DNA of 64,000 bases from Pseudanabaena sp. FACHB-1998. GTDB taxonomy: Bacteria; Cyanobacteriota; Cyanobacteriia; Pseudanabaenales; Pseudanabaenaceae. The stretch spans positions 62,001 through 126,000 of the forward strand of contig NZ_JACJQA010000008.1 in the NCBI RefSeq assembly GCF_014696355.1. The letters are read 5' to 3'. Made by a program: the position numbers and the translations under genes. Numbering within the stretch: the stretch's first letter is position 1; the number at the start of each line of letters is the position of its first letter. Below are positions 1 through 64,000 of this stretch, one piece after another. The notes under the pieces were generated by a model. That model was not told where the DNA came from, made no database searches, and was given only the letters and a program-made list of their open reading frames with translations.

Positions 1-1
1 A

Positions 2-2014
2 ACGGTGATAATTTCCAATCCTCTCCAATTCTCTTCACAAGAAACGTTAGATTATTTGCGAACCAGTTTTACAACTTTGCATAAAGATCGCTATGGCTTT
101 ATCTTTGCAGATAAGTCTCTAATAGTGGAAGCGATCGCTGTGGAAATCATCATTTCCAGAAAAAAGGAGAAACTAAAAAGTAAAAAAGCTAACCACCAAT
201 CGTTAACAGCTGACATCCAAAAAGCCCAAGTTTACATGGCAGGTGCATGGCGCGAAACTCCTGTATTGCGGCGTGAGGATTTGCGCGTAGGCGATCGCAT
301 TGTGGGGGCAGCATTGATTATTGATGCGACGGGTACTAATGCGATCGAGCCGAATTGGGAAGCAGAACTGAATGAGGATGATTGTTTGATATTAAGGCGA
401 TCGCCTCAATATCAAACAGATGGGAGAGAAGATTCTCTTCAAGTCTCACTTATAAAGGGGGATTTAGACGGATCGCTTCCTGATCCTATTAAATTAGAAA
501 TCTTTAATAATCTTTTTCAATCCATTGCTGAGCAGATGGGATTTACGCTGCAAAATACAAGTGCGAGTGTGAATATCCGTGAGCGCTTGGACTTTTCCTG
601 TGCAATTTTTAATCGCGAAGGTGAATTAGTTGCAAATGCGCCACATATTCCTGTTCATCTTGGCTCGATGGGTGAAAGTGTGAAGGCTTTAATTCGCGAA
701 AAGGGAACTACGAATATCCATTTTGGTGATGTGTTTGCGACCAATAATCCCTATAACGGGGGAACACATTTACCTGATATTACGGTGATTACGCCTGTAT
801 TTATTGATTCAGCACAACCCATTTTTTATGTCGCTTCCCGAGGACATCATGCGGATATTGGCGGTATCACCCCCGGTTCAATGCCTTCTAATAGTACGAG
901 CATCGAAGAAGAGGGAATTCTCTTTGATAATTTCCAGCTTGTAAAAAATGGAAAATTTTGTGAAGTGGAAGCCCTCGCTTTATTAACTTCTAGTTCATAT
1001 CCAGCCCGTAATTCTACTCAAAATATTGCAGATTTACAAGCCCAGATCGCCGCCAATGAATGTGGTGCAAAGGAACTTCAGCGTATGGTAAATCATTATG
1101 GCGCGATAACAGTTCAAGCCTATATGGGCTTTGTGCGCGACAATGCTGAATCTGCAATTCGGAAAGCGATCGCAAATTTAGCAAAGGAAAAAGATGAACG
1201 TAAATTTGTTTATCCTATTGATAATGGCAGTCAAATAGTTGTTTCCGTCAGCTTAGATCCCATTGAGAGAACTGCAAAGATTGACTTTACGGGAACTTCG
1301 GCACAATTAGGGAATAACTTTAATGCGCCACTTGCCGTTTGTAAGGCGGTTGTGTTGTACGTGTTTCGTACTCTCGTTGATGATGATATCCCTCTCAACG
1401 GGGGATGTTTGGAACCTTTGGAAATTGTTGTTCCTGAAGGTTCGATGCTCAATCCTGTTTATCCTGCGGCAGTAGTGGCGGGAAACGTGGAGACCTCTCA
1501 GGCGATCGCTAATGCTTTGTATGGTGCGTTGGGTGTGATGGCAGCCTCACAGGGAACGATGAATAACTTTACCTTTGGTAGCGATCGCTATCAATACTAC
1601 GAAACTATTTGCGGTGGATCGGGTGCGGGGATTGATTTTGATGGGACGGATGCAATTCAAACTCATATGACCAATTCGCGACTCACTGATCCCGAAATTC
1701 TGGAATGGCGCTTTCCTGTGCTTTTGGAAGAGTTCTCAATTAGGGCAAACAGTGGCGGCAAAGGCAAACACAGAGGCGGTAATGGTGTGACTAGACGAAT
1801 CAAGTTTCTGGAACCAATGACTGCGGCAATTTTGTCAAGTAGTCGCGTTATTTCTCCTTTTGGATTAAATGGTGGTGAGGCAGGCGCAACGGGTCGAAAT
1901 TATGTAGTAAGGAATGATGGCACAATTACCAATTTAATCAGTACTGCTACAGTCCAAATGGAATCTGGAGATACTTTTGTGATTGAAACTCCTGCTGGCG
2001 GAGGCTATGGATAG
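2..2014 (+). CDS. 5-oxoprolinase / hydantoinase B family protein, 3' part only
   Basis: This is the C-terminal part of an ATP-dependent 5-oxoprolinase or N-methylhydantoinase-type enzyme; the reading frame is open to the left edge, so the true start lies outside the window. The first 150 or so residues look like the tail of a HyuA domain (motif VGDRIVGAALI). The remaining 510 or so form a complete HyuB domain, beginning near DPIKLEIFNNLF and ending in the glycine-rich GGGYG typical of the family. Single-chain oxoprolinases of about 1200 residues carry HyuA and HyuB in this order, so a fused enzyme is likely. The substrate, 5-oxoproline or a hydantoin, cannot be told from this half. The stop codon is followed immediately by IS debris, but the protein's C-terminus looks intact. 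Confidence 0.9.
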   Translation, partial: TVIISNPLQFSSQETLDYLRTSFTTLHKDRYGFIFADKSLIVEAIAVEIIISRKKEKLKSKKANHQSLTADIQKAQVYMAGAWRETPVLRREDLRVGDRIVGAALIIDATGTNAIEPNWEAELNEDDCLILRRSPQYQTDGREDSLQVSLIKGDLDGSLPDPIKLEIFNNLFQSIAEQMGFTLQNTSASVNIRERLDFSCAIFNREGELVANAPHIPVHLGSMGESVKALIREKGTTNIHFGDVFATNNPYNGGTHLPDITVITPVFIDSAQPIFYVASRGHHADIGGITPGSMPSNSTSIEEEGILFDNFQLVKNGKFCEVEALALLTSSSYPARNSTQNIADLQAQIAANECGAKELQRMVNHYGAITVQAYMGFVRDNAESAIRKAIANLAKEKDERKFVYPIDNGSQIVVSVSLDPIERTAKIDFTGTSAQLGNNFNAPLAVCKAVVLYVFRTLVDDDIPLNGGCLEPLEIVVPEGSMLNPVYPAAVVAGNVETSQAIANALYGALGVMAASQGTMNNFTFGSDRYQYYETICGGSGAGIDFDGTDAIQTHMTNSRLTDPEILEWRFPVLLEEFSIRANSGGKGKHRGGNGVTRRIKFLEPMTAAILSSSRVISPFGLNGGEAGATGRNYVVRNDGTITNLISTATVQMESGDTFVIETPAGGGYG

Positions 2015-2022
2015 GGCATTGC

Positions 2023-2384
2023 ACTGATTGGCAATTCGGTAAGACAGTGTTAATGTGTTGACCTTGAGGGTAGTGCATCACGGTGTCGCCTTCCCCTTGG
2101 TATGGATAATGCTGGATAAAAAAGGTAATTCAAACACTCGCGAACGCTGTGAATTGTGGAATCGCTTTCTGGAAATATTTGCAGACCGCAAAATCGACTT
2201 TTTGACCGCAGACCGAGAGTTTGTGGGTGAAGAATGGTTTGATTATTTGCTGTGTGACCCATATACCCCCTTTAGAATTCGTATTCGCAAAAATACCTTG
2301 CTTGACGATGGGGAAAAAGAACTACGGGCTGATGTTTGTTTTCAAGATCTCCAAGTTGGGGTATGTGGATTTCTCGCTGTCGAA
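2023..2384 (+). pseudogene. IS4-family transposase fragment
   Basis: The translation from about 2055 contains VVHHGVAFPLVW, KKGNSNTRERCELW and FLTADREFVGEEWF, the central DDE core of IS4-family transposases. The preceding residues DWQFGKT are coded at 2026-2046 in a different frame, so there is a frameshift near 2050. No N-terminus, C-terminus or terminal repeat remains. Near 2385 the homology switches abruptly to an IS256-type transposase. A dead remnant. Confidence 0.82.
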
Positions 2385-3000
2385 GGGAGCAAAATTCTGG
2401 TTGGCGGTACTCACCGAAATTCACAACCGTGGGGTCAAAGATATTTTGATTGCTTGTGTCGATGGCTTGACTGGATTTCCTAATGCTATTGAAACTGTGT
2501 TTCCTAAAACTCAGGTGCAATTATGCATTGTCCACATGGTCAGAAATTCAGTCGCTTTTGTCCCTTGGCAACAACGCAAGCAAGTTTGTGCTGACCTCAA
2601 AGCAATTTATGCTGCTGCGACGGAATCAGAGGCGGAGTTTAACCTTGAGTTGTTTGCTGAAAAATGGGACAAGCAATATCCGTCGATTTCCAAGTCTTGG
2701 CGCAGTCATTGGGCGAATATTATCCCCTTCTTTGTTTTTCCTCCTGAGATTCGTAGAGCGATTTATACTACCAAGGCACTTGAGTCAATGAATAGCAGTT
2801 TGCGTAAGATTAAATCTCAACAGATTTTTCCCTCTGATGAGGCTGCTTTCAAGTTGGTTTATTTGGCGATGCGGAATATTTCTAAGAAATGGACAAGGCT
2901 CCATTCGTGATTGGAAGCCTGCTCTCAATCGCTTTGCTATCCTCTTTGAAGATCGTCTCCACATCTAGTTTCTAGACTTTACACATTTTCCTTGACAGTC
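2385..3000 (+). pseudogene. IS256-family transposase fragment with right end
   Basis: Within the frame of 2221-2910, residues from KGAKFWLAVLTEI onward match the second half of IS256 (Mutator-type) transposases: VKDILIACVDGLTGFPNAI carries the second catalytic Asp and YTTKALESMN the catalytic Glu. The frame is broken near 2890-2900; the expected tail IRDWKPALNRFAILFEDRL continues in another frame to a stop at 2966-2968. The sequence at 2980-3000 (ACACATTTTCCTTGACAG) resembles an IS256-type terminal inverted repeat. The 5' half is missing, replaced by the IS4 fragment. Confidence 0.85.
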
Positions 3001-3220
3001 TCAAAATAAGCGCTTTAATGAGCAACTTGCACGGCAGCGTATTGCTATGGAGCATGTTAATCGTCGTCTGAAAATTTTTAAGATTCTCTCTTTGCTTTAT
3101 CGTAATTGCCGTCGTCGTTTTGGCTTACGTTGTAATTTGATTGCTGCTATTTATAACTTTGAAGTTGCTTGCTGCTAAGTCCTCTGTTTCTCCACCCTAA
3201 TCTCAGTTCTGCAAGAGGTC
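3001..3220 (+). pseudogene. IS5-family transposase C-terminal fragment
   Basis: The frame at 3005-3178 encodes about 57 residues containing ARQRIAMEHVNRRLKIFKIL and RFGLRCNLIAAIYNFE, ending in TAA. This is the C-terminal end of an IS5-type DDE transposase (DDE_Tnp_4), where EHVNRRLK carries the catalytic Glu. It abuts the IS256 end. The following bases to about 3220 include CTGCAAGAGGTCTA, possibly the terminal repeat of this element, though this is uncertain. The rest of the gene is absent. Confidence 0.75.
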
Positions 3221-3429
3221 TATTGAATATGCTCTTATGCTAATTTATATCTGAAAAACTTTCTTTCTTTTCTTTTATACTGTACCTCACTAGGCTGGAA
3301 TTTGCTATATATCTAAAAATAAAGTTTTTTAGTAAAAAATTAGCCCTCCTAAAAAGTGTTGTATTGTCTACTTTTAGATTTGTTTTTTGGAATTAATTTT
3401 TACTAGTTAGGCAAAAACTCTGAACTTAT

Positions 3430-4212
3430 ATGGATATATTCAACTGGAAGCTCATTAAAAAGATAGTATCTCTAATTATTATTACTGGAGCATTATGGAT
3501 AGGTGCAACATCCATCGTCCTAGCTGAAGATTCTACTCATTGGGGATATGGTGGCTCAGAAAACCCAACTCAATGGAGTAGCTTAAGTAAAAACTTTGCA
3601 TTATGTGAGCTAGGTAAATCTCAATCTCCAATTAATATTACAAATTCCTATGTAATATCAGGCAATCAAGACCAAATCGAATTTAATTACCTTCCTTCTT
3701 CTTTAGAAATTATTAATAATGGTCATACCATTCAGGTTAATTACGACAAGGGTAGTAGTGTGACTATCAATGGTGAGAAATACGAATTAGTTCAATTCCA
3801 TTTTCATACTCCCAGTGAACACAATATTAATAGTAAAGCCTATGCAATGGAATTACATTTAGTCCATCGGAACGCTTCGGGTACATTGGCAGTTGTGGGA
3901 GTAATGATCCAAAATGGTAGGGCTAATCCGCTTATTGCAGAGATTTGGGGAAATATCCCTGCTATAAAAACGACAAAGTTGGTTAGCGATCGCCAAATTA
4001 ACGTTTCCGAACTTTTGCCTATGAGTAGAGCCTATTACAGTTATGATGGCTCACTCACTACGCCACCCTGTAGTGAGGGCGTAAAATGGAATGTCTTTGC
4101 AGAACCGATTACTATTTCAGAAGAACAAATTCAAGAATTTCAAAAGCTATATCAGGTAGATGCCAGACCAATTCAATCATCTAACTCAAGATTAATAAAA
4201 TTACACTTGTAG
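3430..4212 (+). CDS. Alpha-type carbonic anhydrase, exported (EcaA-like)
   Basis: Interconverts CO2 and bicarbonate, probably in the periplasm. Residues 1-32 form a signal peptide (basic LIKK, a hydrophobic stretch, cleavage after VLA). The alpha-CA fold follows: zinc ligands His124 and His126 in QFHFHTPSEH and His143 in MELHLVH, the substrate-pocket motif SLTTPPCSEGVKW, and a likely disulphide between Cys59 and Cys214. All catalytic residues are present and the length of 260 is usual for bacterial alpha-CAs. It stands alone between IS debris and pgeF; the 210 bp upstream are AT-rich with no recognisable element. In cyanobacteria such enzymes have been called EcaA; a role in inorganic carbon supply is inferred from the family. 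Confidence 0.93.
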   Translation: MDIFNWKLIKKIVSLIIITGALWIGATSIVLAEDSTHWGYGGSENPTQWSSLSKNFALCELGKSQSPINITNSYVISGNQDQIEFNYLPSSLEIINNGHTIQVNYDKGSSVTINGEKYELVQFHFHTPSEHNINSKAYAMELHLVHRNASGTLAVVGVMIQNGRANPLIAEIWGNIPAIKTTKLVSDRQINVSELLPMSRAYYSYDGSLTTPPCSEGVKWNVFAEPITISEEQIQEFQKLYQVDARPIQSSNSRLIKLHL

Positions 4213-4234
4213 TTTATAGTTGTTGCCATTCTTG

Positions 4235-4279
4235 ACCAGAAACGAGTGGCGGCGCGAAGCGCCGCCACTCGTTTCTGGT
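4235..4279. repeat. Perfect hairpin, GGCGC-GAA-GCGCC core
   Basis: Two 21-nt perfectly complementary arms around the triloop GAA, 22 bp after the carbonic anhydrase stop. The arm contains CGAGTGGCGGCGC, also present in copies at 47101, 49219 and 50900. Confidence 0.95.
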
Positions 4280-4285
4280 TTTGTG

Positions 4286-4332
4286 TAAATAATTAGCTGG
4301 GTGCTGCTTTGCGCCGCACAGCTAATTATTTA
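4286..4332. repeat. Decayed hairpin, AATAATTAG family
   Basis: The outer 14-nt arms (TAAATAATTAGCTG and its complement) pair perfectly, but the core GGTGCTGCTTTGCGCCGCA has lost symmetry compared with the intact copies at 13234 and 15147. It lies 6 bp after the previous hairpin and upstream of pgeF. Confidence 0.85.
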
Positions 4333-4383
4333 CTGGGAAGGGGGTAGGATTGCTACATAATCTTGCAAGTGTAAAGTAAAACA

Positions 4384-5130
4384 ATGACCTCAAATCAGTG
4401 GGAATGGCAAAATGGTGTATTAACGTGCGAGTTATTAGCTGACTGGAAGCATGGTTTTTTTACACGATCGCACGCTCCTAAATTACCTAAAGATTTACAT
4501 TTTAATCTTGCGGAATCAGGAAAAGCCTATCGAGCGAAGCAGGTACATGGTAATCGGTTAATTCATAGGAACGAAATTAACGATGCTCTAGATACATTAC
4601 CTGAAGCTGATGGGGTATGGGCAACCCGTGACGATCAACACAATCATTCGGTGTGGGTCTGTACGGCTGATTGTGTACCAGTCTTAATCGGCGATCTCAA
4701 ATCAGGCTCGGTCGCTGCAATCCATGCAGGTTGGCGGGGAACTGCGGCAGGCATCGTTACTAAAGCGATCACTACTTTATGCGAACAAGGGAGTGAGTTA
4801 ATCGATTTACGAGTTGCGCTTGGACCCGCAATTTCTGGCAAGGTTTATCAAGTAACTCAAGATGTAGCTAATCAAGTAACCGCTACGGTCAAGCAACCAG
4901 TGGGGTTACATCCTGATGATCATCCTGAGAGGGTAAAGCTTGATTTACGCCAAGTACAATTGCAACAACTTCAGGAATTAGGAATACCTTTAGAAAATGT
5001 GGCGATCGCGCCTTACTGCACTCTGCAAAATGAGGAAATTTTCTTTTCCTATCGTCGATATTTTCTCAACAATCCTAATCCCCTCCCTAGAGCGCCTCAA
5101 GTGCAGTGGTCGGGCATTGCGATCGCTTAA
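4384..5130 (+). CDS. pgeF: Peptidoglycan editing factor PgeF (YfiH/DUF152, laccase-domain)
   Basis: A member of the copper-oxidoreductase-like DUF152 family; E. coli YfiH/PgeF corrects misincorporated residues in the UDP-MurNAc peptide stem. Family metal-site residues are visible: His55 in KQVHGN, Cys97 in CTADCVP and His114 in AIHAGWRGT, with the C-terminal signature FFSYRRYF. The length of 248 is normal. ATG at 4384 is the start, with the preceding stretch AT-rich and no strong ribosome binding site. A perfect hairpin follows the stop. Whether the enzyme acts as an editing hydrolase or a purine nucleoside phosphorylase in this host cannot be seen. Confidence 0.92.
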   Translation: MTSNQWEWQNGVLTCELLADWKHGFFTRSHAPKLPKDLHFNLAESGKAYRAKQVHGNRLIHRNEINDALDTLPEADGVWATRDDQHNHSVWVCTADCVPVLIGDLKSGSVAAIHAGWRGTAAGIVTKAITTLCEQGSELIDLRVALGPAISGKVYQVTQDVANQVTATVKQPVGLHPDDHPERVKLDLRQVQLQQLQELGIPLENVAIAPYCTLQNEEIFFSYRRYFLNNPNPLPRAPQVQWSGIAIA

Positions 5131-5141
5131 AGTCTAAGCCC

Positions 5142-5192
5142 ACCCAATAATTAGTAATGCGGCGCGAAGCGCCGCATTACTAATTATTGGGT
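5142..5192. repeat. Perfect 51-nt hairpin (AATAATTAG family, GAA loop)
   Basis: Arms of 24 nt around GAA, 12 bp after the pgeF stop. The outer part CCCAATAATTAG is shared with the copies at 13234 and 15147; the inner arm differs (TAATGCGGCGC against CTGTGCGGCGC), compensated on both sides. The right flank GTCTATTTTTA is also shared with the 13234 copy. Confidence 0.95.
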
Positions 5193-5223
5193 TTTAATGT
5201 CTATTTTTATAATAGGAAAGGAG

Positions 5224-5270
5224 TAATACAAAAGCCCAAAATGGCATAGCCATTTTGGGCTTTTGTATTA
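5224..5270. terminator. Perfect 47-nt hairpin, ATA triloop
   Basis: Arms of 22 nt (AAAAGCCCAAAATGGC inside) around ATA. It lies just beyond the stop of the minus-strand gene ending at 5273 and between two convergent genes, with T-rich and A-rich edges, so it can work as a bidirectional terminator. Related stems occur at 40834, 42052 and 47216. Confidence 0.8.
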
Positions 5271-5272
5271 GA

Positions 5273-8068
5273 TCATTCTTTTGATCCTTCCGTTGAAGGG
5301 TTGTTATTCAGCAAGGCTTCCAGATCGGCAAATTCATCGATTTCATCTGACACTCTAGATTTTGCATCTTTTTCCCCCGTAGCTTTATTAGCCTTGTCAG
5401 CAATGTTTAATTCTTCAATTTTGGCAAGAAACTGATCGACCAGAGACTCCTGCACCAAATATTTCGCCCCCTCTTCGGAAGCGATCGCCTCTATATTTGG
5501 CTCAGTATTTGGCTCAGTGTTTAAGACATTAACCTGAGTCTCCATCGGTACTTCCATTGACTGAGGGATGCTATTTTCCAAATTATCTTCAGAGATCAAG
5601 ACCTCTTCAGCGATTTCAGTGGCTTGTTCGGATATTGCTGCAATTTCAACAATTTCTTCCACTTCTTGATTACTACTTTCTTCCTCTTGGATTAATTCAG
5701 CAATTAGGATCTCTTCCGCAATTTCAGTGGCTTGCTCGGATATTGCTGATATCTCCATGATATCTTCAACCTCTTGATCTTCAAGCTTTTGGTCTTCAAC
5801 CTGTTCATTTTGTGCCATTTCCGTTATCTCTTCACTAGGTTCTTCTAAATACTGTCTCAAGATATTTTCAACATAAAAATTAAAGGTAACTAATTCATCT
5901 AGCTCCTCATCAAAATCTGGAGAATATTCTTCTTCAGTTGGCTCATCTATAGATTCTTGAGTAAGCGCCACATCCTCATCTGCATCTGATTTAGACTCTT
6001 CGCCTGCATCAAAAACGTCAGAGATTATATCTGCGGTCTCTATAGAGGTTTCAGATATAATCTCCTCAACCTGTGATTCTTCGGCAAAACTATCAACTTC
6101 CGCTTTTTCTGGTTCTGTCGCCTCAGGATTAGTGGTATTCGCGCTAGCAGGTTTTACTGGCTTACCAAATCCATAATTTTTTTGAGCAAAACCTTTTTTG
6201 CGAGCTTTTTTAAGAAAATGTATAGCCTTACTATCAACTTTTGAGGTAGCGTCAACAACTGCTTCAGATAATTCTTGCTCATAAGAATCCGAAGATTCTA
6301 CAACTTGATCAACTAAATCATTATCCACAACTAAAACATTTTCAGGTGCTACTGCATCTGGTTGTTCGGGTAAATCATTACTTAATTCTTCTGTAACTGA
6401 AAAGCTTTCAGAAACTTCTGGCGATTCGGTGAGTTCCGAACTTAGCAAGACTCCATCTTCTAACTGCTCGGCTGTGTCGGAGATGAATCCAGAAATATCT
6501 TCTTCAGCAATAATTTTTTCATTTACTAATCCTAACTCAGGATTTTCATTGATATCTGCCAAATCTATCTCTAGAGAATCGCTAGGGCTTTCAGTCTGAG
6601 GTACATCTAGACTGTTTTCTAGATCTGTTTCTAGAAATGCTTCATCATCGTGGCTATCACTAATGACTTCTTGAATATCTAGCTCAACTTGAAGTTCCGC
6701 TTCTAATTCTAAAGTTATATCAACCTCTACCTCTAAGTTAATATCTTCTGGAGGTTGAGCGATCGCTTCAGGCTCCTCTACAAATTCTTCGACCTCTACC
6801 TGAACATCTTGTAGTTCTGAACTTGTGATTTGTTCTTCAGACTCAGGCTCAAAGACATCTGCAATCGATTCACTGATAAATTCTTCAGGTTGATTATTAC
6901 TGGTTTCTACAGCTTCATCACTAGAATCAATAATAATTGAATTTTCATTTAAATTTTCTTCGATAATCCCAGTAGATGCTTGCGATTCACTGATTAAATC
7001 TACAACTTCAACTTCAGGTTCGTGCCCAGATACTTGCGATTCACTGGTTAAATCTACATCTTTAACTTCAAGATCTGGTGAGGGTAGTTCTAATTCGCTG
7101 ATTTCATCGTTATTTTCAGCTTCTATCTCTTGTGGATTTTCCAATACTTGAGAATCTTGAGAATCGGGAATTTCGATTAAACTTTCGATGGGTTGCTCAA
7201 GTGAATCTATTGATTCGTCTACAATTTCAAGATTACTTTGAATTTCCTCTACTACATTTTCGGATTCTTCAGGGTCTGAAATTTCAAGATCATTTTGGAT
7301 TTCCTCTACTATATTTTCGGATTCGGATTCGTCAGGTGTTTCAGCTAAGAGGGTATCGTTTATTTCTTTTTGTCTATCAATTACTACAATTGCAGCCTCT
7401 GGCTCATCTTCAAAAAACTTTAATAGCTGGGGCGATCGCCAACCAATAGTTGTAAAACTATTTTTAATTTTTTCCACAGGAAATGGTTGCAGATTAGACA
7501 ACTCAGACGCAGCCGTAAGCTTAATCCTTAAAGCCGAAACTCCCGATTGCAGCAAAATATTGCTCAATAAAAAACAAACCTCAGCCCATAGGATGCCAAA
7601 TAATCTCAGCCCCGCGGGAAATGGCGCGATCGCTTGAGCGAGTGGTGCAGCAATATAGATTTTGCAAAAAATGGCACTCATTACCAAGGCGATCGCGATC
7701 GCCAACCATCCCGTAACATGCCATCCGTTGCGTTGCTGTTTAATCAGTGTTAATACCCGACGCTCATTTTCGCTTAAGTCTGCGGACGACTTAGCGATAA
7801 ACCAAAGACTAAAGGGCGAAAATGGCTGTTGCCACTGGAGCCATGCACCTAAAGCGATCGCTGGAAATCCTAGCAACAAAATCTCTAACCAAGTAGGAAA
7901 TACTGGATCACCAACTGCTAATCCCGCCATACTCCAAGCTAATAACCAAGGCACACCCGCAGTTAGCGCAATATTCCCCCAAATAAATGGATGATTGCTC
8001 ACAAAGTTACTATCACTTAAAGCAAAGCCACTTAAGGACTGGGAATTAGGGGATTTCATATATAACAC
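5273..8068 (-). CDS. Membrane protein with very long acidic low-complexity tail
   Basis: Resembles the cyanobacterial group named low-complexity tail membrane proteins; no biochemical role is known to me. Residues 1-180 hold about four hydrophobic segments (for example PWLLAWSMAGLAV, ILLLGFPAIALGAWL, WLAIAIALVMSAIFCKIYIA). After about residue 215 the protein is dominated by Glu, Asp, Ser, Ile and Val, giving a very low predicted pI. The tail carries internal repeats: AISEQATEIAEE occurs twice and SENIVEEIQNDLEI twice. A short basic patch (FLKKARKKGFAQK) interrupts it around residue 615. The start could be the fourth codon (MKSPNS). The next gene upstream is potD on the same strand, about 100 bp away, so co-transcription is uncertain. 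Confidence 0.8.
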   Translation of the reverse strand: MLYMKSPNSQSLSGFALSDSNFVSNHPFIWGNIALTAGVPWLLAWSMAGLAVGDPVFPTWLEILLLGFPAIALGAWLQWQQPFSPFSLWFIAKSSADLSENERRVLTLIKQQRNGWHVTGWLAIAIALVMSAIFCKIYIAAPLAQAIAPFPAGLRLFGILWAEVCFLLSNILLQSGVSALRIKLTAASELSNLQPFPVEKIKNSFTTIGWRSPQLLKFFEDEPEAAIVVIDRQKEINDTLLAETPDESESENIVEEIQNDLEISDPEESENVVEEIQSNLEIVDESIDSLEQPIESLIEIPDSQDSQVLENPQEIEAENNDEISELELPSPDLEVKDVDLTSESQVSGHEPEVEVVDLISESQASTGIIEENLNENSIIIDSSDEAVETSNNQPEEFISESIADVFEPESEEQITSSELQDVQVEVEEFVEEPEAIAQPPEDINLEVEVDITLELEAELQVELDIQEVISDSHDDEAFLETDLENSLDVPQTESPSDSLEIDLADINENPELGLVNEKIIAEEDISGFISDTAEQLEDGVLLSSELTESPEVSESFSVTEELSNDLPEQPDAVAPENVLVVDNDLVDQVVESSDSYEQELSEAVVDATSKVDSKAIHFLKKARKKGFAQKNYGFGKPVKPASANTTNPEATEPEKAEVDSFAEESQVEEIISETSIETADIISDVFDAGEESKSDADEDVALTQESIDEPTEEEYSPDFDEELDELVTFNFYVENILRQYLEEPSEEITEMAQNEQVEDQKLEDQEVEDIMEISAISEQATEIAEEILIAELIQEEESSNQEVEEIVEIAAISEQATEIAEEVLISEDNLENSIPQSMEVPMETQVNVLNTEPNTEPNIEAIASEEGAKYLVQESLVDQFLAKIEELNIADKANKATGEKDAKSRVSDEIDEFADLEALLNNNPSTEGSKE

Positions 8069-8167
8069 TCAGAAATAATTTATACATTTTTTAAATTTGA
8101 GAAGCACCACATAAATACCAGCAGATACTAGATACGTTTACGTTAAGGAGATACCTAATAAATCGAC

Positions 8168-9316
8168 TTATCCCAAACCAGTAGTTAAGCGCGTCCAGAA
8201 ACCTTCATAAATTTGAAGAACTTCAGGTTCTAGTTTGGTAATGCGCCCACTTTTGGAAATCATAGCTTCAGTTGGTTCTAAAGCGGAAATAGCTTTTAGA
8301 TCTTCGGGGATCATTGATTTCGCTAGTTTATTAGTCGTGCCAAAGCTATTAGCATCACTAATTTTTGATGCAACTTCAGGCTTCATTACATAATTGATCC
8401 AAGCATGAGCGCCTTCAATATTTGAGGCTCCTCTGGGGATCGCCATTGTATCTGTCCAAATCGATGTCCCGCTATTTGGCAAAATATACTTGATATTAGG
8501 ATCTTGTCTCGCTAAGCTAATCGCATCTCCCGAAAAAGCCATACACATCATCAGATCGCCAGAAGCCAAGGGATCGCGCCACGCATCCGTGGTGAAATTA
8601 GCGATCGCAGGCATAAGTTCTCTGAGTTTCTGAAAAGCCTGCTCAATTTTTTCTGGTTCTTTAGTATTATACGAACCACCTAACATATGGAGAGCCATCC
8701 CCATAACTTCACGGGGATCATTAACAAGGGTAATTCTGAGCTTGCTTTTATGCTCCCAGAGATAATTCCAATCCATCGGCTCGTCGCCGACGATCGATCT
8801 AACCGCCTTAACATTGTAGGCAAGCCCTGTTGTTCCCAAACTCACAGGAATACTAAATACAGCGCCACGATCATGGGGCAACTCTAAATAATTTTCAGAT
8901 ATATTTTTTAGATTTGGTAATAATTTTTTATTCAATGGGGCAAGTAATTTCAGGTCGCGCATCTGCGTCACCATGTAATCACTGGGATAAATAATGCTGT
9001 AGCCCGATCGCCCCCCCGAAGCCTCTAGCTTGGCTAGCATTACTTCATTAGAGTCGTAGGCATCACCCACTACTTTAATTCCCGTCTCTTTGGTAAAACC
9101 TTCTAAGACCTCTTGGTTATTAACGTAGGTCGCCCACCCATAAATATACAAAGTTTGTTTATCTTGAGTAACAGGACGAGTGACCTCTTCCTTCCCAGAA
9201 TCTGCGCCTTGGGGATCTTTCTCAAAAATGCCACAGGCGGCGAGGGTGGATGCTCCCGCCAGAGCAGAGGTGGCATAGGCAGTCTGTCTAAGAAATTTAC
9301 GCCGAGAGATACTCAT
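8168..9316 (-). CDS. potD: Spermidine/putrescine-type ABC transporter substrate-binding lipoprotein
   Basis: Extracytoplasmic solute-binding protein of the PotD/PotF family (SBP_bac_8-like). The N-terminus has a twin-arginine signal (SRRKFLRQ, residues 4-11) followed by a lipobox (LAAC, Cys28), predicting Tat export and lipid anchoring. Family hallmarks are YIYGWATYVN near residue 58 and the SDYMV region. It lies 14 bp after potA on the same strand, so the two are surely co-transcribed. No PotB or PotC permease follows; the next gene is the acidic tail protein. Polyamine specificity is inferred from the family. Confidence 0.9.
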   Translation of the reverse strand: MSISRRKFLRQTAYATSALAGASTLAACGIFEKDPQGADSGKEEVTRPVTQDKQTLYIYGWATYVNNQEVLEGFTKETGIKVVGDAYDSNEVMLAKLEASGGRSGYSIIYPSDYMVTQMRDLKLLAPLNKKLLPNLKNISENYLELPHDRGAVFSIPVSLGTTGLAYNVKAVRSIVGDEPMDWNYLWEHKSKLRITLVNDPREVMGMALHMLGGSYNTKEPEKIEQAFQKLRELMPAIANFTTDAWRDPLASGDLMMCMAFSGDAISLARQDPNIKYILPNSGTSIWTDTMAIPRGASNIEGAHAWINYVMKPEVASKISDANSFGTTNKLAKSMIPEDLKAISALEPTEAMISKSGRITKLEPEVLQIYEGFWTRLTTGLG

Positions 9317-9330
9317 AGATTATGTCGGTA

Positions 9331-10485
9331 TTAGCTAGCAACCGCAGTTTTGGGTAGGGCAACGCAATCTTCAGGCATCCATGACACATATACCTGACTA
9401 TCAAAGGGAGGAGTTTTTTCGCCTTGATGGTTAGAGCGCACAAGCATGACTCTGACGGGAGGGACATTCTCGCTAGCGTGCAGATCCACTACAAACTGAG
9501 AATGATCCCCTAAGTACAGCACGTTATTGAGAATGCCGCGATAGGTATTGTAAGGTTGGTTGGGATATTCAGTCGAAAGTTTAATCTTTTCAGGACGAAC
9601 ACTGACGACGGCTTCAGGGATCGGTAGCCAGTTTCGCGGTTTCGCCGCCACGATCGCTAAACCCGTGGATGAACGCAATTCGACAAAGGCTCCATCCTGT
9701 TCAATGACTCGACATTCAAATAAATTTGTCTCGCCAACAAAGTCTGCCACAAATGCCGAAGATGGGCGATCGTAAACTTCCGCAGGTGTGCCGATCTGCT
9801 CAATCTTGCCCTGATTCATGACTGCAATTCGAGAGGAAATCGCGAGCGCCTCTCCTTGGTCATGGGTAACCATGATGAAGGAAATCCCTAATTCATATTG
9901 CAAGTTAGATAGCTCTACCTGCATTTCTTTGCGGAGCTTAAAGTCAAGGGCAGCTAGAGGCTCATCTAGTAAAATTACCTTCGGACGATTTACAAGGGCG
10001 CGAGCAAGGGCTACCCGTTGTTGCTGACCACCTGAAATTTGATTAGGATAGCGATCGCTTAAGTGGTCGAGGCGGACTTGCTTAAGTGCATCCTTAACTC
10101 GTTGCTGAATTTCGGGCTTAGCGACTCCTTTGACTGACAATCCAAAGGCGACGTTATCAAAAATGGTCATGTGACCAAATAAGGCGTAGCTCTGGAAAAC
10201 TGTATTGACAGGGCGTTGATAAGCGGGAATATAGGTCATCGGATTCCCTTGGATCAGCACTTCCCCTGCCGATGGCTCTTCAAACCCTGCAACTAGCCTG
10301 AGTAGAGTTGTTTTGCCACAACCTGAGGGTCCTAAAATACTGAAAAGTTCGCCTCGCTGGACTTGCAAATCGACACCTTGGACAACGGTATTCGCTCCAA
10401 ACATTTTAAAGACTCGTTGGAGTTCAACATCGGGAACTACACCTGTTGAAGTGGCGAACTGCTTAGCAGTGATTGATTGTGCCAT
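9331..10485 (-). CDS. potA: Polyamine-type ABC transporter ATP-binding protein
   Basis: Energises import with PotD. ABC ATPase domain in residues 20-255: Walker A GPSGCGKTT, Q-loop in NTVFQSYALFGHM, signature SGGQQQR, Walker B VILLDEP and the H-loop MVTHDQGEAL. A C-terminal TOBE-like regulatory domain follows (VVSVRPEKIKL, then PPVRVMLVRSN). The length of 384 matches PotA. It is the first gene of a potA-potD pair; the 240 bp upstream separate it from the unrelated permease gene and contain two hairpins. Genes for the two membrane subunits are not in the window. Confidence 0.92.
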   Translation of the reverse strand: MAQSITAKQFATSTGVVPDVELQRVFKMFGANTVVQGVDLQVQRGELFSILGPSGCGKTTLLRLVAGFEEPSAGEVLIQGNPMTYIPAYQRPVNTVFQSYALFGHMTIFDNVAFGLSVKGVAKPEIQQRVKDALKQVRLDHLSDRYPNQISGGQQQRVALARALVNRPKVILLDEPLAALDFKLRKEMQVELSNLQYELGISFIMVTHDQGEALAISSRIAVMNQGKIEQIGTPAEVYDRPSSAFVADFVGETNLFECRVIEQDGAFVELRSSTGLAIVAAKPRNWLPIPEAVVSVRPEKIKLSTEYPNQPYNTYRGILNNVLYLGDHSQFVVDLHASENVPPVRVMLVRSNHQGEKTPPFDSQVYVSWMPEDCVALPKTAVAS

Positions 10486-10641
10486 GTTGTAATGCTCAAA
10501 CGTCTACTAATGATGATTTAGTAACAAGCTGCTATAGTCTCATAACTTTTACAACAGTTTACGCCCAAATCAAACAAAAATTGTTGCAAAAAGCTTTGTT
10601 AAATCTTTTTAAAATCAATGCTCTTCATAAAGATTTCGATT

Positions 10642-10689
10642 TTATACCAAATCACAAAAGTGTAGCAATACTTTTGTGATTTGGTATAA
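10642..10689. repeat. Inverted repeat, 20-nt arms, 8-nt loop
   Basis: Perfect 20-nt arms (TTATACCAAATCACAAAAGT) around GTAGCAAT. It lies upstream of potA and touches the next hairpin; one of the few palindromes here without a triloop. Confidence 0.9.
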
Positions 10690-10729
10690 GCAGATAAGGG
10701 CGGCGCAAAGCGCCGCCCTTATCTGCTTA
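10687..10729. terminator. Perfect hairpin overlapping a stop codon, AAA triloop
   Basis: Arms of 20 nt around AAA with the GGCGC/GCGCC core. The right arm covers the stop codon of the minus-strand permease gene (TAA, complement of 10727-10729), so the gene ends inside the stem. Probably acts as its terminator. Confidence 0.85.
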
Positions 10730-12325
10730 AGACTCTCGCGTTTTAGCACGTTGCAATTGATACACAAGCTGCAAACTTAAAGCTATGACAATGGCTATCT
10801 GTCCTACAAAAGCCAAGATAACATCGGCAGATTTAATGTTGGCAACCACGACCCAAGGCATTCCAAAAAATAGCCATAATCCTGCATAGCGATCGGGACT
10901 AATGGATAGGGTGAGCATGATTAAAACTGGTAGGAAGATTAAGGCAGAAATTGTACCCGTAGCCCAAGTAGAGGGATTGCGGGTTTTGAGAAAGACAATT
11001 AATTGAGTAATCAGGGAAATCAACAGCATTGAGAGCGTAAAGGAAGCTAAAACGATTAAAGCCTTGCCGCGAATTTCTGCGTTAGTCCATGAATTTAACC
11101 AAATCAAGATGGGTATATGGGTGAATAAAAGATTTAAGGCGATCGCGATCGGGGCGGGGCTTTTGTCTGACCAAATTAGATCTTGCAATACATAACCGAA
11201 ACCTATGGGGCGCTCCTCTGTGGATAAAGCCCCAAACCTTACCCAGTCGAGCAAAGACTGTCTACTAGGGGTTAAAGAGGTAATCGTCATTAAAAACAAA
11301 AAGCCATTAGCGATGTAAAGCAACAGCACGATAATAAGTTGATAATCGGACGAACCAAACTCTTCGGCATTGATCCCTGTCTGCAAAGCAAACCCTAGCA
11401 TGAGTAATTCTAGGTAAGTAGTTAAGACATAACTTTGTCTTTTGCTAACGATGGTCGCGGTGGGGTTATGAAATCGCCTAATTAATATGCGCCAAATACC
11501 AAAGCTCAAAATAGCAAGGTTACCGATAGTAAATAAATGTGAAGTCCAAATATTAGAGGTAATCGGTAAATACCACCACTCAAGCTTAATAGGGCTAATG
11601 CGCCCACCTACTAAAAATGAGCTAAAGCCACTCCAAGCTGTAAAAATATTCCACCACATGAAAGCTGGTGAAATCCAAACAAAGGTGAGAAACGCAAAGA
11701 TTAAAGCGCCTGCTGATACCTGAGAGCCAAGTTTGGCTTGCCAACCACTTAGCAGAGCCAATAGCAAAGCAGTACTGTATATCAGAAAAGCAGTACCTAT
11801 TAAGAGAATGTAAAAGCTCAGTAAAAAAGAGATCGGCACAGTAGCCCCGATCGCCGCCGTAAAGTGATAAGGAATTACTAGAGCAATACCGATATAGGCA
11901 AGAAGTGGCACTCCCATAATCTTGCCCATCAACACATTGATACTCGATCGCGGACTAATTCTAATGAAATTTAAAGTGCCTTTGTAGTCTTCGATAGAAA
12001 GATCAGCGATCAAGCTATAAACACCTGCCAAAAAAACAATAAATGGTTCAGCCCATGTCAAAATCCGAAACTGTTCGAGCCACCAATCATTCCACGAAGA
12101 CGCACAGCCAAAGCCTCTAGTCTGAACATAGCATTCGGTGCTAGGGATACGTTGGCTATAGAACAATAGCAATAAGATTTGAAACAACAGAGACAAGCCA
12201 ATGGCGACCATGAGATTTCGCAATTTTAATTTGCCACGAATCTCGCGTAGCAACTGAGGATTCCAGTTACCAATCTGATCAAGCCAAGATGTCATTGTTG
12301 AAGGTTTAGGTGATGATCTATGCAT
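10727..12325 (-). CDS. ABC-2-type transporter permease, orphan
   Basis: A polytopic inner-membrane protein of 532 residues with about a dozen hydrophobic segments. NWNPQLLREIRGKLKLRN at residues 20-37 is a conserved start region of cyanobacterial ABC-2-like permeases, followed by a first membrane segment and an extracytoplasmic loop holding two Cys (residues 66 and 74). SIEDYKGTLNFIRISPRS resembles the cytoplasmic coupling region of this family. No ATP-binding partner of the expected type adjoins it; potA upstream is of another class. ATG at 12325 is preceded by AGGA at good spacing; the next ATG at 12295 is an alternative. Substrate unknown. Confidence 0.8.
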   Translation of the reverse strand: MHRSSPKPSTMTSWLDQIGNWNPQLLREIRGKLKLRNLMVAIGLSLLFQILLLLFYSQRIPSTECYVQTRGFGCASSWNDWWLEQFRILTWAEPFIVFLAGVYSLIADLSIEDYKGTLNFIRISPRSSINVLMGKIMGVPLLAYIGIALVIPYHFTAAIGATVPISFLLSFYILLIGTAFLIYSTALLLALLSGWQAKLGSQVSAGALIFAFLTFVWISPAFMWWNIFTAWSGFSSFLVGGRISPIKLEWWYLPITSNIWTSHLFTIGNLAILSFGIWRILIRRFHNPTATIVSKRQSYVLTTYLELLMLGFALQTGINAEEFGSSDYQLIIVLLLYIANGFLFLMTITSLTPSRQSLLDWVRFGALSTEERPIGFGYVLQDLIWSDKSPAPIAIALNLLFTHIPILIWLNSWTNAEIRGKALIVLASFTLSMLLISLITQLIVFLKTRNPSTWATGTISALIFLPVLIMLTLSISPDRYAGLWLFFGMPWVVVANIKSADVILAFVGQIAIVIALSLQLVYQLQRAKTRES

Positions 12326-12385
12326 AATGTATCCTATGCGAACTAGGCATAATCAATAGCAAAAATTTCTAAATACATATTCACT

Positions 12386-13192
12386 ATGGAACAAGAGTCA
12401 AGTGACAAGAGCCCTGATAGTCTTAATAGTCCCGACCAAGTAAAATCATCTAATACAAATGATCCAGCAAATGATCAAGAGGCTTTAGATGAAACCTTAG
12501 AGGTTAAGCATCACAAAATTCGGTATGGGTTACTAGCGATATTAGTTGGTAGTGGTTTATTAGTTTTTGGGCGATCGCTTATAGATGGCAATATAGGCAA
12601 GCCAACACCATTTAATTTCCCTGCCCAAATTGATTTTGCCCCACAATCCATGAAGATTTCTGAAGCAAAACCACCTCAACCAATTATTGATGAAAAAGAA
12701 TTTTTTGGTCGATCAAAGTATCTATTTGGCGAAAGATATAGCTATTTGATAGATAACACCCCAATAGATATTGAATTACGTTATTTAGTCGGTACTGAAG
12801 GCGATTTAGTACCATTTGTAAAAGAGCTGGGAAACATTGATATTAATGATGAGCAATTGCGTACTCAAAGCGTACGCAAAGACCCTATTGGCTTTCATGT
12901 GATCCTCTCAAGTCAAAATCGAGCCTATTTGACTTCCTGCATTAATCCACGCGGTATTTCAACGGTTACTAGGGAGCAATTTGATGACAATGGTAGTGAG
13001 CAAGCCATTGATAAAGATGTAGTTATTGGTTGGCTACTGGGACAAAAGGAGCTACGCGATCGCCGTTGTTTATGGACTTTGATTTCTACACCAATTTCAT
13101 CGGAAAGCGATCGCGAAGCCGCTAATCAAAAGTTAGAGAAAATTTGGATTTCATGGTATGAATGGTGGAAACCTCGTTTCCCAGCACTATAA
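12386..13192 (+). CDS. Unknown single-pass membrane protein (intact copy of a duplicated gene)
   Basis: No family recognised. Residues 1-45 are polar and Ser/Asp/Asn rich, residues 48-66 (GLLAILVGSGLLVFGRSLI) form one membrane segment, and the remaining 200 residues should lie outside the cytoplasm. Two Cys (in TSCINPRG and RRCLWTLIS) could form a disulphide. The C-terminal half has a compact look (FHVILSSQNRAYLTSCI) and ends in an aromatic-rich WISWYEWWKPRF. The gene is divergent from the ABC-2 permease across only 60 bp. Its 3' 385 bp and following hairpin are repeated almost exactly at 14706-15209, where the copy is broken. Confidence 0.75.
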   Translation: MEQESSDKSPDSLNSPDQVKSSNTNDPANDQEALDETLEVKHHKIRYGLLAILVGSGLLVFGRSLIDGNIGKPTPFNFPAQIDFAPQSMKISEAKPPQPIIDEKEFFGRSKYLFGERYSYLIDNTPIDIELRYLVGTEGDLVPFVKELGNIDINDEQLRTQSVRKDPIGFHVILSSQNRAYLTSCINPRGISTVTREQFDDNGSEQAIDKDVVIGWLLGQKELRDRRCLWTLISTPISSESDREAANQKLEKIWISWYEWWKPRFPAL

Positions 13193-13233
13193 AAAATTTA
13201 GCAAGTGCATATTTTTAATTATGCTTACTTGAT

Positions 13234-13284
13234 ACCCAATAATTAGCTGTGCGGCGCTTCGCGCCGCACAGCTAATTATTGGGT
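13234..13284. repeat. Perfect 51-nt hairpin (AATAATTAG family, TTC loop)
   Basis: Arms of 24 nt around TTC, 42 bp after the stop. Same family as 5142 and same stem as 15147, but pairing stops at 24 bp because the right flank is GGGTTTTGTC. The rest of the 13193-13521 gap is AT-rich and holds the leader of the next gene with a strong Shine-Dalgarno (AAGGAAAGG). Confidence 0.95.
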
Positions 13285-13521
13285 TTTGTCTATTTTTAGA
13301 GTGGAAAGGGAGTAACTTGCTTATAGTCAGTATGATTTTTAGACTTATAACTTTTGTATAACCTTATAAGTAATTTTTTATAACTTTGTAAACGCGAAAA
13401 TCAAATTATATGACGCTATGCTTTAAGGGGATAAAAGTTAAAGGCTGTTCACTAAGTTTCTGGTTTTAGCTCACATCTATTCTCAAATTAGCCTCCTACA
13501 TAAGGAAAGGAATTACAAGTC

Positions 13522-14283
13522 ATGAATAATGTCCAAAAGTTATTTGTATCAGCAGTTGGTTTAGCTGCTCTGTCCGTGGGTACTGCTAAACCTGCTGATG
13601 CAGCATATCTTACTTATTTTGGTCAAGATCAAGGACAAGGCGAATCTGTTCGCTTAGCTGCTACTCCCCAATCTAATCAAGCACGTAACAATTTCTTCTC
13701 AAATTTAGTAGGTGTCGGTACAGAAACATTTGAATCTAAAGCTATTGGGGCAACAGCACCTATCGTTGCTGCTTTTGGTGCTGATTTTGCAACTATTACT
13801 GGTAGTGGTTCTATTGAAGCAGTTACTCCTGGCACAACCAATGGTGTTGGTCGCTATGCAATTTCTGGCAGCAAGTTTTACGAAGTTAGTGGAAATTTTA
13901 CACTCACCTTTAATACTGCTCAAGCCGCTTTTGGATTCTATGGAGTTGATATTGGAGACTTCAATGGTCAAGTTACCTTAACTTTTAATAAAGTTACTGG
14001 TGGAACCCAAACATTTACAGTTCCTACTACACAAACATTGGGGGGTGGGTCACTTTATTTTGGTGTCATTGGTACTGATACTAATGATCTGTTCTCATCA
14101 GTTACATTTGGAAATACATCATCAGGAGTTGATTTCTTCGCATTTGATGATTTCAGCATTGGTAGAAAGGAGCAAGTTCGTGCTGTGCCTGTGCCTGGTG
14201 TTGCTGCGGGTATTGTCCTGGCTGCGGGTATTTTCAGTGGTAAGCAACTAAGAAAGCGTAAGAATCAAGCAAGTAAAGCTTAG
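13522..14283 (+). CDS. Secreted protein with PEP-CTERM-like sorting tail
   Basis: Exported protein of 253 residues. Residues 1-28 are a signal peptide ending ADAAY. The body is rich in Gly, Thr, Phe and Asn (FGFYGVDIGDFNGQVTLTF, then FFAFDDFSIG), a beta-sandwich pattern common in cyanobacterial PEP-CTERM proteins. The tail has the tripartite sorting form: VPVPG, a hydrophobic helix VAAGIVLAAGIFSG, then a basic end KQLRKRKNQ. VPVPG differs from canonical PEP, so an exosortase-type or related protease would need variant specificity. A strong ribosome binding site precedes the ATG. It lies between two direct copies of the duplicated segment, next to surface genes. Precise function unknown. Confidence 0.8.
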   Translation: MNNVQKLFVSAVGLAALSVGTAKPADAAYLTYFGQDQGQGESVRLAATPQSNQARNNFFSNLVGVGTETFESKAIGATAPIVAAFGADFATITGSGSIEAVTPGTTNGVGRYAISGSKFYEVSGNFTLTFNTAQAAFGFYGVDIGDFNGQVTLTFNKVTGGTQTFTVPTTQTLGGGSLYFGVIGTDTNDLFSSVTFGNTSSGVDFFAFDDFSIGRKEQVRAVPVPGVAAGIVLAAGIFSGKQLRKRKNQASKA

Positions 14284-14504
14284 AGCCTGTTTGAAAAGTT
14301 TTGAATATATTTAGACATAAATAAAAATCATATTTTATTTATGTCTTTATTTTTTTAGCTGTATCACAAGAGGGCTGAAAGTAGTATATTTAGCCCTCTT
14401 GTGGTGATTGAATTTATCCACCCAAACTTAAATATGAGTAAAGCTAATTTATTATGACTTTTAGAGGTGATTCAATAGAGTAAAAACTTTTCAAACAGTC
14501 GCTC
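14283..14504. mobile_element. Candidate MITE with 20-bp terminal inverted repeats
   Basis: Left end GAGCCTGTTTGAAAAGTTTT; the right end at 14483-14504 is its complement with 2 extra bases. The 222 bp between hold no gene but contain two further palindromes, around 14313-14346 (AGACATAAATA arms) and 14365-14403 (CACAAGAGGGCT arms). Begins one base before the preceding stop codon ends. No transposase remnant. The remaining gap to 14597 has nothing recognisable. Confidence 0.65.
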
Positions 14505-14597
14505 AGTGCGGCATAACACATCAATTACTGAAAGGTTATGGGTTATGGGTTACGCGATCGCTAGCTTATCCTACACTTAATTCCCACAACCTACTCA

Positions 14598-15111
14598 TGC
14601 AAGAAGATTCAACGGAAAAGATACCTGATAGTCAGGATGGGTTACTAGCGATATTAGTTGGTAGTGGTTTATTGGTTTTTGGGCGATCGCTTATAGATGG
14701 CAATATAGGAAAGCCAACACCATTTTAGTACCATTTGTAAAAGAGCTGGGAAACATTGATATTAATGATGAGCAATTGCGTACTCAAAGCGTACGCAAAG
14801 ACCCTATTGGCTTTCATGTGATCCTCTCAAGTCAAAATCGATCCTATTTGACTTCCTGCATTAATCCACGCGGTATTTCAACGGTTACTAGGGAGCAATT
14901 TGATGACAATGGTAGTGAGCAAGCCATTGATAAAGATGTAGTTATTGGATGGCTATTGGGACAAAAGGAGCTACGCGATCGCCGTTGTTTGTGGACTTTG
15001 ATTTCTACACCAATTTCATCGGAAAGCGATCGCGAAGCCGCTAATCAAAAGTTAGAGAAAATTTGGATTTCATGGTATGAATGGTGGAAACCTCGTTTCC
15101 CAGCACTATAA
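14598..15111 (+). pseudogene. Broken copy of the 12386-13192 membrane protein gene
   Basis: It opens with MQEDSTEKIPDSQDG and then the same membrane segment LLAILVGSGLLVFGRSLI. Compared with the intact copy it lacks about 100 nt in the N-terminal region and exactly 193 nt after KPTPF (equivalent of 12614-12806). The second deletion is out of frame and gives an immediate stop. From 14706 on it matches 12807-13192 almost base for base (few substitutions, for example Ala to Ser in SQNRSYL). An ATG at 14776 could restart a 111-residue peptide, but without the membrane anchor it is unlikely to work. Confidence 0.88.
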
Positions 15112-15146
15112 AAAATTTAGCAAGTGCATATTTTTAATTATGCTTA

Positions 15147-15209
15147 CTTGATACCCAATAATTAGCTGTGCGGCGCTTCGCGCCGCACAGCTAATTATTG
15201 GGTATCAAG
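15147..15209. repeat. Perfect 63-nt hairpin, TTC triloop
   Basis: Two 30-nt arms with no mismatch. The inner 24 pairs equal the hairpin at 13234; six further pairs (CTTGAT with ATCAAG) exist only here because the right flank differs from the other copy. Confidence 0.96.
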
Positions 15210-15261
15210 GGAGTAGCTACTAATACAAAGCAAATATTATCTACAGTGTCTATTTTTAATT

Positions 15262-16065
15262 ATGAGTAATAGCAATTCAAACTCTAGTGAAGTAGTTACA
15301 GCAAACCTGCTGCGCATGGCTGGTTATGGGCTACTTTTACTAGCTCTGTCTAACTTTGCCGAAGCCTTAATTCCTCCCAGATTTGGTCAAGATGCTACTT
15401 GGGAATTCACTACATTGGCTAAATTGGTAGGGACTTCTCCTGTGCCGATCATTGGCTTAGTATTAGTTTTTTATGGTGAATCTACGGCGCGTTCTGCTTT
15501 TGGCAAGACGATTCTGAAGGTACTGTCTTGGTTATCTTTAGTATTGGGTATTTTCTATATATTAATGTTCCTAATCGGGGTTAGTTCCGCCATTCGCATT
15601 AATAATGACAATAACACTCAAGCTAACTTTATCCTTTCTCAGCAGATCTCCCAAATTAGTGCGGCTAAGGAGAATTTGAAAAATACGAATGATAATAATT
15701 TGCAAAGGGCTGCGGATTTTATTGAGAAGCGATCGCCTAATCTAAAGTTAAATAAAAGTGATCCTAATGAACTGAGAAAGCAACTAACCGACGAAATTAC
15801 TAAGAGTGAAAATGAAGTTAAATTAAAAGTTGAAGAGAACAAAAGTAGAACTTTTCGTCAGCTTATCAAGCAAGCAATTAAATCCTATTTTGAAGCAATA
15901 ATTTCCGCCCTAGTTCTATTTGGAATTTGGAGTCAGACAAAATGGGCAAGAACCAACGTCAAGCGTAAGAAAAAGGGTTCTAAAACTCCAGCAAGTTTGG
16001 CAGATATTGCCAGCGCCCCAACTTTGGAGAATGAGTCATCGACCAATGAATCTGAAGATCCCTAA
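15262..16065 (+). CDS. HpsJ-like membrane protein
   Basis: Resembles the HpsJ family, named from the hormogonium polysaccharide locus of filamentous cyanobacteria. Residues 12-33 (TANLLRMAGYGLLLLALSNF), 55-75 and 86-108 are membrane segments; PPRFGQDATWEFTTLAKLVG after the first is the conserved family motif. Residues 125-205 form a polar, Lys/Asn/Glu-rich region likely to be helical or coiled coil, followed by a fourth hydrophobic stretch (FEAIISALVLFGIW) and a basic, then acidic, cytoplasmic end. In the hps context such proteins support polysaccharide secretion and motility; here the neighbours (PilB-like ATPase, sugar transferase fusion) fit that theme. Role inferred. Confidence 0.78.
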   Translation: MSNSNSNSSEVVTANLLRMAGYGLLLLALSNFAEALIPPRFGQDATWEFTTLAKLVGTSPVPIIGLVLVFYGESTARSAFGKTILKVLSWLSLVLGIFYILMFLIGVSSAIRINNDNNTQANFILSQQISQISAAKENLKNTNDNNLQRAADFIEKRSPNLKLNKSDPNELRKQLTDEITKSENEVKLKVEENKSRTFRQLIKQAIKSYFEAIISALVLFGIWSQTKWARTNVKRKKKGSKTPASLADIASAPTLENESSTNESEDP

Positions 16066-16070
16066 AACCA

Positions 16071-16107
16071 CAAGAAGAAGGTGACACTTTGTGTCACCTT
16101 CTTCTTG
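16071..16107. terminator. Perfect 37-nt hairpin, TTT triloop
   Basis: Arms of 17 nt (CAAGAAGAAGGTGACAC) around TTT, 6 bp after the HpsJ-like stop. There is no clean U-tract, so intrinsic termination is only probable. Confidence 0.75.
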
Positions 16108-16207
16108 ATAGTTTCGAGAAACCATAGACTTGAAAAGCTTGATATGATGAAGTGTTGCATCATTTTCACTGTAGTATATTTTCAAGTTCTATGATGAGCT
16201 AACTAAC

Positions 16208-17899
16208 ATGAGCCAAGCGCCAAATAATTCAGGGGAATCCGTATGGAAACGTTTACGCCATGGCAATATCTCTTCCTGTGAAGAAGCTTTACAGTTTTTG
16301 GTTGATCCTCATGGCGACTTGCACCTAAATTGGCTAGATCAAGATTTAAGCTATAGATTTTTTCGAGAATTTGAAGATCGGAATATGTTGCCGCCAGTAA
16401 TTCCATTGCTACTATGGCGCAATTGTTTTTATATCGGTAGTCCCCAGACTTTAAGTGACGAGCATATTAAGCTAATCAGCGATCGCACTTTGACTGATAT
16501 TAAAGTCATTAAAATTTCTACTGACAGCTATCGCAAATGGTTCCGCCGTCAAAATATCCCTAATCCCAACGAAATCCATTCTGCACAGCCTATCAATCCG
16601 CTTACGGGGGAAACCGAGCAAGTTGATATTGGTGAAGTTACAGATTTATACCTATCCCAAGCAGTTGATCAGACTCGCCGCATTAATGCGCTGATCTCGA
16701 TCGCCTTACAACATCGAGCCAGTGATATTCACTTAGAGCCAACACCTAAAGGTTTACGGGTACGCTATCGCATTGATGGCATTTTACGAGATATTAAAAC
16801 TCTGCCCCTTGAGATTAGTCGCAAAATTATTGTGGCGTTGAAGGTGATGTCTGACATGGATATTGCCGATAGTCGCCGCCCTCAAGATGGACGCATTGGT
16901 CGAGCCTACACAAGCGACGAAAACCTAAGTCTCAATCTGGATATGCGGGTAAGCACTTTACCCTGTGTGTGTGGAGAGAAGGCGGTGATCAGATTATTAC
17001 CTCGCGATAATCCTTTTTCTAATCGTTTAGAAAGCTTAGGCTTTAGCGATCGCGCCCTTAAAATTTATGACAGTTGGCTAAGGCAACCCCAAGGCTTAAT
17101 CATCATGACGGGCCCCACAGGTTCGGGTAAAACCAGCACTCTTTATACTAGTTTGCAGGCGATCGCTCAGGAGCATGTCAACGTGATCACCGTGGAAGAT
17201 CCCGTTGAATATATTTTGCCAAACATTACGCAAACTCAAGTTTGCGAACCCGCAGGCATGACATTTGCCGCAGGACTACGCGCTATTCTCAGGCAAGATC
17301 CCGACATTGTGATGGTGGGTGAAGTCCGCGATCCTGAAACTGCGGAAACAGTGGTTCGAGCCGCCCTAACTGGACACCTAGTATTATCGACTATGCATAC
17401 CAACGATGCTGCAAGCGCGATCCCCAGACTCAAGGATCTAGGTCCCGACCCCGGACTGATTAGTGATGCACTTCTCGGCGTAGTCGCCCAGCGTCTCCTT
17501 CGCAAAAACTGCCCCCATTGTTCGATTTCTTATCATCCCACTCCCTTAGAACTTCAATCCCTAAGACTGGAGCGAGAAGATATTGATCCCAGTCGTTGGC
17601 GCAAAGGTAAAGGCTGTGAAAAATGTTTCTTTACGGGCTACATTGGGCGGGAAGCAGTAGTCGAACTAATTGATATTGATGATGCCTTTCGCCATATGAT
17701 TTACGAAGGCACAATCTCCCAAATGAATCGTTATCTCAATGAAATTGAGTTTAATTCTTTCCGAGTTGCGGCGATCGACAAACTTAATTTAGGAATAACT
17801 ACGGCAGAAGAGGTTTTACGAGTTTTACCCCGTAGCTCTTTACATCGAGTTAATTCTCCCGTTTCGCGCCAAGCCCATATCAAAGCCATCAATGCATAA
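16208..17899 (+). CDS. GspE/PulE/PilB-family secretion ATPase
   Basis: Hexameric ATPase of type II secretion or type IV pilus assembly. The catalytic core spans residues 150-500: Asp boxes in ASDIHLEPTPKGLRVRYRID, Walker A GPTGSGKTS near residue 302, VEDPVEY, Walker B in DPDIVMVGEVRD, and the His box STMHTNDA. A four-Cys zinc site is formed by CPHC near 435 and CEKC near 470. Residues 1-130 do not show the usual PilB N-terminal domain clearly, and 563 residues is about 100 short of typical PilB, so this may be a paralogue of the main pilus motor. It follows the HpsJ-like gene by 140 bp. Confidence 0.87.
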   Translation: MSQAPNNSGESVWKRLRHGNISSCEEALQFLVDPHGDLHLNWLDQDLSYRFFREFEDRNMLPPVIPLLLWRNCFYIGSPQTLSDEHIKLISDRTLTDIKVIKISTDSYRKWFRRQNIPNPNEIHSAQPINPLTGETEQVDIGEVTDLYLSQAVDQTRRINALISIALQHRASDIHLEPTPKGLRVRYRIDGILRDIKTLPLEISRKIIVALKVMSDMDIADSRRPQDGRIGRAYTSDENLSLNLDMRVSTLPCVCGEKAVIRLLPRDNPFSNRLESLGFSDRALKIYDSWLRQPQGLIIMTGPTGSGKTSTLYTSLQAIAQEHVNVITVEDPVEYILPNITQTQVCEPAGMTFAAGLRAILRQDPDIVMVGEVRDPETAETVVRAALTGHLVLSTMHTNDAASAIPRLKDLGPDPGLISDALLGVVAQRLLRKNCPHCSISYHPTPLELQSLRLEREDIDPSRWRKGKGCEKCFFTGYIGREAVVELIDIDDAFRHMIYEGTISQMNRYLNEIEFNSFRVAAIDKLNLGITTAEEVLRVLPRSSLHRVNSPVSRQAHIKAINA

Positions 17900-17932
17900 A
17901 AACAAACCGCGCCAAGCGCGGTTTGTTTTTAT
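17896..17932. terminator. Perfect bidirectional terminator hairpin, CAA triloop
   Basis: Arms of 17 nt with GC-rich inside and A/T runs outside, an ideal intrinsic terminator in both directions. It overlaps the last bases of both convergent genes: the ATPase stop (17897-17899) and the DUF427 stop. Confidence 0.9.
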
Positions 17933-18234
17933 GATTGGACTTTTACGCCTCGCCAAAAGGCGATATAGCCTTTAATTTGCTTAGCTGCATCCTTTGGCTC
18001 AGGATAGTACCAAGCAGCATCTTTATTAGTCTCTCCATTAACCTCAATACTGTAGTAACTAGCTACCCCTTTCCAGCCACAGGTTGTATGGGTACTGCTA
18101 GGTTTAAAGTATTCCATATTTAGAGATTCAGCAGGAAAATACTTGTTTCCTTCTACAACTTCACAGCGATCGCTTTCAGCAAGAATAGCTCCATTCCAAA
18201 TAGCTTGGGTCATAGATTGTGATTTAAGTAACAT
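17929..18234 (-). CDS. DUF427 domain protein
   Basis: A small beta-tent protein of 101 residues. The family pattern is complete: AIWNGAILAESD at the start, VVEGNKYFPAESLNMEYF, then TTCGWKGVASYYSIEVNG and AAWYYPEPKDAAKQIKGYIAFW. Function unknown. The chosen ATG gives a seven-residue extension (MLLKSQS) over the usual start at MTQAIWNG (18213); neither has a clear ribosome binding site. It converges on the secretion ATPase and shares its terminator. Confidence 0.88.
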   Translation of the reverse strand: MLLKSQSMTQAIWNGAILAESDRCEVVEGNKYFPAESLNMEYFKPSSTHTTCGWKGVASYYSIEVNGETNKDAAWYYPEPKDAAKQIKGYIAFWRGVKVQS

Positions 18235-18271
18235 ACTGAATATTGTAATACTATAGCAGTAAAGGTGAGGT

Positions 18272-18324
18272 TAAAGGATTTGAGAGAGTATGTCCCCTTG
18301 GGACGCACTCTCTCAAATCCTTTA
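18272..18324. repeat. Imperfect hairpin, 18-bp outer stem
   Basis: TAAAGGATTTGAGAGAGT pairs perfectly with its complement on the right; the inner GTCC/GGGAC part has two mismatches. It lies upstream of the DUF427 gene. Confidence 0.85.
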
Positions 18325-18468
18325 GGATTCAATAAAAAAGCAAGGTTCTTATTGATACAGAAATCAAATTGTAGAAGTATTAGTGTCACTTGATGGAATA
18401 ACCTTTAGCTACAGAAGCCCTTAGGATCTAGTCGGTGGATTTGTAGCTCTTTTTGATCAAATAAATCA

Positions 18469-18519
18469 CAAGAAAAATTTTGAAATCTTTGCTTTGCAAA
18501 GATTTCAAAATTTTTCTTG
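18469..18519. repeat. Perfect 51-nt hairpin with conserved flank (family C), TTT loop
   Basis: Arms of 24 nt starting CAAGA around TTT. The right flank TTGGTTTGGGTTTAAGCGC is shared with the hairpin at 61164, while the stem interior differs at several compensated positions. Confidence 0.95.
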
Positions 18520-18780
18520 GTTTGGGTTTAAGCGCAAAGCGTTGTGGGCAAGAGATTATTGATAGCCCAATTAATAACTTCTCAAAATAAATTCCTAGCA
18601 AAACATTGAGGAAAACTCATTTTGGATTAAAATGATACATACTTTTAATTAAACACCCCTAAATCTTCGATAAGCTCAAAACATTATGGATTCCGATAAA
18701 TATGCCAACTAGTTTAGATTTCTACCCCAGTCAGAAAATAATAGTAAGTTAATTGATTACGACTTAGTCAGGCTTGAAAC
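18520..18780. other. Leader region of the sugar transferase fusion gene
   Basis: AT-rich, no ORF of note. After the conserved flank of the preceding repeat (AAGCGCAAAGCG) nothing recognisable is seen; it presumably holds the promoter of the gene starting at 18781. Confidence 0.4.
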
Positions 18781-20907
18781 ATGCTTTTAATCATAGTTGG
18801 CACTGAAGAATATCAATTCAATGCTTTGATGCATTGGATTGAACTCCTTTTAAAGTATCAACTCATTAAAGAAGAAGTCCTAGTTCAATATGGATCTTCC
18901 ACCTATTTACCCGACGGAGCTAGAGCTTACCGGAAGCTATCAGATCAAGAGCTTCTAGCTTTTATTGATAGTGCTAGTTTGATCATTAGTCATTGTGACG
19001 AAGGGGTTGCTCAGTTTTTAGAAGATAAAGATACTCCCTATGTTCTCGTACCAAGGTTACAGAGATTTCGAGAGCATATTGACAATCATCAAATGGAAGT
19101 TGCTGATGATTTTGAGAGACGGGGTATCGCGATCGCCCGCTCACCCGGAGATTTAGTCAAATTCATCAAATTGCAGCAGACATCAGAAGTCGTGCCTCAA
19201 GTTGACGAAACTCAACTATGCGAATATCTTAAAGACAAATATCAAGCCAACAAATTAATGTTAATTTGTTCCTCTGGTGGATATTTTCGCTATATGCAGA
19301 GCATTCAAGAATTTTGGAAAAATTACCCAAATCGGGTGTGGGTTTCAGTCAAAAATATTACCACCGAGCGGGAAATCACGGATATTCATCGATATTGGGC
19401 TTATATTCCCGTCAAAGATAACCTTATAAATATTATTCGTAATTTTATCTTAGCGTTTAAAGTAGTACCACGACATTCTCCCGATTTAGTGGTTTCTACT
19501 GGTTCAGGATTTGCTATTCCCTATTTATTGATCGCTAAATGGATTTGCCATAGTAAAGTTGTTTTCATAGAGTCAAAAGCTCGCTTCCAAGATATTGGCT
19601 TACCTGCATGGGTATTAATGAAAATGCGTGTTTTGGATTTGATTGTGGTAAGGAGCGCCGCCATTGCAGATCGCTATCCGCAGTCGGTTTATATTCCTGT
19701 GACCGATGGATTTACTAACGATCAGCGAGATTACAAACAAGCCACCATTGCAACCTTTGATGAAGTTGCCTTTATTTATAGTCCCGAAAGATTAGAATTT
19801 TCGACAGCCAGAGAATTCTTAAGTGATTTTCAGTCAATTTGCAATCCTGACGAATTTTATAGAAAGATTGTGATTGATATGAGTCACACGACCTATATGG
19901 ATGGTGCTGGGCTTGGAGTTTTAACTAATTGCCTCAAGCTTGCGCGAACAAATGGAACTGTACTATTACTTTGGAGTGTCAGTGAAGCTGTCAGTTCCCT
20001 TATAACGCTCTCCTCCTTAAGTAAGCTATTTGTGATTGAACAAACCTCTAACAGTTTCCGCTTTTCCGAGAAAATTCAACGCAATAGAGTGAGCAATATT
20101 ACTAAGTTCGGCTTATTGCTATACCGTACCCAAAAACTTCTTAAGAGAATTCCTGTATTTAGAATCTTTTATCCCATATTAAAATTTTTCTTCCCTTGGG
20201 TTGATATCGATCCCGGCGTACCCGTCCATCCCTCAGTTCGCAATCCCACTAAGAGACTAATTGATATTGTTGGCGCTCTAATAGGTTTAAGTTTTACCTT
20301 CATCTTTTTTATTCCTATTGCCCTAGCCATTACTACCGAAAGTAAAGGAAATGTCTTATTTGGACAAATTCGATGTGGACTGTTAAGTAAACCTTTTCGT
20401 ATTTGGAAATTTCGCTCAATGGTACGAAATGCGGAAGAGTTAAAAATCAAAGTAGAAAATGAAGTTACGGCGGGTAGACGAGCAGATGGTGATACCGAAG
20501 GTAATAGTGCTAATGATAAATTCTTTAAAAATGCTGATGATCCTCGCGTGACGAGAGTTGGCAAATTTTTACGAAAGACAAGTTTGGATGAATTTCCTCA
20601 ATTTTGGAATGTATTAATTGGTGATATGAGCTTAGTTGGAACTCGCCCACCCACTTTTAATGAGATTAACTCCTATGAACTAGAAGTGGAATATCAAGAT
20701 GAACGCTATACAGAATGGAATCGTCTGGATGTAAGACCGGGAATTACAGGAGTTTGGCAGGTAAATGGACGTTCGAGCGTAAGAAATTTTGCTGAGGTAG
20801 TCAACTTTGACCTTGAGTATCGCAACAATTGGAGTATTGGGTATGACCTTAAATTAATTGTGCAAACTATTTTGGTTCTATTTGATAAAAACAATAAAGC
20901 AATATAG
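18781..20907 (+). CDS. Four-domain fusion: PssE-like + PssD-like glycosyltransferase, STAS, priming sugar transferase
   Basis: Residues 1-140 match PssE/Alg13-type GT28 C-terminal domains (IIVGTEEYQFNALMHWIE, QYGSSTYLPDG, VLVPRLQRFREHIDNHQMEV). Residues 155-315 match PssD/Alg14 (LICSSGGYFRYMQ, YWAYIPVKDNLINIIRN, STGSGFAIPYLLIAKW). Residues 320-427 are a STAS domain (VIDMSHTTYMDGAGLGVL), with Gly where SpoIIAA-like proteins have the phosphorylated Ser. Residues 488-708 are a polyprenyl-phosphate sugar-1-phosphate transferase (one membrane helix, KFRSMVRNAEE, DEFPQFWNVLIGDMSLVGTR, RPGITGVWQVNGRS). It could start a lipid-linked exopolysaccharide repeat and add the second sugar. The PssE loop SHCDEGV deviates from the usual SHAGPGS. 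Next to HpsJ-like and PilB-like genes; not obviously in an operon with trpD. Confidence 0.85.
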   Translation: MLLIIVGTEEYQFNALMHWIELLLKYQLIKEEVLVQYGSSTYLPDGARAYRKLSDQELLAFIDSASLIISHCDEGVAQFLEDKDTPYVLVPRLQRFREHIDNHQMEVADDFERRGIAIARSPGDLVKFIKLQQTSEVVPQVDETQLCEYLKDKYQANKLMLICSSGGYFRYMQSIQEFWKNYPNRVWVSVKNITTEREITDIHRYWAYIPVKDNLINIIRNFILAFKVVPRHSPDLVVSTGSGFAIPYLLIAKWICHSKVVFIESKARFQDIGLPAWVLMKMRVLDLIVVRSAAIADRYPQSVYIPVTDGFTNDQRDYKQATIATFDEVAFIYSPERLEFSTAREFLSDFQSICNPDEFYRKIVIDMSHTTYMDGAGLGVLTNCLKLARTNGTVLLLWSVSEAVSSLITLSSLSKLFVIEQTSNSFRFSEKIQRNRVSNITKFGLLLYRTQKLLKRIPVFRIFYPILKFFFPWVDIDPGVPVHPSVRNPTKRLIDIVGALIGLSFTFIFFIPIALAITTESKGNVLFGQIRCGLLSKPFRIWKFRSMVRNAEELKIKVENEVTAGRRADGDTEGNSANDKFFKNADDPRVTRVGKFLRKTSLDEFPQFWNVLIGDMSLVGTRPPTFNEINSYELEVEYQDERYTEWNRLDVRPGITGVWQVNGRSSVRNFAEVVNFDLEYRNNWSIGYDLKLIVQTILVLFDKNNKAI

Positions 20908-20937
20908 CCTCTTGTAATTCTTTCCTACAGGTTGACC

Positions 20938-20986
20938 ATAAAAAGCAGAGATTAAGTCCCTTTGGGGCTTAATCTCTGCTTTTTAT
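20938..20986. terminator. 49-nt terminator hairpin, TTT triloop
   Basis: Arms of 23 nt with one G-U pair around TTT; the right arm ends in a T-rich run (GCTTTTTAT). It follows the sugar transferase gene by 30 bp. Confidence 0.85.
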
Positions 20987-21051
20987 ATTGCTTGGATGCG
21001 GTCAAAGCATTGTATTCTTAAAACAATAGCGAGAAACAAATAGAAGGAATT

Positions 21052-22098
21052 ATGGAACAAAACTGGTCTCAATTGCTCAAGCAACTTATGAATAGACAAA
21101 GTTTAGCCAATGAGCAGGCGACAGCATTAATGCAAGGATGGCTAGAAGGCGCGATCGCTCCTGAGCTATCAGGAGCAATTTTGACGGCTTTGCAGTTTAA
21201 AGGGGTTGAGGCTTCGGAACTAGCGGCTATGGCTAATGTATTACAATCTCAAAGTGAAGGACAAAAATTTAAAGAAAAGTTAGGGCATATCGTCGATCGC
21301 TCTAAACCTCTAATTGATACCTGTGGAACTGGAGGGGATGGAGCTTCGACTTTTAATATCTCGACTTCTGTTGCTTTTGTCGCCGCAGCAGCAGGTGTTG
21401 CCGTGGCAAAGCATGGCAATCGAGCCGTATCAAGCCGCTCTGGTTCAGCAGATGTATTAGAAGCGATTGGAATTAACCTTACAACTTCAACAGAAAAAAT
21501 TTATGAAGCACTTCCTGCGGTGGGAATTACCTTCTTATTTGCCCCTAACTGGCATCCTGCCATGAAGGCAGTGGGTGCAATTCGTAAAAGTTTAGGGGTT
21601 CGCACAGTTTTTAATCTCATTGGTCCTTTAGTAAATCCCTTACATCCTACTGGTCAAGTTCTAGGTGTTTATAACAAGAACCTTACTCATACCGTAGCGG
21701 AAGCTTTACGGCTACTTGATCGCCAACAGGCTGTAGTTTTGCATAGTCGCGAAGGCATGGATGAGGCGGGATTAGGGGATCTAACTGATATCTCGTATCT
21801 TGCTAATGGAATTGTTACAGAAGATGCTCTCAACCCTGAAGAATTAGGTCTATCTGCTGCTCCCCTCGAGAGTCTCAGTGGTGGCAATGTGGCTGAGAAT
21901 GCAGAAATTCTACGCAATGTGTTACAGGGCAAAGGAAGTAAGGCGCAATCTGATTGTGTGGCGCTTAATGCTGGCTTAGCTCTTCGCATTGGCGGTGCGG
22001 CTAATAGCTGGGCTGAAGGCGTTAAATTAGCTTCCACGATTATTCAAAGTGGCGCAGCATGGAACAAAGCTGAAGCTTTGGTTAATTTCCTTAAATAA
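21052..22098 (+). CDS. trpD: Anthranilate phosphoribosyltransferase
   Basis: Second step of tryptophan synthesis: transfers phosphoribosyl from PRPP to anthranilate. The signature GTGGDG (residues 92-97) binds PRPP, followed by [33 protein letters not shown] and the metal-binding DE in [12 protein letters not shown]. Length 348 is standard. A ribosome binding site (AGAAGGAA) precedes the ATG. Single gene, not part of a trp operon here, as is usual in cyanobacteria. Confidence 0.97.
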
Positions 22099-22134
22099 AC
22101 TAAAAGTGTTGCATAGCAACACTTTTAGTTTATT
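22094..22134. terminator. Perfect 41-nt bidirectional terminator, ATA triloop
   Basis: Arms of 19 nt around ATA, overlapping the trpD stop and lying 5 bp before the end of the convergent upp gene. Confidence 0.88.
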
Positions 22135-22138
22135 GGAA

Positions 22139-22789
22139 TTAGGTTCCAAAAGCGCGATCGCCAGCATCTCCTAGTCCGGGAACGATCCACCCTAATTCAT
22201 TAACTACTTCATCAATACAGCCCGAATAGATTTGCACCGCAGGAAATTGTTGATTAATTAACTGCAACGCAGGTGGCGCACACAAAGCGTTAATAATCCG
22301 AATGAACGCAGGATCGGCTCCCCTCTCTATTAACAATTTAAGAGTCGTAATAATCGATCCACCCGTTGCCATCATTGGTTCCACAATGAAGATACGTGTT
22401 TGAGGCTCAAATCTATCTGGCAAACGATTTAAATAACAACTAGCTTGGAGGGTTTCTTCATTACGCACTAAGCCTAAATGATAGACACTGGCTGTTGGCA
22501 ATAGAGTCTGGCAACCCTCTAGCATTGACAATCCTGCTCGTAAAATTGGCACTAGTGCAAAGGGAACAGAGTTATCAATCAACTGCCCCGAAGCACTTCC
22601 CAATGGAGTCTCAATATTGACTTCTTGTACTGGTATAAATTCACGAATAGCTTCGTAGGTAAGCCATTTACCCATTTCAATCATGGCTGTGCGAAACAAT
22701 GGCACTGGTGTATGCTTCTCGCGGGCGATCGTGAGCCAGTGACGAATGATTGGATGGGGTGGAACATATACGCGCAATTGGGAAGCCAT
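22139..22789 (-). CDS. upp: Uracil phosphoribosyltransferase
   Basis: Salvages uracil to UMP with PRPP. Family features: LRAGLSMLEGCQ, the PRPP-binding loop EPMMATGGSIITTLKLL near residue 136, and the uracil-binding C-terminus GWIVPGLGDAGDRAFGT. The length of 216 is normal. Convergent with trpD; ATG at 22789 is followed by the typical N-terminus (VYVPPHPIIRHWLT). Confidence 0.95.
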   Translation of the reverse strand: MASQLRVYVPPHPIIRHWLTIAREKHTPVPLFRTAMIEMGKWLTYEAIREFIPVQEVNIETPLGSASGQLIDNSVPFALVPILRAGLSMLEGCQTLLPTASVYHLGLVRNEETLQASCYLNRLPDRFEPQTRIFIVEPMMATGGSIITTLKLLIERGADPAFIRIINALCAPPALQLINQQFPAVQIYSGCIDEVVNELGWIVPGLGDAGDRAFGT

Positions 22790-22848
22790 AAATTTATTTT
22801 AGTATTTGAATAGATTTAAGTAGCTAGGCATAATTAAAAAACCAGAAC

Positions 22849-22889
22849 CAAAACCTGTGGCGTACGCGCAGCGTACGCCACAGGTTTTG
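22849..22889. repeat. Perfect 41-nt hairpin, GCA triloop, in a larger imperfect palindrome
   Basis: Arms of 19 nt (CAAAACCTGTGGCGTACGC) around GCA. Outside it TAGCTAGGCA on the left (22821-22830) and TGCCTAGCTA on the right (22908-22917) also pair, giving a structure of about 97 nt upstream of upp. Confidence 0.9.
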
Positions 22890-22953
22890 AGTTTTTATAT
22901 TTAATTTTGCCTAGCTATTTAAATAGATTTAACATAGATTAGGGTCAGTTCAA

Positions 22954-23520
22954 CTATTGAGTGGGATCGCAAATTTGATTTTCTTGATTTTCTTCGGTAT
23001 CAGGTGGTAAATCGAGTTCTATATCGGCAACCTTCGCATGGGGTAAAGATGCACCTTCTAAGCCCTTGGCAATCCGATTGGGTGAATAGTCGAGAGTTAC
23101 AAATAGAGGATAATGATATTCACCGCGATCGCTAATAATACTCCGATGCTTCCAAGGCATTAACCAGTAATATTCCTCACCAAGCAGAACTTCTACTTGT
23201 CGCCAACGTTGCAAGAGTGCGGAATAATCTTCATTGGGACGATGAATAAATACAAAGATTTCCCGACCTGTCTTTACTTTCCAGTCAGGGTCACACATGA
23301 TTAAGGCAAGATCGCATTCCAACTGCACATGCCGTTGCGTCAAGTTGGGACTCGTAAGTTGGACGACGGGAAATGGAATCGAAATTAAACTATCACTGGG
23401 ACGACGTAGGCTAGGAATTAGCTCAAAATATGGGCGATATTCACGCAATAGGGAAATTGCTTCGAGGGAATTGCTGTAATGACTCAGGAGTGTGTCGTAT
23501 TGAAGTTGGTGATTACTCAT
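22954..23520 (-). CDS. Unknown cytoplasmic protein, 188 aa
   Basis: No family recognised. No signal peptide or membrane segment. Sequence is well mixed and looks folded: FPVVQLTSPNLTQRHVQLECDLALIMCDPDWKVK, then FVFIHRPNEDYSALLQRWRQV and EEYYWLMPWKHRSII; the last 25 residues are acidic and probably disordered. It lies 55 bp beyond the start of the kinase gene's terminator, with both genes on the minus strand, so it is downstream of nothing obvious. Probably a conserved cyanobacterial hypothetical. Confidence 0.7.
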   Translation of the reverse strand: MSNHQLQYDTLLSHYSNSLEAISLLREYRPYFELIPSLRRPSDSLISIPFPVVQLTSPNLTQRHVQLECDLALIMCDPDWKVKTGREIFVFIHRPNEDYSALLQRWRQVEVLLGEEYYWLMPWKHRSIISDRGEYHYPLFVTLDYSPNRIAKGLEGASLPHAKVADIELDLPPDTEENQENQICDPTQ

Positions 23521-23537
23521 GATGGGTCGGTAAGTAT

Positions 23538-23576
23538 AAAATCAAAAGATTTAGCAAGGCTAAATCTTTTGATTTT
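23538..23576. terminator. Perfect 39-nt hairpin, AAG triloop, at the kinase stop
   Basis: Arms of 18 nt around AAG. The arm facing the kinase gene reaches its stop codon, so transcription of the minus-strand kinase gene ends in this stem with a U-rich end. Confidence 0.85.
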
Positions 23577-24667
23577 TAGATGATGGGTAAATGTACAAAA
23601 AAAGTAGAACCTTGCGGAGTATCAGGATTGGGAGATTTGACCAGAATTTTGCCATCATGGGCGCTAATAATATAGTGCGATAGATATAGCCCTAAGCCGC
23701 TACCTTGTTTTTGGTGGTTGCCTTGGCGAAATCTTTGAAACAAGAATGGTTGTTCTTCAGTTGGAATACCCGCACCAGTATCAGTGATCGCAATAATTGC
23801 CTCAGATTTATTTGCCTCGGACTGAGCTAAGTTTAAGCTAACATGGACGCTGCCTGCTTCGGTAAATTTCAGGGCATTACCAATCAAATTATTAAAAACT
23901 CGCAATAGTTCAAGGCGATCGCCTTTCACCGTAGCTGCTTGATCTAGCTCGGCGGTAAGTTCTAGATTTTTAGAAATTGCGATCGGCTTTAGTTCTTCCA
24001 CCACCTGCTCCAGCAGTTCTCGCAAATTTAATGGTTGTAAGTTAATAGTTTTACTGCCTGACTCATAGCGATAGACATCAAGGAGCTTATTCACCATTTC
24101 TAGCAAGTTACGATTACTACGCCCCATAATCGTCAGTGCTTCGCCAATTTGCGGCGAAATTTCTCCCAACACGCCATCTTGTAATAGCCCCAACATCCGA
24201 TCCGCCGCCACAAGCGGAGTTCGCAAATCATGGGTTAAGCGTGATACAAAATCCTGTCGTTGGCGATCAATGCGATCGCGCTCCGCAATACTATGTTTTA
24301 GCCGCAGCAGCGATCGCACCCTTGCCAAGAGTTCATCCGCTTCAATGGGTTTCCGAATAAATTCATCTGCGCCGAGGTCTAAGCCTTTGACAGCATTAGC
24401 GCGATCGTAGGCAGTAATCAACAAAATCGGAATAAATGGCAACTCCTTCATCGCCCTGATGCGGCGCGTCACCTCATAGCCATCCATCAGAGGCATCATC
24501 ACATCCAGTAATACTAAGTCAATCGGCTCCGATTCAATAACTTTTAGCGCCTCATAACCATTAGATGCTGTGATGATCTCGTATCCCTCTTCTTCGAGAA
24601 TTGTGCGAACAAGAAATAGATTGTCTGGCACATCATCAACAATTAGTAAACGGTCAGGAGATTTCAT
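23576..24667 (-). CDS. Response regulator receiver fused to sensor histidine kinase
   Basis: A two-component protein with the receiver first. Residues 5-120 are a REC domain (acid pocket DD11-12, phosphoacceptor Asp55 in LDVMMP, Lys106 in IRKPIEADE). A short helix leads to HisKA with His146 in RLTHDLRTPLVAADR, then HATPase_c with N-box NLIGNALKF, G1 ITDTGAGIP and G2 GSGLGLYLSHY. No sensing or membrane domain is present, so it is a soluble kinase regulated through its own receiver, a layout common in cyanobacteria. Length 363. Partner unknown; the stop is embedded in a hairpin. Confidence 0.93.
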   Translation of the reverse strand: MKSPDRLLIVDDVPDNLFLVRTILEEEGYEIITASNGYEALKVIESEPIDLVLLDVMMPLMDGYEVTRRIRAMKELPFIPILLITAYDRANAVKGLDLGADEFIRKPIEADELLARVRSLLRLKHSIAERDRIDRQRQDFVSRLTHDLRTPLVAADRMLGLLQDGVLGEISPQIGEALTIMGRSNRNLLEMVNKLLDVYRYESGSKTINLQPLNLRELLEQVVEELKPIAISKNLELTAELDQAATVKGDRLELLRVFNNLIGNALKFTEAGSVHVSLNLAQSEANKSEAIIAITDTGAGIPTEEQPFLFQRFRQGNHQKQGSGLGLYLSHYIISAHDGKILVKSPNPDTPQGSTFFVHLPII

Positions 24668-24836
24668 TCAAACGCTCAGGCAAAACAGGATGGCTATGTA
24701 GATCTTGTCACGAAATTGCGATCTATGTAGTCATCCTGATGATAGAAATTACAGTAAAAGCAGCGCGAAGCGCCGCCTTTATTTATGGGGAAACGCTATA
24801 TAATGACTTACGGATTAAGCAATCTCTTACTTAAAT

Positions 24837-25151
24837 ATGCGCCATCGTTTATTTCTCTCCTTAAGTACATTTTTACTAGTTAGTAGTAGTATTTCTGCGG
24901 CGGTAAATTCCCAAGAGACTCAAACTCCTAAACAAGAAAAGTATGAATATCCGCAGGAAGTAGTTAAAACCTTTATGAAGGGTTGTGGATTTACTAATAG
25001 CAAAGATTTCTGTACTTGTAGTTTAGATAAATTGCGATCGCAATATACCTTTGCCGAATTTCTCAAAATCGATACGGCGGCGAGAGAAACTAAGCAAGTT
25101 CCCAAAGAAGTAATCAATATTTTTCAGTCCTGTCGCCCCAAAAAAGCTTAG
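24837..25151 (+). CDS. Small exported Cys-containing protein
   Basis: A 104-residue protein with a clear signal peptide (RHRLFLSLSTFLLVSSSISAAV, residues 2-23). The mature part has four Cys: CGFTNSKDFCTC around residues 50-61 and one in FQSCRP near the end, suggesting disulphides outside the cytoplasm. No family recognised with confidence. The ATG lies 165 bp from the divergent kinase gene; the gap holds a decayed copy of the GCGCGAAGCGCC repeat core near 24762-24777. The stop codon lies inside a hairpin. Confidence 0.75.
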   Translation: MRHRLFLSLSTFLLVSSSISAAVNSQETQTPKQEKYEYPQEVVKTFMKGCGFTNSKDFCTCSLDKLRSQYTFAEFLKIDTAARETKQVPKEVINIFQSCRPKKA

Positions 25152-25183
25152 AGAGAGTGGTGCGAAGCACCACTCTCTCTAAG
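25147..25183. terminator. Perfect 37-nt hairpin, GAA triloop, overlapping a stop codon
   Basis: Arms of 17 nt (CTTAGAGAGAGTGGTGC) around GAA; the TAG stop at 25149-25151 lies inside the left arm. Confidence 0.85.
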
Positions 25184-25204
25184 GTAAGTGATGTTACGTA
25201 GAAA

Positions 25205-25308
25205 GCCCCAAGACCCTCACCCATCTCCCAAAAGGGGAGAGGGGAATAAGAAATTAGTCTTACTCCCCCTCTCCCATCAAGGGAGAGGGGGCTGGGGGGG
25301 GGAGGGTT
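25205..25308. repeat. CCCTCACCC / GGGAGAGGGG intergenic repeat, two inverted units
   Basis: Two CTCCC...GGGAGAGGGG units lie close together, with a run of nine G (GGGGGGGGG) at the right. This C/G-rich repeat is frequent in cyanobacterial spacers. A related segment lies inside the glycosyltransferase gene at 63639-63690. Confidence 0.8.
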
Positions 25309-25336
25309 CCAGCAAGGTAATTGTAAAGAGAATAAT

Positions 25337-26614
25337 ATGGCAAGTACAGAAGTTGTAGTAATTGGTGGTGGAGCAGCAGGATTTTTTGGCGCAATCCATG
25401 CGGCGCAAGCTCCTCATACTCGCGTTACCCTCTTGGAGGCAGGACGGCAACCTCTGGCAAAAGTAAGGGTTTCAGGAGGAGGTCGTTGTAATGTGACCCA
25501 TCATTGTTTTGAGCCTTCGCAATTAGTCCAGAACTATCCTAGAGGTGGCAAAGCCTTGCGGGGAGCCTTCTCAAAGTTTCAACCCTTAGATGTCGTGCGC
25601 TGGTTTAATCAGGAAGGAGTGAAGCTAAAAACTGAAGCCGATGGTCGAATGTTTCCGATTACCGATGATTCGGAAACGATTGTGGAAGCTTTGATGTTTG
25701 CCGCAAAAAAGGCTGGTGTTAATCTTCGTACTAATGTTTTAGTCCAAAAAATTGAAGCCAAAATTGAACATTTAGGCGATCGCAAATTTGAGGTGATTCT
25801 CAAGAATGGCGAGAAAAATGGCGAGAATATAATCTGCGATCGCCTCTTACTTGCCACAGGTAGCAGTCCTTCGGGCTATGCGATCGCGCGATCACTAGGG
25901 CATGAACTTGAGCCGCCCGTTCCTTCTCTATTTACTTTTAATATCAAAGATTCTAAACTGCATGAACTCGCAGGAGTCAGCGTCAACCCTGCCATCGTTA
26001 AATTAATTAGTTCGGCTAATTCTGAGAAGAAAAAATCCAGCCTCAATCCCCTAGAACAATCAGGGGCTTTATTAATTACCCATTGGGGTTTAAGTGGTCC
26101 AGCCGTATTAAAGTTATCCGCATGGGCGGCGCGAGAACTCCATGAATGCAACTATCAAGCAAAATTAGCGGTTAATTGGATTCCATCTTTAAAAATAGAA
26201 GCGATTAAACAAATTCTGCTAACTGCAAAAGCCGATCAACCTAAAAAATTTGTTTCTAACTATTGTCCCTTGGAGATTTCCCTGCGCCTCTGGGAATATT
26301 TACTGGATAAAGCGGAGGTAGAATTAGAAAAACGTTGGGCGGATATTTCTAATAAAGCGATTCAGCAAATTGTGAATGTGTTGAGCGCGAGTGAATATGC
26401 GATCGCGGGTAAAGGTGTATTTAAGGAAGAGTTTGTCACTTGTGGCGGGATTCGCTTGCAGGATGTGAATTTTCAGACGATGGAAAGCAAAATTTGCTCT
26501 GGTTTATTTTTTGCAGGAGAGATCTTAGATATTGATGGTGTGACGGGTGGTTTTAATTTTCAAAATGCTTGGACTACTGCATGGATTGCTGCACAGGGGA
26601 TTTTGCAAGCTTAG
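25337..26614 (+). CDS. NAD(P)/FAD-dependent oxidoreductase, BaiN/HI0933 family
   Basis: Flavoprotein with an N-terminal Rossmann fold: VVVIGGGAAGFFGAIHAA at residues 5-22, the family motif SGGGRCNVTHH at 46-56, and the C-terminal FAD motif CSGLFFAGEILDIDGVTGGFNFQNAW, of which the core is GEILDIDGVTGG. Length 425 is usual. Biochemical role of the family in most bacteria is unclear; the name BaiN comes from a bile acid gene cluster and does not imply that activity here. Separated by the G-rich repeat from the preceding gene; monocistronic. Confidence 0.92.
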   Translation: MASTEVVVIGGGAAGFFGAIHAAQAPHTRVTLLEAGRQPLAKVRVSGGGRCNVTHHCFEPSQLVQNYPRGGKALRGAFSKFQPLDVVRWFNQEGVKLKTEADGRMFPITDDSETIVEALMFAAKKAGVNLRTNVLVQKIEAKIEHLGDRKFEVILKNGEKNGENIICDRLLLATGSSPSGYAIARSLGHELEPPVPSLFTFNIKDSKLHELAGVSVNPAIVKLISSANSEKKKSSLNPLEQSGALLITHWGLSGPAVLKLSAWAARELHECNYQAKLAVNWIPSLKIEAIKQILLTAKADQPKKFVSNYCPLEISLRLWEYLLDKAEVELEKRWADISNKAIQQIVNVLSASEYAIAGKGVFKEEFVTCGGIRLQDVNFQTMESKICSGLFFAGEILDIDGVTGGFNFQNAWTTAWIAAQGILQA

Positions 26615-26666
26615 ATTTTTTTGAAGATTCTATTTTTCCTGTTATCTCCCTAATTTGTAGCAAAGC

Positions 26667-26721
26667 AAAACCCCAAAAGCGAGTTGCGGGGCGAAGCGCC
26701 GCAACTCGCTTTTGGGGTTTT
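26667..26721. repeat. 55-nt hairpin, GAA triloop, one mismatch
   Basis: Arms of 26 nt with a single mismatch near the loop (GGGGC against GGCGC). The right flank TTATGTCCTAAG is shared with the elements at 47101 and, in part, 54314. Confidence 0.92.
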
Positions 26722-26756
26722 ATGTCCTAAGTAACACTTACATTGCTATGCATTGA

Positions 26757-27251
26757 TTATGACGGTTTGGGAAAACGTCTTAATAGGATTACAGTCCACC
26801 AGATTGTGAATAGGACATAGGCTATTAACAAAGCCCAAGGAGCAGGAGCGCTGAGTTCTTTAATCGGACTTAGGTTAGCTAAAAATGTGAGATGAAATAT
26901 GATCACCATCAATAGCATAGTCGCTACACCAAACCAAGAGAAATGCCCATTGAGAAATTGCAAAGACTCTTCGCGGCGATCGCTTGACAGCCAATATTCA
27001 CGATGGGGTAAATTGATAATAGATGTTGGTACATACTTAAAAATTAAAGGCAGTATGACCGTAAAGGAACTAGTAACAGCAAGGGCTACAAAATAGGCTA
27101 TAAAGTAGCCCATCTTAGAAGAAGTTCCATTAACTTTCCCTGCAACATCAAAATGAGAGCCAACGACATCTGGTAGTAATGGATAGAAGTGGATACTTTG
27201 GGCGATCGCTAATCCAAATAAAAATAGAACGATATACAACGGTAATTTCAT
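26757..27251 (-). CDS. DUF1648 membrane protein
   Basis: A 164-residue protein with four membrane helices. The DUF1648 motif is HFYPLLPDVVGSHFDVAGKV (residues 22-41), followed by IAYFVALAVTSSFTVILPLIF and two further hydrophobic stretches near the C-terminus. The start is taken at MKLPLYIVLF (27251), preceded by GGAG; the longer frame to 27317 would read through the hairpin at 27281-27321 and adds 22 unlikely residues. Function unknown; related domains occur in SdpI-type immunity proteins. Confidence 0.85.
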   Translation of the reverse strand: MKLPLYIVLFLFGLAIAQSIHFYPLLPDVVGSHFDVAGKVNGTSSKMGYFIAYFVALAVTSSFTVILPLIFKYVPTSIINLPHREYWLSSDRREESLQFLNGHFSWFGVATMLLMVIIFHLTFLANLSPIKELSAPAPWALLIAYVLFTIWWTVILLRRFPKPS

Positions 27252-27280
27252 CGCTGTATGCTCCTTAAGTATATTTTTTA

Positions 27281-27321
27281 GTAATTGTGTTGTGGACGCG
27301 AAGCGTCCACAACACAATTAC
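27281..27321. repeat. Perfect 41-nt hairpin, GAA triloop
   Basis: Arms of 19 nt (GTAATTGTGTTGTGGACGC) around GAA, in the leader of the DUF1648 gene rather than downstream of a gene, so not an ordinary terminator. Confidence 0.92.
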
Positions 27322-27449
27322 GTTGCATGACTACCAAATTATCTAAGTAAACTAGAAACAAATATATTGTTTGCAGATTGTTGTAACAAAAATCCACCTG
27401 TGGGATACGTTAACCCCATCGGGAGGCTAAAGTATAAGTAGATATTTAT

Positions 27450-28583
27450 ATGGAGTTAAACGGCGTGTCCTCAAGTGAAATCGCAAATATTTCTGGTCAA
27501 GGCATATCAGTATTAGATCAAAATTTAGACCAAATTAAGACTAGCGACCTGCATGTGGTCGAAACCTGCCCATTGCTAGCCCCCGTAGAAGTCAAAACCG
27601 AGCTACCCATTACTACGGCGATCGCTAAGGTTGTTTCTGAATCTAGAGCTAGAATTCGCAATATTTTAAACGGTAGCGATCGTCGCTTGTTAGTGGTAGT
27701 TGGACCCTGCTCGATCCATGATGTCAAGGCAGCCCGTGAATATGCCGAAAAATTAGCCAAATTTCGCGATGAGGTCAGCGATGCTCTGGAAATCGTGATG
27801 CGAGTTTACTTCGAGAAACCGCGCACCACAATTGGCTGGAAAGGCTTAATCAATGACCCACACCTGAATGGGACATTTGATATTAATTACGGTATCCGCA
27901 TGGCGAGGGGGTTACTACTCGATGTCGCCAAATTAGGCTTGCCCAGTGCTACGGAACTGCTCGATCCCATCGTGCCGCAGTACCTTGCCGATCTGATCTC
28001 TTGGACAGCGATCGGCGCAAGAACCACCGAAAGCCAAACCCATCGCGAAATGTCTTCGGGACTATCGATGCCCGTTGGTTTCAAAAATGGCACGGACGGC
28101 GGCATTGATGTGGCGATTAACGCGATGCTATCGGCAAGGCAGCCCCACCGTTTTCTTGGGGTTAGCAATGATGGCTTAGCGAGTATTATCACTACTTCAG
28201 GCAATCCCGATGGGCATATTGTGTTGCGTGGCGGTAAGCAGGGTCCTAATTACGACAAGGCGCATGTCGAGGCGATCGCCCATCGACTAAGCGATCGCCA
28301 GTTACAGCCTTATATGATGGTGGATTGCAGTCACGACAACAGTGGACAAGATTATAAAAATCAGCCGATTGTGTTGCAGGATATTGCCGAGCAGGTGCGT
28401 AATGGTTCGGAATATATTGTGGGAGTCATGATCGAAAGCCATCTCAATCGGGGCAAGCAGCCTTTAAAAGATTTGGCAAAGCTGGAATACGGTAAGAGCA
28501 TTACCGATGGCTGTATTAATTTCGAGACTACGGTTGAGATTTTAAATGATCTCGTTAGCGCCGTTAGATCTGGTCGTTTCTAA
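27450..28583 (+). CDS. 3-deoxy-7-phosphoheptulonate (DAHP) synthase, class I AroFGH type
   Basis: First step of the shikimate pathway: condenses phosphoenolpyruvate and erythrose 4-phosphate. Motifs: VVGPCSIHDVKAAREYAEKL near residue 88, EKPRTTIGWKGL, GARTTESQTHRE, and MVDCSHDNSGQDY and IVGVMIESHL towards the end, containing the metal ligands Cys (GPCS), His, Glu and Asp. Length 377. The first 30 residues vary in the family; a GTG at 27465 could also start. It ends in a strong terminator. Which aromatic amino acid inhibits it cannot be read. Confidence 0.95.
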   Translation: MELNGVSSSEIANISGQGISVLDQNLDQIKTSDLHVVETCPLLAPVEVKTELPITTAIAKVVSESRARIRNILNGSDRRLLVVVGPCSIHDVKAAREYAEKLAKFRDEVSDALEIVMRVYFEKPRTTIGWKGLINDPHLNGTFDINYGIRMARGLLLDVAKLGLPSATELLDPIVPQYLADLISWTAIGARTTESQTHREMSSGLSMPVGFKNGTDGGIDVAINAMLSARQPHRFLGVSNDGLASIITTSGNPDGHIVLRGGKQGPNYDKAHVEAIAHRLSDRQLQPYMMVDCSHDNSGQDYKNQPIVLQDIAEQVRNGSEYIVGVMIESHLNRGKQPLKDLAKLEYGKSITDGCINFETTVEILNDLVSAVRSGRF

Positions 28584-28615
28584 ATAAAAAAGCACCCTTA
28601 GGGTGCTTTTTTATT
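28583..28615. terminator. Bidirectional intrinsic terminator
   Basis: Arms of 15 nt (AATAAAAAAGCACCC) around TTA; GC-rich stem with T-runs on both strands. It lies between two convergent genes, overlapping the DAHP synthase stop and the first bases of the other gene's stop. Confidence 0.93.
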
Positions 28616-29390
28616 AGCGCTGTCTAGTTAAACCAAGGGGACAGCGATCGGGCTTACGAAATTCCCATTTTATTGATCCATCCTCTTCTAGTTCTGGTGG
28701 TGATAAATCTTCAATAACAGGCGTAAGCCGAATTACAAAATCACTGTAATCAAGCGAATAAGCTTCTTCATAATATTTTTTACGACGCTCAGGATCTTCC
28801 TCTATTTCACAACCAATCCAAGCAGGAACAGGCGTATGAGGGCGGGTTCTCTCGAAATATGCCTTTAATGATTCTGGCTCAATTCCCTCACTGATGGGAA
28901 ATAGATCGGAGCCTATAATCTGATCCCAAGCCGTCGTAATATCGCTAGGCGGATAGGAATAGATTTCCACTTGATACTCATTAGGAGGAACTGTGATATA
29001 GCATTGTAAGCAATCGCTATCATTGCTAACTTCCTTCACATTGGGAATATCATCCAAATCATCTCCCAACACTCCTGAAACGATCATTTCTCCACAGGAC
29101 AAATCCAGTCGCCAACGCACTCGCGCCACCCATTCTTCCTGTTCCTGCTCATTCAAATCGCCCATAACGACGCGAACATTGTAGCCATCATCTTGATAGA
29201 GATTCATCGCTAGAAAAGCTTTCTGTTCAAAGATGGCTTTTCTTAATTCAGGTTGGTCATTATTCCAGATTAAATTACAAAATCCATCGTAATCTCGGCT
29301 CACAAAATCTTTTGCCCCAACCCAAATCATGCATCCAGCTTCCCAAAAGCCAAATTCAATGCGATCGCCTAAAGCCATAGGTTCAGTCAT
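28614..29390 (-). CDS. Unknown soluble acidic protein, 258 aa
   Basis: No family recognised. No signal or membrane segment. Rich in Glu, Asp and aromatic residues; two parts can be seen: an N-terminal half (EFGFWEAGCMIWVGAKDFV, then AFLAMNLYQDDGYNVRVVMGDL) and a C-terminal half with YQVEIYSYPPSDITTAWDQI and VPAWIGCEIEEDPERRKKY. It looks like a conserved cyanobacterial hypothetical. A decayed hairpin lies upstream near 29415-29456. Confidence 0.7.
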   Translation of the reverse strand: MTEPMALGDRIEFGFWEAGCMIWVGAKDFVSRDYDGFCNLIWNNDQPELRKAIFEQKAFLAMNLYQDDGYNVRVVMGDLNEQEQEEWVARVRWRLDLSCGEMIVSGVLGDDLDDIPNVKEVSNDSDCLQCYITVPPNEYQVEIYSYPPSDITTAWDQIIGSDLFPISEGIEPESLKAYFERTRPHTPVPAWIGCEIEEDPERRKKYYEEAYSLDYSDFVIRLTPVIEDLSPPELEEDGSIKWEFRKPDRCPLGLTRQR

Positions 29391-29414
29391 AAGTCACCTT
29401 AATTGTGGTAGCCC

Positions 29415-29456
29415 CATAGAAGAACGGTAGCGCTTCGTCCCACCCTTCTTCTAGGG
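29415..29456. repeat. Decayed hairpin between hisB and the 258-aa gene
   Basis: CCATAGAAGAA pairs with TTCTTCTAGGG imperfectly, around a core CGGTAGCGCTTCGTCCCACC that retains the AGCGCTTCG-like centre but has lost symmetry. Confidence 0.6.
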
Positions 29457-29466
29457 AAAGATGTAG

Positions 29467-30069
29467 TTATAAAACGCCTTTAGAGCTAGGGATTACGCTC
29501 GCTCGGCGGGGATCGACTTCGATCGCCACTTTCATGGCACGGGCAAAGGCTTTAAAAGCGGCTTCGATGATGTGGTGGGAGTTTCCGCTTTCTAAAAGAC
29601 GGATATGTAAGGTCATTTGAGCGTGATTGACTACGGCTTGAAAAAACTCTTTGACTAGCTCGGTGTCGTAAGTTCCCACACGCTGATTGGGAATCACTAA
29701 GCTATAGACGAGATAGGGACGACCCGAAAAATCGAGGGCAACCTGCACCAAAGACTCATCAAGGGGAGCCACAAAATGTCCAAAGCGATTAATGCCCTTG
29801 CGATCGCCTAGTGCTTGTCCGAGCGCTTGTCCTAATACAATTCCCACATCCTCATTGGTGTGATGGTCATCAATATGCAAGTCGCCTGTAGCTTGGACAT
29901 CGAGATCGATTAAGCCGTGAGAGCAAATTTGATGCAGCATATGATCGAGAAAGGGAATACCAGTATTGATATTGCCTTTACCTGTGCCATCAAGATTGAG
30001 TGCTACGGTGACATCGGTTTCACCAGTTTTGCGGTGGACTTTAGCAATGCGAGGAGTATCGTAGGACAT
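29467..30069 (-). CDS. hisB: Imidazoleglycerol-phosphate dehydratase
   Basis: Sixth step of histidine synthesis, dehydrating imidazole glycerol phosphate to imidazole acetol phosphate. The two manganese-binding His motifs are visible: [11 protein letters not shown] near residue 68 and [17 protein letters not shown] near residue 162; also [16 protein letters not shown] near residue 38. Length 200 is that of the monofunctional enzyme, without the phosphatase domain. Divergent from the LprI-like gene. Confidence 0.97.
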
Positions 30070-30182
30070 AGCAGAGCAGAAATTGATAAAAGTTGTAAAA
30101 TGTCAGGCTTACTACACTTTAACCTTAAATTGCGATCGCATTATTTTTTGACGTAGCATGAAGAATTGATTTCGAGGTAATC

Positions 30183-30809
30183 ATGCAAAAGATTTTCAAG
30201 TCTCTTCCACTCGCTTTGGGACTGTCTTGTATAGCGATCGCTCCTGCTGTATCTGAAACCATTGCTCAATCTCAAAACTTTGGAGTTGCACCACCCGCTT
30301 GCCAAGAGCAAAGCCAAATTGCGCTTAATTTCTGTGCCGTCCGCTGGGCAAAAACTGCTGATTTTTTGCGATCGCTAATTTACGAAGATATCAATGTACG
30401 GCTAACTTCGGCAGAGCAGATCCAACTTAAAGCGATCGAAGCAAATTGGAACTCCTATCGAGAGAAACACTGCCAAGATTTGAGCAAACCATTCCGTACT
30501 GGTTCCATTTATCCATTGCTTTACCACAGTTGTCGAGCTAGGGTAACAAATGATCGCATTGCCGATTTACTAGGAAAAAGTACTTCTCAACTTTCTCCCG
30601 ATGAAACATCTCAGCGTCTTGTCAAAGTTCTCAATCAAGATAATCTCAAAAATTCGGCTGGGCAGGTTCAATGGCTACGTTATCAAGCTCTGCAATGTCG
30701 ATTTGAGGCTTTACAGTTTACTGGGACACCTCAAAGGGCAAAGCAATGTCGCGATCGCTTAGCAGCAAATCGGCTAAGGGAACTAGAATCTCTGATGAAA
30801 AGCAGATAG
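30183..30809 (+). CDS. Exported LprI/DUF1311-like protein
   Basis: A 208-residue exported protein. Residues 1-28 form a signal peptide (PLALGLSCIAIAPAVSETIAQ). The mature part has the DUF1311 (LprI N-terminal) pattern: CQEQSQIALNFCAVRWAK, then LTSAEQIQLKAIEANW and a Cys pair (HCQDL, HSCRARV). A second Cys pair follows near the C-terminus (QCRFEALQ, AKQCRDRL). The mycobacterial LprI inhibits lysozyme, but most DUF1311 proteins have no known role, so none is assigned. It is divergent from hisB. Confidence 0.8.
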   Translation: MQKIFKSLPLALGLSCIAIAPAVSETIAQSQNFGVAPPACQEQSQIALNFCAVRWAKTADFLRSLIYEDINVRLTSAEQIQLKAIEANWNSYREKHCQDLSKPFRTGSIYPLLYHSCRARVTNDRIADLLGKSTSQLSPDETSQRLVKVLNQDNLKNSAGQVQWLRYQALQCRFEALQFTGTPQRAKQCRDRLAANRLRELESLMKSR

Positions 30810-30850
30810 TGAATCGAGTGCTGCCCATAGGGTAGGCGGCACTCGATTCA
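30810..30850. repeat. Imperfect hairpin after the LprI-like gene
   Basis: Arms of 12 nt (TGAATCGAGTGC) flank an interior (TGCCCATAGGGTAGGCG) that pairs partly. It lies between convergent genes and could end transcription on both strands. Confidence 0.65.
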
Positions 30851-30857
30851 ATTATAT

Positions 30858-31241
30858 TCAATTATGATTAAGTCTATTTTCCGTAATGAGAATGATCGCT
30901 GTACCCAGAGCATAGGCAATAATATCCGCCCAATCAAATGTAGAGCCTAAAACAATTACTAAAAGCTTGTACTGACGCAATCCTAGCTTGTCAATAAGAT
31001 TTAGAGACTGTAAGCCTTCGATCGCACAAGCAAAGATAAAAACTGATAGCGCCACTGCTTTTACGGGGGCTTTCCAAAAAGATCTAATAAAGCAATAGAT
31101 GAGAATGACAACTAGGACATCGCCAACAAAAGCACGAATCAAGCGATCGTCAAACCAAATTGCGATCCAGACTTCTATTAAAAAGAGAAGAATTGTTAAA
31201 AGGAAGTATTTTCGATTGAAGGTAAGTCTATTCGCTAACAT
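30858..31241 (-). CDS. DUF2809 membrane protein
   Basis: Small polytopic protein of 127 residues with about four helices: YFLLTILLFLIEVWIAIW, DVLVVILIYCFI, VALSVFIFACAIEGLQ and IAYALGTAIILI. The DUF2809 hallmark is RAFVGDVLVV and STFDWADIIAYALG. Function unknown. Divergent from the next membrane protein gene across 24 bp, so their promoters must overlap the neighbouring coding starts. Confidence 0.85.
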   Translation of the reverse strand: MLANRLTFNRKYFLLTILLFLIEVWIAIWFDDRLIRAFVGDVLVVILIYCFIRSFWKAPVKAVALSVFIFACAIEGLQSLNLIDKLGLRQYKLLVIVLGSTFDWADIIAYALGTAIILITENRLNHN

Positions 31242-31265
31242 CTTTAAAATAAAAGAATGTACTGA

Positions 31266-31883
31266 ATGAATAATAACGAAATAATGGCTAATCGCTTCTT
31301 ATTTATATTGTTATTGCTTTTGCAACTACTTTGTCTGGGCGTACTGTGGATTAGTTGCTTCCCGGGAGAGCTTGCCGATCTAGGCTTTTTTCTTCTGGTG
31401 ATTGTATATATTTATGGAATCCCACTTTTAATTGCATTTGTAGTGATAACTGTAGTGGGGATGCAAATCTTGAAGAAAATAAATTTTTTCCCTGCAACTC
31501 AAACCTTAATAATCGCCGCCGCCATAACTTTAGGGCTAACAGTAATTTTATTAAAAACCAATCTGCCCCAAACAATTGCCTTTTCGATATCACGTCCTGC
31601 ATTTGAGGCAGTTATAGCTGATGCGGATAAGCTCAATTCAATCTGTAATAGCAAACCAGTTAAACAACAGGTAGGTTTGTATCGCGTCATAGAATGCGAT
31701 CGCGATCGTCGTGGTGGTATCTATTTTAGTACTGGGAACCTTCGCTTTATTGATATCTCCGACTTTTATGGATTTGCCTATCAGCCCAACCCCTATGGGA
31801 ACTACCACTTTGGCTCTGATGTTTATACATATTATCCGATTGTAGGGGAATGGTATGGATTTACAGCAGGTAAGCGTTCTTGA
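31266..31883 (+). CDS. Unknown membrane protein, 205 aa
   Basis: No family recognised. Three hydrophobic segments in residues 8-100 (FLFILLLLLQLLCLGVLW, GFFLLVIVYIYGIPLLIAFV, TLIIAAAITLGLTVILL), then an extracytoplasmic domain of about 100 residues with two Cys (NSICNSKP and VIECDRD) and several aromatic residues (FYGFAYQPNPYGNYHFGSD). ATG at 31266 or 31284 may start. It pairs divergently with the DUF2809 gene. Confidence 0.7.
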   Translation: MNNNEIMANRFLFILLLLLQLLCLGVLWISCFPGELADLGFFLLVIVYIYGIPLLIAFVVITVVGMQILKKINFFPATQTLIIAAAITLGLTVILLKTNLPQTIAFSISRPAFEAVIADADKLNSICNSKPVKQQVGLYRVIECDRDRRGGIYFSTGNLRFIDISDFYGFAYQPNPYGNYHFGSDVYTYYPIVGEWYGFTAGKRS

Positions 31884-32020
31884 GATTCTGACAAAATCAA
31901 CTTAAGCCTATCCTGCATAGCGATCGCGCCCATCATTCGCAATACATCTTAGCTTAGAGATAGCATAGACTCTGATAGGCTTAAACAGAGACTTCAGAAC
32001 TAAGAGCGTTGACAACCCAA

Positions 32021-34924
32021 ATGGCAACAAATATACCAACCAACCAAGTTTGGCACGCCCTAACGGCTGAAGAAGCGATCGCCGCTTTGGATGCTAATCC
32101 AGAGTTAGGGCTAGAGTCATGGCAAATTAGCGATCGCCGTACCGCCTATGGACGCAATGAGCTAAGCAGTAAAGCGGGACGTACCAAGCTCAGTATTTTT
32201 GTCGATCAGTTTACAAATATCATGCTGCTGATGCTGATGGGCGTGGCAGTCGTGTCGGCGGTGTTGGATTTGCGGGTGGGTAATTTTCCGAAAGATGCGG
32301 TGGCGATCGCGGCGATCGTCATTCTCAACGGGATTCTGGGCTATGTGCAGGAGAGTCGGGCGGAAGACTCTCTTGCCGCCCTCAAATGCATGGCGGCTCC
32401 CAATGTGCGCGTATTGAGGGAAGGCAAGGTTGCGGAAATTCTGTCGGCGGAATTAGTCTTAGGGGATATTGTATTTGTCGATGCGGGGATGCAGATTGCG
32501 GCGGATGGGCGCTTGTTAGAAGCAGCGAATCTGAAGGTTAGGGAAGGAGCGCTCACTGGGGAATCACAGGGAGTTACGAAGATTGCGGATCAAGTATTTG
32601 GAGAAGATGAGTCCTTAGGCGATCGCCGCAATATGGTATTTCAGGGAACTGAGGTACTGCAGGGGCGTGGCATGATGGTGGTGACTGCTACGGGAATGCA
32701 GACGGAATTAGGAAAGATTGCCAATCTGCTGCAAGATGTGGAATTGGAAGAAACGCCATTACAGAAGCGGATGACGGAACTTTCTGAGGCTTTGGTGATT
32801 GCCTCTTTGTTGTTAGTGGCTCTAGTAATTGGGGTGGGATTATGGCGGCAGGGTGATTTTGTGAAGTTACTCAATACTTCCCTGAGTATGGCAGTAGCAG
32901 CAGTTCCTGAAGGCTTGCCTGCGGTAATTACGGTGACGCTTGCCCTAGGAACGCAAAGAATGGTCAAACGCAAGGTGCTTATTCGCAAATTACCTGCGGT
33001 AGAAACCCTCGGTTCGGTTACTACTATTTGCTCTGACAAAACGGGAACTCTGACCCAAAACAAAATGGTTGCCGAAAGTGTGTTTACAGCGAATTATGCG
33101 GCTCAAATTAGTGGGACGGGTTATGAACCGATTGGTGATTTTGCGATCGCCAGAGTAGCAGGAGACATGATTGCTAGTAATCTCAGTGTTTATCAATGTT
33201 CGGAACTGCAACTTCTGCTAGCAGCAAGTGCGATTTGTAATGATGCCTATTTACAAAAAAATGCTTCTAGCTATCAAGGAACAAGGGGCTTAAGCCCCTC
33301 GCCTGTTAACGTAGACAGTTCCCAATGGAAAATTATTGGTGATCCAACGGAAGGAGCTTTACTTACATTGGCGGGGAAGGCAAACCTTTGGCAATCGCAA
33401 TTCAATAAATATTTTACTAGGGTTGCCGAAATTCCTTTTACCTCTGAGCGTAAGTTGATGAGTGCGATCGCTGCCATTCAAAGTATGGATGCTGAAGATA
33501 CGCCCGAATCAGTGCGAATGATCGCCAGTTTATTACCCGATGCGCCCTATTTCTTGTTTTGCAAGGGTTCACCCGAATTAGTTCTTGAGCGATGCGATCG
33601 CGTGCAGATGGATAAGCAAATTAGCTCCATTACAATTTCCCAAAGATCCGCAATTAATCTCCAAAACACCCTGCTGGCGACTAAGGGAATGCGTGTATTA
33701 GGACTTGCCTATTTACCATTAAATAAAATCCCCACGGAAGCAGAACTTTTGAACATGGAAAACAAGCTGGTGTGGCTAGGTTTAGTGGGTATTCGTGATG
33801 CGCTGAGGTCAGAGGCGGCGGTTGCGGTACAGATTAGCCGCCATGCAGGGATTCACACGATCATGATTACAGGCGATCATCAACTGACGGCTCAGGCGAT
33901 CGCCCGTGATTTGAATATCTTCTCTCCTGAAAACGATAAAGTTCTCACAGGACAAGAAATTGAATTAATGGATGATGATGAGTTAACTGAAATTGCTCGC
34001 CAAACTGCGGTCTATGCCAGAGTTTCACCTGAGCATAAATTACGGATTGTCCAAGCCCTGCAAAGACGGGGTGAGGTGGTGGCGATGACAGGGGATGGCG
34101 TTAATGACGCTCCCGCCTTGAAACAGGCGAATATTGGCATCGCAATGGGGATTACAGGTACGGATGTTTCTAAAGAAGCTAGCGACATGATCTTGCTCGA
34201 TGATAACTATGCAACGATTGTGGCAGCAACGGAGGAGGGGCGCACAGTCTACGCGAATATCCGTCGCTTTATCAAATATATTCTCGGTAGTAATGTCGGT
34301 GAAGTTATTGCGATCGCTTCTACGCCATTTCTAGGATTTGGCGCAGTTCCTTTGACTCCATTGCAAATTTTATGGATGAATCTCGTCACCGATGGCGTGC
34401 CAGCCCTCGCCCTTGCCGTGGAGCCTGCCGAAGCCGATGTCATGGAGCGTCCTCCCTTTAATCCTCAAGAGAATATTTTTTCGCGGGGCTTAGGTTGGTA
34501 TATTCTGCGAATTGGTGTGGTTTTTGGATTGCAGACGATCGCCTTAATGCAGATCGCCTATAACTCTGGCAATCCCTCATGGCAGGAGCATTGGAAGACA
34601 ATCACCTTTACGACGCTCTGTATCGCGCAGATGGGTCATGCACTCTCCTGTCGTTCTGAATCTAAATTGCTAATTGAATTAAATCCTATTTCTAATCCCT
34701 ATTTATTAGTTTCCGTGATCTTCACCACGATTTTGCAACTCTCATTACTCTATGTACCATCGTTAAGGCAATTCTTTGGCACTGATGCTCTGACAGCCTC
34801 AGAATTAGGCTTATGCTTTGGATTTAGTATGCTCCTAGTCCTCTGGACAGAATCTGAGAAAATTTTCTCTAGACTGTGGGCGCAGCGTCGGGTGACAAAA
34901 TCTTCTATCAAGAGTCAGATCTAA
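32021..34924 (+). CDS. Cation-translocating P-type ATPase, Ca2+-ATPase (PacL/SERCA-like)
   Basis: Type II P-ATPase of about 967 residues. Order: N-terminal cation_ATPase_N (WHALTAEEAIAALDANPELGL), actuator with TGES (EGALTGESQGVTK), M4 motif AVPEGLPAVITVTLALG, phosphorylation site CSDKTGTLTQNKM (Asp near residue 340), nucleotide domain with KGSPE, hinge MTGDGVNDAPALKQA, and six C-terminal helices. PEGLPA fits Ca2+ pumps better than Na+/K+ or proton pumps; Ca2+ export is inferred. ATG at 32021 is preferred over TTG at 32009. A short palindrome, 33284-33299, lies in frame within the nucleotide domain. The next gene starts 4 bp after the stop. Confidence 0.9.
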   Translation: MATNIPTNQVWHALTAEEAIAALDANPELGLESWQISDRRTAYGRNELSSKAGRTKLSIFVDQFTNIMLLMLMGVAVVSAVLDLRVGNFPKDAVAIAAIVILNGILGYVQESRAEDSLAALKCMAAPNVRVLREGKVAEILSAELVLGDIVFVDAGMQIAADGRLLEAANLKVREGALTGESQGVTKIADQVFGEDESLGDRRNMVFQGTEVLQGRGMMVVTATGMQTELGKIANLLQDVELEETPLQKRMTELSEALVIASLLLVALVIGVGLWRQGDFVKLLNTSLSMAVAAVPEGLPAVITVTLALGTQRMVKRKVLIRKLPAVETLGSVTTICSDKTGTLTQNKMVAESVFTANYAAQISGTGYEPIGDFAIARVAGDMIASNLSVYQCSELQLLLAASAICNDAYLQKNASSYQGTRGLSPSPVNVDSSQWKIIGDPTEGALLTLAGKANLWQSQFNKYFTRVAEIPFTSERKLMSAIAAIQSMDAEDTPESVRMIASLLPDAPYFLFCKGSPELVLERCDRVQMDKQISSITISQRSAINLQNTLLATKGMRVLGLAYLPLNKIPTEAELLNMENKLVWLGLVGIRDALRSEAAVAVQISRHAGIHTIMITGDHQLTAQAIARDLNIFSPENDKVLTGQEIELMDDDELTEIARQTAVYARVSPEHKLRIVQALQRRGEVVAMTGDGVNDAPALKQANIGIAMGITGTDVSKEASDMILLDDNYATIVAATEEGRTVYANIRRFIKYILGSNVGEVIAIASTPFLGFGAVPLTPLQILWMNLVTDGVPALALAVEPAEADVMERPPFNPQENIFSRGLGWYILRIGVVFGLQTIALMQIAYNSGNPSWQEHWKTITFTTLCIAQMGHALSCRSESKLLIELNPISNPYLLVSVIFTTILQLSLLYVPSLRQFFGTDALTASELGLCFGFSMLLVLWTESEKIFSRLWAQRRVTKSSIKSQI
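33284..33299. repeat. In-frame palindrome inside the P-type ATPase gene
   Basis: A perfect 16-nt palindrome (AGGGGCTTAAGCCCCT) flanked by AACA and TGTT-type ends, coding RGLSPSP in a loop of the nucleotide-binding domain. Looks like a small inserted repeat tolerated in frame. Confidence 0.6.
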
Positions 34925-34928
34925 GCCG

Positions 34929-36461
34929 ATGAAAAAAAAATTTCCTTGGTTGCGATCGCTAATTGTTTTAGGCTGCTTTGGTCTAGTAATTTCCTTTGTA
35001 ATTCCTTTACTTGATCGCATTATCCAAATCTATCAACTGGTTGCCAAATCTTCGCCAATCTTGGGCGGGTTTGTGGTGCTGTTGGTGATGGGAGTATTAG
35101 CAGGATTATTTTTTGTAACTTGGCGATATATCAATCTTTTCCAAGCCGAGCCAACGCCACCCCGCCCAATTCCTGACGCACCCACCGATAAAATCGAAGC
35201 GGCTCAAGATAGCCTCGAAGTCCTAGAACGTCAAGTCGAGCAGATTCAAGATGAGGTGATGCGGCGATCGCTAGCTGAGCAAACCGAACAATTAAAACAG
35301 AACTTCATTCGTCAAGAATTGCGCGTTGTCGTTTTTGGTGTTGGTTCCGCAGGCAAAACTTCTCTTGTTAATGGATTGCTGGATTTATCACTGCAAGAGA
35401 TTGAAAATAAAGGGGAAGTTGGGGCAACGATGGGAACCACGCAGCTAGGAAAAGTCTATACCCCCGTCCAGTTTCAAAATCTGGAAGTACCAATTCAATT
35501 TACCGATTGCCCCGGAATTTTAGAGGCGAGTGCCTTGGGTAGCGATCGCGAACAGGAAGCACGAAAAATTGCGACTGAGGCAGACTTGATCGTATTTGTG
35601 GTTGATGATGATTTGCGGCGCTCAGAATTTGAAGTCCTGAAAGCGCTTACAGAAATTGGCAAGCGGACAATTCTCGCCTTTAATAAAATTGATCGCCTCA
35701 CCAAAAGCGATCGCGAAATAATTCAAACTAGTTTGCGATCGCGAGTTCTGAGTTTTATTACACCTGAAGATGTGGTGGCGATCGCGGCTAGCCCTGCGGC
35801 GATTACTCTCGACAATGGTGAAGTCATCACCCCTAAGCCGAAAATCCAGCCATTGCTAGCCCGTATTTTGGATATTCTCAGCTATGAAGGCGATGAATTG
35901 GTGGCGGACAATGTGTTGTTGCGATCGCAAAGGCTAACGGAAGAAACTCGCGAAGTTCTTTCGCAACAGCAACAAGCGGAAGCCGAAAAAGTGGTGGAGA
36001 AGTTCCAATGGTTAGTGGTTGGCGTAGTATTCGCCACGCCTTTACCCGTGGTTGATTTATTAGCTACTGCTGCGATTAATGCTCAAATGGTTGTGGAAAT
36101 TGGTCGAGTTTACGGCTGTGAAATCAATATTGATCGCGGTAAAGAGTTAGCGAATTCTCTAACCCGTACTTTAGTGAGTCTCGGCATTGTCAAAGGGGTA
36201 GTTCAGATCGTGACTACCGCAATTTCCGTAACCTTAGTGGGCTTAGTTCTCAAGGCAACAATTCAATCAGTAACGGCAGCTTACTTAACACGCATTGCTG
36301 GCAAGAGTTTTATCGAATATTTTAGCCGCGATCGCGATTGGGGGGATGGTGGTATTGCGGAAGTTGTGCAGCGTCAGTTCCAATTAAATCGCCGTGATGA
36401 GTTTCTCAAGACTTTTGTGCAAGATGCCGTCAATCGGGTAATGGTTTTGGTGAAGCAGTAA
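34929..36461 (+). CDS. Membrane-anchored GTPase with DUF697 domain
   Basis: Two membrane helices at residues 10-30 and 48-68, then a coiled linker, then an Era-like GTPase: P-loop GVGSAGKTSL near residue 137, G3 FTDCPG near 195, G4 AFNKIDR near 252. A DUF697 domain follows (residues 350-480: FATPLPVVDLLATAAINAQMV, ELANSLTRTLVSLGIVKGVV). Length 510. It starts 4 bp after the P-type ATPase stop, so both are co-transcribed and translationally coupled; a functional link is likely but not shown. Related proteins are widespread in cyanobacteria with unclear roles. Confidence 0.88.
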   Translation: MKKKFPWLRSLIVLGCFGLVISFVIPLLDRIIQIYQLVAKSSPILGGFVVLLVMGVLAGLFFVTWRYINLFQAEPTPPRPIPDAPTDKIEAAQDSLEVLERQVEQIQDEVMRRSLAEQTEQLKQNFIRQELRVVVFGVGSAGKTSLVNGLLDLSLQEIENKGEVGATMGTTQLGKVYTPVQFQNLEVPIQFTDCPGILEASALGSDREQEARKIATEADLIVFVVDDDLRRSEFEVLKALTEIGKRTILAFNKIDRLTKSDREIIQTSLRSRVLSFITPEDVVAIAASPAAITLDNGEVITPKPKIQPLLARILDILSYEGDELVADNVLLRSQRLTEETREVLSQQQQAEAEKVVEKFQWLVVGVVFATPLPVVDLLATAAINAQMVVEIGRVYGCEINIDRGKELANSLTRTLVSLGIVKGVVQIVTTAISVTLVGLVLKATIQSVTAAYLTRIAGKSFIEYFSRDRDWGDGGIAEVVQRQFQLNRRDEFLKTFVQDAVNRVMVLVKQ

Positions 36462-36472
36462 ATGTAAGAACC

Positions 36473-36515
36473 AATTTTTGAGGGGTGCGGCTTCGCCGCA
36501 CGCCCCCAAAAAATT
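36473..36515. repeat. Hairpin with GTGCGGC-TTC-GCCGCAC core
   Basis: The perfect inner stem is 36485-36501; the outer AATTTTTG pairs with CAAAAAATT with small bulges. It lies 12 bp after the GTPase stop. Confidence 0.8.
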
Positions 36516-36598
36516 AAATCGCAGACTCCTAGGCTGCATTTGTTACAGAAAAATGATAATCTTAATAAAAAGTTAAGTTTTGTTGCTCCCTTAAACCT

Positions 36599-38335
36599 AT
36601 GCTTCGTCTCGAACATATTCAGAAAATTTATCCCACTGGCGAAGTCCTCAAAGACGTTAACTGGGAAGTCAAAACAGGCGATCGCATCGGCTTGGTTGGC
36701 GTAAATGGCGCAGGGAAATCAACACAGCTAAAAATCATTGCGGGGGAAATCGAGCCGACCGCAGGGCAAATCGTGCGACCCTCCAGCCTCAAAATCGCCT
36801 ATCTCAGCCAAGAATTTGATATCGAAGAAACCCGCACCGTCAAACAAGAGATGTGGCAAGCATTTCAAGAAGTGCGCGAAATCCAAAAAGAACTAGCGAT
36901 CATTCATCACCACCTTGAAAACCTCAAGGATGGCGAAGACTACGAACCAATCTTGAAGAAGATGGATCGCTACCAACGGCAATTTGAAGATCACAATGGC
37001 TACGAACTCGAAAGCCGTATCGACAAAATCCTGCCAGAGCTAGGCTTTAAATCCGATGATGGCGATCGCTTCGTTAGCGAATATAGCGGCGGCTGGCAAA
37101 TGCGGATGGGCTTAGGCAAGATTTTGCTGCAATCCCCTGATCTGCTGCTACTGGACGAACCGACAAACCATTTGGACTTAGAAACCATTGAATGGCTAGA
37201 GAAATATTTGCGATCGCTCAGCACCCCCATGGTGATCGTCTCCCATGACCGTGAATTTCTTGATCGCCTCTGTACCTCAATTGTCGAAACCGAGCGCGGC
37301 GTATCCACTACCTACTTGGGTAACTACACCTCCTACCTCACCCAAAAAGCCGAAGCTAGAGCCGCTCAGGGAGCAGCCTTTGAGCGTCAACAGAAATACA
37401 TTGAAAAGCAACAGGTATTCGTCGATCGCTTCCGTGCTAGCGCCACTCGTAGCACCCAAGCCAAGAGTCGCGAAAAGCAACTCGACAAAATCGATCGCAT
37501 CGAAGCCCCCGACTCCGATGTGCGTACCCTCAAATTCCACTTCCCTCCTGCATCTCGCAGTGGGCGAGTCACCGTCGAAGTTAAAGACCTTACCCATGCC
37601 TACGGTGAGCAAATTCTCTTCTTAGGCGCAAATCTGGAAATCGAAAGAGGCGATCGGGTCGCTTTCCTCGGGCCCAATGGCGCAGGCAAATCCACCCTGC
37701 TCAAAATGGTCGTTGGCAAAGAACCCTACAACGAAGGCGAAATTAACCTCGGTCACAATGTTCTTGTGGGCTATTTCGAGCAGAATCAAGCCGAAGCCCT
37801 CGACCTCCACAAAGATGTATTTCACACCATCCACGATGATTTCCCCAAAATGACCCACGAGGAAGTGCGTGGCGTACTGGGCAAATTCCTTTTTAGCGGC
37901 GATACCGTCTTTAAAAATGTGCGTGACCTCAGTGGCGGCGAAAAGGCAAGACTTGCCCTTGCGAAAATGTTGCTCACCCCCGTAAATTTCCTCATTCTCG
38001 ACGAGCCGACTAACCACCTTGATATTCCCGCCAAGGAAATGCTCGAAGCCGCCTTACGCGAATACGAAGGTACTGTAGCGGTCATCTCCCACGATCGCTA
38101 CTTTATTTCACAGGTTGCTAACAAAATCATCGAGATCCGTGATGGCGATCTGGTGGTTTATGCAGGTGACTACGCCTACTATCAAGAGAAACGGGAAGAA
38201 GAAACCCGCGAGGCGAAGTATAAGGCGGAAATGGCGGCAAAAGCGGCTAAGGATGCCGTAAAGAAAGAAAAAGAAAAGGCAAAACAAGCGGAGAAACGTC
38301 AAGAAAAGCAACAACAAAAGGCGAAAGCAAAGTAA
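36599..38335 (+). CDS. ABC-F family ATPase (ribosome-associated type)
   Basis: Two ABC domains in one chain without membrane segments. Domain 1: Walker A GVNGAGKST near residue 36, signature YSGGWQMRMGLGK, Walker B LLLLDEPTNHLDLET. Linker at about 245-310, rich in charged residues (QQKYIEKQQVFVDRFRASA). Domain 2: Walker A GPNGAGKST near 360, LSGGEKARLALAK, LILDEPTNHLDIPA. The C-terminal 50 residues are Lys/Ala/Gln-rich and basic. ABC-F proteins act on the ribosome E site to rescue stalled translation; the subfamily (Uup/YfmR-like) is tentative. Monocistronic. Confidence 0.93.
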   Translation: MLRLEHIQKIYPTGEVLKDVNWEVKTGDRIGLVGVNGAGKSTQLKIIAGEIEPTAGQIVRPSSLKIAYLSQEFDIEETRTVKQEMWQAFQEVREIQKELAIIHHHLENLKDGEDYEPILKKMDRYQRQFEDHNGYELESRIDKILPELGFKSDDGDRFVSEYSGGWQMRMGLGKILLQSPDLLLLDEPTNHLDLETIEWLEKYLRSLSTPMVIVSHDREFLDRLCTSIVETERGVSTTYLGNYTSYLTQKAEARAAQGAAFERQQKYIEKQQVFVDRFRASATRSTQAKSREKQLDKIDRIEAPDSDVRTLKFHFPPASRSGRVTVEVKDLTHAYGEQILFLGANLEIERGDRVAFLGPNGAGKSTLLKMVVGKEPYNEGEINLGHNVLVGYFEQNQAEALDLHKDVFHTIHDDFPKMTHEEVRGVLGKFLFSGDTVFKNVRDLSGGEKARLALAKMLLTPVNFLILDEPTNHLDIPAKEMLEAALREYEGTVAVISHDRYFISQVANKIIEIRDGDLVVYAGDYAYYQEKREEETREAKYKAEMAAKAAKDAVKKEKEKAKQAEKRQEKQQQKAKAK

Positions 38336-38401
38336 TATGCAATTATCTAACTAGAGAAATCTGAGTCTCATCCTTTAGTTCTCTAGTTATAGCTATTTCT
38401 T

Positions 38402-39346
38402 ATGTTGAATCACATTGCTAAAAGACGCAATTTGATAGAACGATATTCCCAAGGAGAACGAAACTTTGAGGGATTAGATTTAAAGGGAGTAGATTTAAGT
38501 AAAGTCGATCTTAGTCATGCGATTTTACGCAATACAAATCTAATTTTTGCGAATCTATGGGAGGCAACTCTCTGCGATACCGATCTATCAGGAGCAAATT
38601 TATCCGACGCAGATCTTTGCGGCGCATCATTACTTGACGCAAATCTTAGCAATGCGAATATTTCCCGTACAAATTTTAGCTATGCAGGACTAAGTGGCGC
38701 TAAATTTGACAATGTGATCTTGAGCAATGCTAATTTTAGAATTGCTATTTTAAACTGTACAAACCTTCATGGTTTAGATTTTAGAAATGCTAATCTAAAC
38801 AAAGCATACTTGTTAGAAACCAATCTTTCTAACTCTGATTTGAGTAATGCTAACTTACATCATGCTTTTCTGTTTCGTGCAAATTTGAGTCGTGCGAATT
38901 TGCAAAATGCCGATCTTAGTGAGGCAGATCTAAGCGAGGCAAGCTTGCATGGCGCTAACTTGACGGGGGCAAATCTTAGCGAAGTAGATTTACGTGAAGC
39001 CGATCTGGATGGGATCGACTTTACCGATATAAATCTTCGACTTGCCAATTTAAGTGGTTTAAATTTGAGCAATGTCAATTTTGTTGGTTGTAATCTCAGT
39101 AAAGCAATTCTGCAAAATACGATTTTACGAGGAGCTTGTTTTAATGGAGCAAATCTATGGAATGCTGATTTGACAGGAGCCGATTTGACAGGAGCAAATT
39201 TAGTTGGCGCTGATTTAAGGGGAGCAAATCTAGAGAGTGCAAATTTAAAAAATGCATCACTAGATGTGGGGTGGATGGATTTGGTCAGGATCTGTCAAAC
39301 AACATTACCAGATGGCAATGTTTCAACTCGAATCTGTCGAGTTTAA
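38402..39346 (+). CDS. Pentapeptide repeat protein
   Basis: From about residue 22 to 295 the sequence is made of A(N/D)Lxx pentapeptides (SGANLSDADLCGASLLDANL and so on), forming a right-handed quadrilateral beta-helix of roughly 13 coils. A short N-terminal helix (HIAKRRNLIERYSQGERNF) precedes it. No fused enzymatic domain, no signal. Such proteins are abundant in cyanobacteria and mostly without known function; topoisomerase mimicry as in Qnr is one known role but cannot be inferred here. Confidence 0.95.
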   Translation: MLNHIAKRRNLIERYSQGERNFEGLDLKGVDLSKVDLSHAILRNTNLIFANLWEATLCDTDLSGANLSDADLCGASLLDANLSNANISRTNFSYAGLSGAKFDNVILSNANFRIAILNCTNLHGLDFRNANLNKAYLLETNLSNSDLSNANLHHAFLFRANLSRANLQNADLSEADLSEASLHGANLTGANLSEVDLREADLDGIDFTDINLRLANLSGLNLSNVNFVGCNLSKAILQNTILRGACFNGANLWNADLTGADLTGANLVGADLRGANLESANLKNASLDVGWMDLVRICQTTLPDGNVSTRICRV

Positions 39347-39444
39347 TAGGATTCTATGGGGATAAGTAATGTAAGGCTGAGCCTGTCATAAGTACAAAAT
39401 CCTTTGTCTAAGTTTTGACTAGCGATTGGTATATTTTAGTGAAA

Positions 39445-40128
39445 ATGAAAGACCTATTTACTTTTAAAGATGACAACCTGTTGCGAATGGCGCTAACCCA
39501 CCGTTCCTATGTTCATGAAAATCCAAATGTGGGGGAAGACAATGAGCGTTTGGAATTTTTGGGTGATGCAATTTTAAATTTTTTAAGTGGTTCTTATCTT
39601 TATCGTCAACATCCCGAATTAGGAGAAGATGAGCTTACCCGCCGTCGAGCTGCCTTGGTGGATGAAAAGCAATTAGCAAATTTTGCGATCGCCTTGGACT
39701 TAGATTCGCAAATATTATTGGGAAGGGGGGCTTTGCGCGATGGAGGAAATAAGAGTGACAATCTCTTGAGTTGTGCCTTTGAAGCGATGATCGGGGCTTT
39801 TTATTTAGATAATAACTGTGATGTGGAGGCGGTTCGTCCTGCGGTAGAGGCACTATTTACCTCCGTGCCGCCTGAGTTAGTCAATACCCGTGCTGATCTA
39901 GATGCCAAAAACCGTCTACAGGAATGGGTACAGTCCTATATCGGTCATACTTTGCCAAGGTATATCACGGAAAAAGTGGGGGGAACCGATCATACGCCCG
40001 AATTTGCGTCTAAAGTATATGTTGGCGATCGCCTCTATGGTCAGAGTATGCGAAACTTTTCTAGCAAAAAGGAAGCTGAACGCGCCGCCGCCTTAGATGC
40101 ATTAGAACAAATAGAAAGAATGTTATAA
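39445..40128 (+). CDS. rnc: Ribonuclease III
   Basis: Cleaves double-stranded RNA in rRNA and mRNA processing. The catalytic signature NERLEFLGDAIL sits near residue 31, the second acid patch near SCAFEAMIGAFYLD, and a double-stranded RNA-binding domain occupies about residues 150-227 (KNRLQEWVQSYIGHTLPRY, SSKKEAERAAALDALEQI). The start is set at ATG 39445 (MKDLFTFKDDNLL), matching the usual beginning of the family; GTG 39439 and TTG 39415 are upstream in-frame options. Followed by nested palindromes and rimM. Confidence 0.93.
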   Translation: MKDLFTFKDDNLLRMALTHRSYVHENPNVGEDNERLEFLGDAILNFLSGSYLYRQHPELGEDELTRRRAALVDEKQLANFAIALDLDSQILLGRGALRDGGNKSDNLLSCAFEAMIGAFYLDNNCDVEAVRPAVEALFTSVPPELVNTRADLDAKNRLQEWVQSYIGHTLPRYITEKVGGTDHTPEFASKVYVGDRLYGQSMRNFSSKKEAERAAALDALEQIERML

Positions 40129-40255
40129 GCCAGTTAACCCTGATTTGGGATTCGCAGTAAAATAAGAACCCAATTTTTTGATGGTGCGGCGAAGCCGCAC
40201 CATCAAAAAATTGGGTCTTTATTAATTTGCAAAGCCCAAAGCAGGGTTAACTGGC
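40129..40255. repeat. Nested palindrome between rnc and rimM
   Basis: The outer arms GCCAGTTAACCCTG (40129-40142) and their complement (40242-40255) are perfect. The middle flanks pair partly. Inside lies a perfect 49-nt hairpin at 40168-40216 with 23-nt arms and a GAA triloop (core GTGCGGC/GCCGCAC). Together the structure fills nearly the whole intergenic gap. Confidence 0.92.
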
Positions 40256-40267
40256 AGGAACAAAGCT

Positions 40268-40807
40268 ATGATAGAAGACTGGTTAATTATTGGCAAAATC
40301 GTCTCACCGCAAGGGCTTAAGGGTGAGTTAAGAATTTTATCCTATTCTGATTTCCCTGAGCGTTTTGAAGATGCTGGCAAGCGCTGGATTGCACCATCGG
40401 AAAAAGTAGAACCTCAAGAGGTGCAAATGCTCTCGGGTCGTGAGGTGGCGGGCAAAAAAAATCTCTTTGTGGTGCGCCTTGAGGGCATTAATGATTGCGA
40501 TCAAGCTGAAGCGTTACGGAATTATGTGATGATGATTCCCACTAGCGATCGCCCCTATCTAGAGCCGAATGAGTATATGATTGCCGATCTGGTGGGCTGT
40601 AATGTCTATCATCAAGACACAGGCAAGCTTTTGGGTGAGGTGATTAGCATCATCTCCGCAGGTAATGACTTGCTAGAAGTTCGCAATCCCGAAAATGCAG
40701 AAATCGAATTAATTCCCTTTGTTGAAGCGATCGCTCCCTTTGTCGATATCAATCAAAAAAGAATTGAAGTTACTCCTCCCAAAGGGCTAATCGATAAATG
40801 GCTTTGA
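40268..40807 (+). CDS. rimM: Ribosome maturation factor RimM
   Basis: Assists maturation of the 30S head. The N-terminal RimM domain opens with LIIGKIVSPQGLKGELRI (residues 5-22) and includes FVVRLEGINDCDQAEALR; a PRC-barrel-like C-terminal domain follows (IADLVGCNVYHQDTGKLLGEV, DLLEVRN, LIPFVEAIAPFVDI). Length 179 normal. In cyanobacteria rimM is usually not in the trmD-rplS operon, as here. The spacing from rnc suggests a possible shared transcript, broken by the palindrome. Confidence 0.96.
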   Translation: MIEDWLIIGKIVSPQGLKGELRILSYSDFPERFEDAGKRWIAPSEKVEPQEVQMLSGREVAGKKNLFVVRLEGINDCDQAEALRNYVMMIPTSDRPYLEPNEYMIADLVGCNVYHQDTGKLLGEVISIISAGNDLLEVRNPENAEIELIPFVEAIAPFVDINQKRIEVTPPKGLIDKWL

Positions 40808-40833
40808 TTTTTTCTTAGCAAAACTTGTCCCGA

Positions 40834-40878
40834 AATCCCAAAGCCCAAAATGGTGTAGCCATTTTGGGCTTTGGGATT
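40834..40878. terminator. 45-nt hairpin, GTA triloop, between convergent genes
   Basis: Arms of 21 nt (AATCCCAAAGCCCAAAATGG) with one G-U pair at the loop. Close relative of 5224. Between rimM and the convergent oxidoreductase gene. Confidence 0.88.
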
Positions 40879-40897
40879 GGTAGAGCTACATTTTTGA

Positions 40898-41986
40898 TTA
40901 AAATCCCTTTGGTACATCCACCCATTTTTTCTGCTCATGGGACTCTTGGGTTAAATCCATTAGTAACTGTGACCATGCCCCCTCATAAAGGCTCGGTGTC
41001 ATCGGTTGACCAGATTGAATTGACTGTACCCAGCGATCGCATATAGCCAGAACAGGCGCAAGCCGACCATCACTATAGGTTTTGGGTAGATCGTATTCGG
41101 GTGGAATCGGGACAATTTCCATTTCGGGGCGATCGAGTTTACCTTGTCGCAAACTGAAACCATGCACATAGTCGGCTTGATTAGAACTTCCGAGTACTAA
41201 CGTTCCATTCTCGCCATAAACGGAGAGCCAATGCCCCCGCCCCCGATAGGTGACAGTGCTAAGGGAAATATTGCAGGGAGTACCGTCGGCAAGTTCCAAT
41301 AAAATGTTGCAAGTATCGTCGGCATCCACGGAGCGCAAAATCCCCTCAGCATCAGGACGTTCAGTAATACCAGTAGTGAGTTGTCCAGACAGACTTTTGA
41401 TATCGCCAAATAGCCAACGAACATAATCAAAAGCATGGGAACCGATCGCCCCTAGTGCGCCGCCACCGTATGCTTTTTGGCTATACCAATTCCACACCCG
41501 CTTGGGATCAGCCCGACCTTGCACTAGCCAATCAATCGTAATCATGCGCTTTTTGCCCACATGATTGTTATCTAGCAAGTGTTTAAAATATTTCCACTGG
41601 GGGACGCAACGAAATTCAAAATCTGTTGCGGTAATAACTTGTTTCTCTTGGGCGAGACGATATAGGGCGATCGCCTCTTGGAAATTCATCGTCACAGGTT
41701 TTTCTAGCAAAATATGCTTTTCTGCTTCGATCGCCATTTTTGCCTGTGCATAATGAAAGCTGGGCGGTGTAGAAATTGTGACCGCTTGAACTGACTGAAG
41801 CGCAAGTAAATCTTCGAGGTGATCGCAAGCATGGGGGATGCCGAACTTATCCGCAATTTGCTGGGCTTTGTGGCGATCGCGATGATATACGGCGACAACT
41901 TCTGTATCTGGATGAATTTGGAGAGCAGGAATATGGATAATCTGTCCAAACCCTGTGCCAATAATACCAACACCAATTTTTGACAT
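40898..41986 (-). CDS. Gfo/Idh/MocA family oxidoreductase
   Basis: NAD(P)-dependent sugar-type dehydrogenase. Residues 4-22 (GVGIIGTGFGQIIHIPALQ) are the Rossmann GxGxxG, the family motif EKPVTMNFQEAIAL (EKP) lies near residue 96, and the C-terminal alpha/beta domain begins near 125 with a conserved GGGALGAIGSHAFDYVRWLFGD region (His as catalytic candidate). Length 362. Substrate unknown. Monocistronic, convergent with rimM. Confidence 0.9.
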   Translation of the reverse strand: MSKIGVGIIGTGFGQIIHIPALQIHPDTEVVAVYHRDRHKAQQIADKFGIPHACDHLEDLLALQSVQAVTISTPPSFHYAQAKMAIEAEKHILLEKPVTMNFQEAIALYRLAQEKQVITATDFEFRCVPQWKYFKHLLDNNHVGKKRMITIDWLVQGRADPKRVWNWYSQKAYGGGALGAIGSHAFDYVRWLFGDIKSLSGQLTTGITERPDAEGILRSVDADDTCNILLELADGTPCNISLSTVTYRGRGHWLSVYGENGTLVLGSSNQADYVHGFSLRQGKLDRPEMEIVPIPPEYDLPKTYSDGRLAPVLAICDRWVQSIQSGQPMTPSLYEGAWSQLLMDLTQESHEQKKWVDVPKGF

Positions 41987-41997
41987 ATTTTTACTCC

Positions 41998-42034
41998 ATA
42001 AGAAAAGACGGCGCGATGCGCCGCCTTTTCTTAT
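41998..42034. repeat. 37-nt hairpin, GAT triloop, one mismatch
   Basis: Arms of 17 nt around GAT (core GGCGC/GCGCC) with one A-C mismatch. It lies just upstream of the oxidoreductase gene's start. Confidence 0.88.
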
Positions 42035-42051
42035 CTATCACGAATTATACG

Positions 42052-42084
42052 AAAGCACCAAATGACTAAGCCATTTGGTGCTTT
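42052..42084. terminator. 33-nt hairpin at the end of the glutamate synthase gene
   Basis: Arms of 15 nt (AAAGCACCAAATGAC) around TAA with one mismatch; 4 bp beyond the stop of the minus-strand gene. Same stem family as 47216. Confidence 0.82.
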
Positions 42085-42088
42085 GGGA

Positions 42089-45000
42089 TTAAACGGTAGC
42101 CGCTACAGGTAGAACGTCGGTCGCCTCAGGGCTATTCTGCTCCGAAGGTGGCACAACTTGCCAGAACTTCGGTAGATAGGTTGACCAATTATCCAGAATT
42201 TCCTTCGCTCTAGAACTGCGCGTATTGTCATAGCTAGATTGAATCAATTCCTTCAATTGGGTTTCACCAGCAAATGTACTAACCTTTTGTACCTTAAGGG
42301 TTTCTTGGCTGAGACGCTCTTTGAACTTGCCATCAATATCGAGGAAGTAGGCGATACCACCTGTCATCCCTGCGCCCACGTTGCGACCCGTGGTTCCCAG
42401 AACGACAATTACGCCGCCTGTCATATATTCGCAACAGTGGTCGCCTGTGCCTTCTACAACTGCCTTTGCGCCAGAGTTACGCACGCCAAAACGTTCGCCA
42501 GCGCGTCCGTGAACGAAGAGATAACCACCCGTTGCGCCATAGAGACAGGTATTGCCGACAATAGAATTATCCGCAGGGTTAAAGATGCAGTCGGGCTTAG
42601 GTTTGATGCTGATCGTCCCGCCATTCATGCCTTTGCCGATGTAGTCATTGGCTTCACCAACGAGGGACAGATTTAATCCATTGATATTGAATGCGCCGAA
42701 GCTTTGACCTGCTGCGCCGACAAACTCGAGATTAAGATGACTAGCAAGTCCTGAGTTGCCATATTGCTTGGCGATCGCCCCTGATACACGGGCTGGTACT
42801 GAGCGATCAGTATTGACGATCTTGTAGGTCTTGCTCAAATCCGTTTGATTGGCGATCGCGGCTTGCACTTCCAGATCCGCCAAAATTTCATCATCGAGAA
42901 CTGCGCCATTGGTATGAGCAGTAGCGGAATGCTCTAACCAAGCGCGATCGCTTTTGGTGTTGGGTAGATTAATTAAGCAGCCGAGATCGACTTGATTAAT
43001 ATCGAGTTTAGCCAACTTCAGATCTTGGCGAGGTGCAAGCAAATCAGAGCGTCCGATGATATCCTTGATGGATTTATAGCCAAGTTGGGCAAGAATCTGC
43101 CGCACTTCTTCGGCAACAAAGTAGAGGAAGTTGACCACATTTTCGGGAGTGCCGGGGAAGCGCTTGCGGAACTGCTCTAATTGAGAAGTCACACCCACAG
43201 GACATTTGTTAGTATGGCAAACGCGAGCCATGATGCAACCTTCGGCAATCATCGCCGCCGTACCAAAGCCATACTCTTCACCACCGAGTAGCGCCGCGAT
43301 CGCCACATCCCAACCAGTTTTAAAACCGCCATCTACACGCAACAGAACGCGATCGCGAAGTTTATTACCCATTAAAGCCGTGTGTACTTCGGCTAAACCT
43401 AGCTCCCAAGGTGAGCCAGCGTGCTTGATGGAACTCAAGGGAGATGCGCCCGTACCGCCATCGTAGCCAGAGATTTGGATGATATCCGCGTTTGCCTTGG
43501 CTACCCCTGCGGCGATCGTGCCGATGCCAATTTCTGATACCAGTTTGACGGAGACCTTAGCAGTTGGATTGATTTGATGGAGGTCGTAAATTAATTGGGC
43601 AAGGTCTTCGATGGAGTAGATGTCATGGTGAGGCGGAGGCGAAATCAGCGATACCCCCGGTTTGGAGTTCCGCAACATGGCAATATAACTACTGACCTTG
43701 GGACCGGGTAACTGTCCGCCTTCTCCTGGTTTTGCTCCTTGAGCGACTTTAATTTCCAGTTGATTGGAACTTACCAAGTAGGAAGGAGTAACTCCAAAGC
43801 GTCCCGAAGCAATTTGTTTAATTGCCGAGTTGGCAGTATCGCCATTTTTCAACCCCTTAAGGTGAGGGAAGGTTGGGGAAATGCCATTCCCATCCACATC
43901 GTTAATGGGTAAATAGCGAATGGGATCTTCGCCACCTTCGCCACAGTTGGATTTACCGCCGACCCGATTCATGGCGATCGCCAGAACTTCATGGGCTTCA
44001 CGACTCAAGGCTCCGAGGGACATCGCCCCTGTGCAGAAGCGCTTGAGGATTTCGGAAACATCTTCCACTTCTTCGATCGCGATACTAGGGCGATCGCTCT
44101 TAAATTCCAAGAGGTCACGCAAAGCCGTCGGAGTCCGATTGAGCAATTGCTGGCGATAGACCTCGTAATGGTTATAACCCTCACCAGCGACAGCTTTGTG
44201 CAGAGCCTTCGCCATTTCAGGGCTGTTCATGTGGTATTCACCCGTGGGGCGATACTGCACGAAACCGTAGTTTTCTAGCTTCTTGATTTGCAATTCAGGG
44301 AAAGCTTGGGAATGGAAGCTCAAAAGTTCCGAGGCAATATCGGCGAAATTGACCCCACCAACGCGGGAAACTGTGCCTTTAAAACTGGTATTAACCACTT
44401 CCGCACCAATGCCGATCGCCTCAAAAATCTGTGCGCCGCTATAGCTAGACAGCAAAGAAATGCCCATCTTCGAGAGAATCTTTAACAAACCACCTTCAAC
44501 TGCTTTGCGATAGCTATCTTGAACTTGGGTAATCGTGAGACTCTTGATCTTGCCGCTTTGCATTTGAGTTTGGGTCTTGGCTTTGCCCCACCATTGGCGC
44601 GTAGTTTCCAACGCCATATAAGGACAGATAGCACTCGCTCCATAGCCAATCAAACAGGCAAAATGATGGGTACTCCAGCATTGAGCCGTATCCACCACAA
44701 TCGAAGCCTTCATCCGAATACCTTCAGCACAGAGGCGATGGTGGACGGCTCCGACCGCTAGGAGAGGAGGAATGTAGGCGTTTTCAGCATTGAGATGGCG
44801 ATCGCTCAAAATCAATAACTTCGCACCTTTGCGAACTGCATCTACCGCCGCATCACTAAGTTTAGCGATCGCTGCTTGCAAACCATTCACTCCCGAACTT
44901 ACAGCAAACAGCATCTCTAAAGTCGCCGCCTCAAACCCAAGGTTCTGCAATGTGGTTAATTCTTCTTCATTAATCACAGGGCTGGTGATCTTGATTTGAT

Positions 45001-46753
45001 TTGCCGATTCAGGGGTTGCTAATAATAAATTTGCTCTCTCACCCAAATACATCGCTAAGGACATCACCGTTCCCTCGCGCAAAGGATCGATGGGAGGATT
45101 TGTCACCTGAGCAAAGCGTTGCTTGAAGTAGTCATAGAGGAGGTGAGGACGTTGGGATAGAAAGGCAAGAGGTGCATCATCACCCATGCAAAATACAGGC
45201 TCTTTACCATCCTGAGCCATCGCTTCGATCACCATTTCCACATCTTCGAGGGTGTAGCCGAAGGCGGTTTGGTATTTAAGCACATTCTGCTCATCAAGGG
45301 TGGGCGCATCGGCAAAGGGCTTAGTCTCTAAGTTTTTGCGATATTGTTTAATCCATTCGCCATAGGGATGAGCATTAGCTACCCTTTCCTTAATTTCCCA
45401 GTTATGCAAAATCTCATGGGTTTGCAAATCTACAGCGATCATTTGTCCCGGTCCAAGGCGACCTTTTTCGATAATCTCGGTTTCAGGAATATCTACAGTT
45501 CCCGCCTCGGAGCTAACGATTACCATGCCATCCTTAGTAATCATAAAACGGGCTGGACGCAACCCATTGCGATCAAGGGCTGCGCCGACAATCTTGCCAT
45601 CACTAAAGGCTAATAATGCGGGTCCATCCCAAGCCTCTTGCAAACCACTGTAATATTCATAAAAATCCACGATCGTTTGGCGATCGCTAAGATCAGGCTG
45701 ATTCTCATAGGCTTCTGGCACAAGAATCATCATTGCCTCAAGGGGGCTATGCCCAGTCTCGATCAATAACTCAAATACGTGATCCAAGGTTGCCGAATCA
45801 CTTTCATTGGGCTTGAGTATTGGCAATAAATCCTTAACGCGATCGCCCTTAGCATCAACCCAATTGGGATGGGCGAGATCCCCTTGTCTAGCCAAGAACC
45901 AATTGGTATTACCCTGCAAAGTATTAATTTCCCCATTGTGTCCAAGGAAGCGCATCGGCTGAGCAAGGGGCCATTTAGGTAGGGTATTAGTGCTGAAACG
46001 TCGGTGGTAAATCGCGAATGGAGAGACATAATCGGGATTTTGCAGATCTTCGTAGAATGCATCAAGAACTGCCGATCGCACCATGCCCTTATAAATTACC
46101 GTCGCATTAGACAGGGAGGGCATATAAAAATCACCCGAGCGATCGGGGGCAAGCTTTTTGACCTCCAACTTAATACGGCGACGAGTGATATAGATAGCTC
46201 GTTCAAGCTGGTCTATGTTTTGATGCTCGTCATCTGCTACAAATACCGCTTGCTCGATTTGGGGTTGATTTTCCTTTGCCTGAAGTCCCAAAACCTCTGA
46301 TTTAACAGGCACAACCCGCCATTTTAATAGCTTTAGCCCTTCCTCTTGAGCTATTCTGGCAGTGACTTCGCGACACTTTGATGCATGATCGCCATCCTGT
46401 GGCAAGAAAAACATTCCTAGTACTGAATGATCAGGATTAATCTCAGGAATTTCCTTTTGCAGTAAAGCCCAAGGAATTGCCGTCATCACACCTGCCCCAT
46501 CACCTGAGTCTTGGTCAGCACTACATCCGCCCCGATGCTCCATACAAGTCAAAGCCTTGAGAGCATTACTGATAATTTTATGACTAGCTCTACCCTCTTT
46601 ATCCGCTATAAATCCCACCCCACAGGCATCCCGCTCTTCCACTAGCCAATAGGGCCCGGGGATCGAGTTACCGATCGAGTTAATATTTCCAGACTGATTA
46701 GACTGACTTGTATTCACGCGGCTCACTTTCATCGGATTATTTGTTGCTATCAA
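42089..46753 (-). CDS. Ferredoxin-dependent glutamate synthase (Fd-GOGAT), large single-chain
   Basis: Makes two glutamates from glutamine and 2-oxoglutarate, the main ammonium assimilation route with glutamine synthetase. The N-terminal amidotransferase uses Cys44 in [11 protein letters not shown], implying removal of a 43-residue propeptide. The central and FMN-binding domains follow ([34 protein letters not shown]), then the 3Fe-4S Cys cluster [17 protein letters not shown] and the GXGXG beta-helix C-terminus ending FWQVVPPSE. Length 1554 and the C-terminus fit the ferredoxin type (GlsF/GltS) rather than NADPH-GltB; no small-subunit gene is adjacent. No clear NtcA box was found upstream. 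Confidence 0.93.
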
Positions 46754-47100
46754 AAAATGTATATTGAAATTACGAGATTTTTGAGTTAAAGAACAAAGCT
46801 ATCTTTCTTCCTAACTTGCTAATATCCATCGCACTAATTTTATGTAAAAGTGTTGACTGACAATACTTTCGACTAGATTAGACTTAGCGAGCTAAGTTTA
46901 ATTAATTGGATAAGGCTGACTTGCTTAATCCATAATTACAGACTCGCCCTGAAACCAGATCTTAGATCATAACTCTTTGTTAAGAGCTATGTAAAGATAA
47001 GGGTTTTGATGCTATAGGTCATATCTAGGTGGGGCATTACTGATTATAGAGGACAAAGCTTTTACTTATGTTCGACTAATTACACTTTTAGTACAAACCA
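46754..47100. other. Leader of the glutamate synthase gene, no gene seen
   Basis: AT-rich, without ORFs that resemble genes. It must hold the glutamate synthase promoter. Nothing recognisable besides AT-rich stretches. Confidence 0.4.
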
Positions 47101-47153
47101 AAACCCAAAAAGCGAGTGGCGGCGCTTCGCGCCGCCACTCGCTTTTTGGGTTT
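47101..47153. repeat. Perfect 53-nt hairpin (GAGTGGCGGCGC family, TTC loop)
   Basis: Arms of 25 nt (AAACCCAAAAAGCGAGTGGC and the GGCGC core) around TTC. The right flank TTTAATGTCCTAAG is shared with 26667. Confidence 0.96.
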
Positions 47154-47192
47154 AATGTCCTAAGAAAAACTTACTTTGCTTAGGACATTAAA
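47151..47192. repeat. Second palindrome sharing the flank of 47101
   Basis: Perfect 14-nt arms TTTAATGTCCTAAG and complement around AAAAACTTACTTTG. The outer GGGTTT also pairs with AAACCC after a 1-nt shift. Confidence 0.9.
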
Positions 47193-47215
47193 ACCCAAAC
47201 CCAGTAAGAATTTTA

Positions 47216-47248
47216 AAAGCACTAAATGGCGTAGCCATTTAGTGCTTT
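47216..47248. terminator. Perfect 33-nt hairpin at the end of cobO, GTA triloop
   Basis: Arms of 15 nt (AAAGCACTAAATGGC) around GTA, 4 bp beyond the cobO stop. Confidence 0.85.
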
Positions 47249-47252
47249 GGTA

Positions 47253-47861
47253 TTAGAATTCTATACCTGCTTGAGCTTTAATGCCTTGCTCTCGAAAAGG
47301 ATGTTTGACAAGTTCCATTCTGGTGACTAAATCGGCAACTTCGATTAATTCCGCAGGCGCACCTCGCCCAGTCAAAATTACGTGAGAATCAGCAGGTTTT
47401 TCTTTTAAACCAGCAATTACAGTTTCGACATCCAGATAACCTAGCTTGAGGGCAATATTCACTTCATCTAGTAGAACTAACCTATATTCAGGATTCTTGA
47501 TGTAATTAAGTCCCTCTTCCCATGCTTCTCTAGTTTTGGCAATATCGCGATCGCGGTCTTGAGTTTCCCATGTAAAGCCTTCGCCAAGAGCCTTAAAAAC
47601 CAGTTGATCTTGCCACATTTCAAAAATTTTCTTTTCCGCAGGCTCCCACGCACCTTTAATGAACTGGATGATCGCCACTTTATAACCATGCCCTAGCGAT
47701 CGCAACACCATTCCTAAAGCGGCTGTAGTTTTGCCCTTACCATCACCCGTATTGACAATAATCAGCCCCTTTTCCAGATTACGTTCCGCAATTCTCTGAT
47801 GTTGCACCTCTTGGCGGCGTTGCATTTTGACGCGATGCTGTTCGGCAGTAAGTTCAGTCAT
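47253..47861 (-). CDS. cobO: Cob(I)yrinic acid a,c-diamide adenosyltransferase
   Basis: Adenosylates the corrin cobalt from ATP in cobalamin synthesis (CobO/CobA/BtuR family). P-loop NTGDGKGKTTAALGMVLRS at residues 37-55, IIQFIKGAW, then LVLLDEVNIALKLGYL with the Walker B-like Asp-Glu, and VILTGRGAP. The first 30 residues are basic and Gln-rich, as is common. Length 202. Not clustered with other cob genes. Its leader contains two long hairpins. Confidence 0.95.
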   Translation of the reverse strand: MTELTAEQHRVKMQRRQEVQHQRIAERNLEKGLIIVNTGDGKGKTTAALGMVLRSLGHGYKVAIIQFIKGAWEPAEKKIFEMWQDQLVFKALGEGFTWETQDRDRDIAKTREAWEEGLNYIKNPEYRLVLLDEVNIALKLGYLDVETVIAGLKEKPADSHVILTGRGAPAELIEVADLVTRMELVKHPFREQGIKAQAGIEF

Positions 47862-47877
47862 AGGGATTTTTTGTAAG

Positions 47878-47930
47878 TGGTTTGTAGAGTTATTTCCCCA
47901 CCTTCGGCGGGAAAATAACTCTACAAACCA
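47878..47930. repeat. Hairpin in the cobO leader, 18-bp stem
   Basis: Perfect 18-nt arms (TGGTTTGTAGAGTTATTT) with an inner CCC/GGG part and small mismatches. Immediately upstream of cobO. Confidence 0.88.
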
Positions 47931-47951
47931 GCATTTTAGAGCTTAATATGC

Positions 47952-48008
47952 CCAAGGTATAGCAGTTTTTGTTTTACCTACGGTAAAACAAAAACTGCTA
48001 TACCTTGG
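47952..48008. repeat. Perfect 57-nt palindrome, TAC triloop
   Basis: Two 27-nt arms (starting CCAAGGTATAGCAGTTTTTG) around TAC, no mismatch. It lies between two divergent genes, so it cannot be a terminator for either. Confidence 0.96.
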
Positions 48009-48040
48009 TATATTTACCCTTGACGCTACAACGGCTGATT

Positions 48041-49123
48041 ATGATTAAAAAAATCTTTTCCTTTGGTTTGCTTGCGTTTGTGCCGATTTCCATCGTAGGT
48101 CACTTACTCGGATGGGACCCTACACTTATATTTGTAACCTCAGCGATCGCTATTTTGCCCTTAGCGGGTTGGCTGAGTACTGCCACCGAGGAGATTGCTG
48201 TAGTTTTGGGGCCATCTTGGGGAGGTTTGCTAAATGCGACCTTTGGCAATGCAACGGAATTAATCATCGCGATCGTGGCTCTAAATGCAGGATTTACGGG
48301 TGTTGTCAAAGCGAGTATTACAGGCTCAATTATTGGCAACCTCTTATTAGTGATGGGTTTATCCATGTTTTTGGGCGGACTACGTTATAAAGAGCAAGAG
48401 TTTCAGCCAACTATGGCGCGATTAAATGCTTCGGTAATGAATTTGGCGGTAATTGCCATTTTGCTACCGACGGCGGCTAATTTTACCTCTGAAGGAATCA
48501 GTCCAGAGATTTTACAAAAACTGTCGCTTTCTGTAGCGATCGTCTTAATTATTGTCTATTGTCTAACGCTCCTATTCTCCATGAAAACCCATGCGTATCT
48601 CTATGATGTGGGCAAATCAGAAGCTGATGATGCGGAGGCTGCGGAGGGTCATCCACAGAATGTCAATCTCCCTTTGTGGATTGCTGTTCTCTTGGGGGTT
48701 ACGGTGCTAGTCGCTTTCGAGTCAGAACTTTTAGTGGGTACTTTGGAATCTGCAACTGCTCAGCTAGGGTTAACGGAGCTATTTACTGGGGTTATCCTTT
48801 TGCCGATTATTGGGAATGCTGCCGAACATACCACGGCGATCACGGTGGCAATGAAAAACAAAATGGAACTATCTGTATCAGTTGCCGTAGGTTCCAGTAT
48901 GCAAATTGCGCTTTTTGTTGCCCCTGCTCTGGTAATTGTGGGTTGGTTTCTCGGTAAACCGATGGATTTAAATTTTAATCCCTTTGAGTTAGTGGCTGTA
49001 GCCGTAGCCGTCCTCATTGCTAATTCGATTAGTTCTGATGGGCGATCGAATTGGCTGGAGGGTTCTTTGCTAGTCGCAACCTATGCCATTTTGGGCTTTG
49101 CTTTCTATTTTCAACCTGTTTAA
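48041..49123 (+). CDS. Calcium/proton exchanger, CAX family
   Basis: Exports Ca2+ in exchange for protons across the inner membrane. Two homologous halves with the alpha-repeat signatures GNATELIIAIVALNAG (near residue 64) and GNAAEHTTAITVAMKNK (near 265), about 11 hydrophobic segments, and an acidic loop between halves (KSEADDAEAAEGHPQ). ATG at 48041 (MIKKIFSFGLLAF) is taken; the longer TTG frame from 48005 runs into the palindrome. Length 360. The window therefore has two candidate Ca2+ efflux systems, this one and the P-ATPase. Confidence 0.92.
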   Translation: MIKKIFSFGLLAFVPISIVGHLLGWDPTLIFVTSAIAILPLAGWLSTATEEIAVVLGPSWGGLLNATFGNATELIIAIVALNAGFTGVVKASITGSIIGNLLLVMGLSMFLGGLRYKEQEFQPTMARLNASVMNLAVIAILLPTAANFTSEGISPEILQKLSLSVAIVLIIVYCLTLLFSMKTHAYLYDVGKSEADDAEAAEGHPQNVNLPLWIAVLLGVTVLVAFESELLVGTLESATAQLGLTELFTGVILLPIIGNAAEHTTAITVAMKNKMELSVSVAVGSSMQIALFVAPALVIVGWFLGKPMDLNFNPFELVAVAVAVLIANSISSDGRSNWLEGSLLVATYAILGFAFYFQPV

Positions 49124-49176
49124 CGCTAGTGGCGGCACTTTGCGCTTAATTTTTTTGTAGTTCATTTAATCGAAAA

Positions 49177-49214
49177 CAAGCAAAAGAAAGGCAACGCTTC
49201 GCGTTTCTTTTCTT
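49177..49214. repeat. Decayed hairpin AACGC-TTC-GCGTT
   Basis: AAAAGAAAGGCAACGC and GCGTTTCTTTTCTT pair partly around TTC. It neighbours the intact hairpin at 49219 and a half-copy of another at about 49126-49145. Confidence 0.65.
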
Positions 49215-49218
49215 AAAG

Positions 49219-49265
49219 CCGAAGAAGCGAGTGGCGGCGCGAAGCGCCGTCACTCGCTTCTTCGG
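49219..49265. repeat. 47-nt hairpin (GAGTGGCGGCGC family, GAA loop)
   Basis: Arms of 22 nt (CCGAAGAAGCGAGTGGCGGC plus GC) with one G-T pair. It lies just beyond the stop of the minus-strand gene at 49267, between convergent genes. Confidence 0.92.
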
Positions 49266-49266
49266 T

Positions 49267-50646
49267 TTACTGGAGATATTGACTAATCTCTGCCACTGTA
49301 ACCGCTTCCTGAGAATCACTAGGAATATCCACTACAATTAAATATCCTTCAACTTTCCCTTTGCCGACCCTGTTTAGAGCATCAAGAATCCTTGGCATAT
49401 CAGCCTTGACTAAACTACCGCGATTATCATAAATTTCCAGTGCCGATAGACATCCCAAGGTCGCATTCCATGTAAAGTTTTTAGAACTTACTACTGCCGA
49501 CTTATTACGGAAGAAGTCGATCGCTGCACCACTGCCATGAATCCTAAAAAGCGATCGCCCGACATTTCCCGCCCAATAGGTCTGTTGGATGGGTGCATAA
49601 TTTCGCCATGAAGGAGGTAACAGGGCTTGATAGGCTTTCAAATTTCCTGTGAATTTACCTTTCTGATTGGGCAAAAAGGAATTCACTCCATCTTCAAATG
49701 GCACAAATAAATTTACTAAAGAGAACTGCCCATAGGCATGGAAAAACTCATCATCGGGTTGAAGAGAGATTCCTTCCATTCGATAAATACCTTGAGGAGT
49801 CCGACCATTAGTAAAGTACCAGTCAAGATTTCGTAAAGACTGAAGCAGCAACGAATTTGACCATAGCTGCTTACCCTGCTTCACAAATTTGCCAGTGCGA
49901 TCCTTTAGCAAAGAAAGACATAAAACCTCTCGATTAGGGCGACAAAATACATACATATGAGGCTGTTGGGGAGTAATTTGCCATTTTAATAAGTCCCGAA
50001 GACTAGGGATTTGACTGGGTTTAGTTATCGCAAGGCGATCGCTTTGAATCGCTTGTAAGGTCGCCTGTAAATGTAAATCCTGTTGCCACTTCGGAAACCG
50101 TTGCTTTAGGGTGAGACTCAATTGATCAATTTTAGAGGGAGGCATATTTTGCTGAGGCGACTTAGCTAAAGCCGATAAAGAGAGAGCCACCCATTGCGAA
50201 TCACTACTGTAATTAATGGTGCGTAAAAAATATTGTTGGAGTGTGCCATAAATCTCAGGTTTAAGAGTATATAGCTCAGTTCCAACTTGCATCGCCATAT
50301 CAATAATCCCCTTTTGCGGATCACTCAGATTGGGGGCTGTGGTCATTTGTAAAATTTTTTCTAAAGCTTGAACCGCATAAGCATCGTCAGGAGCTAAAAC
50401 TCCGATCGCCCACAGTGAATCTTGCCAATGCGTAGCATTACTTTCATTAACGGGATATTTTTTGAGGTCAAAGCGTCTCGGGTCAGCCTTTTGCTGCTGA
50501 TCTTGTATTTGCAAATTTCTGGCTGTCTCCGTGGCTTTAGGTTGGTAGCCGCGAACGGGAGGAGTCTGGGCTTTAACAGGTATCGCAGAACTTGAAGCGA
50601 CGAAAAACGCGATCGCTGCTAAAGCGCTAGACATTAATTGATACAT
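49267..50646 (-). CDS. Exported protein with L,D-transpeptidase-like C-terminus
   Basis: Signal peptide in residues 1-27 (SSALAAIAFFVASSSAIPVKA). Residues 30-220 look all-helical (GVLAPDDAYAVQALEKILQ, LKQRFPKWQQDLHLQATLQAIQ). The C-terminal region resembles YkuD L,D-transpeptidases: IHGSGAA with His370 and NATLGCLSALEIYD with Cys399 in the order H...xxGC; the conserved Ser before GC is Leu/Thr-like here (TLGC). If active it would cross-link or modify peptidoglycan outside the cytoplasm. The similarity is short and the assignment is tentative. An inverted repeat separates it from the tRNA gene. Confidence 0.68.
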   Translation of the reverse strand: MYQLMSSALAAIAFFVASSSAIPVKAQTPPVRGYQPKATETARNLQIQDQQQKADPRRFDLKKYPVNESNATHWQDSLWAIGVLAPDDAYAVQALEKILQMTTAPNLSDPQKGIIDMAMQVGTELYTLKPEIYGTLQQYFLRTINYSSDSQWVALSLSALAKSPQQNMPPSKIDQLSLTLKQRFPKWQQDLHLQATLQAIQSDRLAITKPSQIPSLRDLLKWQITPQQPHMYVFCRPNREVLCLSLLKDRTGKFVKQGKQLWSNSLLLQSLRNLDWYFTNGRTPQGIYRMEGISLQPDDEFFHAYGQFSLVNLFVPFEDGVNSFLPNQKGKFTGNLKAYQALLPPSWRNYAPIQQTYWAGNVGRSLFRIHGSGAAIDFFRNKSAVVSSKNFTWNATLGCLSALEIYDNRGSLVKADMPRILDALNRVGKGKVEGYLIVVDIPSDSQEAVTVAEISQYLQ

Positions 50647-50662
50647 AATTTTTGAATAACAA

Positions 50663-50697
50663 AAAATAGGGAAAGCACATTATGCTTTCCCTATTTT
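50663..50697. terminator. Hairpin between tRNA-Ala and the transpeptidase-like gene
   Basis: Arms of 15 nt (AAAATAGGGAAAGCA inside) around CATTA; on the minus strand it follows the tRNA, and its left arm ends in a U-run, so it is probably the tRNA terminator. Confidence 0.8.
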
Positions 50698-50701
50698 AGT
50701 A

Positions 50702-50774
50702 TGGAGCTAAGCGGATTCGAACCGCTGGCCCTCTCAATGCCATTGAGATGCGCTACCAACTGCGCTATAGCCCC
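50702..50774 (-). tRNA. tRNA-Ala (anticodon GGC)
   Basis: On the minus strand the cloverleaf is complete: acceptor GGGGCTA with TAGCTCC (one G-U), D-arm GCGC-AGTTGGTA-GCGC, anticodon stem TCTCA/TGAGA with loop ATGGCAT (anticodon GGC, reading GCC and GCU), variable loop GGGCC, T-arm AGCGG-TTCGAAT-CCGCT, discriminator A. CCA is not encoded. 73 nt. Confidence 0.97.
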
Positions 50775-50863
50775 TTACTCAATAACTTAGGTTTTCATTT
50801 TAGTAACTACCTAAATCATCAGCTTGTCTAAGATATCCTAAACTAAATTTAATGTCAAACATT

Positions 50864-50962
50864 TATAGCTGTGTTCACTAGCATTAGAACACATCAAAAC
50901 CCAAGAAACGAGTGGCGGCGCTTCGCGCCGCCACTCGTTTCTTGGGCTTTGCAAAAGCTATA
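50864..50962. mobile_element. MITE-like element with TATAGCT ends and hairpin core
   Basis: Ends TATAGCT (50864-50870) and AGCTATA (50956-50962). Its core is a perfect 47-nt hairpin at 50900-50946 (arms of 22 nt, TTC loop, GAGTGGCGGCGC family). The left subterminal part GTGTTCACTAGCATTAGAAC resembles the complement of the right part of the element at 54314-54428. The rest of the 50775-51134 gap is AT-rich with no gene seen. Confidence 0.65.
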
Positions 50963-51134
50963 TATAGGTTTTCGCAAAGTTCAAGCTCTCATCCTGTAAA
51001 ATGTATGAATTAATTCTGATCATGAAATCGATTTTTATAATTAGAAGTGCTGACAAAATTTTTATGGGATTGCCGAAGAATGCTTTGAGGTTGTAATATG
51101 ATTAGCTGGACTGAAAAAATAGGAGACTAGTACT

Positions 51135-51371
51135 ATGAGTCGCGTATGCCAACTAACAGGCAAAAAAGCCAATAATGCCGTATCGATTTCTTTCTCACAC
51201 AAACGCCATAAGCACTTACAACACGTAAACTTACAAGATAAGAGAATTTGGTGGGAAGAAGGAAAGCGTTTTGTAAAATTACAAATTTCTACCAAAGCAA
51301 TCAAGACTTTGCAAAAGAAAGGGCTTGCTGCATTTGCTAAGGAAGCTGGACTTGATCTCCGCAAATTCTAA
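51135..51371 (+). CDS. rpmB: 50S ribosomal protein L28
   Basis: Large-subunit ribosomal protein. Family pattern: [20 protein letters not shown] at the start, [37 protein letters not shown]. Length 78, very basic. A GGAG ribosome binding site precedes the ATG. Followed 51 bp later by tyrA with a hairpin between. Confidence 0.97.
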
Positions 51372-51378
51372 ATATGCA

Positions 51379-51407
51379 AATAAAGGGGCGCAAAGCGCCC
51401 CTTTATT
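51379..51407. terminator. 29-nt hairpin after rpmB, AAA triloop
   Basis: Perfect 13-nt arms (AATAAAGGGGCGC) around AAA; right arm ends in T-rich TTTATT. Lies between rpmB and tyrA. Confidence 0.85.
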
Positions 51408-51421
51408 GCGTGGGAGACTAT

Positions 51422-52327
51422 ATGAACATTGGCATTGTGGGACTGGGATTAATTGGTGGTTCGTTAGGTTTAGATCTTCTCGCTGCAAATCAAGACTCTA
51501 AACAAGATTCAGAAATAAATTCACAACAAAATAATTATGTATGGGGTCTCAGTCGCAATCCTGAAACCTGTAAACAAGGCGAGGCGATCGCCGCCGTAAA
51601 TATTGCCGATACAGATATTGAGAATATTCCCGATCGCATTCTGGCGCAAACAGATCTAGTCGTCATCTGTACGCCGATCGCGGCGATCTTGCCCACACTT
51701 ACGGCGATCGCGCCCAAACTACCGAGCCATGTGATTTTTACGGATGTTGGTTCGGTGAAGGCGGCGATCGTGGAACCTGCATCCACAATTTGTTCAGAGT
51801 TCGGGCAAAGATTTATCGGTAGTCATCCAATGGCAGGCACAGCATTTCAAGGAATCTTAGCCGCCGAAAGAAATTTATTTCAAAATCGTCCCTGTGTAGT
51901 TACGCCTAGTGAAGATCTTGAAGCTTTGGAAAAAGTGCGATCGCTTTGGCAATCTGTGGGCATGAGAGTCTTTGAATGTAGTCCCGCAGAGCATGATCGG
52001 GCAGTAGCCATGATTAGTCATGCACCTGTGATGATTAGCGCCAGTTTAATTGCTGCTTGCCAACAGGAAAATGATGTCAAAGTTTTAAACCTAGCGCAAA
52101 CTTTGGCTAGTTCAGGCTTCCGTGATACCAGCCGTGTGGGTGGTGGCAATCCTGAACTGGGACGGCTGATGGCGGAATATAATCAGTCGGCGGTATTGCG
52201 ATCGCTCTACGCTTATCGGCAAACTTTGCAGAAAGTAATCAATTTAATTGAAGATCAACAATGGGATCAGCTAGAAGATTTCCTTGCTAAGACTCAACGC
52301 GATCGCCCCTTCTATGTCCCTGAATAG
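51422..52327 (+). CDS. tyrA: Prephenate/arogenate dehydrogenase
   Basis: Oxidative decarboxylation in tyrosine synthesis. Rossmann start MNIGIVGLGLIGGSLGLDL; then VVICTPIAAILPTL, FTDVGSVKAAIV, the catalytic region GSHPMAGTAFQGILAA with its His, and SHAPVMISASLI. In cyanobacteria the family is mostly NADP-dependent arogenate dehydrogenase, so that substrate is likely. The start is set at ATG 51422, preceded by GGGAG; the longer frame from 51374 would translate the hairpin. Length 301. Confidence 0.93.
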   Translation: MNIGIVGLGLIGGSLGLDLLAANQDSKQDSEINSQQNNYVWGLSRNPETCKQGEAIAAVNIADTDIENIPDRILAQTDLVVICTPIAAILPTLTAIAPKLPSHVIFTDVGSVKAAIVEPASTICSEFGQRFIGSHPMAGTAFQGILAAERNLFQNRPCVVTPSEDLEALEKVRSLWQSVGMRVFECSPAEHDRAVAMISHAPVMISASLIAACQQENDVKVLNLAQTLASSGFRDTSRVGGGNPELGRLMAEYNQSAVLRSLYAYRQTLQKVINLIEDQQWDQLEDFLAKTQRDRPFYVPE

Positions 52328-52366
52328 AAATTTTACAAATATGGCAAAGCCCCACTTTTAAAATTT

Positions 52367-54058
52367 TTATTCAGCAAGATTATCGATTTTTTCGCGGATG
52401 GAGAGTTGAACTAAGGCACGAATTAGGGATAGTCCAGAGAAACCAGCCCCCATAAAGGCGGCGATCGCCCAACCACTATAATTTCCCGCAACCCCGACCA
52501 ATAACACCGCCCCCGCTAAAGCAAGAAACCCTGTTAGACAGGCATAGATTAGCGCCTTGACTGCAATATTGATCCGCTTGAGAGTGCGATCGCTTTCGGA
52601 AGACTTTACCTGAATCATTAACTCGCCTCGCTCGATCCTTTCCTCCAAACGTTCGAGCAGAATCTCCATACGACTAGGCTTATTGAGTTGATAGACCAAA
52701 AACTCCTTAGCCTGTTGAGCTAAGGCTCCCAAAGTATTGCCCCGTCCTCTGGTCAGGACAATACTTTTGACAAAGGGCTGAGCCGCCGTCGAAAAATTAT
52801 ATTCAGGATCGAGAATCCGCGCAATTCCATCGAGGGTGGTTAGAGATTTAAGCAAATAGGTCATCTGGGGCGGCAGGCGAAAAGGCTGTTTCTCAAAAAT
52901 GGAGACAACTTCGCCTTTAATCTGCTCAAATTCGTAAATATTGACAGGTCTTTCGGTAAAGCGATCTAAGACAAATTTCAACATCCGTTTGACGGGACTC
53001 ATATCGGCGATCGGCTCAATGAAGCCCATACTCATCAAGGTGTCCACAACCTCATTCGTGTCCTTTCGCAATACCGCAAAGAAGGTCTTTACCATTTGAT
53101 CCTTTGCCATGGTTTTGACTTCTGCCATCATGCCATAGTCGTAGAAGATCAAACTTCCGTCAGGACTCACGGCAAGATTTCCGGGATGGGGATCGGCATG
53201 AAAGAAGCCATCTTGCAAAAGTTGCTTCAGATAGCAGCAAATTCCTAATTGATTAATTTCTTTAGGATTTAACCCGCAAGCTTCTAGAGCTTGGCGATCG
53301 TCTACTTTAATCCCCGGCACATATTCCAGCGTCAAAACCATTTCGGTAGAATAATCCCAATAAACTTTGGGGACAACAATTCTTGGGTAACCCTCAAAAT
53401 TTTTGCGGAAGCGATCGGCATTACGTCCTTCTATGCCATAGTCAATTTCTTGATAAAGAACCGTGAAAAATTCTTGATAAATTCCTTGTAAATTCTGTCT
53501 GCGCGTCCAAGGGAAGTAGCGATCTAAGACTTTTAGGAGCTTCCCCACCGCCAGCAAATCTAGGTCAAATAGTTTTTTTAACCCCGGGCGTTGAACTTTT
53601 ACGACTACATCCTCGCCCGTATAGAGGACAGCACGATGTACTTGACCCAGACTGGCTGCGGCTAGAGGTATATCATCAAAATCGCGATATATCGTATACA
53701 GCGATTTACCTAGTTCTAATTCGATGATCTCCCGTGCTTCTTTAGCACTAAAGGCGGGAACTTTATCTTGTAATTGCGATAAAGTCCCGATATATTCGGG
53801 AGGTAAAAGATCCACACGGGTAGAGAGCGACTGCCCAATTTTGATAAATGTCGGCCCAAGTTCCAGCATGTTCTGGACTAGCCATTCGGCTCTTTTGCTG
53901 CGAGTGCGTGAGGTGTTGTCTTGCCAAAACTTGTCCCACCACAAAAAAAACAGAAATGTAAAAGCTGCTAAAAACACTTCCCGTTGTCGGGCGAGGGAAG
54001 AGCTTTTATTCCTTTGCCAGCGTAGCTTTTTTCGAGGTAGTTGGGCGATCGCAGACAT
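52367..54058 (-). CDS. ABC1/AarF/UbiB family protein kinase-like protein
   Basis: Atypical kinase family involved in quinone synthesis or thylakoid lipid homeostasis. KxGQ motif in GPTFIKIGQSLSTRVDLLPPEY, Ala-rich loop AAASLGQVHRAVLY, Lys in VVVKVQRPG, catalytic HADPHPGNLAV and DYGMM (variant of DFG). Two C-terminal membrane helices (ALIYACLTGFLALAGAVLLVG, WAIAAFMGAGFSGLSLI). Length 563 is the cyanobacterial norm. Divergent from the following operon. A UbiB role is plausible, but cyanobacteria have several paralogues. Confidence 0.92.
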   Translation of the reverse strand: MSAIAQLPRKKLRWQRNKSSSLARQREVFLAAFTFLFFLWWDKFWQDNTSRTRSKRAEWLVQNMLELGPTFIKIGQSLSTRVDLLPPEYIGTLSQLQDKVPAFSAKEAREIIELELGKSLYTIYRDFDDIPLAAASLGQVHRAVLYTGEDVVVKVQRPGLKKLFDLDLLAVGKLLKVLDRYFPWTRRQNLQGIYQEFFTVLYQEIDYGIEGRNADRFRKNFEGYPRIVVPKVYWDYSTEMVLTLEYVPGIKVDDRQALEACGLNPKEINQLGICCYLKQLLQDGFFHADPHPGNLAVSPDGSLIFYDYGMMAEVKTMAKDQMVKTFFAVLRKDTNEVVDTLMSMGFIEPIADMSPVKRMLKFVLDRFTERPVNIYEFEQIKGEVVSIFEKQPFRLPPQMTYLLKSLTTLDGIARILDPEYNFSTAAQPFVKSIVLTRGRGNTLGALAQQAKEFLVYQLNKPSRMEILLERLEERIERGELMIQVKSSESDRTLKRINIAVKALIYACLTGFLALAGAVLLVGVAGNYSGWAIAAFMGAGFSGLSLIRALVQLSIREKIDNLAE

Positions 54059-54313
54059 ATTGTGATGGTGATAGCAATACTAACTAGTATGGCTGTGTTT
54101 ATATTAGCGAATTACCGTACGAATTGCAGCCCAAATTACATCTGTTTATTTTTAGAGCGCGTCTCATGGGTATACAGAAAAAATGGCAAGACTTTGATAT
54201 GGTTATTTTTAAGGGCGATCGCCCACAAGGTTCTAGTCTCATGAACAGTTGTATAAGTTCTCTGAAATGCCGTCACATTTTAAAGAGTTAAAGATTAAAC
54301 CCAATAAGCTTTT

Positions 54314-54428
54314 TATAGCTATGGTCACTTGCATGAAGACAAATCAAAAACCAAAAAGCGAGTTGTGGTCTTTTGGACTGCAACTCGTCTTTTGGGTTTG
54401 TGTCCTAACAAGAATGACAACAGCTATA
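54314..54428. mobile_element. MITE-like element with TATAGCT ends, decayed core
   Basis: Ends TATAGCT (54314-54320) and AGCTATA (54422-54428). The subterminal parts pair imperfectly (TGGTCACTTGCATGAAGACA against TGTCCTAACAAGAATGACAA). The core hairpin (CCAAAAAGCGAGTTG arm) is mutated. The right part GGGTTTGTGTCCTAAC matches the flank of 26667 and 47101. The rest of the 54059-54549 gap holds no gene; two short ORFs there are not supported. Confidence 0.65.
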
Positions 54429-54549
54429 GCTTTAAATTAGCCGCAAGAGATGGTAAAGCTATGTCTTGTGTTTTCATAAAACTAATTTCCTGAAATATGA
54501 CGAGATTTCGGTAAATTGATCGGTTCATAACATTTTTAGAGGTAATCCA

Positions 54550-55245
54550 ATGGGTGAAATCACCAGAGATGAAATCCGCGAACGGTTAGGTAATATTGAT
54601 CAAATTCGGGATATCATTTTCGGCGCACATTTGCGCGAATATACCAGTCGTTTAGATAAAGCAGAGTCCGATATTTCTGCGCTTCAGCTTGATGTACGCG
54701 ATCGCCTAAATGACCTAAAATCCACCTTAGCTAACGAGTTACGAGCCGCAGTTGAGTCTATTGATAAACGCCTAAAAAGTATTAGTGCGTCTACACAAGA
54801 AGAAACCGCCGATCTTCGCCAACAGGTCGATCGCATCAATCGTAAATTTACTAGCAGCATTGAATCTCTCGATGAAATTGTTGAGTCTCAGCGAGTCGCG
54901 CTCCGTGATGAACTTGCTCAAACTAGAGAGAGCTTACAAAATGATAATCGCGACTTGCGATCGCTGGTTTTAGAAGAGTTAGATCGCCACTTTTCAATTC
55001 TGCGCGAAGATAAACTTTCTAAAGACGATATGGCTGAACTACTCTTTGAATTGGGGATGAGACTCAAGGGATCGGAGTTTGTGCCTGAGCTACGGGAAGC
55101 AGTAGAGGAGCAAGTTGAAGAAAAATATGAACGGGTAAGCATTTTAAATACTGAGCCTACCTCTAGTACTGGTAGCACACCAAGCTCAGCACCTAGTACC
55201 GCCAAATCCACACCTCGCTCGAGAGCTTCAACACCCAAAGCTTAA
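54550..55245 (+). CDS. Coiled-coil protein, first gene of the GTPase cluster
   Basis: A soluble 231-residue protein of unknown function. Residues 1-25 (TRDEIRERLGNIDQIRDIIF) form a conserved-looking helix, residues 30-150 are a long coiled coil (RLDKAESDISALQLDVRDRL, SIESLDEIVESQRVALRDEL), residues 155-185 are a second helical part (LSKDDMAELLFELGMRLKG), and the last 40 residues are Ser/Thr/Pro-rich and disordered. AGAGG precedes the ATG. It lies 75 bp before the OmpA-like gene with only a short hairpin between, so they probably act together. Confidence 0.8.
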   Translation: MGEITRDEIRERLGNIDQIRDIIFGAHLREYTSRLDKAESDISALQLDVRDRLNDLKSTLANELRAAVESIDKRLKSISASTQEETADLRQQVDRINRKFTSSIESLDEIVESQRVALRDELAQTRESLQNDNRDLRSLVLEELDRHFSILREDKLSKDDMAELLFELGMRLKGSEFVPELREAVEEQVEEKYERVSILNTEPTSSTGSTPSSAPSTAKSTPRSRASTPKA

Positions 55246-55252
55246 GGAACAG

Positions 55253-55284
55253 ATTTTTGAAGCCCAGCTTTGGGCTTCAAAAAT
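55253..55284. repeat. 32-nt hairpin between coiled-coil and OmpA-like genes
   Basis: Arms of 14 nt (ATTTTTGAAGCCCA) around GCTT. May attenuate transcription into the downstream genes. Confidence 0.8.
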
Positions 55285-55320
55285 TTATAGTATCTAAAAC
55301 TGTCATTCCCTAAATTAGCT

Positions 55321-57894
55321 ATGTCAGAGAGAAATAGTAACTTCACAAATAACGCTCTCAGCGATGTAGAGAAATTTGTGCAGTTACTCTCTGATCTAAA
55401 AATTATTGATATAGAAAATAAATCTAAAGTTGAGCCAGTAGAGAATAATTCTCAGTTTGAGACACAAGATGATGCAACGAATTTATCGGATTCTCAAGAG
55501 TTAGCTTTACTTACACCAAAATCTTCTGATCTAGAAATACCTATTCTGCACACCCTTTCGCAGGAAACGCAAGAGGCTGAGGCTCTATACTCCCCACAAG
55601 TTGATAGAGAGTCTTTTGCAGAAAAGGAAACAATCGATCTCCTGCATGAATTACTAATTAGCTCTCCAATTTCTAATCCTGAAAACAAGCAAAGTCAGCC
55701 CAGTAATGCTGTTGTCAGTCAAAGATCACAGGAATTAACTCAACCCACTGCTCCAATTGATCAGGGTTATGCTACGGATGATGCTGCTGCTTTACATCTT
55801 TTGCAAGATATTCTCGTTGTGCCAGAGATAGAAGATCTTCGTAGCTTTAAGATTTCGGTCGAACAGAAATTGGGAATTGTCGAAAGTCAGGTTAATAGCC
55901 CTGATCTGATGAATAAAATTAAGGAGCTAGAGAATCTCGTTCAAAATGCATCCTTTGATCTGGGCAATATCAACAACAAAATCACGGAAATAGGCAATGA
56001 ACAAGTCAACATTCCTACGGAAATTTCTCTGGTAAGAGAAAGAGTGATGGGGTTGGAACAAATAGTTAATGATCCTGACAGATTAGTTCAGCTTTTACTG
56101 CCGATCATTGCTGAATTACTGACCATTAAATCGAGTCAATCTACTGAGGAAATGTGTCTTGCCATCACACCTATTATTGCGGAGGTAATTCTTGAACGAT
56201 CGCAGTTAGATCGGGTTGCCATGAGTCATGCGATCGCGGATATTTTACCCAATGCCATCAGTGAGCAGATTCGCCAAGAACCTCAAGCAATTGCTAAGGC
56301 GATCGCACCCGAAATAGGGGCAGCAATTCGAGAACAAATTCGTCTAGATCGGGATGAAATTATTGATGCGATCGCCCCAGAAATGGGATCAGCAATTAAA
56401 AGACAAATCGACCTTGAGCGAGACTCCATGGTCGATGCCCTCTATCCTGTGATTGGTAATACGATCGCTAAATACTTTTCCGAAGCTATTCGCTCTATTA
56501 ATGAAAAAGTTGAACAAACCTTTAGCCTAGAAGGAATGCAACGCAAGGTAAGAGCAAAAATGCAAGGAGTTTCCGAAGCAGAATTAATATTTAAAGAATC
56601 CGCATCCTATGAGGTTCAAGCAATATTTCTCATTCATAATCTTTCGGGATTAGTAATGGTGGATATTCAGCAAAGCGATATAAACAGTTTGATTGAGCCA
56701 ATTGATTCAGACATGCTGGCGGGAATGCTGACGGCAATTCGGAGCTTTGCCAATGAATGTATGTCGCGCTCATCAAATAACACGGAGCTAGATGCCATTA
56801 ATTACAGTGGTTCCAAAATCTTGCTAGAAGTGGCAGGTTATTGTTATTTAGCTGTAATTATTGGGGGAGAACCCGATTCTAAATTTGTTCGGAAGACTCG
56901 TGATGTATTTGGAAAAATTGTGCAAGCCTATGGGCATTGTCTCAAAGAGTTTGATGGTGATACCAGCATTATTCCTAGCAAAGTCCAGATCCAGCTAAAA
57001 ACTTTAATGGGAGGTGAGAAAGATCCATCACAAAAAAAATCTTTAAAACCTCTAATTTTTACCAGTTTGATTGTCATAGCTTTGATATTTATTCCCCTTG
57101 GCTTTTTTCAATATCAAGCTAATCGCGATCGCGAATTAGAAAATAAAATTTTAGAAGCATTTGCCAATACTCCTGAATTAGCAGTTTACCGACTAAATGT
57201 TTTAGCTAATGGTAATCATCTCCAATTATCAGGCAAATTGCCAAATATCTACCTACGCGATCGGGCTTTTCAAATTGCTAATGAAACAGTAACAAAAGAT
57301 TTAAAATCCAATTCAAAACCTAGCCAGATTAACAATAATATTTATGTTGTTAATATTCCTCCAGATCCTACTCTGACAGCAATAGAAGTGCAACGTCTTA
57401 CCAAAGTTTTTAACTACACCCAAGGAGTTAAAATCCAAAGTCAATTTAAAAATGGACAGGTAATCATTATAGGAGAAATTGAACAACCAAGATTGATTAA
57501 TACTATCACTCAAACCTATGCCAAAATAGCAGGAGTTAGCACAGTTACAAATGCAATTTCTTTGGTTTCTCCCAAACTATCAACACGAATTTATTTTCCA
57601 CTTGGGGTAAAAAACTTACCACCAGAGGAACTAGAAAAGTTAGTAGAAGTAAAATCTTTTTTAGATATATACCCAGATTACAGCATTAAGATCTATGCAA
57701 AAAGTGATAATGTAGGCGGACGCACTATAAATTATCAATTCAGCATAGCTCGCATTCAAGTAGTTCGAGATGCCTTAATTAAGATGGGTATCCCCGCTAA
57801 ACGCTTACGATTCTCTGGTTTAATTGATAAGTCTACCTATCAATTACCTGAACAAACGGAAAGATGGGTAGAGTTTGAGCCTACTCTCAAATAA
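55321..57894 (+). CDS. OmpA-family membrane protein with HEAT-like repeats and a possible longin/Roadblock-like domain
   Basis: Residues 1-170 are polar and disordered. Residues 240-385 hold helical repeats (AIAPEIGAAIREQIRLDRDE, then AIAPEMGSAIKRQIDLERDS, then ALYPVIGNTIAKYF). Residues 433-545 are a mixed alpha/beta domain (VQAIFLIHNLSGLVMVDIQ, DMLAGMLTAIRSFANECM, ILLEVAGYCYLAVIIGGE) whose pattern recalls longin/Roadblock folds; this is an inference. One membrane helix at about 576-598, then a BON-like part and an OmpA/MotB-like C-terminus (residues 755-857: DIYPDYSIKIYAKSDNVGG, SIARIQVVRDALIKMGIPAK), expected in the periplasm. The gene for a Ras-like GTPase begins 31 bp later. It probably links the GTPase to the envelope. 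Confidence 0.82.
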   Translation: MSERNSNFTNNALSDVEKFVQLLSDLKIIDIENKSKVEPVENNSQFETQDDATNLSDSQELALLTPKSSDLEIPILHTLSQETQEAEALYSPQVDRESFAEKETIDLLHELLISSPISNPENKQSQPSNAVVSQRSQELTQPTAPIDQGYATDDAAALHLLQDILVVPEIEDLRSFKISVEQKLGIVESQVNSPDLMNKIKELENLVQNASFDLGNINNKITEIGNEQVNIPTEISLVRERVMGLEQIVNDPDRLVQLLLPIIAELLTIKSSQSTEEMCLAITPIIAEVILERSQLDRVAMSHAIADILPNAISEQIRQEPQAIAKAIAPEIGAAIREQIRLDRDEIIDAIAPEMGSAIKRQIDLERDSMVDALYPVIGNTIAKYFSEAIRSINEKVEQTFSLEGMQRKVRAKMQGVSEAELIFKESASYEVQAIFLIHNLSGLVMVDIQQSDINSLIEPIDSDMLAGMLTAIRSFANECMSRSSNNTELDAINYSGSKILLEVAGYCYLAVIIGGEPDSKFVRKTRDVFGKIVQAYGHCLKEFDGDTSIIPSKVQIQLKTLMGGEKDPSQKKSLKPLIFTSLIVIALIFIPLGFFQYQANRDRELENKILEAFANTPELAVYRLNVLANGNHLQLSGKLPNIYLRDRAFQIANETVTKDLKSNSKPSQINNNIYVVNIPPDPTLTAIEVQRLTKVFNYTQGVKIQSQFKNGQVIIIGEIEQPRLINTITQTYAKIAGVSTVTNAISLVSPKLSTRIYFPLGVKNLPPEELEKLVEVKSFLDIYPDYSIKIYAKSDNVGGRTINYQFSIARIQVVRDALIKMGIPAKRLRFSGLIDKSTYQLPEQTERWVEFEPTLK

Positions 57895-57925
57895 TTGATT
57901 CTCTGCTGTCCCACGATTTAATTAA

Positions 57926-58492
57926 ATGCAGTCTGCCCCTAAAGTAATTTCTCAGAAAATATGTCTTGTTGGTGATTTTGGTGTTGGTAAAACCAGTCTC
58001 ATCCGCCAATTTGTCGACCGCCAATTTAGTGATAAATATTTGTCCACAGTTGGGGTAAAAATTTCTCGCAAACTAGTATCGATAGCAGAAACAAATTCTA
58101 ATTCGGCAAGTATTAGGGCAGCAGAACCAAACCAGTTACAGCTAATTGTTTGGGATATTGAAGGAAGTACTCGCTTTAAAGCGATCGCTCCTAGTTATTT
58201 GCAAGGAGCCAAGGGAGCTTTGTTGACTGGGGATGTCACTAGAGAGTCAAGCATCCAAAACATCAAATCCCATGTTGAACTTTTTCAGTCCGTAAACCCT
58301 AAATCAAGCATGATTATTGCTTTAAATAAAGTTGATTTAATTACGGCTCAAGAAAGCGATAAAATTGCTCAATATTTAATTAATCAATTTAATCCTCTTA
58401 AAATATCTGTCCGCCTCACATCGGCAAAAACGGGAGAGGGTGTTGATGAAATCTTCCAAAAACTGGCTCGACAAATACTAATGCTAGAATAA
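57926..58492 (+). CDS. Rab/Ras-like small GTPase
   Basis: Stand-alone small GTPase of 188 residues. G1 GDFGVGKTS (16-24), G2 Thr41 in STVGVKIS, G3 WDIEGS (76-81), G4 NKVD (134-137), G5 SAK (166-168). At the position of Ras Gln61 there is Ser81, so intrinsic GTP hydrolysis should be weak or need a partner. An insertion of about 15 residues (57-71) lies between strands 2 and 3. No C-terminal Cys for lipidation. It sits between the OmpA-like protein and a hybrid kinase (9 bp from the latter's start), like other prokaryotic Ras-superfamily proteins that work with Roadblock-type regulators. Confidence 0.9.
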   Translation: MQSAPKVISQKICLVGDFGVGKTSLIRQFVDRQFSDKYLSTVGVKISRKLVSIAETNSNSASIRAAEPNQLQLIVWDIEGSTRFKAIAPSYLQGAKGALLTGDVTRESSIQNIKSHVELFQSVNPKSSMIIALNKVDLITAQESDKIAQYLINQFNPLKISVRLTSAKTGEGVDEIFQKLARQILMLE

Positions 58493-58500
58493 AAGCTGCT

Positions 58501-61068
58501 ATGAAACAGTCAACCCTACTCAAGAAACTCCTTACTGCTTCAGAGAGATCTTTCATAGTAATTGATCGAGAATGCATAATTATTGATACGTCTCATGGAG
58601 CTGAAAGATTTTCTGAATGTCCAAATGAGTCTCTTCTCCATAAAGATATTAGACAGGTTTTTCCAGAGACAATTGGATTAGAAGAAGTTTTTAGTGATAT
58701 TTGGCTAAATCAAGCTACAAGCTTTGAAATGAATGGCATTTGTCGTAACTTTTCCTCTCGGACACCAATTTATTTTGACTTCTATATTATTGGCACTAAT
58801 GAAATTGATGAAGCTGATAAGCACATCATCCTTTGTATAGAAGATACCACTGAAATGATGATGATGTCTCAAGTCTTAATGCAAAGAGCCAATGAGTCTG
58901 AACTATTAGCTAATGAACTTTTAAAGTCAAAAGAATATACAGATAAAATTATTTCAGCGATGGCTGATGCCTTAATTGTCACTGATCTTAAGGGTATAAT
59001 CAAAACAGTTAATTCAGCTACTGTAAATTTATTTGGTTATACCGCCGAAGAGTTAGTTAACAATTCAATTAATTTATTATTTAAAGATCCTAGCAATCTT
59101 AATTTAGTTGATCAAGAATGTCCATTACGGCAAAAAGATGAATGCCCTGAAACTTGCATTAATAACAATCATTGTTTTCAACATATAGAAGTCTTATGTT
59201 TATCTAAAGCTCAAGAAGAGTTATTGATTTATTTCTCTTGTTCAAGGGTTACTAATCATGAACCCAATTATCCCCTATCCAGTGATAGTTTTGTCTATGT
59301 TGGTCGCAATATTACGGAGATTCGGCGTAAAGAACAAGAGCTACTAGAGGCAAGGGAAATAGCGGAACAATCTGTCCAAACCAAAAGTATTTTTCTTGCT
59401 AATATGAGTCACGAAATCCGCACTCCGATGAATGGGGTTTTAGGGATGACGGATCTTTTGTTGGGAACATCTCTTGATAATATTCAACGTGAATTCACAG
59501 AAAATATTCGCTTAAGTGGAAACCTATTACTGAGCTTAATTAATCGGATTTTAGACCTCTCCAAGCTGGAGCAAGGGGAATTAGAATTAGAAAATTTGCC
59601 ATTTAATTTAGAGCAATCTATTGAGGAAATACTTGAGCTATTTTCTTTACAAGCTCATCACAAATCCTTAGAAGTAAATGCTTTCTTTGGTGATGATTTG
59701 CCCCAAATAATAACTGGTGATTCTACAAGACTAAAACAAATTTTAATTAATTTAATTGGTAATGCAATTAAGTTCACCTCGGAAGGCGAAGTTTCTGTTT
59801 TAGTCGATCGCGATCGCGACTATGAAGAATCACTGGCTTCTGCTGATTGCCATGCTCTCGACAGTTCAGAAGGTTCTGCTAATCCACCTCAAGTTTTTTT
59901 ACGATTTTCTGTAATTGATACAGGTATTGGCATTAGTCCCCAAAATCAAAATAAACTGTTTAAGCCTTTTTCTCAAGTAGATGCTTCCACAACGAGGCGC
60001 TTTGGGGGGACGGGTTTGGGATTAGCGATTTGTCGGCAATTAGTCGAACTTATGCAGGGAGAAATCGGCGTAGTGAGTCCCATAGAAAATGAGAAAGGAA
60101 CTTGCTTCTGGTTCAGAATTCCGTTTGTTTCACCCTCTTCTATTTCTCCAAAGGTTAATTTAAATCTAAGCCATGACATCTATACACTTTATTCCCTCAA
60201 GCAAAAACATATTTTGGTAGTTGATGCTAGTCCTAAGTCCCGTCAAGCTATCCATTATTACTTAGCCAAGGCGGGAGCCGAAGTTTATGGGGTGGCTAAT
60301 CTGGTAGAAGCGATCGCCTATTATAAGAAAAATCAAAATATCGATCTAGTTCTGATAGATTGGAAATTAATCAGCATTGTTAATACAAAGGCTGATAGTA
60401 ATGATATTGTGGCGCAATTTGGTATTCTCCAAAAATTAAGAGCATCAACTTTGGTCGCGCTCATTACTGCGAATCTTCAAAGTGAAATCCCCAAAATTCT
60501 CAAAAAGGGATTTTATGGGCATATCGCCAAACCTTTTAAGGGAGAAAGATTGCTAAAAACTGTCGCCCTAGCTATTACTAGCAAATCTTCACCCATAACA
60601 GTTATCCAACCATCATCTTCTAATCATCCTCAGCCTAAAGTAATTTCTGAAGTAGATGCCTCCGAATTTAGCAAATTAAAAGTTTTGTTGGCAGAAGATA
60701 ATGTCGTAAACCAAAAAATCGCGATGACATACCTATCGCAACTCAACTGTCAAGCAGATTTGGCGGAAAATGGCGAAGAGGTTTTACGGTTGCTAAAACA
60801 AAAAGATTACGACATTATTTTGATGGACTGTCAGATGCCCTATTTAGATGGATATGGCACAACTCAAGCTATTCGCCAACTAGAATCTAGTGCTTCTAGC
60901 ATGAATCAAGCCTTTAAACACACAATTATCGTGGCAATGACAGCTAATGCCTTTAAAGAAGATCGCGATCGCTGCTTAGCGATCGGGATGGACGATTATC
61001 TGAGCAAACCCATTCGCCGCGATGATCTCAAAACAACGTTAAAATATTGGCTTTCCAAAATTAAATAA
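58501..61068 (+). CDS. Hybrid histidine kinase: two PAS, HisKA, HATPase, two receivers
   Basis: Soluble sensor of 855 residues. PAS-like domains at about 10-125 and 152-285; the second carries a Cys-rich insertion (Cys207, 215, 219, 225, 233) that could bind metal, an Fe-S cluster or sense redox. HisKA has His304 in SHEIRTPMNGVLGM; HATPase_c has NLIGNAIKF, DTGIGISP and GGTGLGLAI. The first receiver (about 565-690) retains Asp620 in LIDWK but lacks much of the usual motif; the second (about 705-850) is canonical (AEDN, Asp776 in LMDCQMP, Lys in LSKPI). Starts 8 bp after the GTPase stop, so co-transcribed. Output partner unknown. Confidence 0.92.
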   Translation: MKQSTLLKKLLTASERSFIVIDRECIIIDTSHGAERFSECPNESLLHKDIRQVFPETIGLEEVFSDIWLNQATSFEMNGICRNFSSRTPIYFDFYIIGTNEIDEADKHIILCIEDTTEMMMMSQVLMQRANESELLANELLKSKEYTDKIISAMADALIVTDLKGIIKTVNSATVNLFGYTAEELVNNSINLLFKDPSNLNLVDQECPLRQKDECPETCINNNHCFQHIEVLCLSKAQEELLIYFSCSRVTNHEPNYPLSSDSFVYVGRNITEIRRKEQELLEAREIAEQSVQTKSIFLANMSHEIRTPMNGVLGMTDLLLGTSLDNIQREFTENIRLSGNLLLSLINRILDLSKLEQGELELENLPFNLEQSIEEILELFSLQAHHKSLEVNAFFGDDLPQIITGDSTRLKQILINLIGNAIKFTSEGEVSVLVDRDRDYEESLASADCHALDSSEGSANPPQVFLRFSVIDTGIGISPQNQNKLFKPFSQVDASTTRRFGGTGLGLAICRQLVELMQGEIGVVSPIENEKGTCFWFRIPFVSPSSISPKVNLNLSHDIYTLYSLKQKHILVVDASPKSRQAIHYYLAKAGAEVYGVANLVEAIAYYKKNQNIDLVLIDWKLISIVNTKADSNDIVAQFGILQKLRASTLVALITANLQSEIPKILKKGFYGHIAKPFKGERLLKTVALAITSKSSPITVIQPSSSNHPQPKVISEVDASEFSKLKVLLAEDNVVNQKIAMTYLSQLNCQADLAENGEEVLRLLKQKDYDIILMDCQMPYLDGYGTTQAIRQLESSASSMNQAFKHTIIVAMTANAFKEDRDRCLAIGMDDYLSKPIRRDDLKTTLKYWLSKIK

Positions 61069-61070
61069 GC

Positions 61071-61135
61071 TATTCCCTTCCCACCCAAGAATTAGTGAAG
61101 CGCCGCTTCACTAATTCTTGGGTGGGAAGGGAATA
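61071..61135. repeat. Perfect 65-nt palindrome, GCC triloop
   Basis: Two 31-nt arms with no mismatch around GCC, 2 bp after the kinase stop; longest perfect palindrome in the window. The right outer part GGGTGGGAAGGGAATATTAC resembles flanks at 4332 and 13290-13315. Confidence 0.97.
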
Positions 61136-61163
61136 TTACAGCAATTGCCGATCAAACGAACCA

Positions 61164-61214
61164 CAAGAGATTTTTTGAAAGGCTTGTTTCGCAAGCCTTT
61201 CAAAAAATCTCTTG
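61164..61214. repeat. 51-nt hairpin with conserved flank (family C)
   Basis: Arms of 23-24 nt starting CAAGAGA around TTC (one G-U pair). Right flank TTGGTTTGGGTTTGAGCGC matches the 18469 copy. Confidence 0.94.
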
Positions 61215-61299
61215 GTTTGGGTTTGAGCGCAAAGCGCTGTAAAAGTGCTGTAAGACTGACTACAACTATTCTTTGGAGAAGTGATATGATTGACAATAG

Positions 61300-61342
61300 A
61301 ATCCATTAGAGAGAGTTGCTTAGCAACTCTCTCTAATGGATT
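61300..61342. repeat. Perfect 43-nt hairpin before cbiQ, TTA triloop
   Basis: Arms of 20 nt (AATCCATTAGAGAGAGTTGC) around TTA. It would cover an ATG at 61336, arguing for the later cbiQ start. Possibly a regulator of cbiQO expression. No cobalamin riboswitch motif was seen. Confidence 0.9.
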
Positions 61343-61365
61343 TATTTCTGGAATATCGCGAAAGT

Positions 61366-62187
61366 ATGGTGCTGCACATTAATCTGGTCAAAACTAGCGA
61401 TCGCCTATCGCCACAGCATCGCGATCGCTTTGATTTTGGTACGAGCATTTGGCATAGTTTAGCGATTCAGACCCGTTTATTAGCTATTTTTCTCTTAGTA
61501 TTTGCGATCGCCTTAACGCCAATGGGGAAGTATGGGACATGGGCAATATATGCGATCGCGGCTTTATGTTTTCTCTATTGGAGCAAAGTTGATTTAAAAA
61601 TTCTTGGAAAACGGATTGCTCTTGAATTTGCATTTATTAGCGTGATTCTATTGGGAACTTTGTTTCGAGGAGGGGGTGAAATTTTATGGCAATGGCGATC
61701 GCTTCAAGTTACCACCAATGGCTTAAGTATATTGGCAAGTGTGAGTATCAAGGCTTTTCTATCATTACTATTATTAAATATTCTCACTCTTAGTACTTCC
61801 ATTCCTGAATTACTAAAAGCACTGATTACACTCAAGGTATCACCACTTTTGGTGAGCATTATTGCGTCGATGTATCGCTACATTAATGTCTTAAATAATG
61901 AGTTTTATGCAATGCGTCGCGCCGCCACCTCTCGCAATTTTGCCCCTAAAAATCTCTGGGATCGCCAGCGTAAGGATCATGCATGGCAAAGACAAGTATT
62001 AGGCAATATGCTGGGAATGCTATTTATCCGCACCTACGATCGCGGCGATCGCATCTATCAAGCGATGCTGGCTCGTGGGTATCAAGGTATTCCTGTGGTT
62101 ACTGAATCAGGCTCAATGGTCAAGCGCGATCGCTTGGCTTTAGGTTGCGTTATGCTCATAATTCTGATAGGTCAAGTTATCGGTTAA
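61366..62187 (+). CDS. cbiQ: ECF transporter T component, CbiQ family
   Basis: Transmembrane coupling subunit of an energy-coupling-factor transporter. Five or six helices (LLAIFLLVFAIALTPM, WAIYAIAALCFLYW, LSILASVSIKAFLSLLLLNI and others) and the two cytoplasmic coupling motifs, RRAATSRN near residue 185 and QAMLARGYQG near the end. Start at MVLHINLVKTS (61366) fits the family; the ATG at 61336 lies in a hairpin. A cbiO gene follows after 73 bp with a terminator-like hairpin between. No substrate-binding CbiM/CbiN gene is nearby, so Co2+ or Ni2+ is only inferred. Confidence 0.9.
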   Translation: MVLHINLVKTSDRLSPQHRDRFDFGTSIWHSLAIQTRLLAIFLLVFAIALTPMGKYGTWAIYAIAALCFLYWSKVDLKILGKRIALEFAFISVILLGTLFRGGGEILWQWRSLQVTTNGLSILASVSIKAFLSLLLLNILTLSTSIPELLKALITLKVSPLLVSIIASMYRYINVLNNEFYAMRRAATSRNFAPKNLWDRQRKDHAWQRQVLGNMLGMLFIRTYDRGDRIYQAMLARGYQGIPVVTESGSMVKRDRLALGCVMLIILIGQVIG

Positions 62188-62190
62188 ACC

Positions 62191-62231
62191 ATAGAGGGGG
62201 GATTTTGCCATAGGCAAAATCCCCCCTCTAT
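62191..62231. repeat. Perfect 41-nt hairpin between cbiQ and cbiO, ATA triloop
   Basis: Arms of 19 nt (ATAGAGGGGGGATTTTGCC) around ATA, starting 3 bp after the cbiQ stop, inside what should be an operon. It may reduce cbiO transcription or stabilise the cbiQ message. Confidence 0.92.
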
Positions 62232-62260
62232 AACAGTAGTGGCGACAGCTATAATTCACA

Positions 62261-62995
62261 ATGCATCACAATCCAATCTCAATTAAAAACCTCAGTTATG
62301 TCTATGCTGATGGAATGCAAGCCCTAGATGGCATTAATCTAGAAATTGCTGCAACGGAAAGAGTCGCGATCGTGGGCGCAAATGGTTCTGGTAAGTCCAC
62401 TTTGTTACTGCATCTCAATGGGATTCTCTTACCCCAGCAAGGTGAATTGGTAATTGGAGAGATGCCTATGAATAGCAAAAATTTAATTCCCATTCGGAAC
62501 TTTGTGGGGTTGGTGTTCCAAAATCCTGATGAGCAATTATTTATGCCAACGGTGTGGGAAGATGTCGCCTTTGGTCCAATGAATCAAGGAGTCAAAGGGA
62601 AGGATTTAGAAATTTGTATTGCGGAAGCGATGGTTTCTGTGGGGTTGGACTTGGGGAAATATCGCGATCGCCATTCTCAAAATCTCTCTGGTGGCGAAAA
62701 AAAACGAGTAGCGATCGCGGGAGTCCTTGCCATGCAACCGCAAATCCTTGTGTTTGATGAGCCTTCCGCCCAACTCGATCCGCGATCGCGCCGCCAACTG
62801 ATCCAACTTTTGCAAACCTTGCCTGAAACCCAACTAATCGCCACCCATGACCTTGATTTGGTGCTAGAGCTTTGCGATCGCACGGTGGTCTTGAGTGAAG
62901 GTAAAATCGTCTATGATGGCAAAACGGAACAGGTATTAAGCGATCGCGAGTTTCTTTTAGCCCATTCCCTAGAAATGCCCCTAAGCCGCAGTTAA
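62261..62995 (+). CDS. cbiO: ECF transporter ATP-binding protein, CbiO family
   Basis: ATPase of the cobalt-type ECF transporter. Walker A GANGSGKST near residue 38, Q-loop VFQNPDEQLFMPTVWEDV (the FQNPD form is typical of ECF ATPases), signature LSGGEKKRVAIAG, Walker B ILVFDEPSAQLDP, H-loop IATHDLDLVLELC. Length 244. It follows cbiQ and precedes the glycosyltransferase gene by 5 bp, an odd pairing. Confidence 0.95.
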   Translation: MHHNPISIKNLSYVYADGMQALDGINLEIAATERVAIVGANGSGKSTLLLHLNGILLPQQGELVIGEMPMNSKNLIPIRNFVGLVFQNPDEQLFMPTVWEDVAFGPMNQGVKGKDLEICIAEAMVSVGLDLGKYRDRHSQNLSGGEKKRVAIAGVLAMQPQILVFDEPSAQLDPRSRRQLIQLLQTLPETQLIATHDLDLVLELCDRTVVLSEGKIVYDGKTEQVLSDREFLLAHSLEMPLSRS

Positions 62996-63000
62996 CTCCA

Positions 63001-64000
63001 GTGAAAAAACACATTTTATTCATTCTGCCCTACCTCAATCAAGGTGGTACGGAAAAGCAAGCCCTCAGCCTGATTGAAGGACTTGGTGATCGCTATAAAA
63101 TTTCGCTCCTAGCACCCGATGGCAAAGGCGCACCCCAATTTCGCGCTTTGCCCATCTCCCAACGAGAATTTACAAGATGGGATTTTAATTTCTTTAAGGG
63201 TTTGCCTGAATTGCTCTCAGGAATTAAGGAAATTCAACAGGAACAAGCGATCGATCTTGTGCATGTGCATGGCGCTCATGAGTTGATGCTACCCGTCAGA
63301 TTAGCTTTAGGGAAAGTGCCAATTATTTTTACAGTGCATGGCTATCATGGCGATAGCGCTCAATTCAGCTATCAAATGTCCTGTTGGTTTAGCAATCTGC
63401 TAGCAAATCAAGTCATTAGTGTCTGTGAGGCGGAATATAATCTGCTTAAAGAATTAGGACTAAATGAGAAAAAGCTCCATTTAATTTATAACGGAGTTAA
63501 AGAACCAGTTCTCAATGTCGATAAATCCTCTGAATTAGGGAAGAGATTTAATCTCGATCCTACCAAGCACATGATCCTTGGTACAGCCGCCCGCTTAAAT
63601 GAAGCGAAGGGATTAACCTATTTACTGAAGGCTTTTGCTGCCCTCACCCACAGCCCCTCTACCCATGGAATAGGGGAGCGGGAGTTAAGATTAGTGATTG
63701 CTGGTACGGGTGATTTAGAAGCTTCCCTAAAGCAGGAAGCACAAGATATTGGCATAGGCGATCGCGTCATCTTTACGGGCTATCTGGACGATCTTCCCAA
63801 CCTGATGCAGTTGTTTGATATCTTCGTACTTCCTTCCCTTCAGGAAGCTTGCAGTCTTGCCTGTGCGGAGGCGATGTCTCAGGCTAAACCCATTGTCGGA
63901 ACCTGTGTTGGCGGTATCGCTGAACAGGTTAGCGATCGCCAAACTGGTTTTATCGTCATGCCTCGCGATCCTGATAGCTTAGCCACAAGTCTCGCCCAGC
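63001..64000 (+). CDS. GT4-family glycosyltransferase, 5' part
   Basis: Reading frame from GTG 63001 stays open to the window edge (333 codons). Two Rossmann domains of a GT-B enzyme: KKHILFILPYLNQGGTEKQA at the start with the GG-rich acceptor loop, VHVHGAHELMLPV, then LIYNGVKE, GTAARLNEAKGLTYL, and the nucleotide-sugar site VLPSLQEACSLACAEAM with the EX7E pattern. The insert ALTHSPSTHGIGERELR near residues 216-232 is coded by a copy of the spacer repeat seen at 25205. It starts 5 bp after cbiO, so may be co-transcribed. Sugar unknown. Confidence 0.9.
   Translation, partial: MKKHILFILPYLNQGGTEKQALSLIEGLGDRYKISLLAPDGKGAPQFRALPISQREFTRWDFNFFKGLPELLSGIKEIQQEQAIDLVHVHGAHELMLPVRLALGKVPIIFTVHGYHGDSAQFSYQMSCWFSNLLANQVISVCEAEYNLLKELGLNEKKLHLIYNGVKEPVLNVDKSSELGKRFNLDPTKHMILGTAARLNEAKGLTYLLKAFAALTHSPSTHGIGERELRLVIAGTGDLEASLKQEAQDIGIGDRVIFTGYLDDLPNLMQLFDIFVLPSLQEACSLACAEAMSQAKPIVGTCVGGIAEQVSDRQTGFIVMPRDPDSLATSLAQ
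63639..63690. repeat. Spacer repeat inserted in frame in a glycosyltransferase gene
   Basis: The pattern CCCTCACCC, then CCCCTCT, and later AGGGGAGCGGGAG follows the order of the repeat at 25205-25245 (CCCTCACCC, CTCCC, GGGGAGAGGGG). It keeps the frame and adds a polar loop. Confidence 0.6.

Follow-up and report, generated by a model that had tools for sequence, protein, structure and literature searches.

A lineage-specific fusion of PssE-like, PssD-like, STAS and phosphoglycosyl transferase domains in Pseudanabaena, and a putative serine-kinase switch suggested by its unfused relatives

The window analyzed here is a stretch of 64,000 nucleotides from Pseudanabaena sp. FACHB-1998 (contig NZ_JACJQA010000008.1, positions 62,001 to 126,000 of the forward strand). 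At positions 18781-20907 on its plus strand, the open reading frame list and translation give a single reading frame of 708 amino acids with no internal stops. The gene, its parts and its surroundings are as follows.

16208..17899, plus strand: gene for a T2SSE (PilB-type) ATPase; in most rows of orthologue group A the second gene upstream encodes a relative
18781..20907, plus strand: the whole gene, PssE-like + PssD/Alg14-like + STAS + phosphoglycosyl transferase (PGT), 708 aa (open reading frame, NCBIfam, Pfam, AlphaFold2)
18781..19206, plus strand: PssE/Alg13-like half, GT28 C-terminal-like, residues 1-142 (Pfam PF04101, 28.8 bits; NCBIfam PssE, 8.8e-17, below the cut-off)
19249..19701, plus strand: PssD/Alg14-like half with a predicted MurG N-domain fold, residues 157-307 (PF08660; VIA-align Z 14.7 to 3s2u, MurG)
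19282..19284, plus strand: codon of Tyr168, which aligns with the GGH histidine of relatives (alignment)
19729..20055, plus strand: STAS domain, residues 317-425 (PF01740, 45 bits; Z 16 to RsbV of the RsbV/RsbW complex)
19903..19905, plus strand: codon of Gly375, at what we take to be the phosphorylatable Ser position of STAS proteins (alignment)
20068..20205, plus strand: helical linker, residues 430-475 (gap lengths, alignment, helices in the AlphaFold2 model)
20230..20889, plus strand: predicted monotopic PGT domain, residues 484-703 (PF02397, 208 bits; Z 17-19 to WbaP/PglC)
20587..20592, plus strand: Asp603-Glu604, the presumed PGT catalytic dyad (column kept in relatives)
20941..20983, plus strand: terminator-like hairpin after the gene (hairpin scan)
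21052..22098, plus strand: downstream gene, which we take to be TrpD-like (trpD); 17 of the 22 rows of group A have it at +1 in the same orientation

A promoter scan gave 9 matches against a mean of 9.4 in shuffles, showing no excess.

The original prediction, made from the letters alone, was that one chain joins PssE-like, PssD-like, STAS and priming transferase parts, and Pfam, the places of the NCBIfam matches and AlphaFold2 agree on this. The four Pfam matches all lie above their cut-offs and follow one another as Glyco_tran_28_C at residues 1-130 (28.8 bits), Alg14 at 214-305 (36.5 bits), STAS at 328-423 (45.1 bits) and Bac_transf at 491-701 (208 bits against a cut-off of 27). The NCBIfam PssE and PssD profiles match at fitting places with 61.4 and 70.6 bits, short of the 120 and 110 bits that equivalog assignment requires, so that the protein is related to PssD/PssE and is not filed as such. 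A WelK-type glucuronosyltransferase profile (NF046028) also stayed below its equivalog cut-off (92.1 bits against 400); its positions 171-307 (of 319) align to residues 4-137, which fits a swapped order of the two halves. The AlphaFold2 model has a mean pLDDT of 81.2 and a pTM of 0.59, and because the latter is modest we make no claim about how the domains are arranged relative to one another. This structure prediction, proposed with the original prediction as a check, recovered the expected folds: VIA-align matched residues 157-307 to the MurG N-domain (Z 14.7), residues 317-425 to SpoIIAA and RsbV from kinase complexes (Z about 16) and residues 481-703 to WbaP/PglC (Z 17-19), while the PssE half had no VIA-align row of its own and showed up solely where Foldseek gave long alignments to MurG. 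When the PDB was searched by sequence with a family profile, the C-terminus likewise led to WbaP and PglC, and the middle to TM1442 and SpoIIAA. Profile and model together assign residues 317-425 to the STAS fold. By the Bac_transf score, the modelled fold and the pair D603 E604, which we take to be the catalytic dyad, the protein is a monotopic PGT with predicted catalysis.

To place the protein among its relatives, we scanned 386 cyanobacterial genomes, and 38 genomes from the order to which the window belongs, with a STAS-PGT profile. These scans scored at most the best five STAS-PGT and the best ten kinase candidates per genome, and the counts given below are of the matches listed; identical proteins were counted once, so the numbers refer to distinct proteins and not to genomes, and the gene sets on which the profiles (kinase, STAS and others) were counted had also served to build them. 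The full-length places G195:C120 and G155:C790 are absent from the counts, L216-L235 were excluded as shorter duplicates of loci that were retrieved anew, and L202 (G304) enters no count, its STAS-PGT having been lost by the simple ORF caller. In the raw places, outside the counts, a kinase gene lies about 35 nt downstream of the STAS-PGT of L202, and in G195 one lies about 460 nt downstream.

A whole STAS-PGT within an open frame of 709-775 aa was found in 25 of the 26 genomes of the window's genus, the sole exception being G411 (82% complete). Long frames of this kind were also present in G390 and G415, which belong to the same family as the window, and in a third family relative (G386) the fused copy is cut by the contig end (L274). 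The distinct proteins comprised 46 with the order E-D-STAS-PGT, 110 STAS-PGTs and one E-STAS-PGT; the search for the same domain order in other cyanobacteria, another of the proposed checks, thus returned 46 proteins, from the window's family. One of them, from G415 (L247), gave no Pfam GT28_C match at E 0.01, its E part being called by our own profile. The gap between STAS and PGT has a median of 49 residues (8-51) in the fused proteins and of 10 (1-23) in the stand-alone ones. A tree of the shared part (quick search, midpoint root) unites all 46 fused proteins (SH-aLRT 98) and contains, among them, two paralogue groups, A and B, with 22 rows in each. The E-STAS-PGT fusion (L175, supported by Pfam) pairs with the unfused L181 (SH-aLRT 100), and the PssE part therefore seems to have joined a STAS-PGT twice.

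These data also answer the two objections named with the original prediction. A frameshift or an assembly error that joined separate genes has virtually no chance of accounting for the chain, and we rule it out, since the same chain with the same order recurs in 46 distinct proteins from many assemblies; and the profile searches bore out both the STAS and the PssE part. The chain in the window is confirmed as a real, lineage-specific four-part fusion.

The unfused counterparts of its parts are neighbors in some other cyanobacteria. In Nostocales and some other cyanobacteria, the gene order pssD, pssE, STAS-PGT is found in one direction; 15 of the 110 stand-alone STAS-PGTs are preceded on their strand by both E and D at a distance of at most three genes, and four more by E. 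The order is D-E in the operon and E-D in the fusion, indicating that more than the loss of stop codons was needed for the fusion. Alg13-14 fusions in inverse order are described for Entamoeba and Dictyostelium in PMC8993221. Because the unfused parts share one operon, a single pathway machine is plausible for the family, and the fusion would represent a lipid-linked sugar assembly line welded to its regulator.

That operon, together with the fusion of both steps in one chain, is also what favors a reading close to the original one, namely that one membrane-bound machine makes the first two lipid-linked sugars and that STAS serves for docking or dimerization with no kinase involved. The residues of paralogue B speak for it too, and those of the window copy against it. 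The His of the GGH motif is present in 22/22 proteins of group B, which also keep the PGT dyad and the Ser at the STAS site, and in 16/17 operonic PssD proteins, whereas in group A this position is Tyr in 21/22 and Ala in 1/22, so that the window copy reads GGY. Replacing this His in Agl24 and MurG abolished activity or left it extremely low, as described in PMC8993221. The column of the PGT dyad is kept in 22/22 proteins of group A and in 110/110 stand-alone STAS-PGTs.

The STAS site diverges in a similarly restricted manner. We take the residue after the conserved Asp, by comparison with SpoIIAA/RsbV, to be the phosphoserine position. It is Ser in 110/110 stand-alone STAS-PGTs and in the E-STAS-PGT fusion; among the 46 fused proteins it is Ser in 37, Thr in one and Gly in eight. 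Seven of these eight form one clade within group A that includes the window (SH-aLRT 99), the eighth being the G415 protein, and in the alignment the site of L010 is DSAG. The reading of the window's site as DGAGLG, with Gly in place of the phosphorylatable Ser, was correct (D374, G375), and its STAS domain carries no Ser that could be phosphorylated at this position.

Taken together, the loss of the GGH His and of the phosphorylatable Ser with retention of the PGT columns implies that the making of the first two sugars probably fails for the window copy. By analogy with the Agl24 and MurG replacements, GGY probably means that second-step activity has been lost. The sister protein in the same genome (DSSG, GGH) is, from its residues, a better candidate for a first-two-sugars enzyme. 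The single two-sugar machine therefore stands as plausible for the family, in which D, E and STAS-PGT share an operon, and does not extend to the window copy, whose whole group (22/22) is without the His.

The losses in group A also raise the possibility that the window copy is a decaying paralogue, that only B matters, and that the GGH and Ser changes (the latter in 7/22) are first steps of decay. At columns conserved in B and the unfused partners, group A departs at 24/50 in PssD, against 3/29 in PssE and 5/92 in PGT. Over pairs with usable dS, the median dN/dS in group A was 0.10 for E, 0.14 (0.139) for D, 0.08 for STAS and 0.05 for PGT, and in group B 0.07, 0.06 (0.057), 0.10 and 0.05, respectively, the excess of the D part in A being in the direction that decay would give. 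The gene neighborhoods are of the same tenor. In 15 fused rows (with DSSG or NSSG sites) a Poly_export protein and then a Wzc-like protein follow downstream on the same strand (the latter scoring 24.5 bits with GNVR, whose cut-off is 27.7); the +3 gene encodes a membrane protein that by eye is Wzy/ligase-like, and the +4 gene a GT4 glycosyltransferase. Paralogue B heads a run of polysaccharide genes in most rows. The window copy is the solitary paralogue, and none of these polysaccharide genes was among the recurrent neighbors of group A in its 22 rows. However, medians of 0.05-0.14 in every domain mean that all four domains are under purifying selection in both A and B, and the intact dyad in all of group A and the conserved neighbors run counter to decay as well, so that we consider it very improbable. 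The residue losses, the retained PGT, the selection and the neighborhoods are better read together as a priming enzyme that is off the phospho-switch and without a normal second step.

Evidence for such a switch comes from the stand-alone STAS-PGTs. A gene for an RsbW-type kinase lies at +1 in 35 of the 110 and at +2 in four more (39/110, all on the same strand), and 28 of the 39 linked kinases are separated from the STAS-PGT by -11 to +20 nt. By contrast, 0/56 STAS-less PGTs, at 49 loci, had such a kinase within +3; in this control several stretches were short, and for 55 of the 56 the stretch extended over one downstream gene or more. One of the 49 control loci holds such a kinase elsewhere. 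The linked loci in the range L123-L206 (33 loci) span 20 genera and 11 families by hand count. In a Nostoc operon (L017), for instance, a 158-aa HATPase_c_2 protein (PF13581) is encoded directly 3′ of the STAS-PGT and is followed by a lone STAS protein (DSSG). At L324 the kinase, a lone STAS and, on the opposite strand, a response-regulator-SpoIIE phosphatase all lie beside the STAS-PGT, and at some Nostoc loci an RsbV-like STAS protein and an RsbU-like phosphatase accompany the kinase and STAS-PGT. A PP2C-type phosphatase match was found in seven of the regions L116-L275. Among 16 aligned kinases, Glu53, Asn57 and Gly91 are invariant and Asp89 nearly so, residues that, judging by SpoIIAB, presumably have catalytic roles; the operonic kinases of Nostocales have WGC where the others mostly have GRG, a difference that weighs against the kinase-control reading.

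This linkage, together with the Ser in 110/110 stand-alone proteins, speaks for regulation through STAS, and it is evidence against a docking or dimerization module on a kinase-free two-sugar machine, a reading that we regard as unlikely. Of the 89 genomes for which a full-length STAS-PGT is listed, 86 have the kinase family, as do 34 of the 297 others (Fisher p about 2e-53); this is weak support because phylogeny and genome size confound the comparison. The three STAS-PGT genomes that lack the kinase belong to one genus and have the STAS sites DSSGVV or DSSAII. G080, another genome of this genus, does have the kinase; it encodes a DSSGVV protein (L198) as well as a DSSGIG one, and the kinase adjoins the latter. 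The link between a missing kinase and an altered site is thus not clean. Within +3, 71 of the 110 stand-alone STAS-PGTs, including a clade of 44 rows, have no kinase. The kinase family is also found beside lone STAS or phosphatase genes, which, with its presence in 34 genomes without a listed STAS-PGT, indicates that it has other clients.

For the fused proteins, no kinase gene was found in the stretches around any of the 46 genes, and the cognate kinase of the window's group is therefore only a guess. The window's genome encodes an unlinked kinase of the same family (G000:C33, 177 bits) and a pair of a lone STAS and a response-regulator-SpoIIE protein at C23 (L284). In G405, a genome of the window's genus (95% complete), the fused protein is present, and the kinase family gave no match at E 1e-12. 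The regulatory role originally proposed for STAS thus gains support from the unfused relatives (39/110 against 0/56), although not from linkage in the fused group itself.

The same gene pairs might be read in the reverse direction, with the STAS of the enzyme titrating an RsbW-type kinase and so reporting the load of priming enzyme to a sigma factor or another target. The match of the STAS part to kinase-bound SpoIIAA and RsbV and the position of the kinase genes near STAS-PGTs would suit this. No sigma-factor gene was noticed by eye in the neighborhoods viewed, however, and we find a reverse signal distinctly unlikely.

As a whole, a kinase-gated STAS-PGT family in which fusion and duplication produced a switch-free paralogue A is the best explanation of these data, and we put its probability at roughly 0.6. 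The family would consist of cyanobacterial polysaccharide-priming enzymes with STAS N-terminal to a monotopic PGT, the STAS being most likely the target of an RsbW-type serine kinase. We infer that kinase binding and phosphorylation of the Ser would decide if the first lipid-linked sugar is synthesized, and that an RsbU-type phosphatase and an RsbV-type STAS protein may compete or reset the system, that is, partner switching acting on an enzyme and not on a sigma factor. That phosphorylation turns the enzyme off is a guess, modelled on HmpV and SypA. In the window's lineage PssE and PssD would have been fused, in swapped order, before STAS, which probably keeps the two steps stoichiometric and adjacent, and the gene would then have duplicated. 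The residues of the active site and of the switch are retained in paralogue B. Paralogue A, with its PGT kept, the GGH His gone and, in the window's clade, the phosphorylatable Ser gone, is most likely a PGT beyond phospho-control by the kinase, whose GT28 half may be structural or altered in function. This natural Ser-to-Gly paralogue would be a ready-made uncoupled variant.

Each of the domains, and their pairing as STAS-PGT, is already known. The statement that no characterized example exists holds for the four-part fusion within the literature searched, and does not hold for STAS-PGT, which is common and partly known through XssP and all4160; among the open-licence literature matches listed, neither a kinase-linked STAS-PGT nor the four-part fusion is described. 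In Synechocystis PCC 6803, plasmid pSYSM encodes a STAS-PGT (tblastn; STAS and Bac_transf by Pfam) that is 53% identical to a Nostoc STAS-PGT, the alignment covering 94% of the latter. Its neighbors, a NACHT-NTPase gene and two response-regulator genes, occupy the expected places of xssQ, R and S; on this ground, and by the order xssA-P in the papers, we infer that it is XssP, the locus tags differing from those in the papers. XssP is described as the priming enzyme, or priming glycosyltransferase, of synechan (PMC8205485, PMC13125312), and an xssP mutant showed abolished bloom formation and suppressed accumulation of extracellular polysaccharide (PMC8205485). The term 'STAS' was counted zero times in these two papers. 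XssP shares STAS and Bac_transf with the window protein and has no PssE/PssD part; its site, DSAAIV, departs from DSxG, a point against the kinase-control reading, and no annotated kinase directly adjoins it on the plasmid. XssQ was considered as a STAS regulator and set aside, being described as a STAND-type protein (PMC8205485). In Anabaena PCC 7120, all4160 is described as a glycosyltransferase with an N-terminal STAS (PMC8256260), and the heterocyst envelope polysaccharide depends on genes that include it (PMC4390870). These descriptions mention no PssE/PssD fusion.

Compared with Alg13/Alg14, PssE/PssD and MurG/Agl24, which likewise consist of two halves of a GT28-type GT-B enzyme, the window protein fuses these halves in inverse order to STAS and PGT and, unlike MurG/Agl24, lacks the GGH His in this copy. 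At the regulatory level, a close parallel is the HmpU-HmpV-HmpW partner switch of Nostoc punctiforme, a phosphatase, a STAS protein and a serine kinase that act in hormogonium motility and polysaccharide, the output target of HmpV being described as undefined (PMC8256260, PMC6495340). HmpV and SypA are reported to be active when unphosphorylated (PMC8256260). HmpV is a separate STAS protein for which these descriptions report no action on a PGT, and the kinase found here is likened to HmpW by type. In Myxococcus xanthus, EpsW-EpsZ provides a case in which a signaling protein controls polysaccharide synthesis post-translationally at a PGT (PMC12802240); EpsW is a separate response regulator and EpsZ a large monoPGT, and as described this system has neither STAS nor serine kinase, unlike STAS-PGT. 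The same paper asks how bacteria control, at priming, the use of substrates that are limited and shared. The kinase/STAS-PGT gene pairs are a testable candidate both for such regulation and for the target of HmpV. We would give even odds to the broader proposal that partner switching directly gates the commitment of undecaprenyl phosphate, with STAS-PGTs as an output of the HmpV/HmpW kind and with the gate fused in Pseudanabaena, where one paralogue would have been freed by a Ser-to-Gly change.

A second fusion, of a PssE-like part, a STAS domain and a monotopic phosphoglycosyl transferase (E-STAS-PGT), was found in a cyanobacterial family other than that of the window, at a locus (L175) where it lies tail-to-tail with a gene of the RsbW-type serine kinase family:

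L175 5523-5981, (+) strand, kinase gene
L175 6038-7456, (-) strand, E-STAS-PGT fusion, 473 aa

This fusion apparently arose independently. In Synechocystis, the pSYSM plasmid region (L325) encodes a sugar transferase with a STAS domain, which we take to be XssP, the priming glycosyltransferase of synechan; a listing of term counts gives 0 occurrences of "STAS" for two synechan papers (PMC8205485, PMC13125312).

L325 11983-12936, sugar transferase, STAS site DSAAIV

Upstream of the four-part fusion gene (18781-20907) in the window, the following were observed:

13522-14283, gene whose product looks secreted and has a C-terminus that is hydrophobic and basic
18472-18516, perfect inverted repeat, 21-base arms and 3-base loop

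The inverted repeat occurs once in the genome, with up to 3 mismatches allowed, and thus no repeat family was found. The 13522-14283 product, which had no match in a Pfam search, is encoded between the copies of a segmental duplication (12520-13104 and 14632-15023, 1.9-2.1 kb apart; one matching stretch of 300 nt is 99% identical and another of 101 nt is 93% identical). As a result, the final part of the 12386-13192 ORF recurs in the ORF at 14776-15111.

The kinase family also adjoins genes for PP2C-type phosphatases, identified by phmmer match with the receiver domain assigned by eye, at six loci (L311, L314, L318, L319, L322 and L323), four of which also carry a lone STAS gene. These loci, with no adjoining STAS-PGT, resemble the HmpU-HmpV-HmpW partner switch of Nostoc punctiforme.
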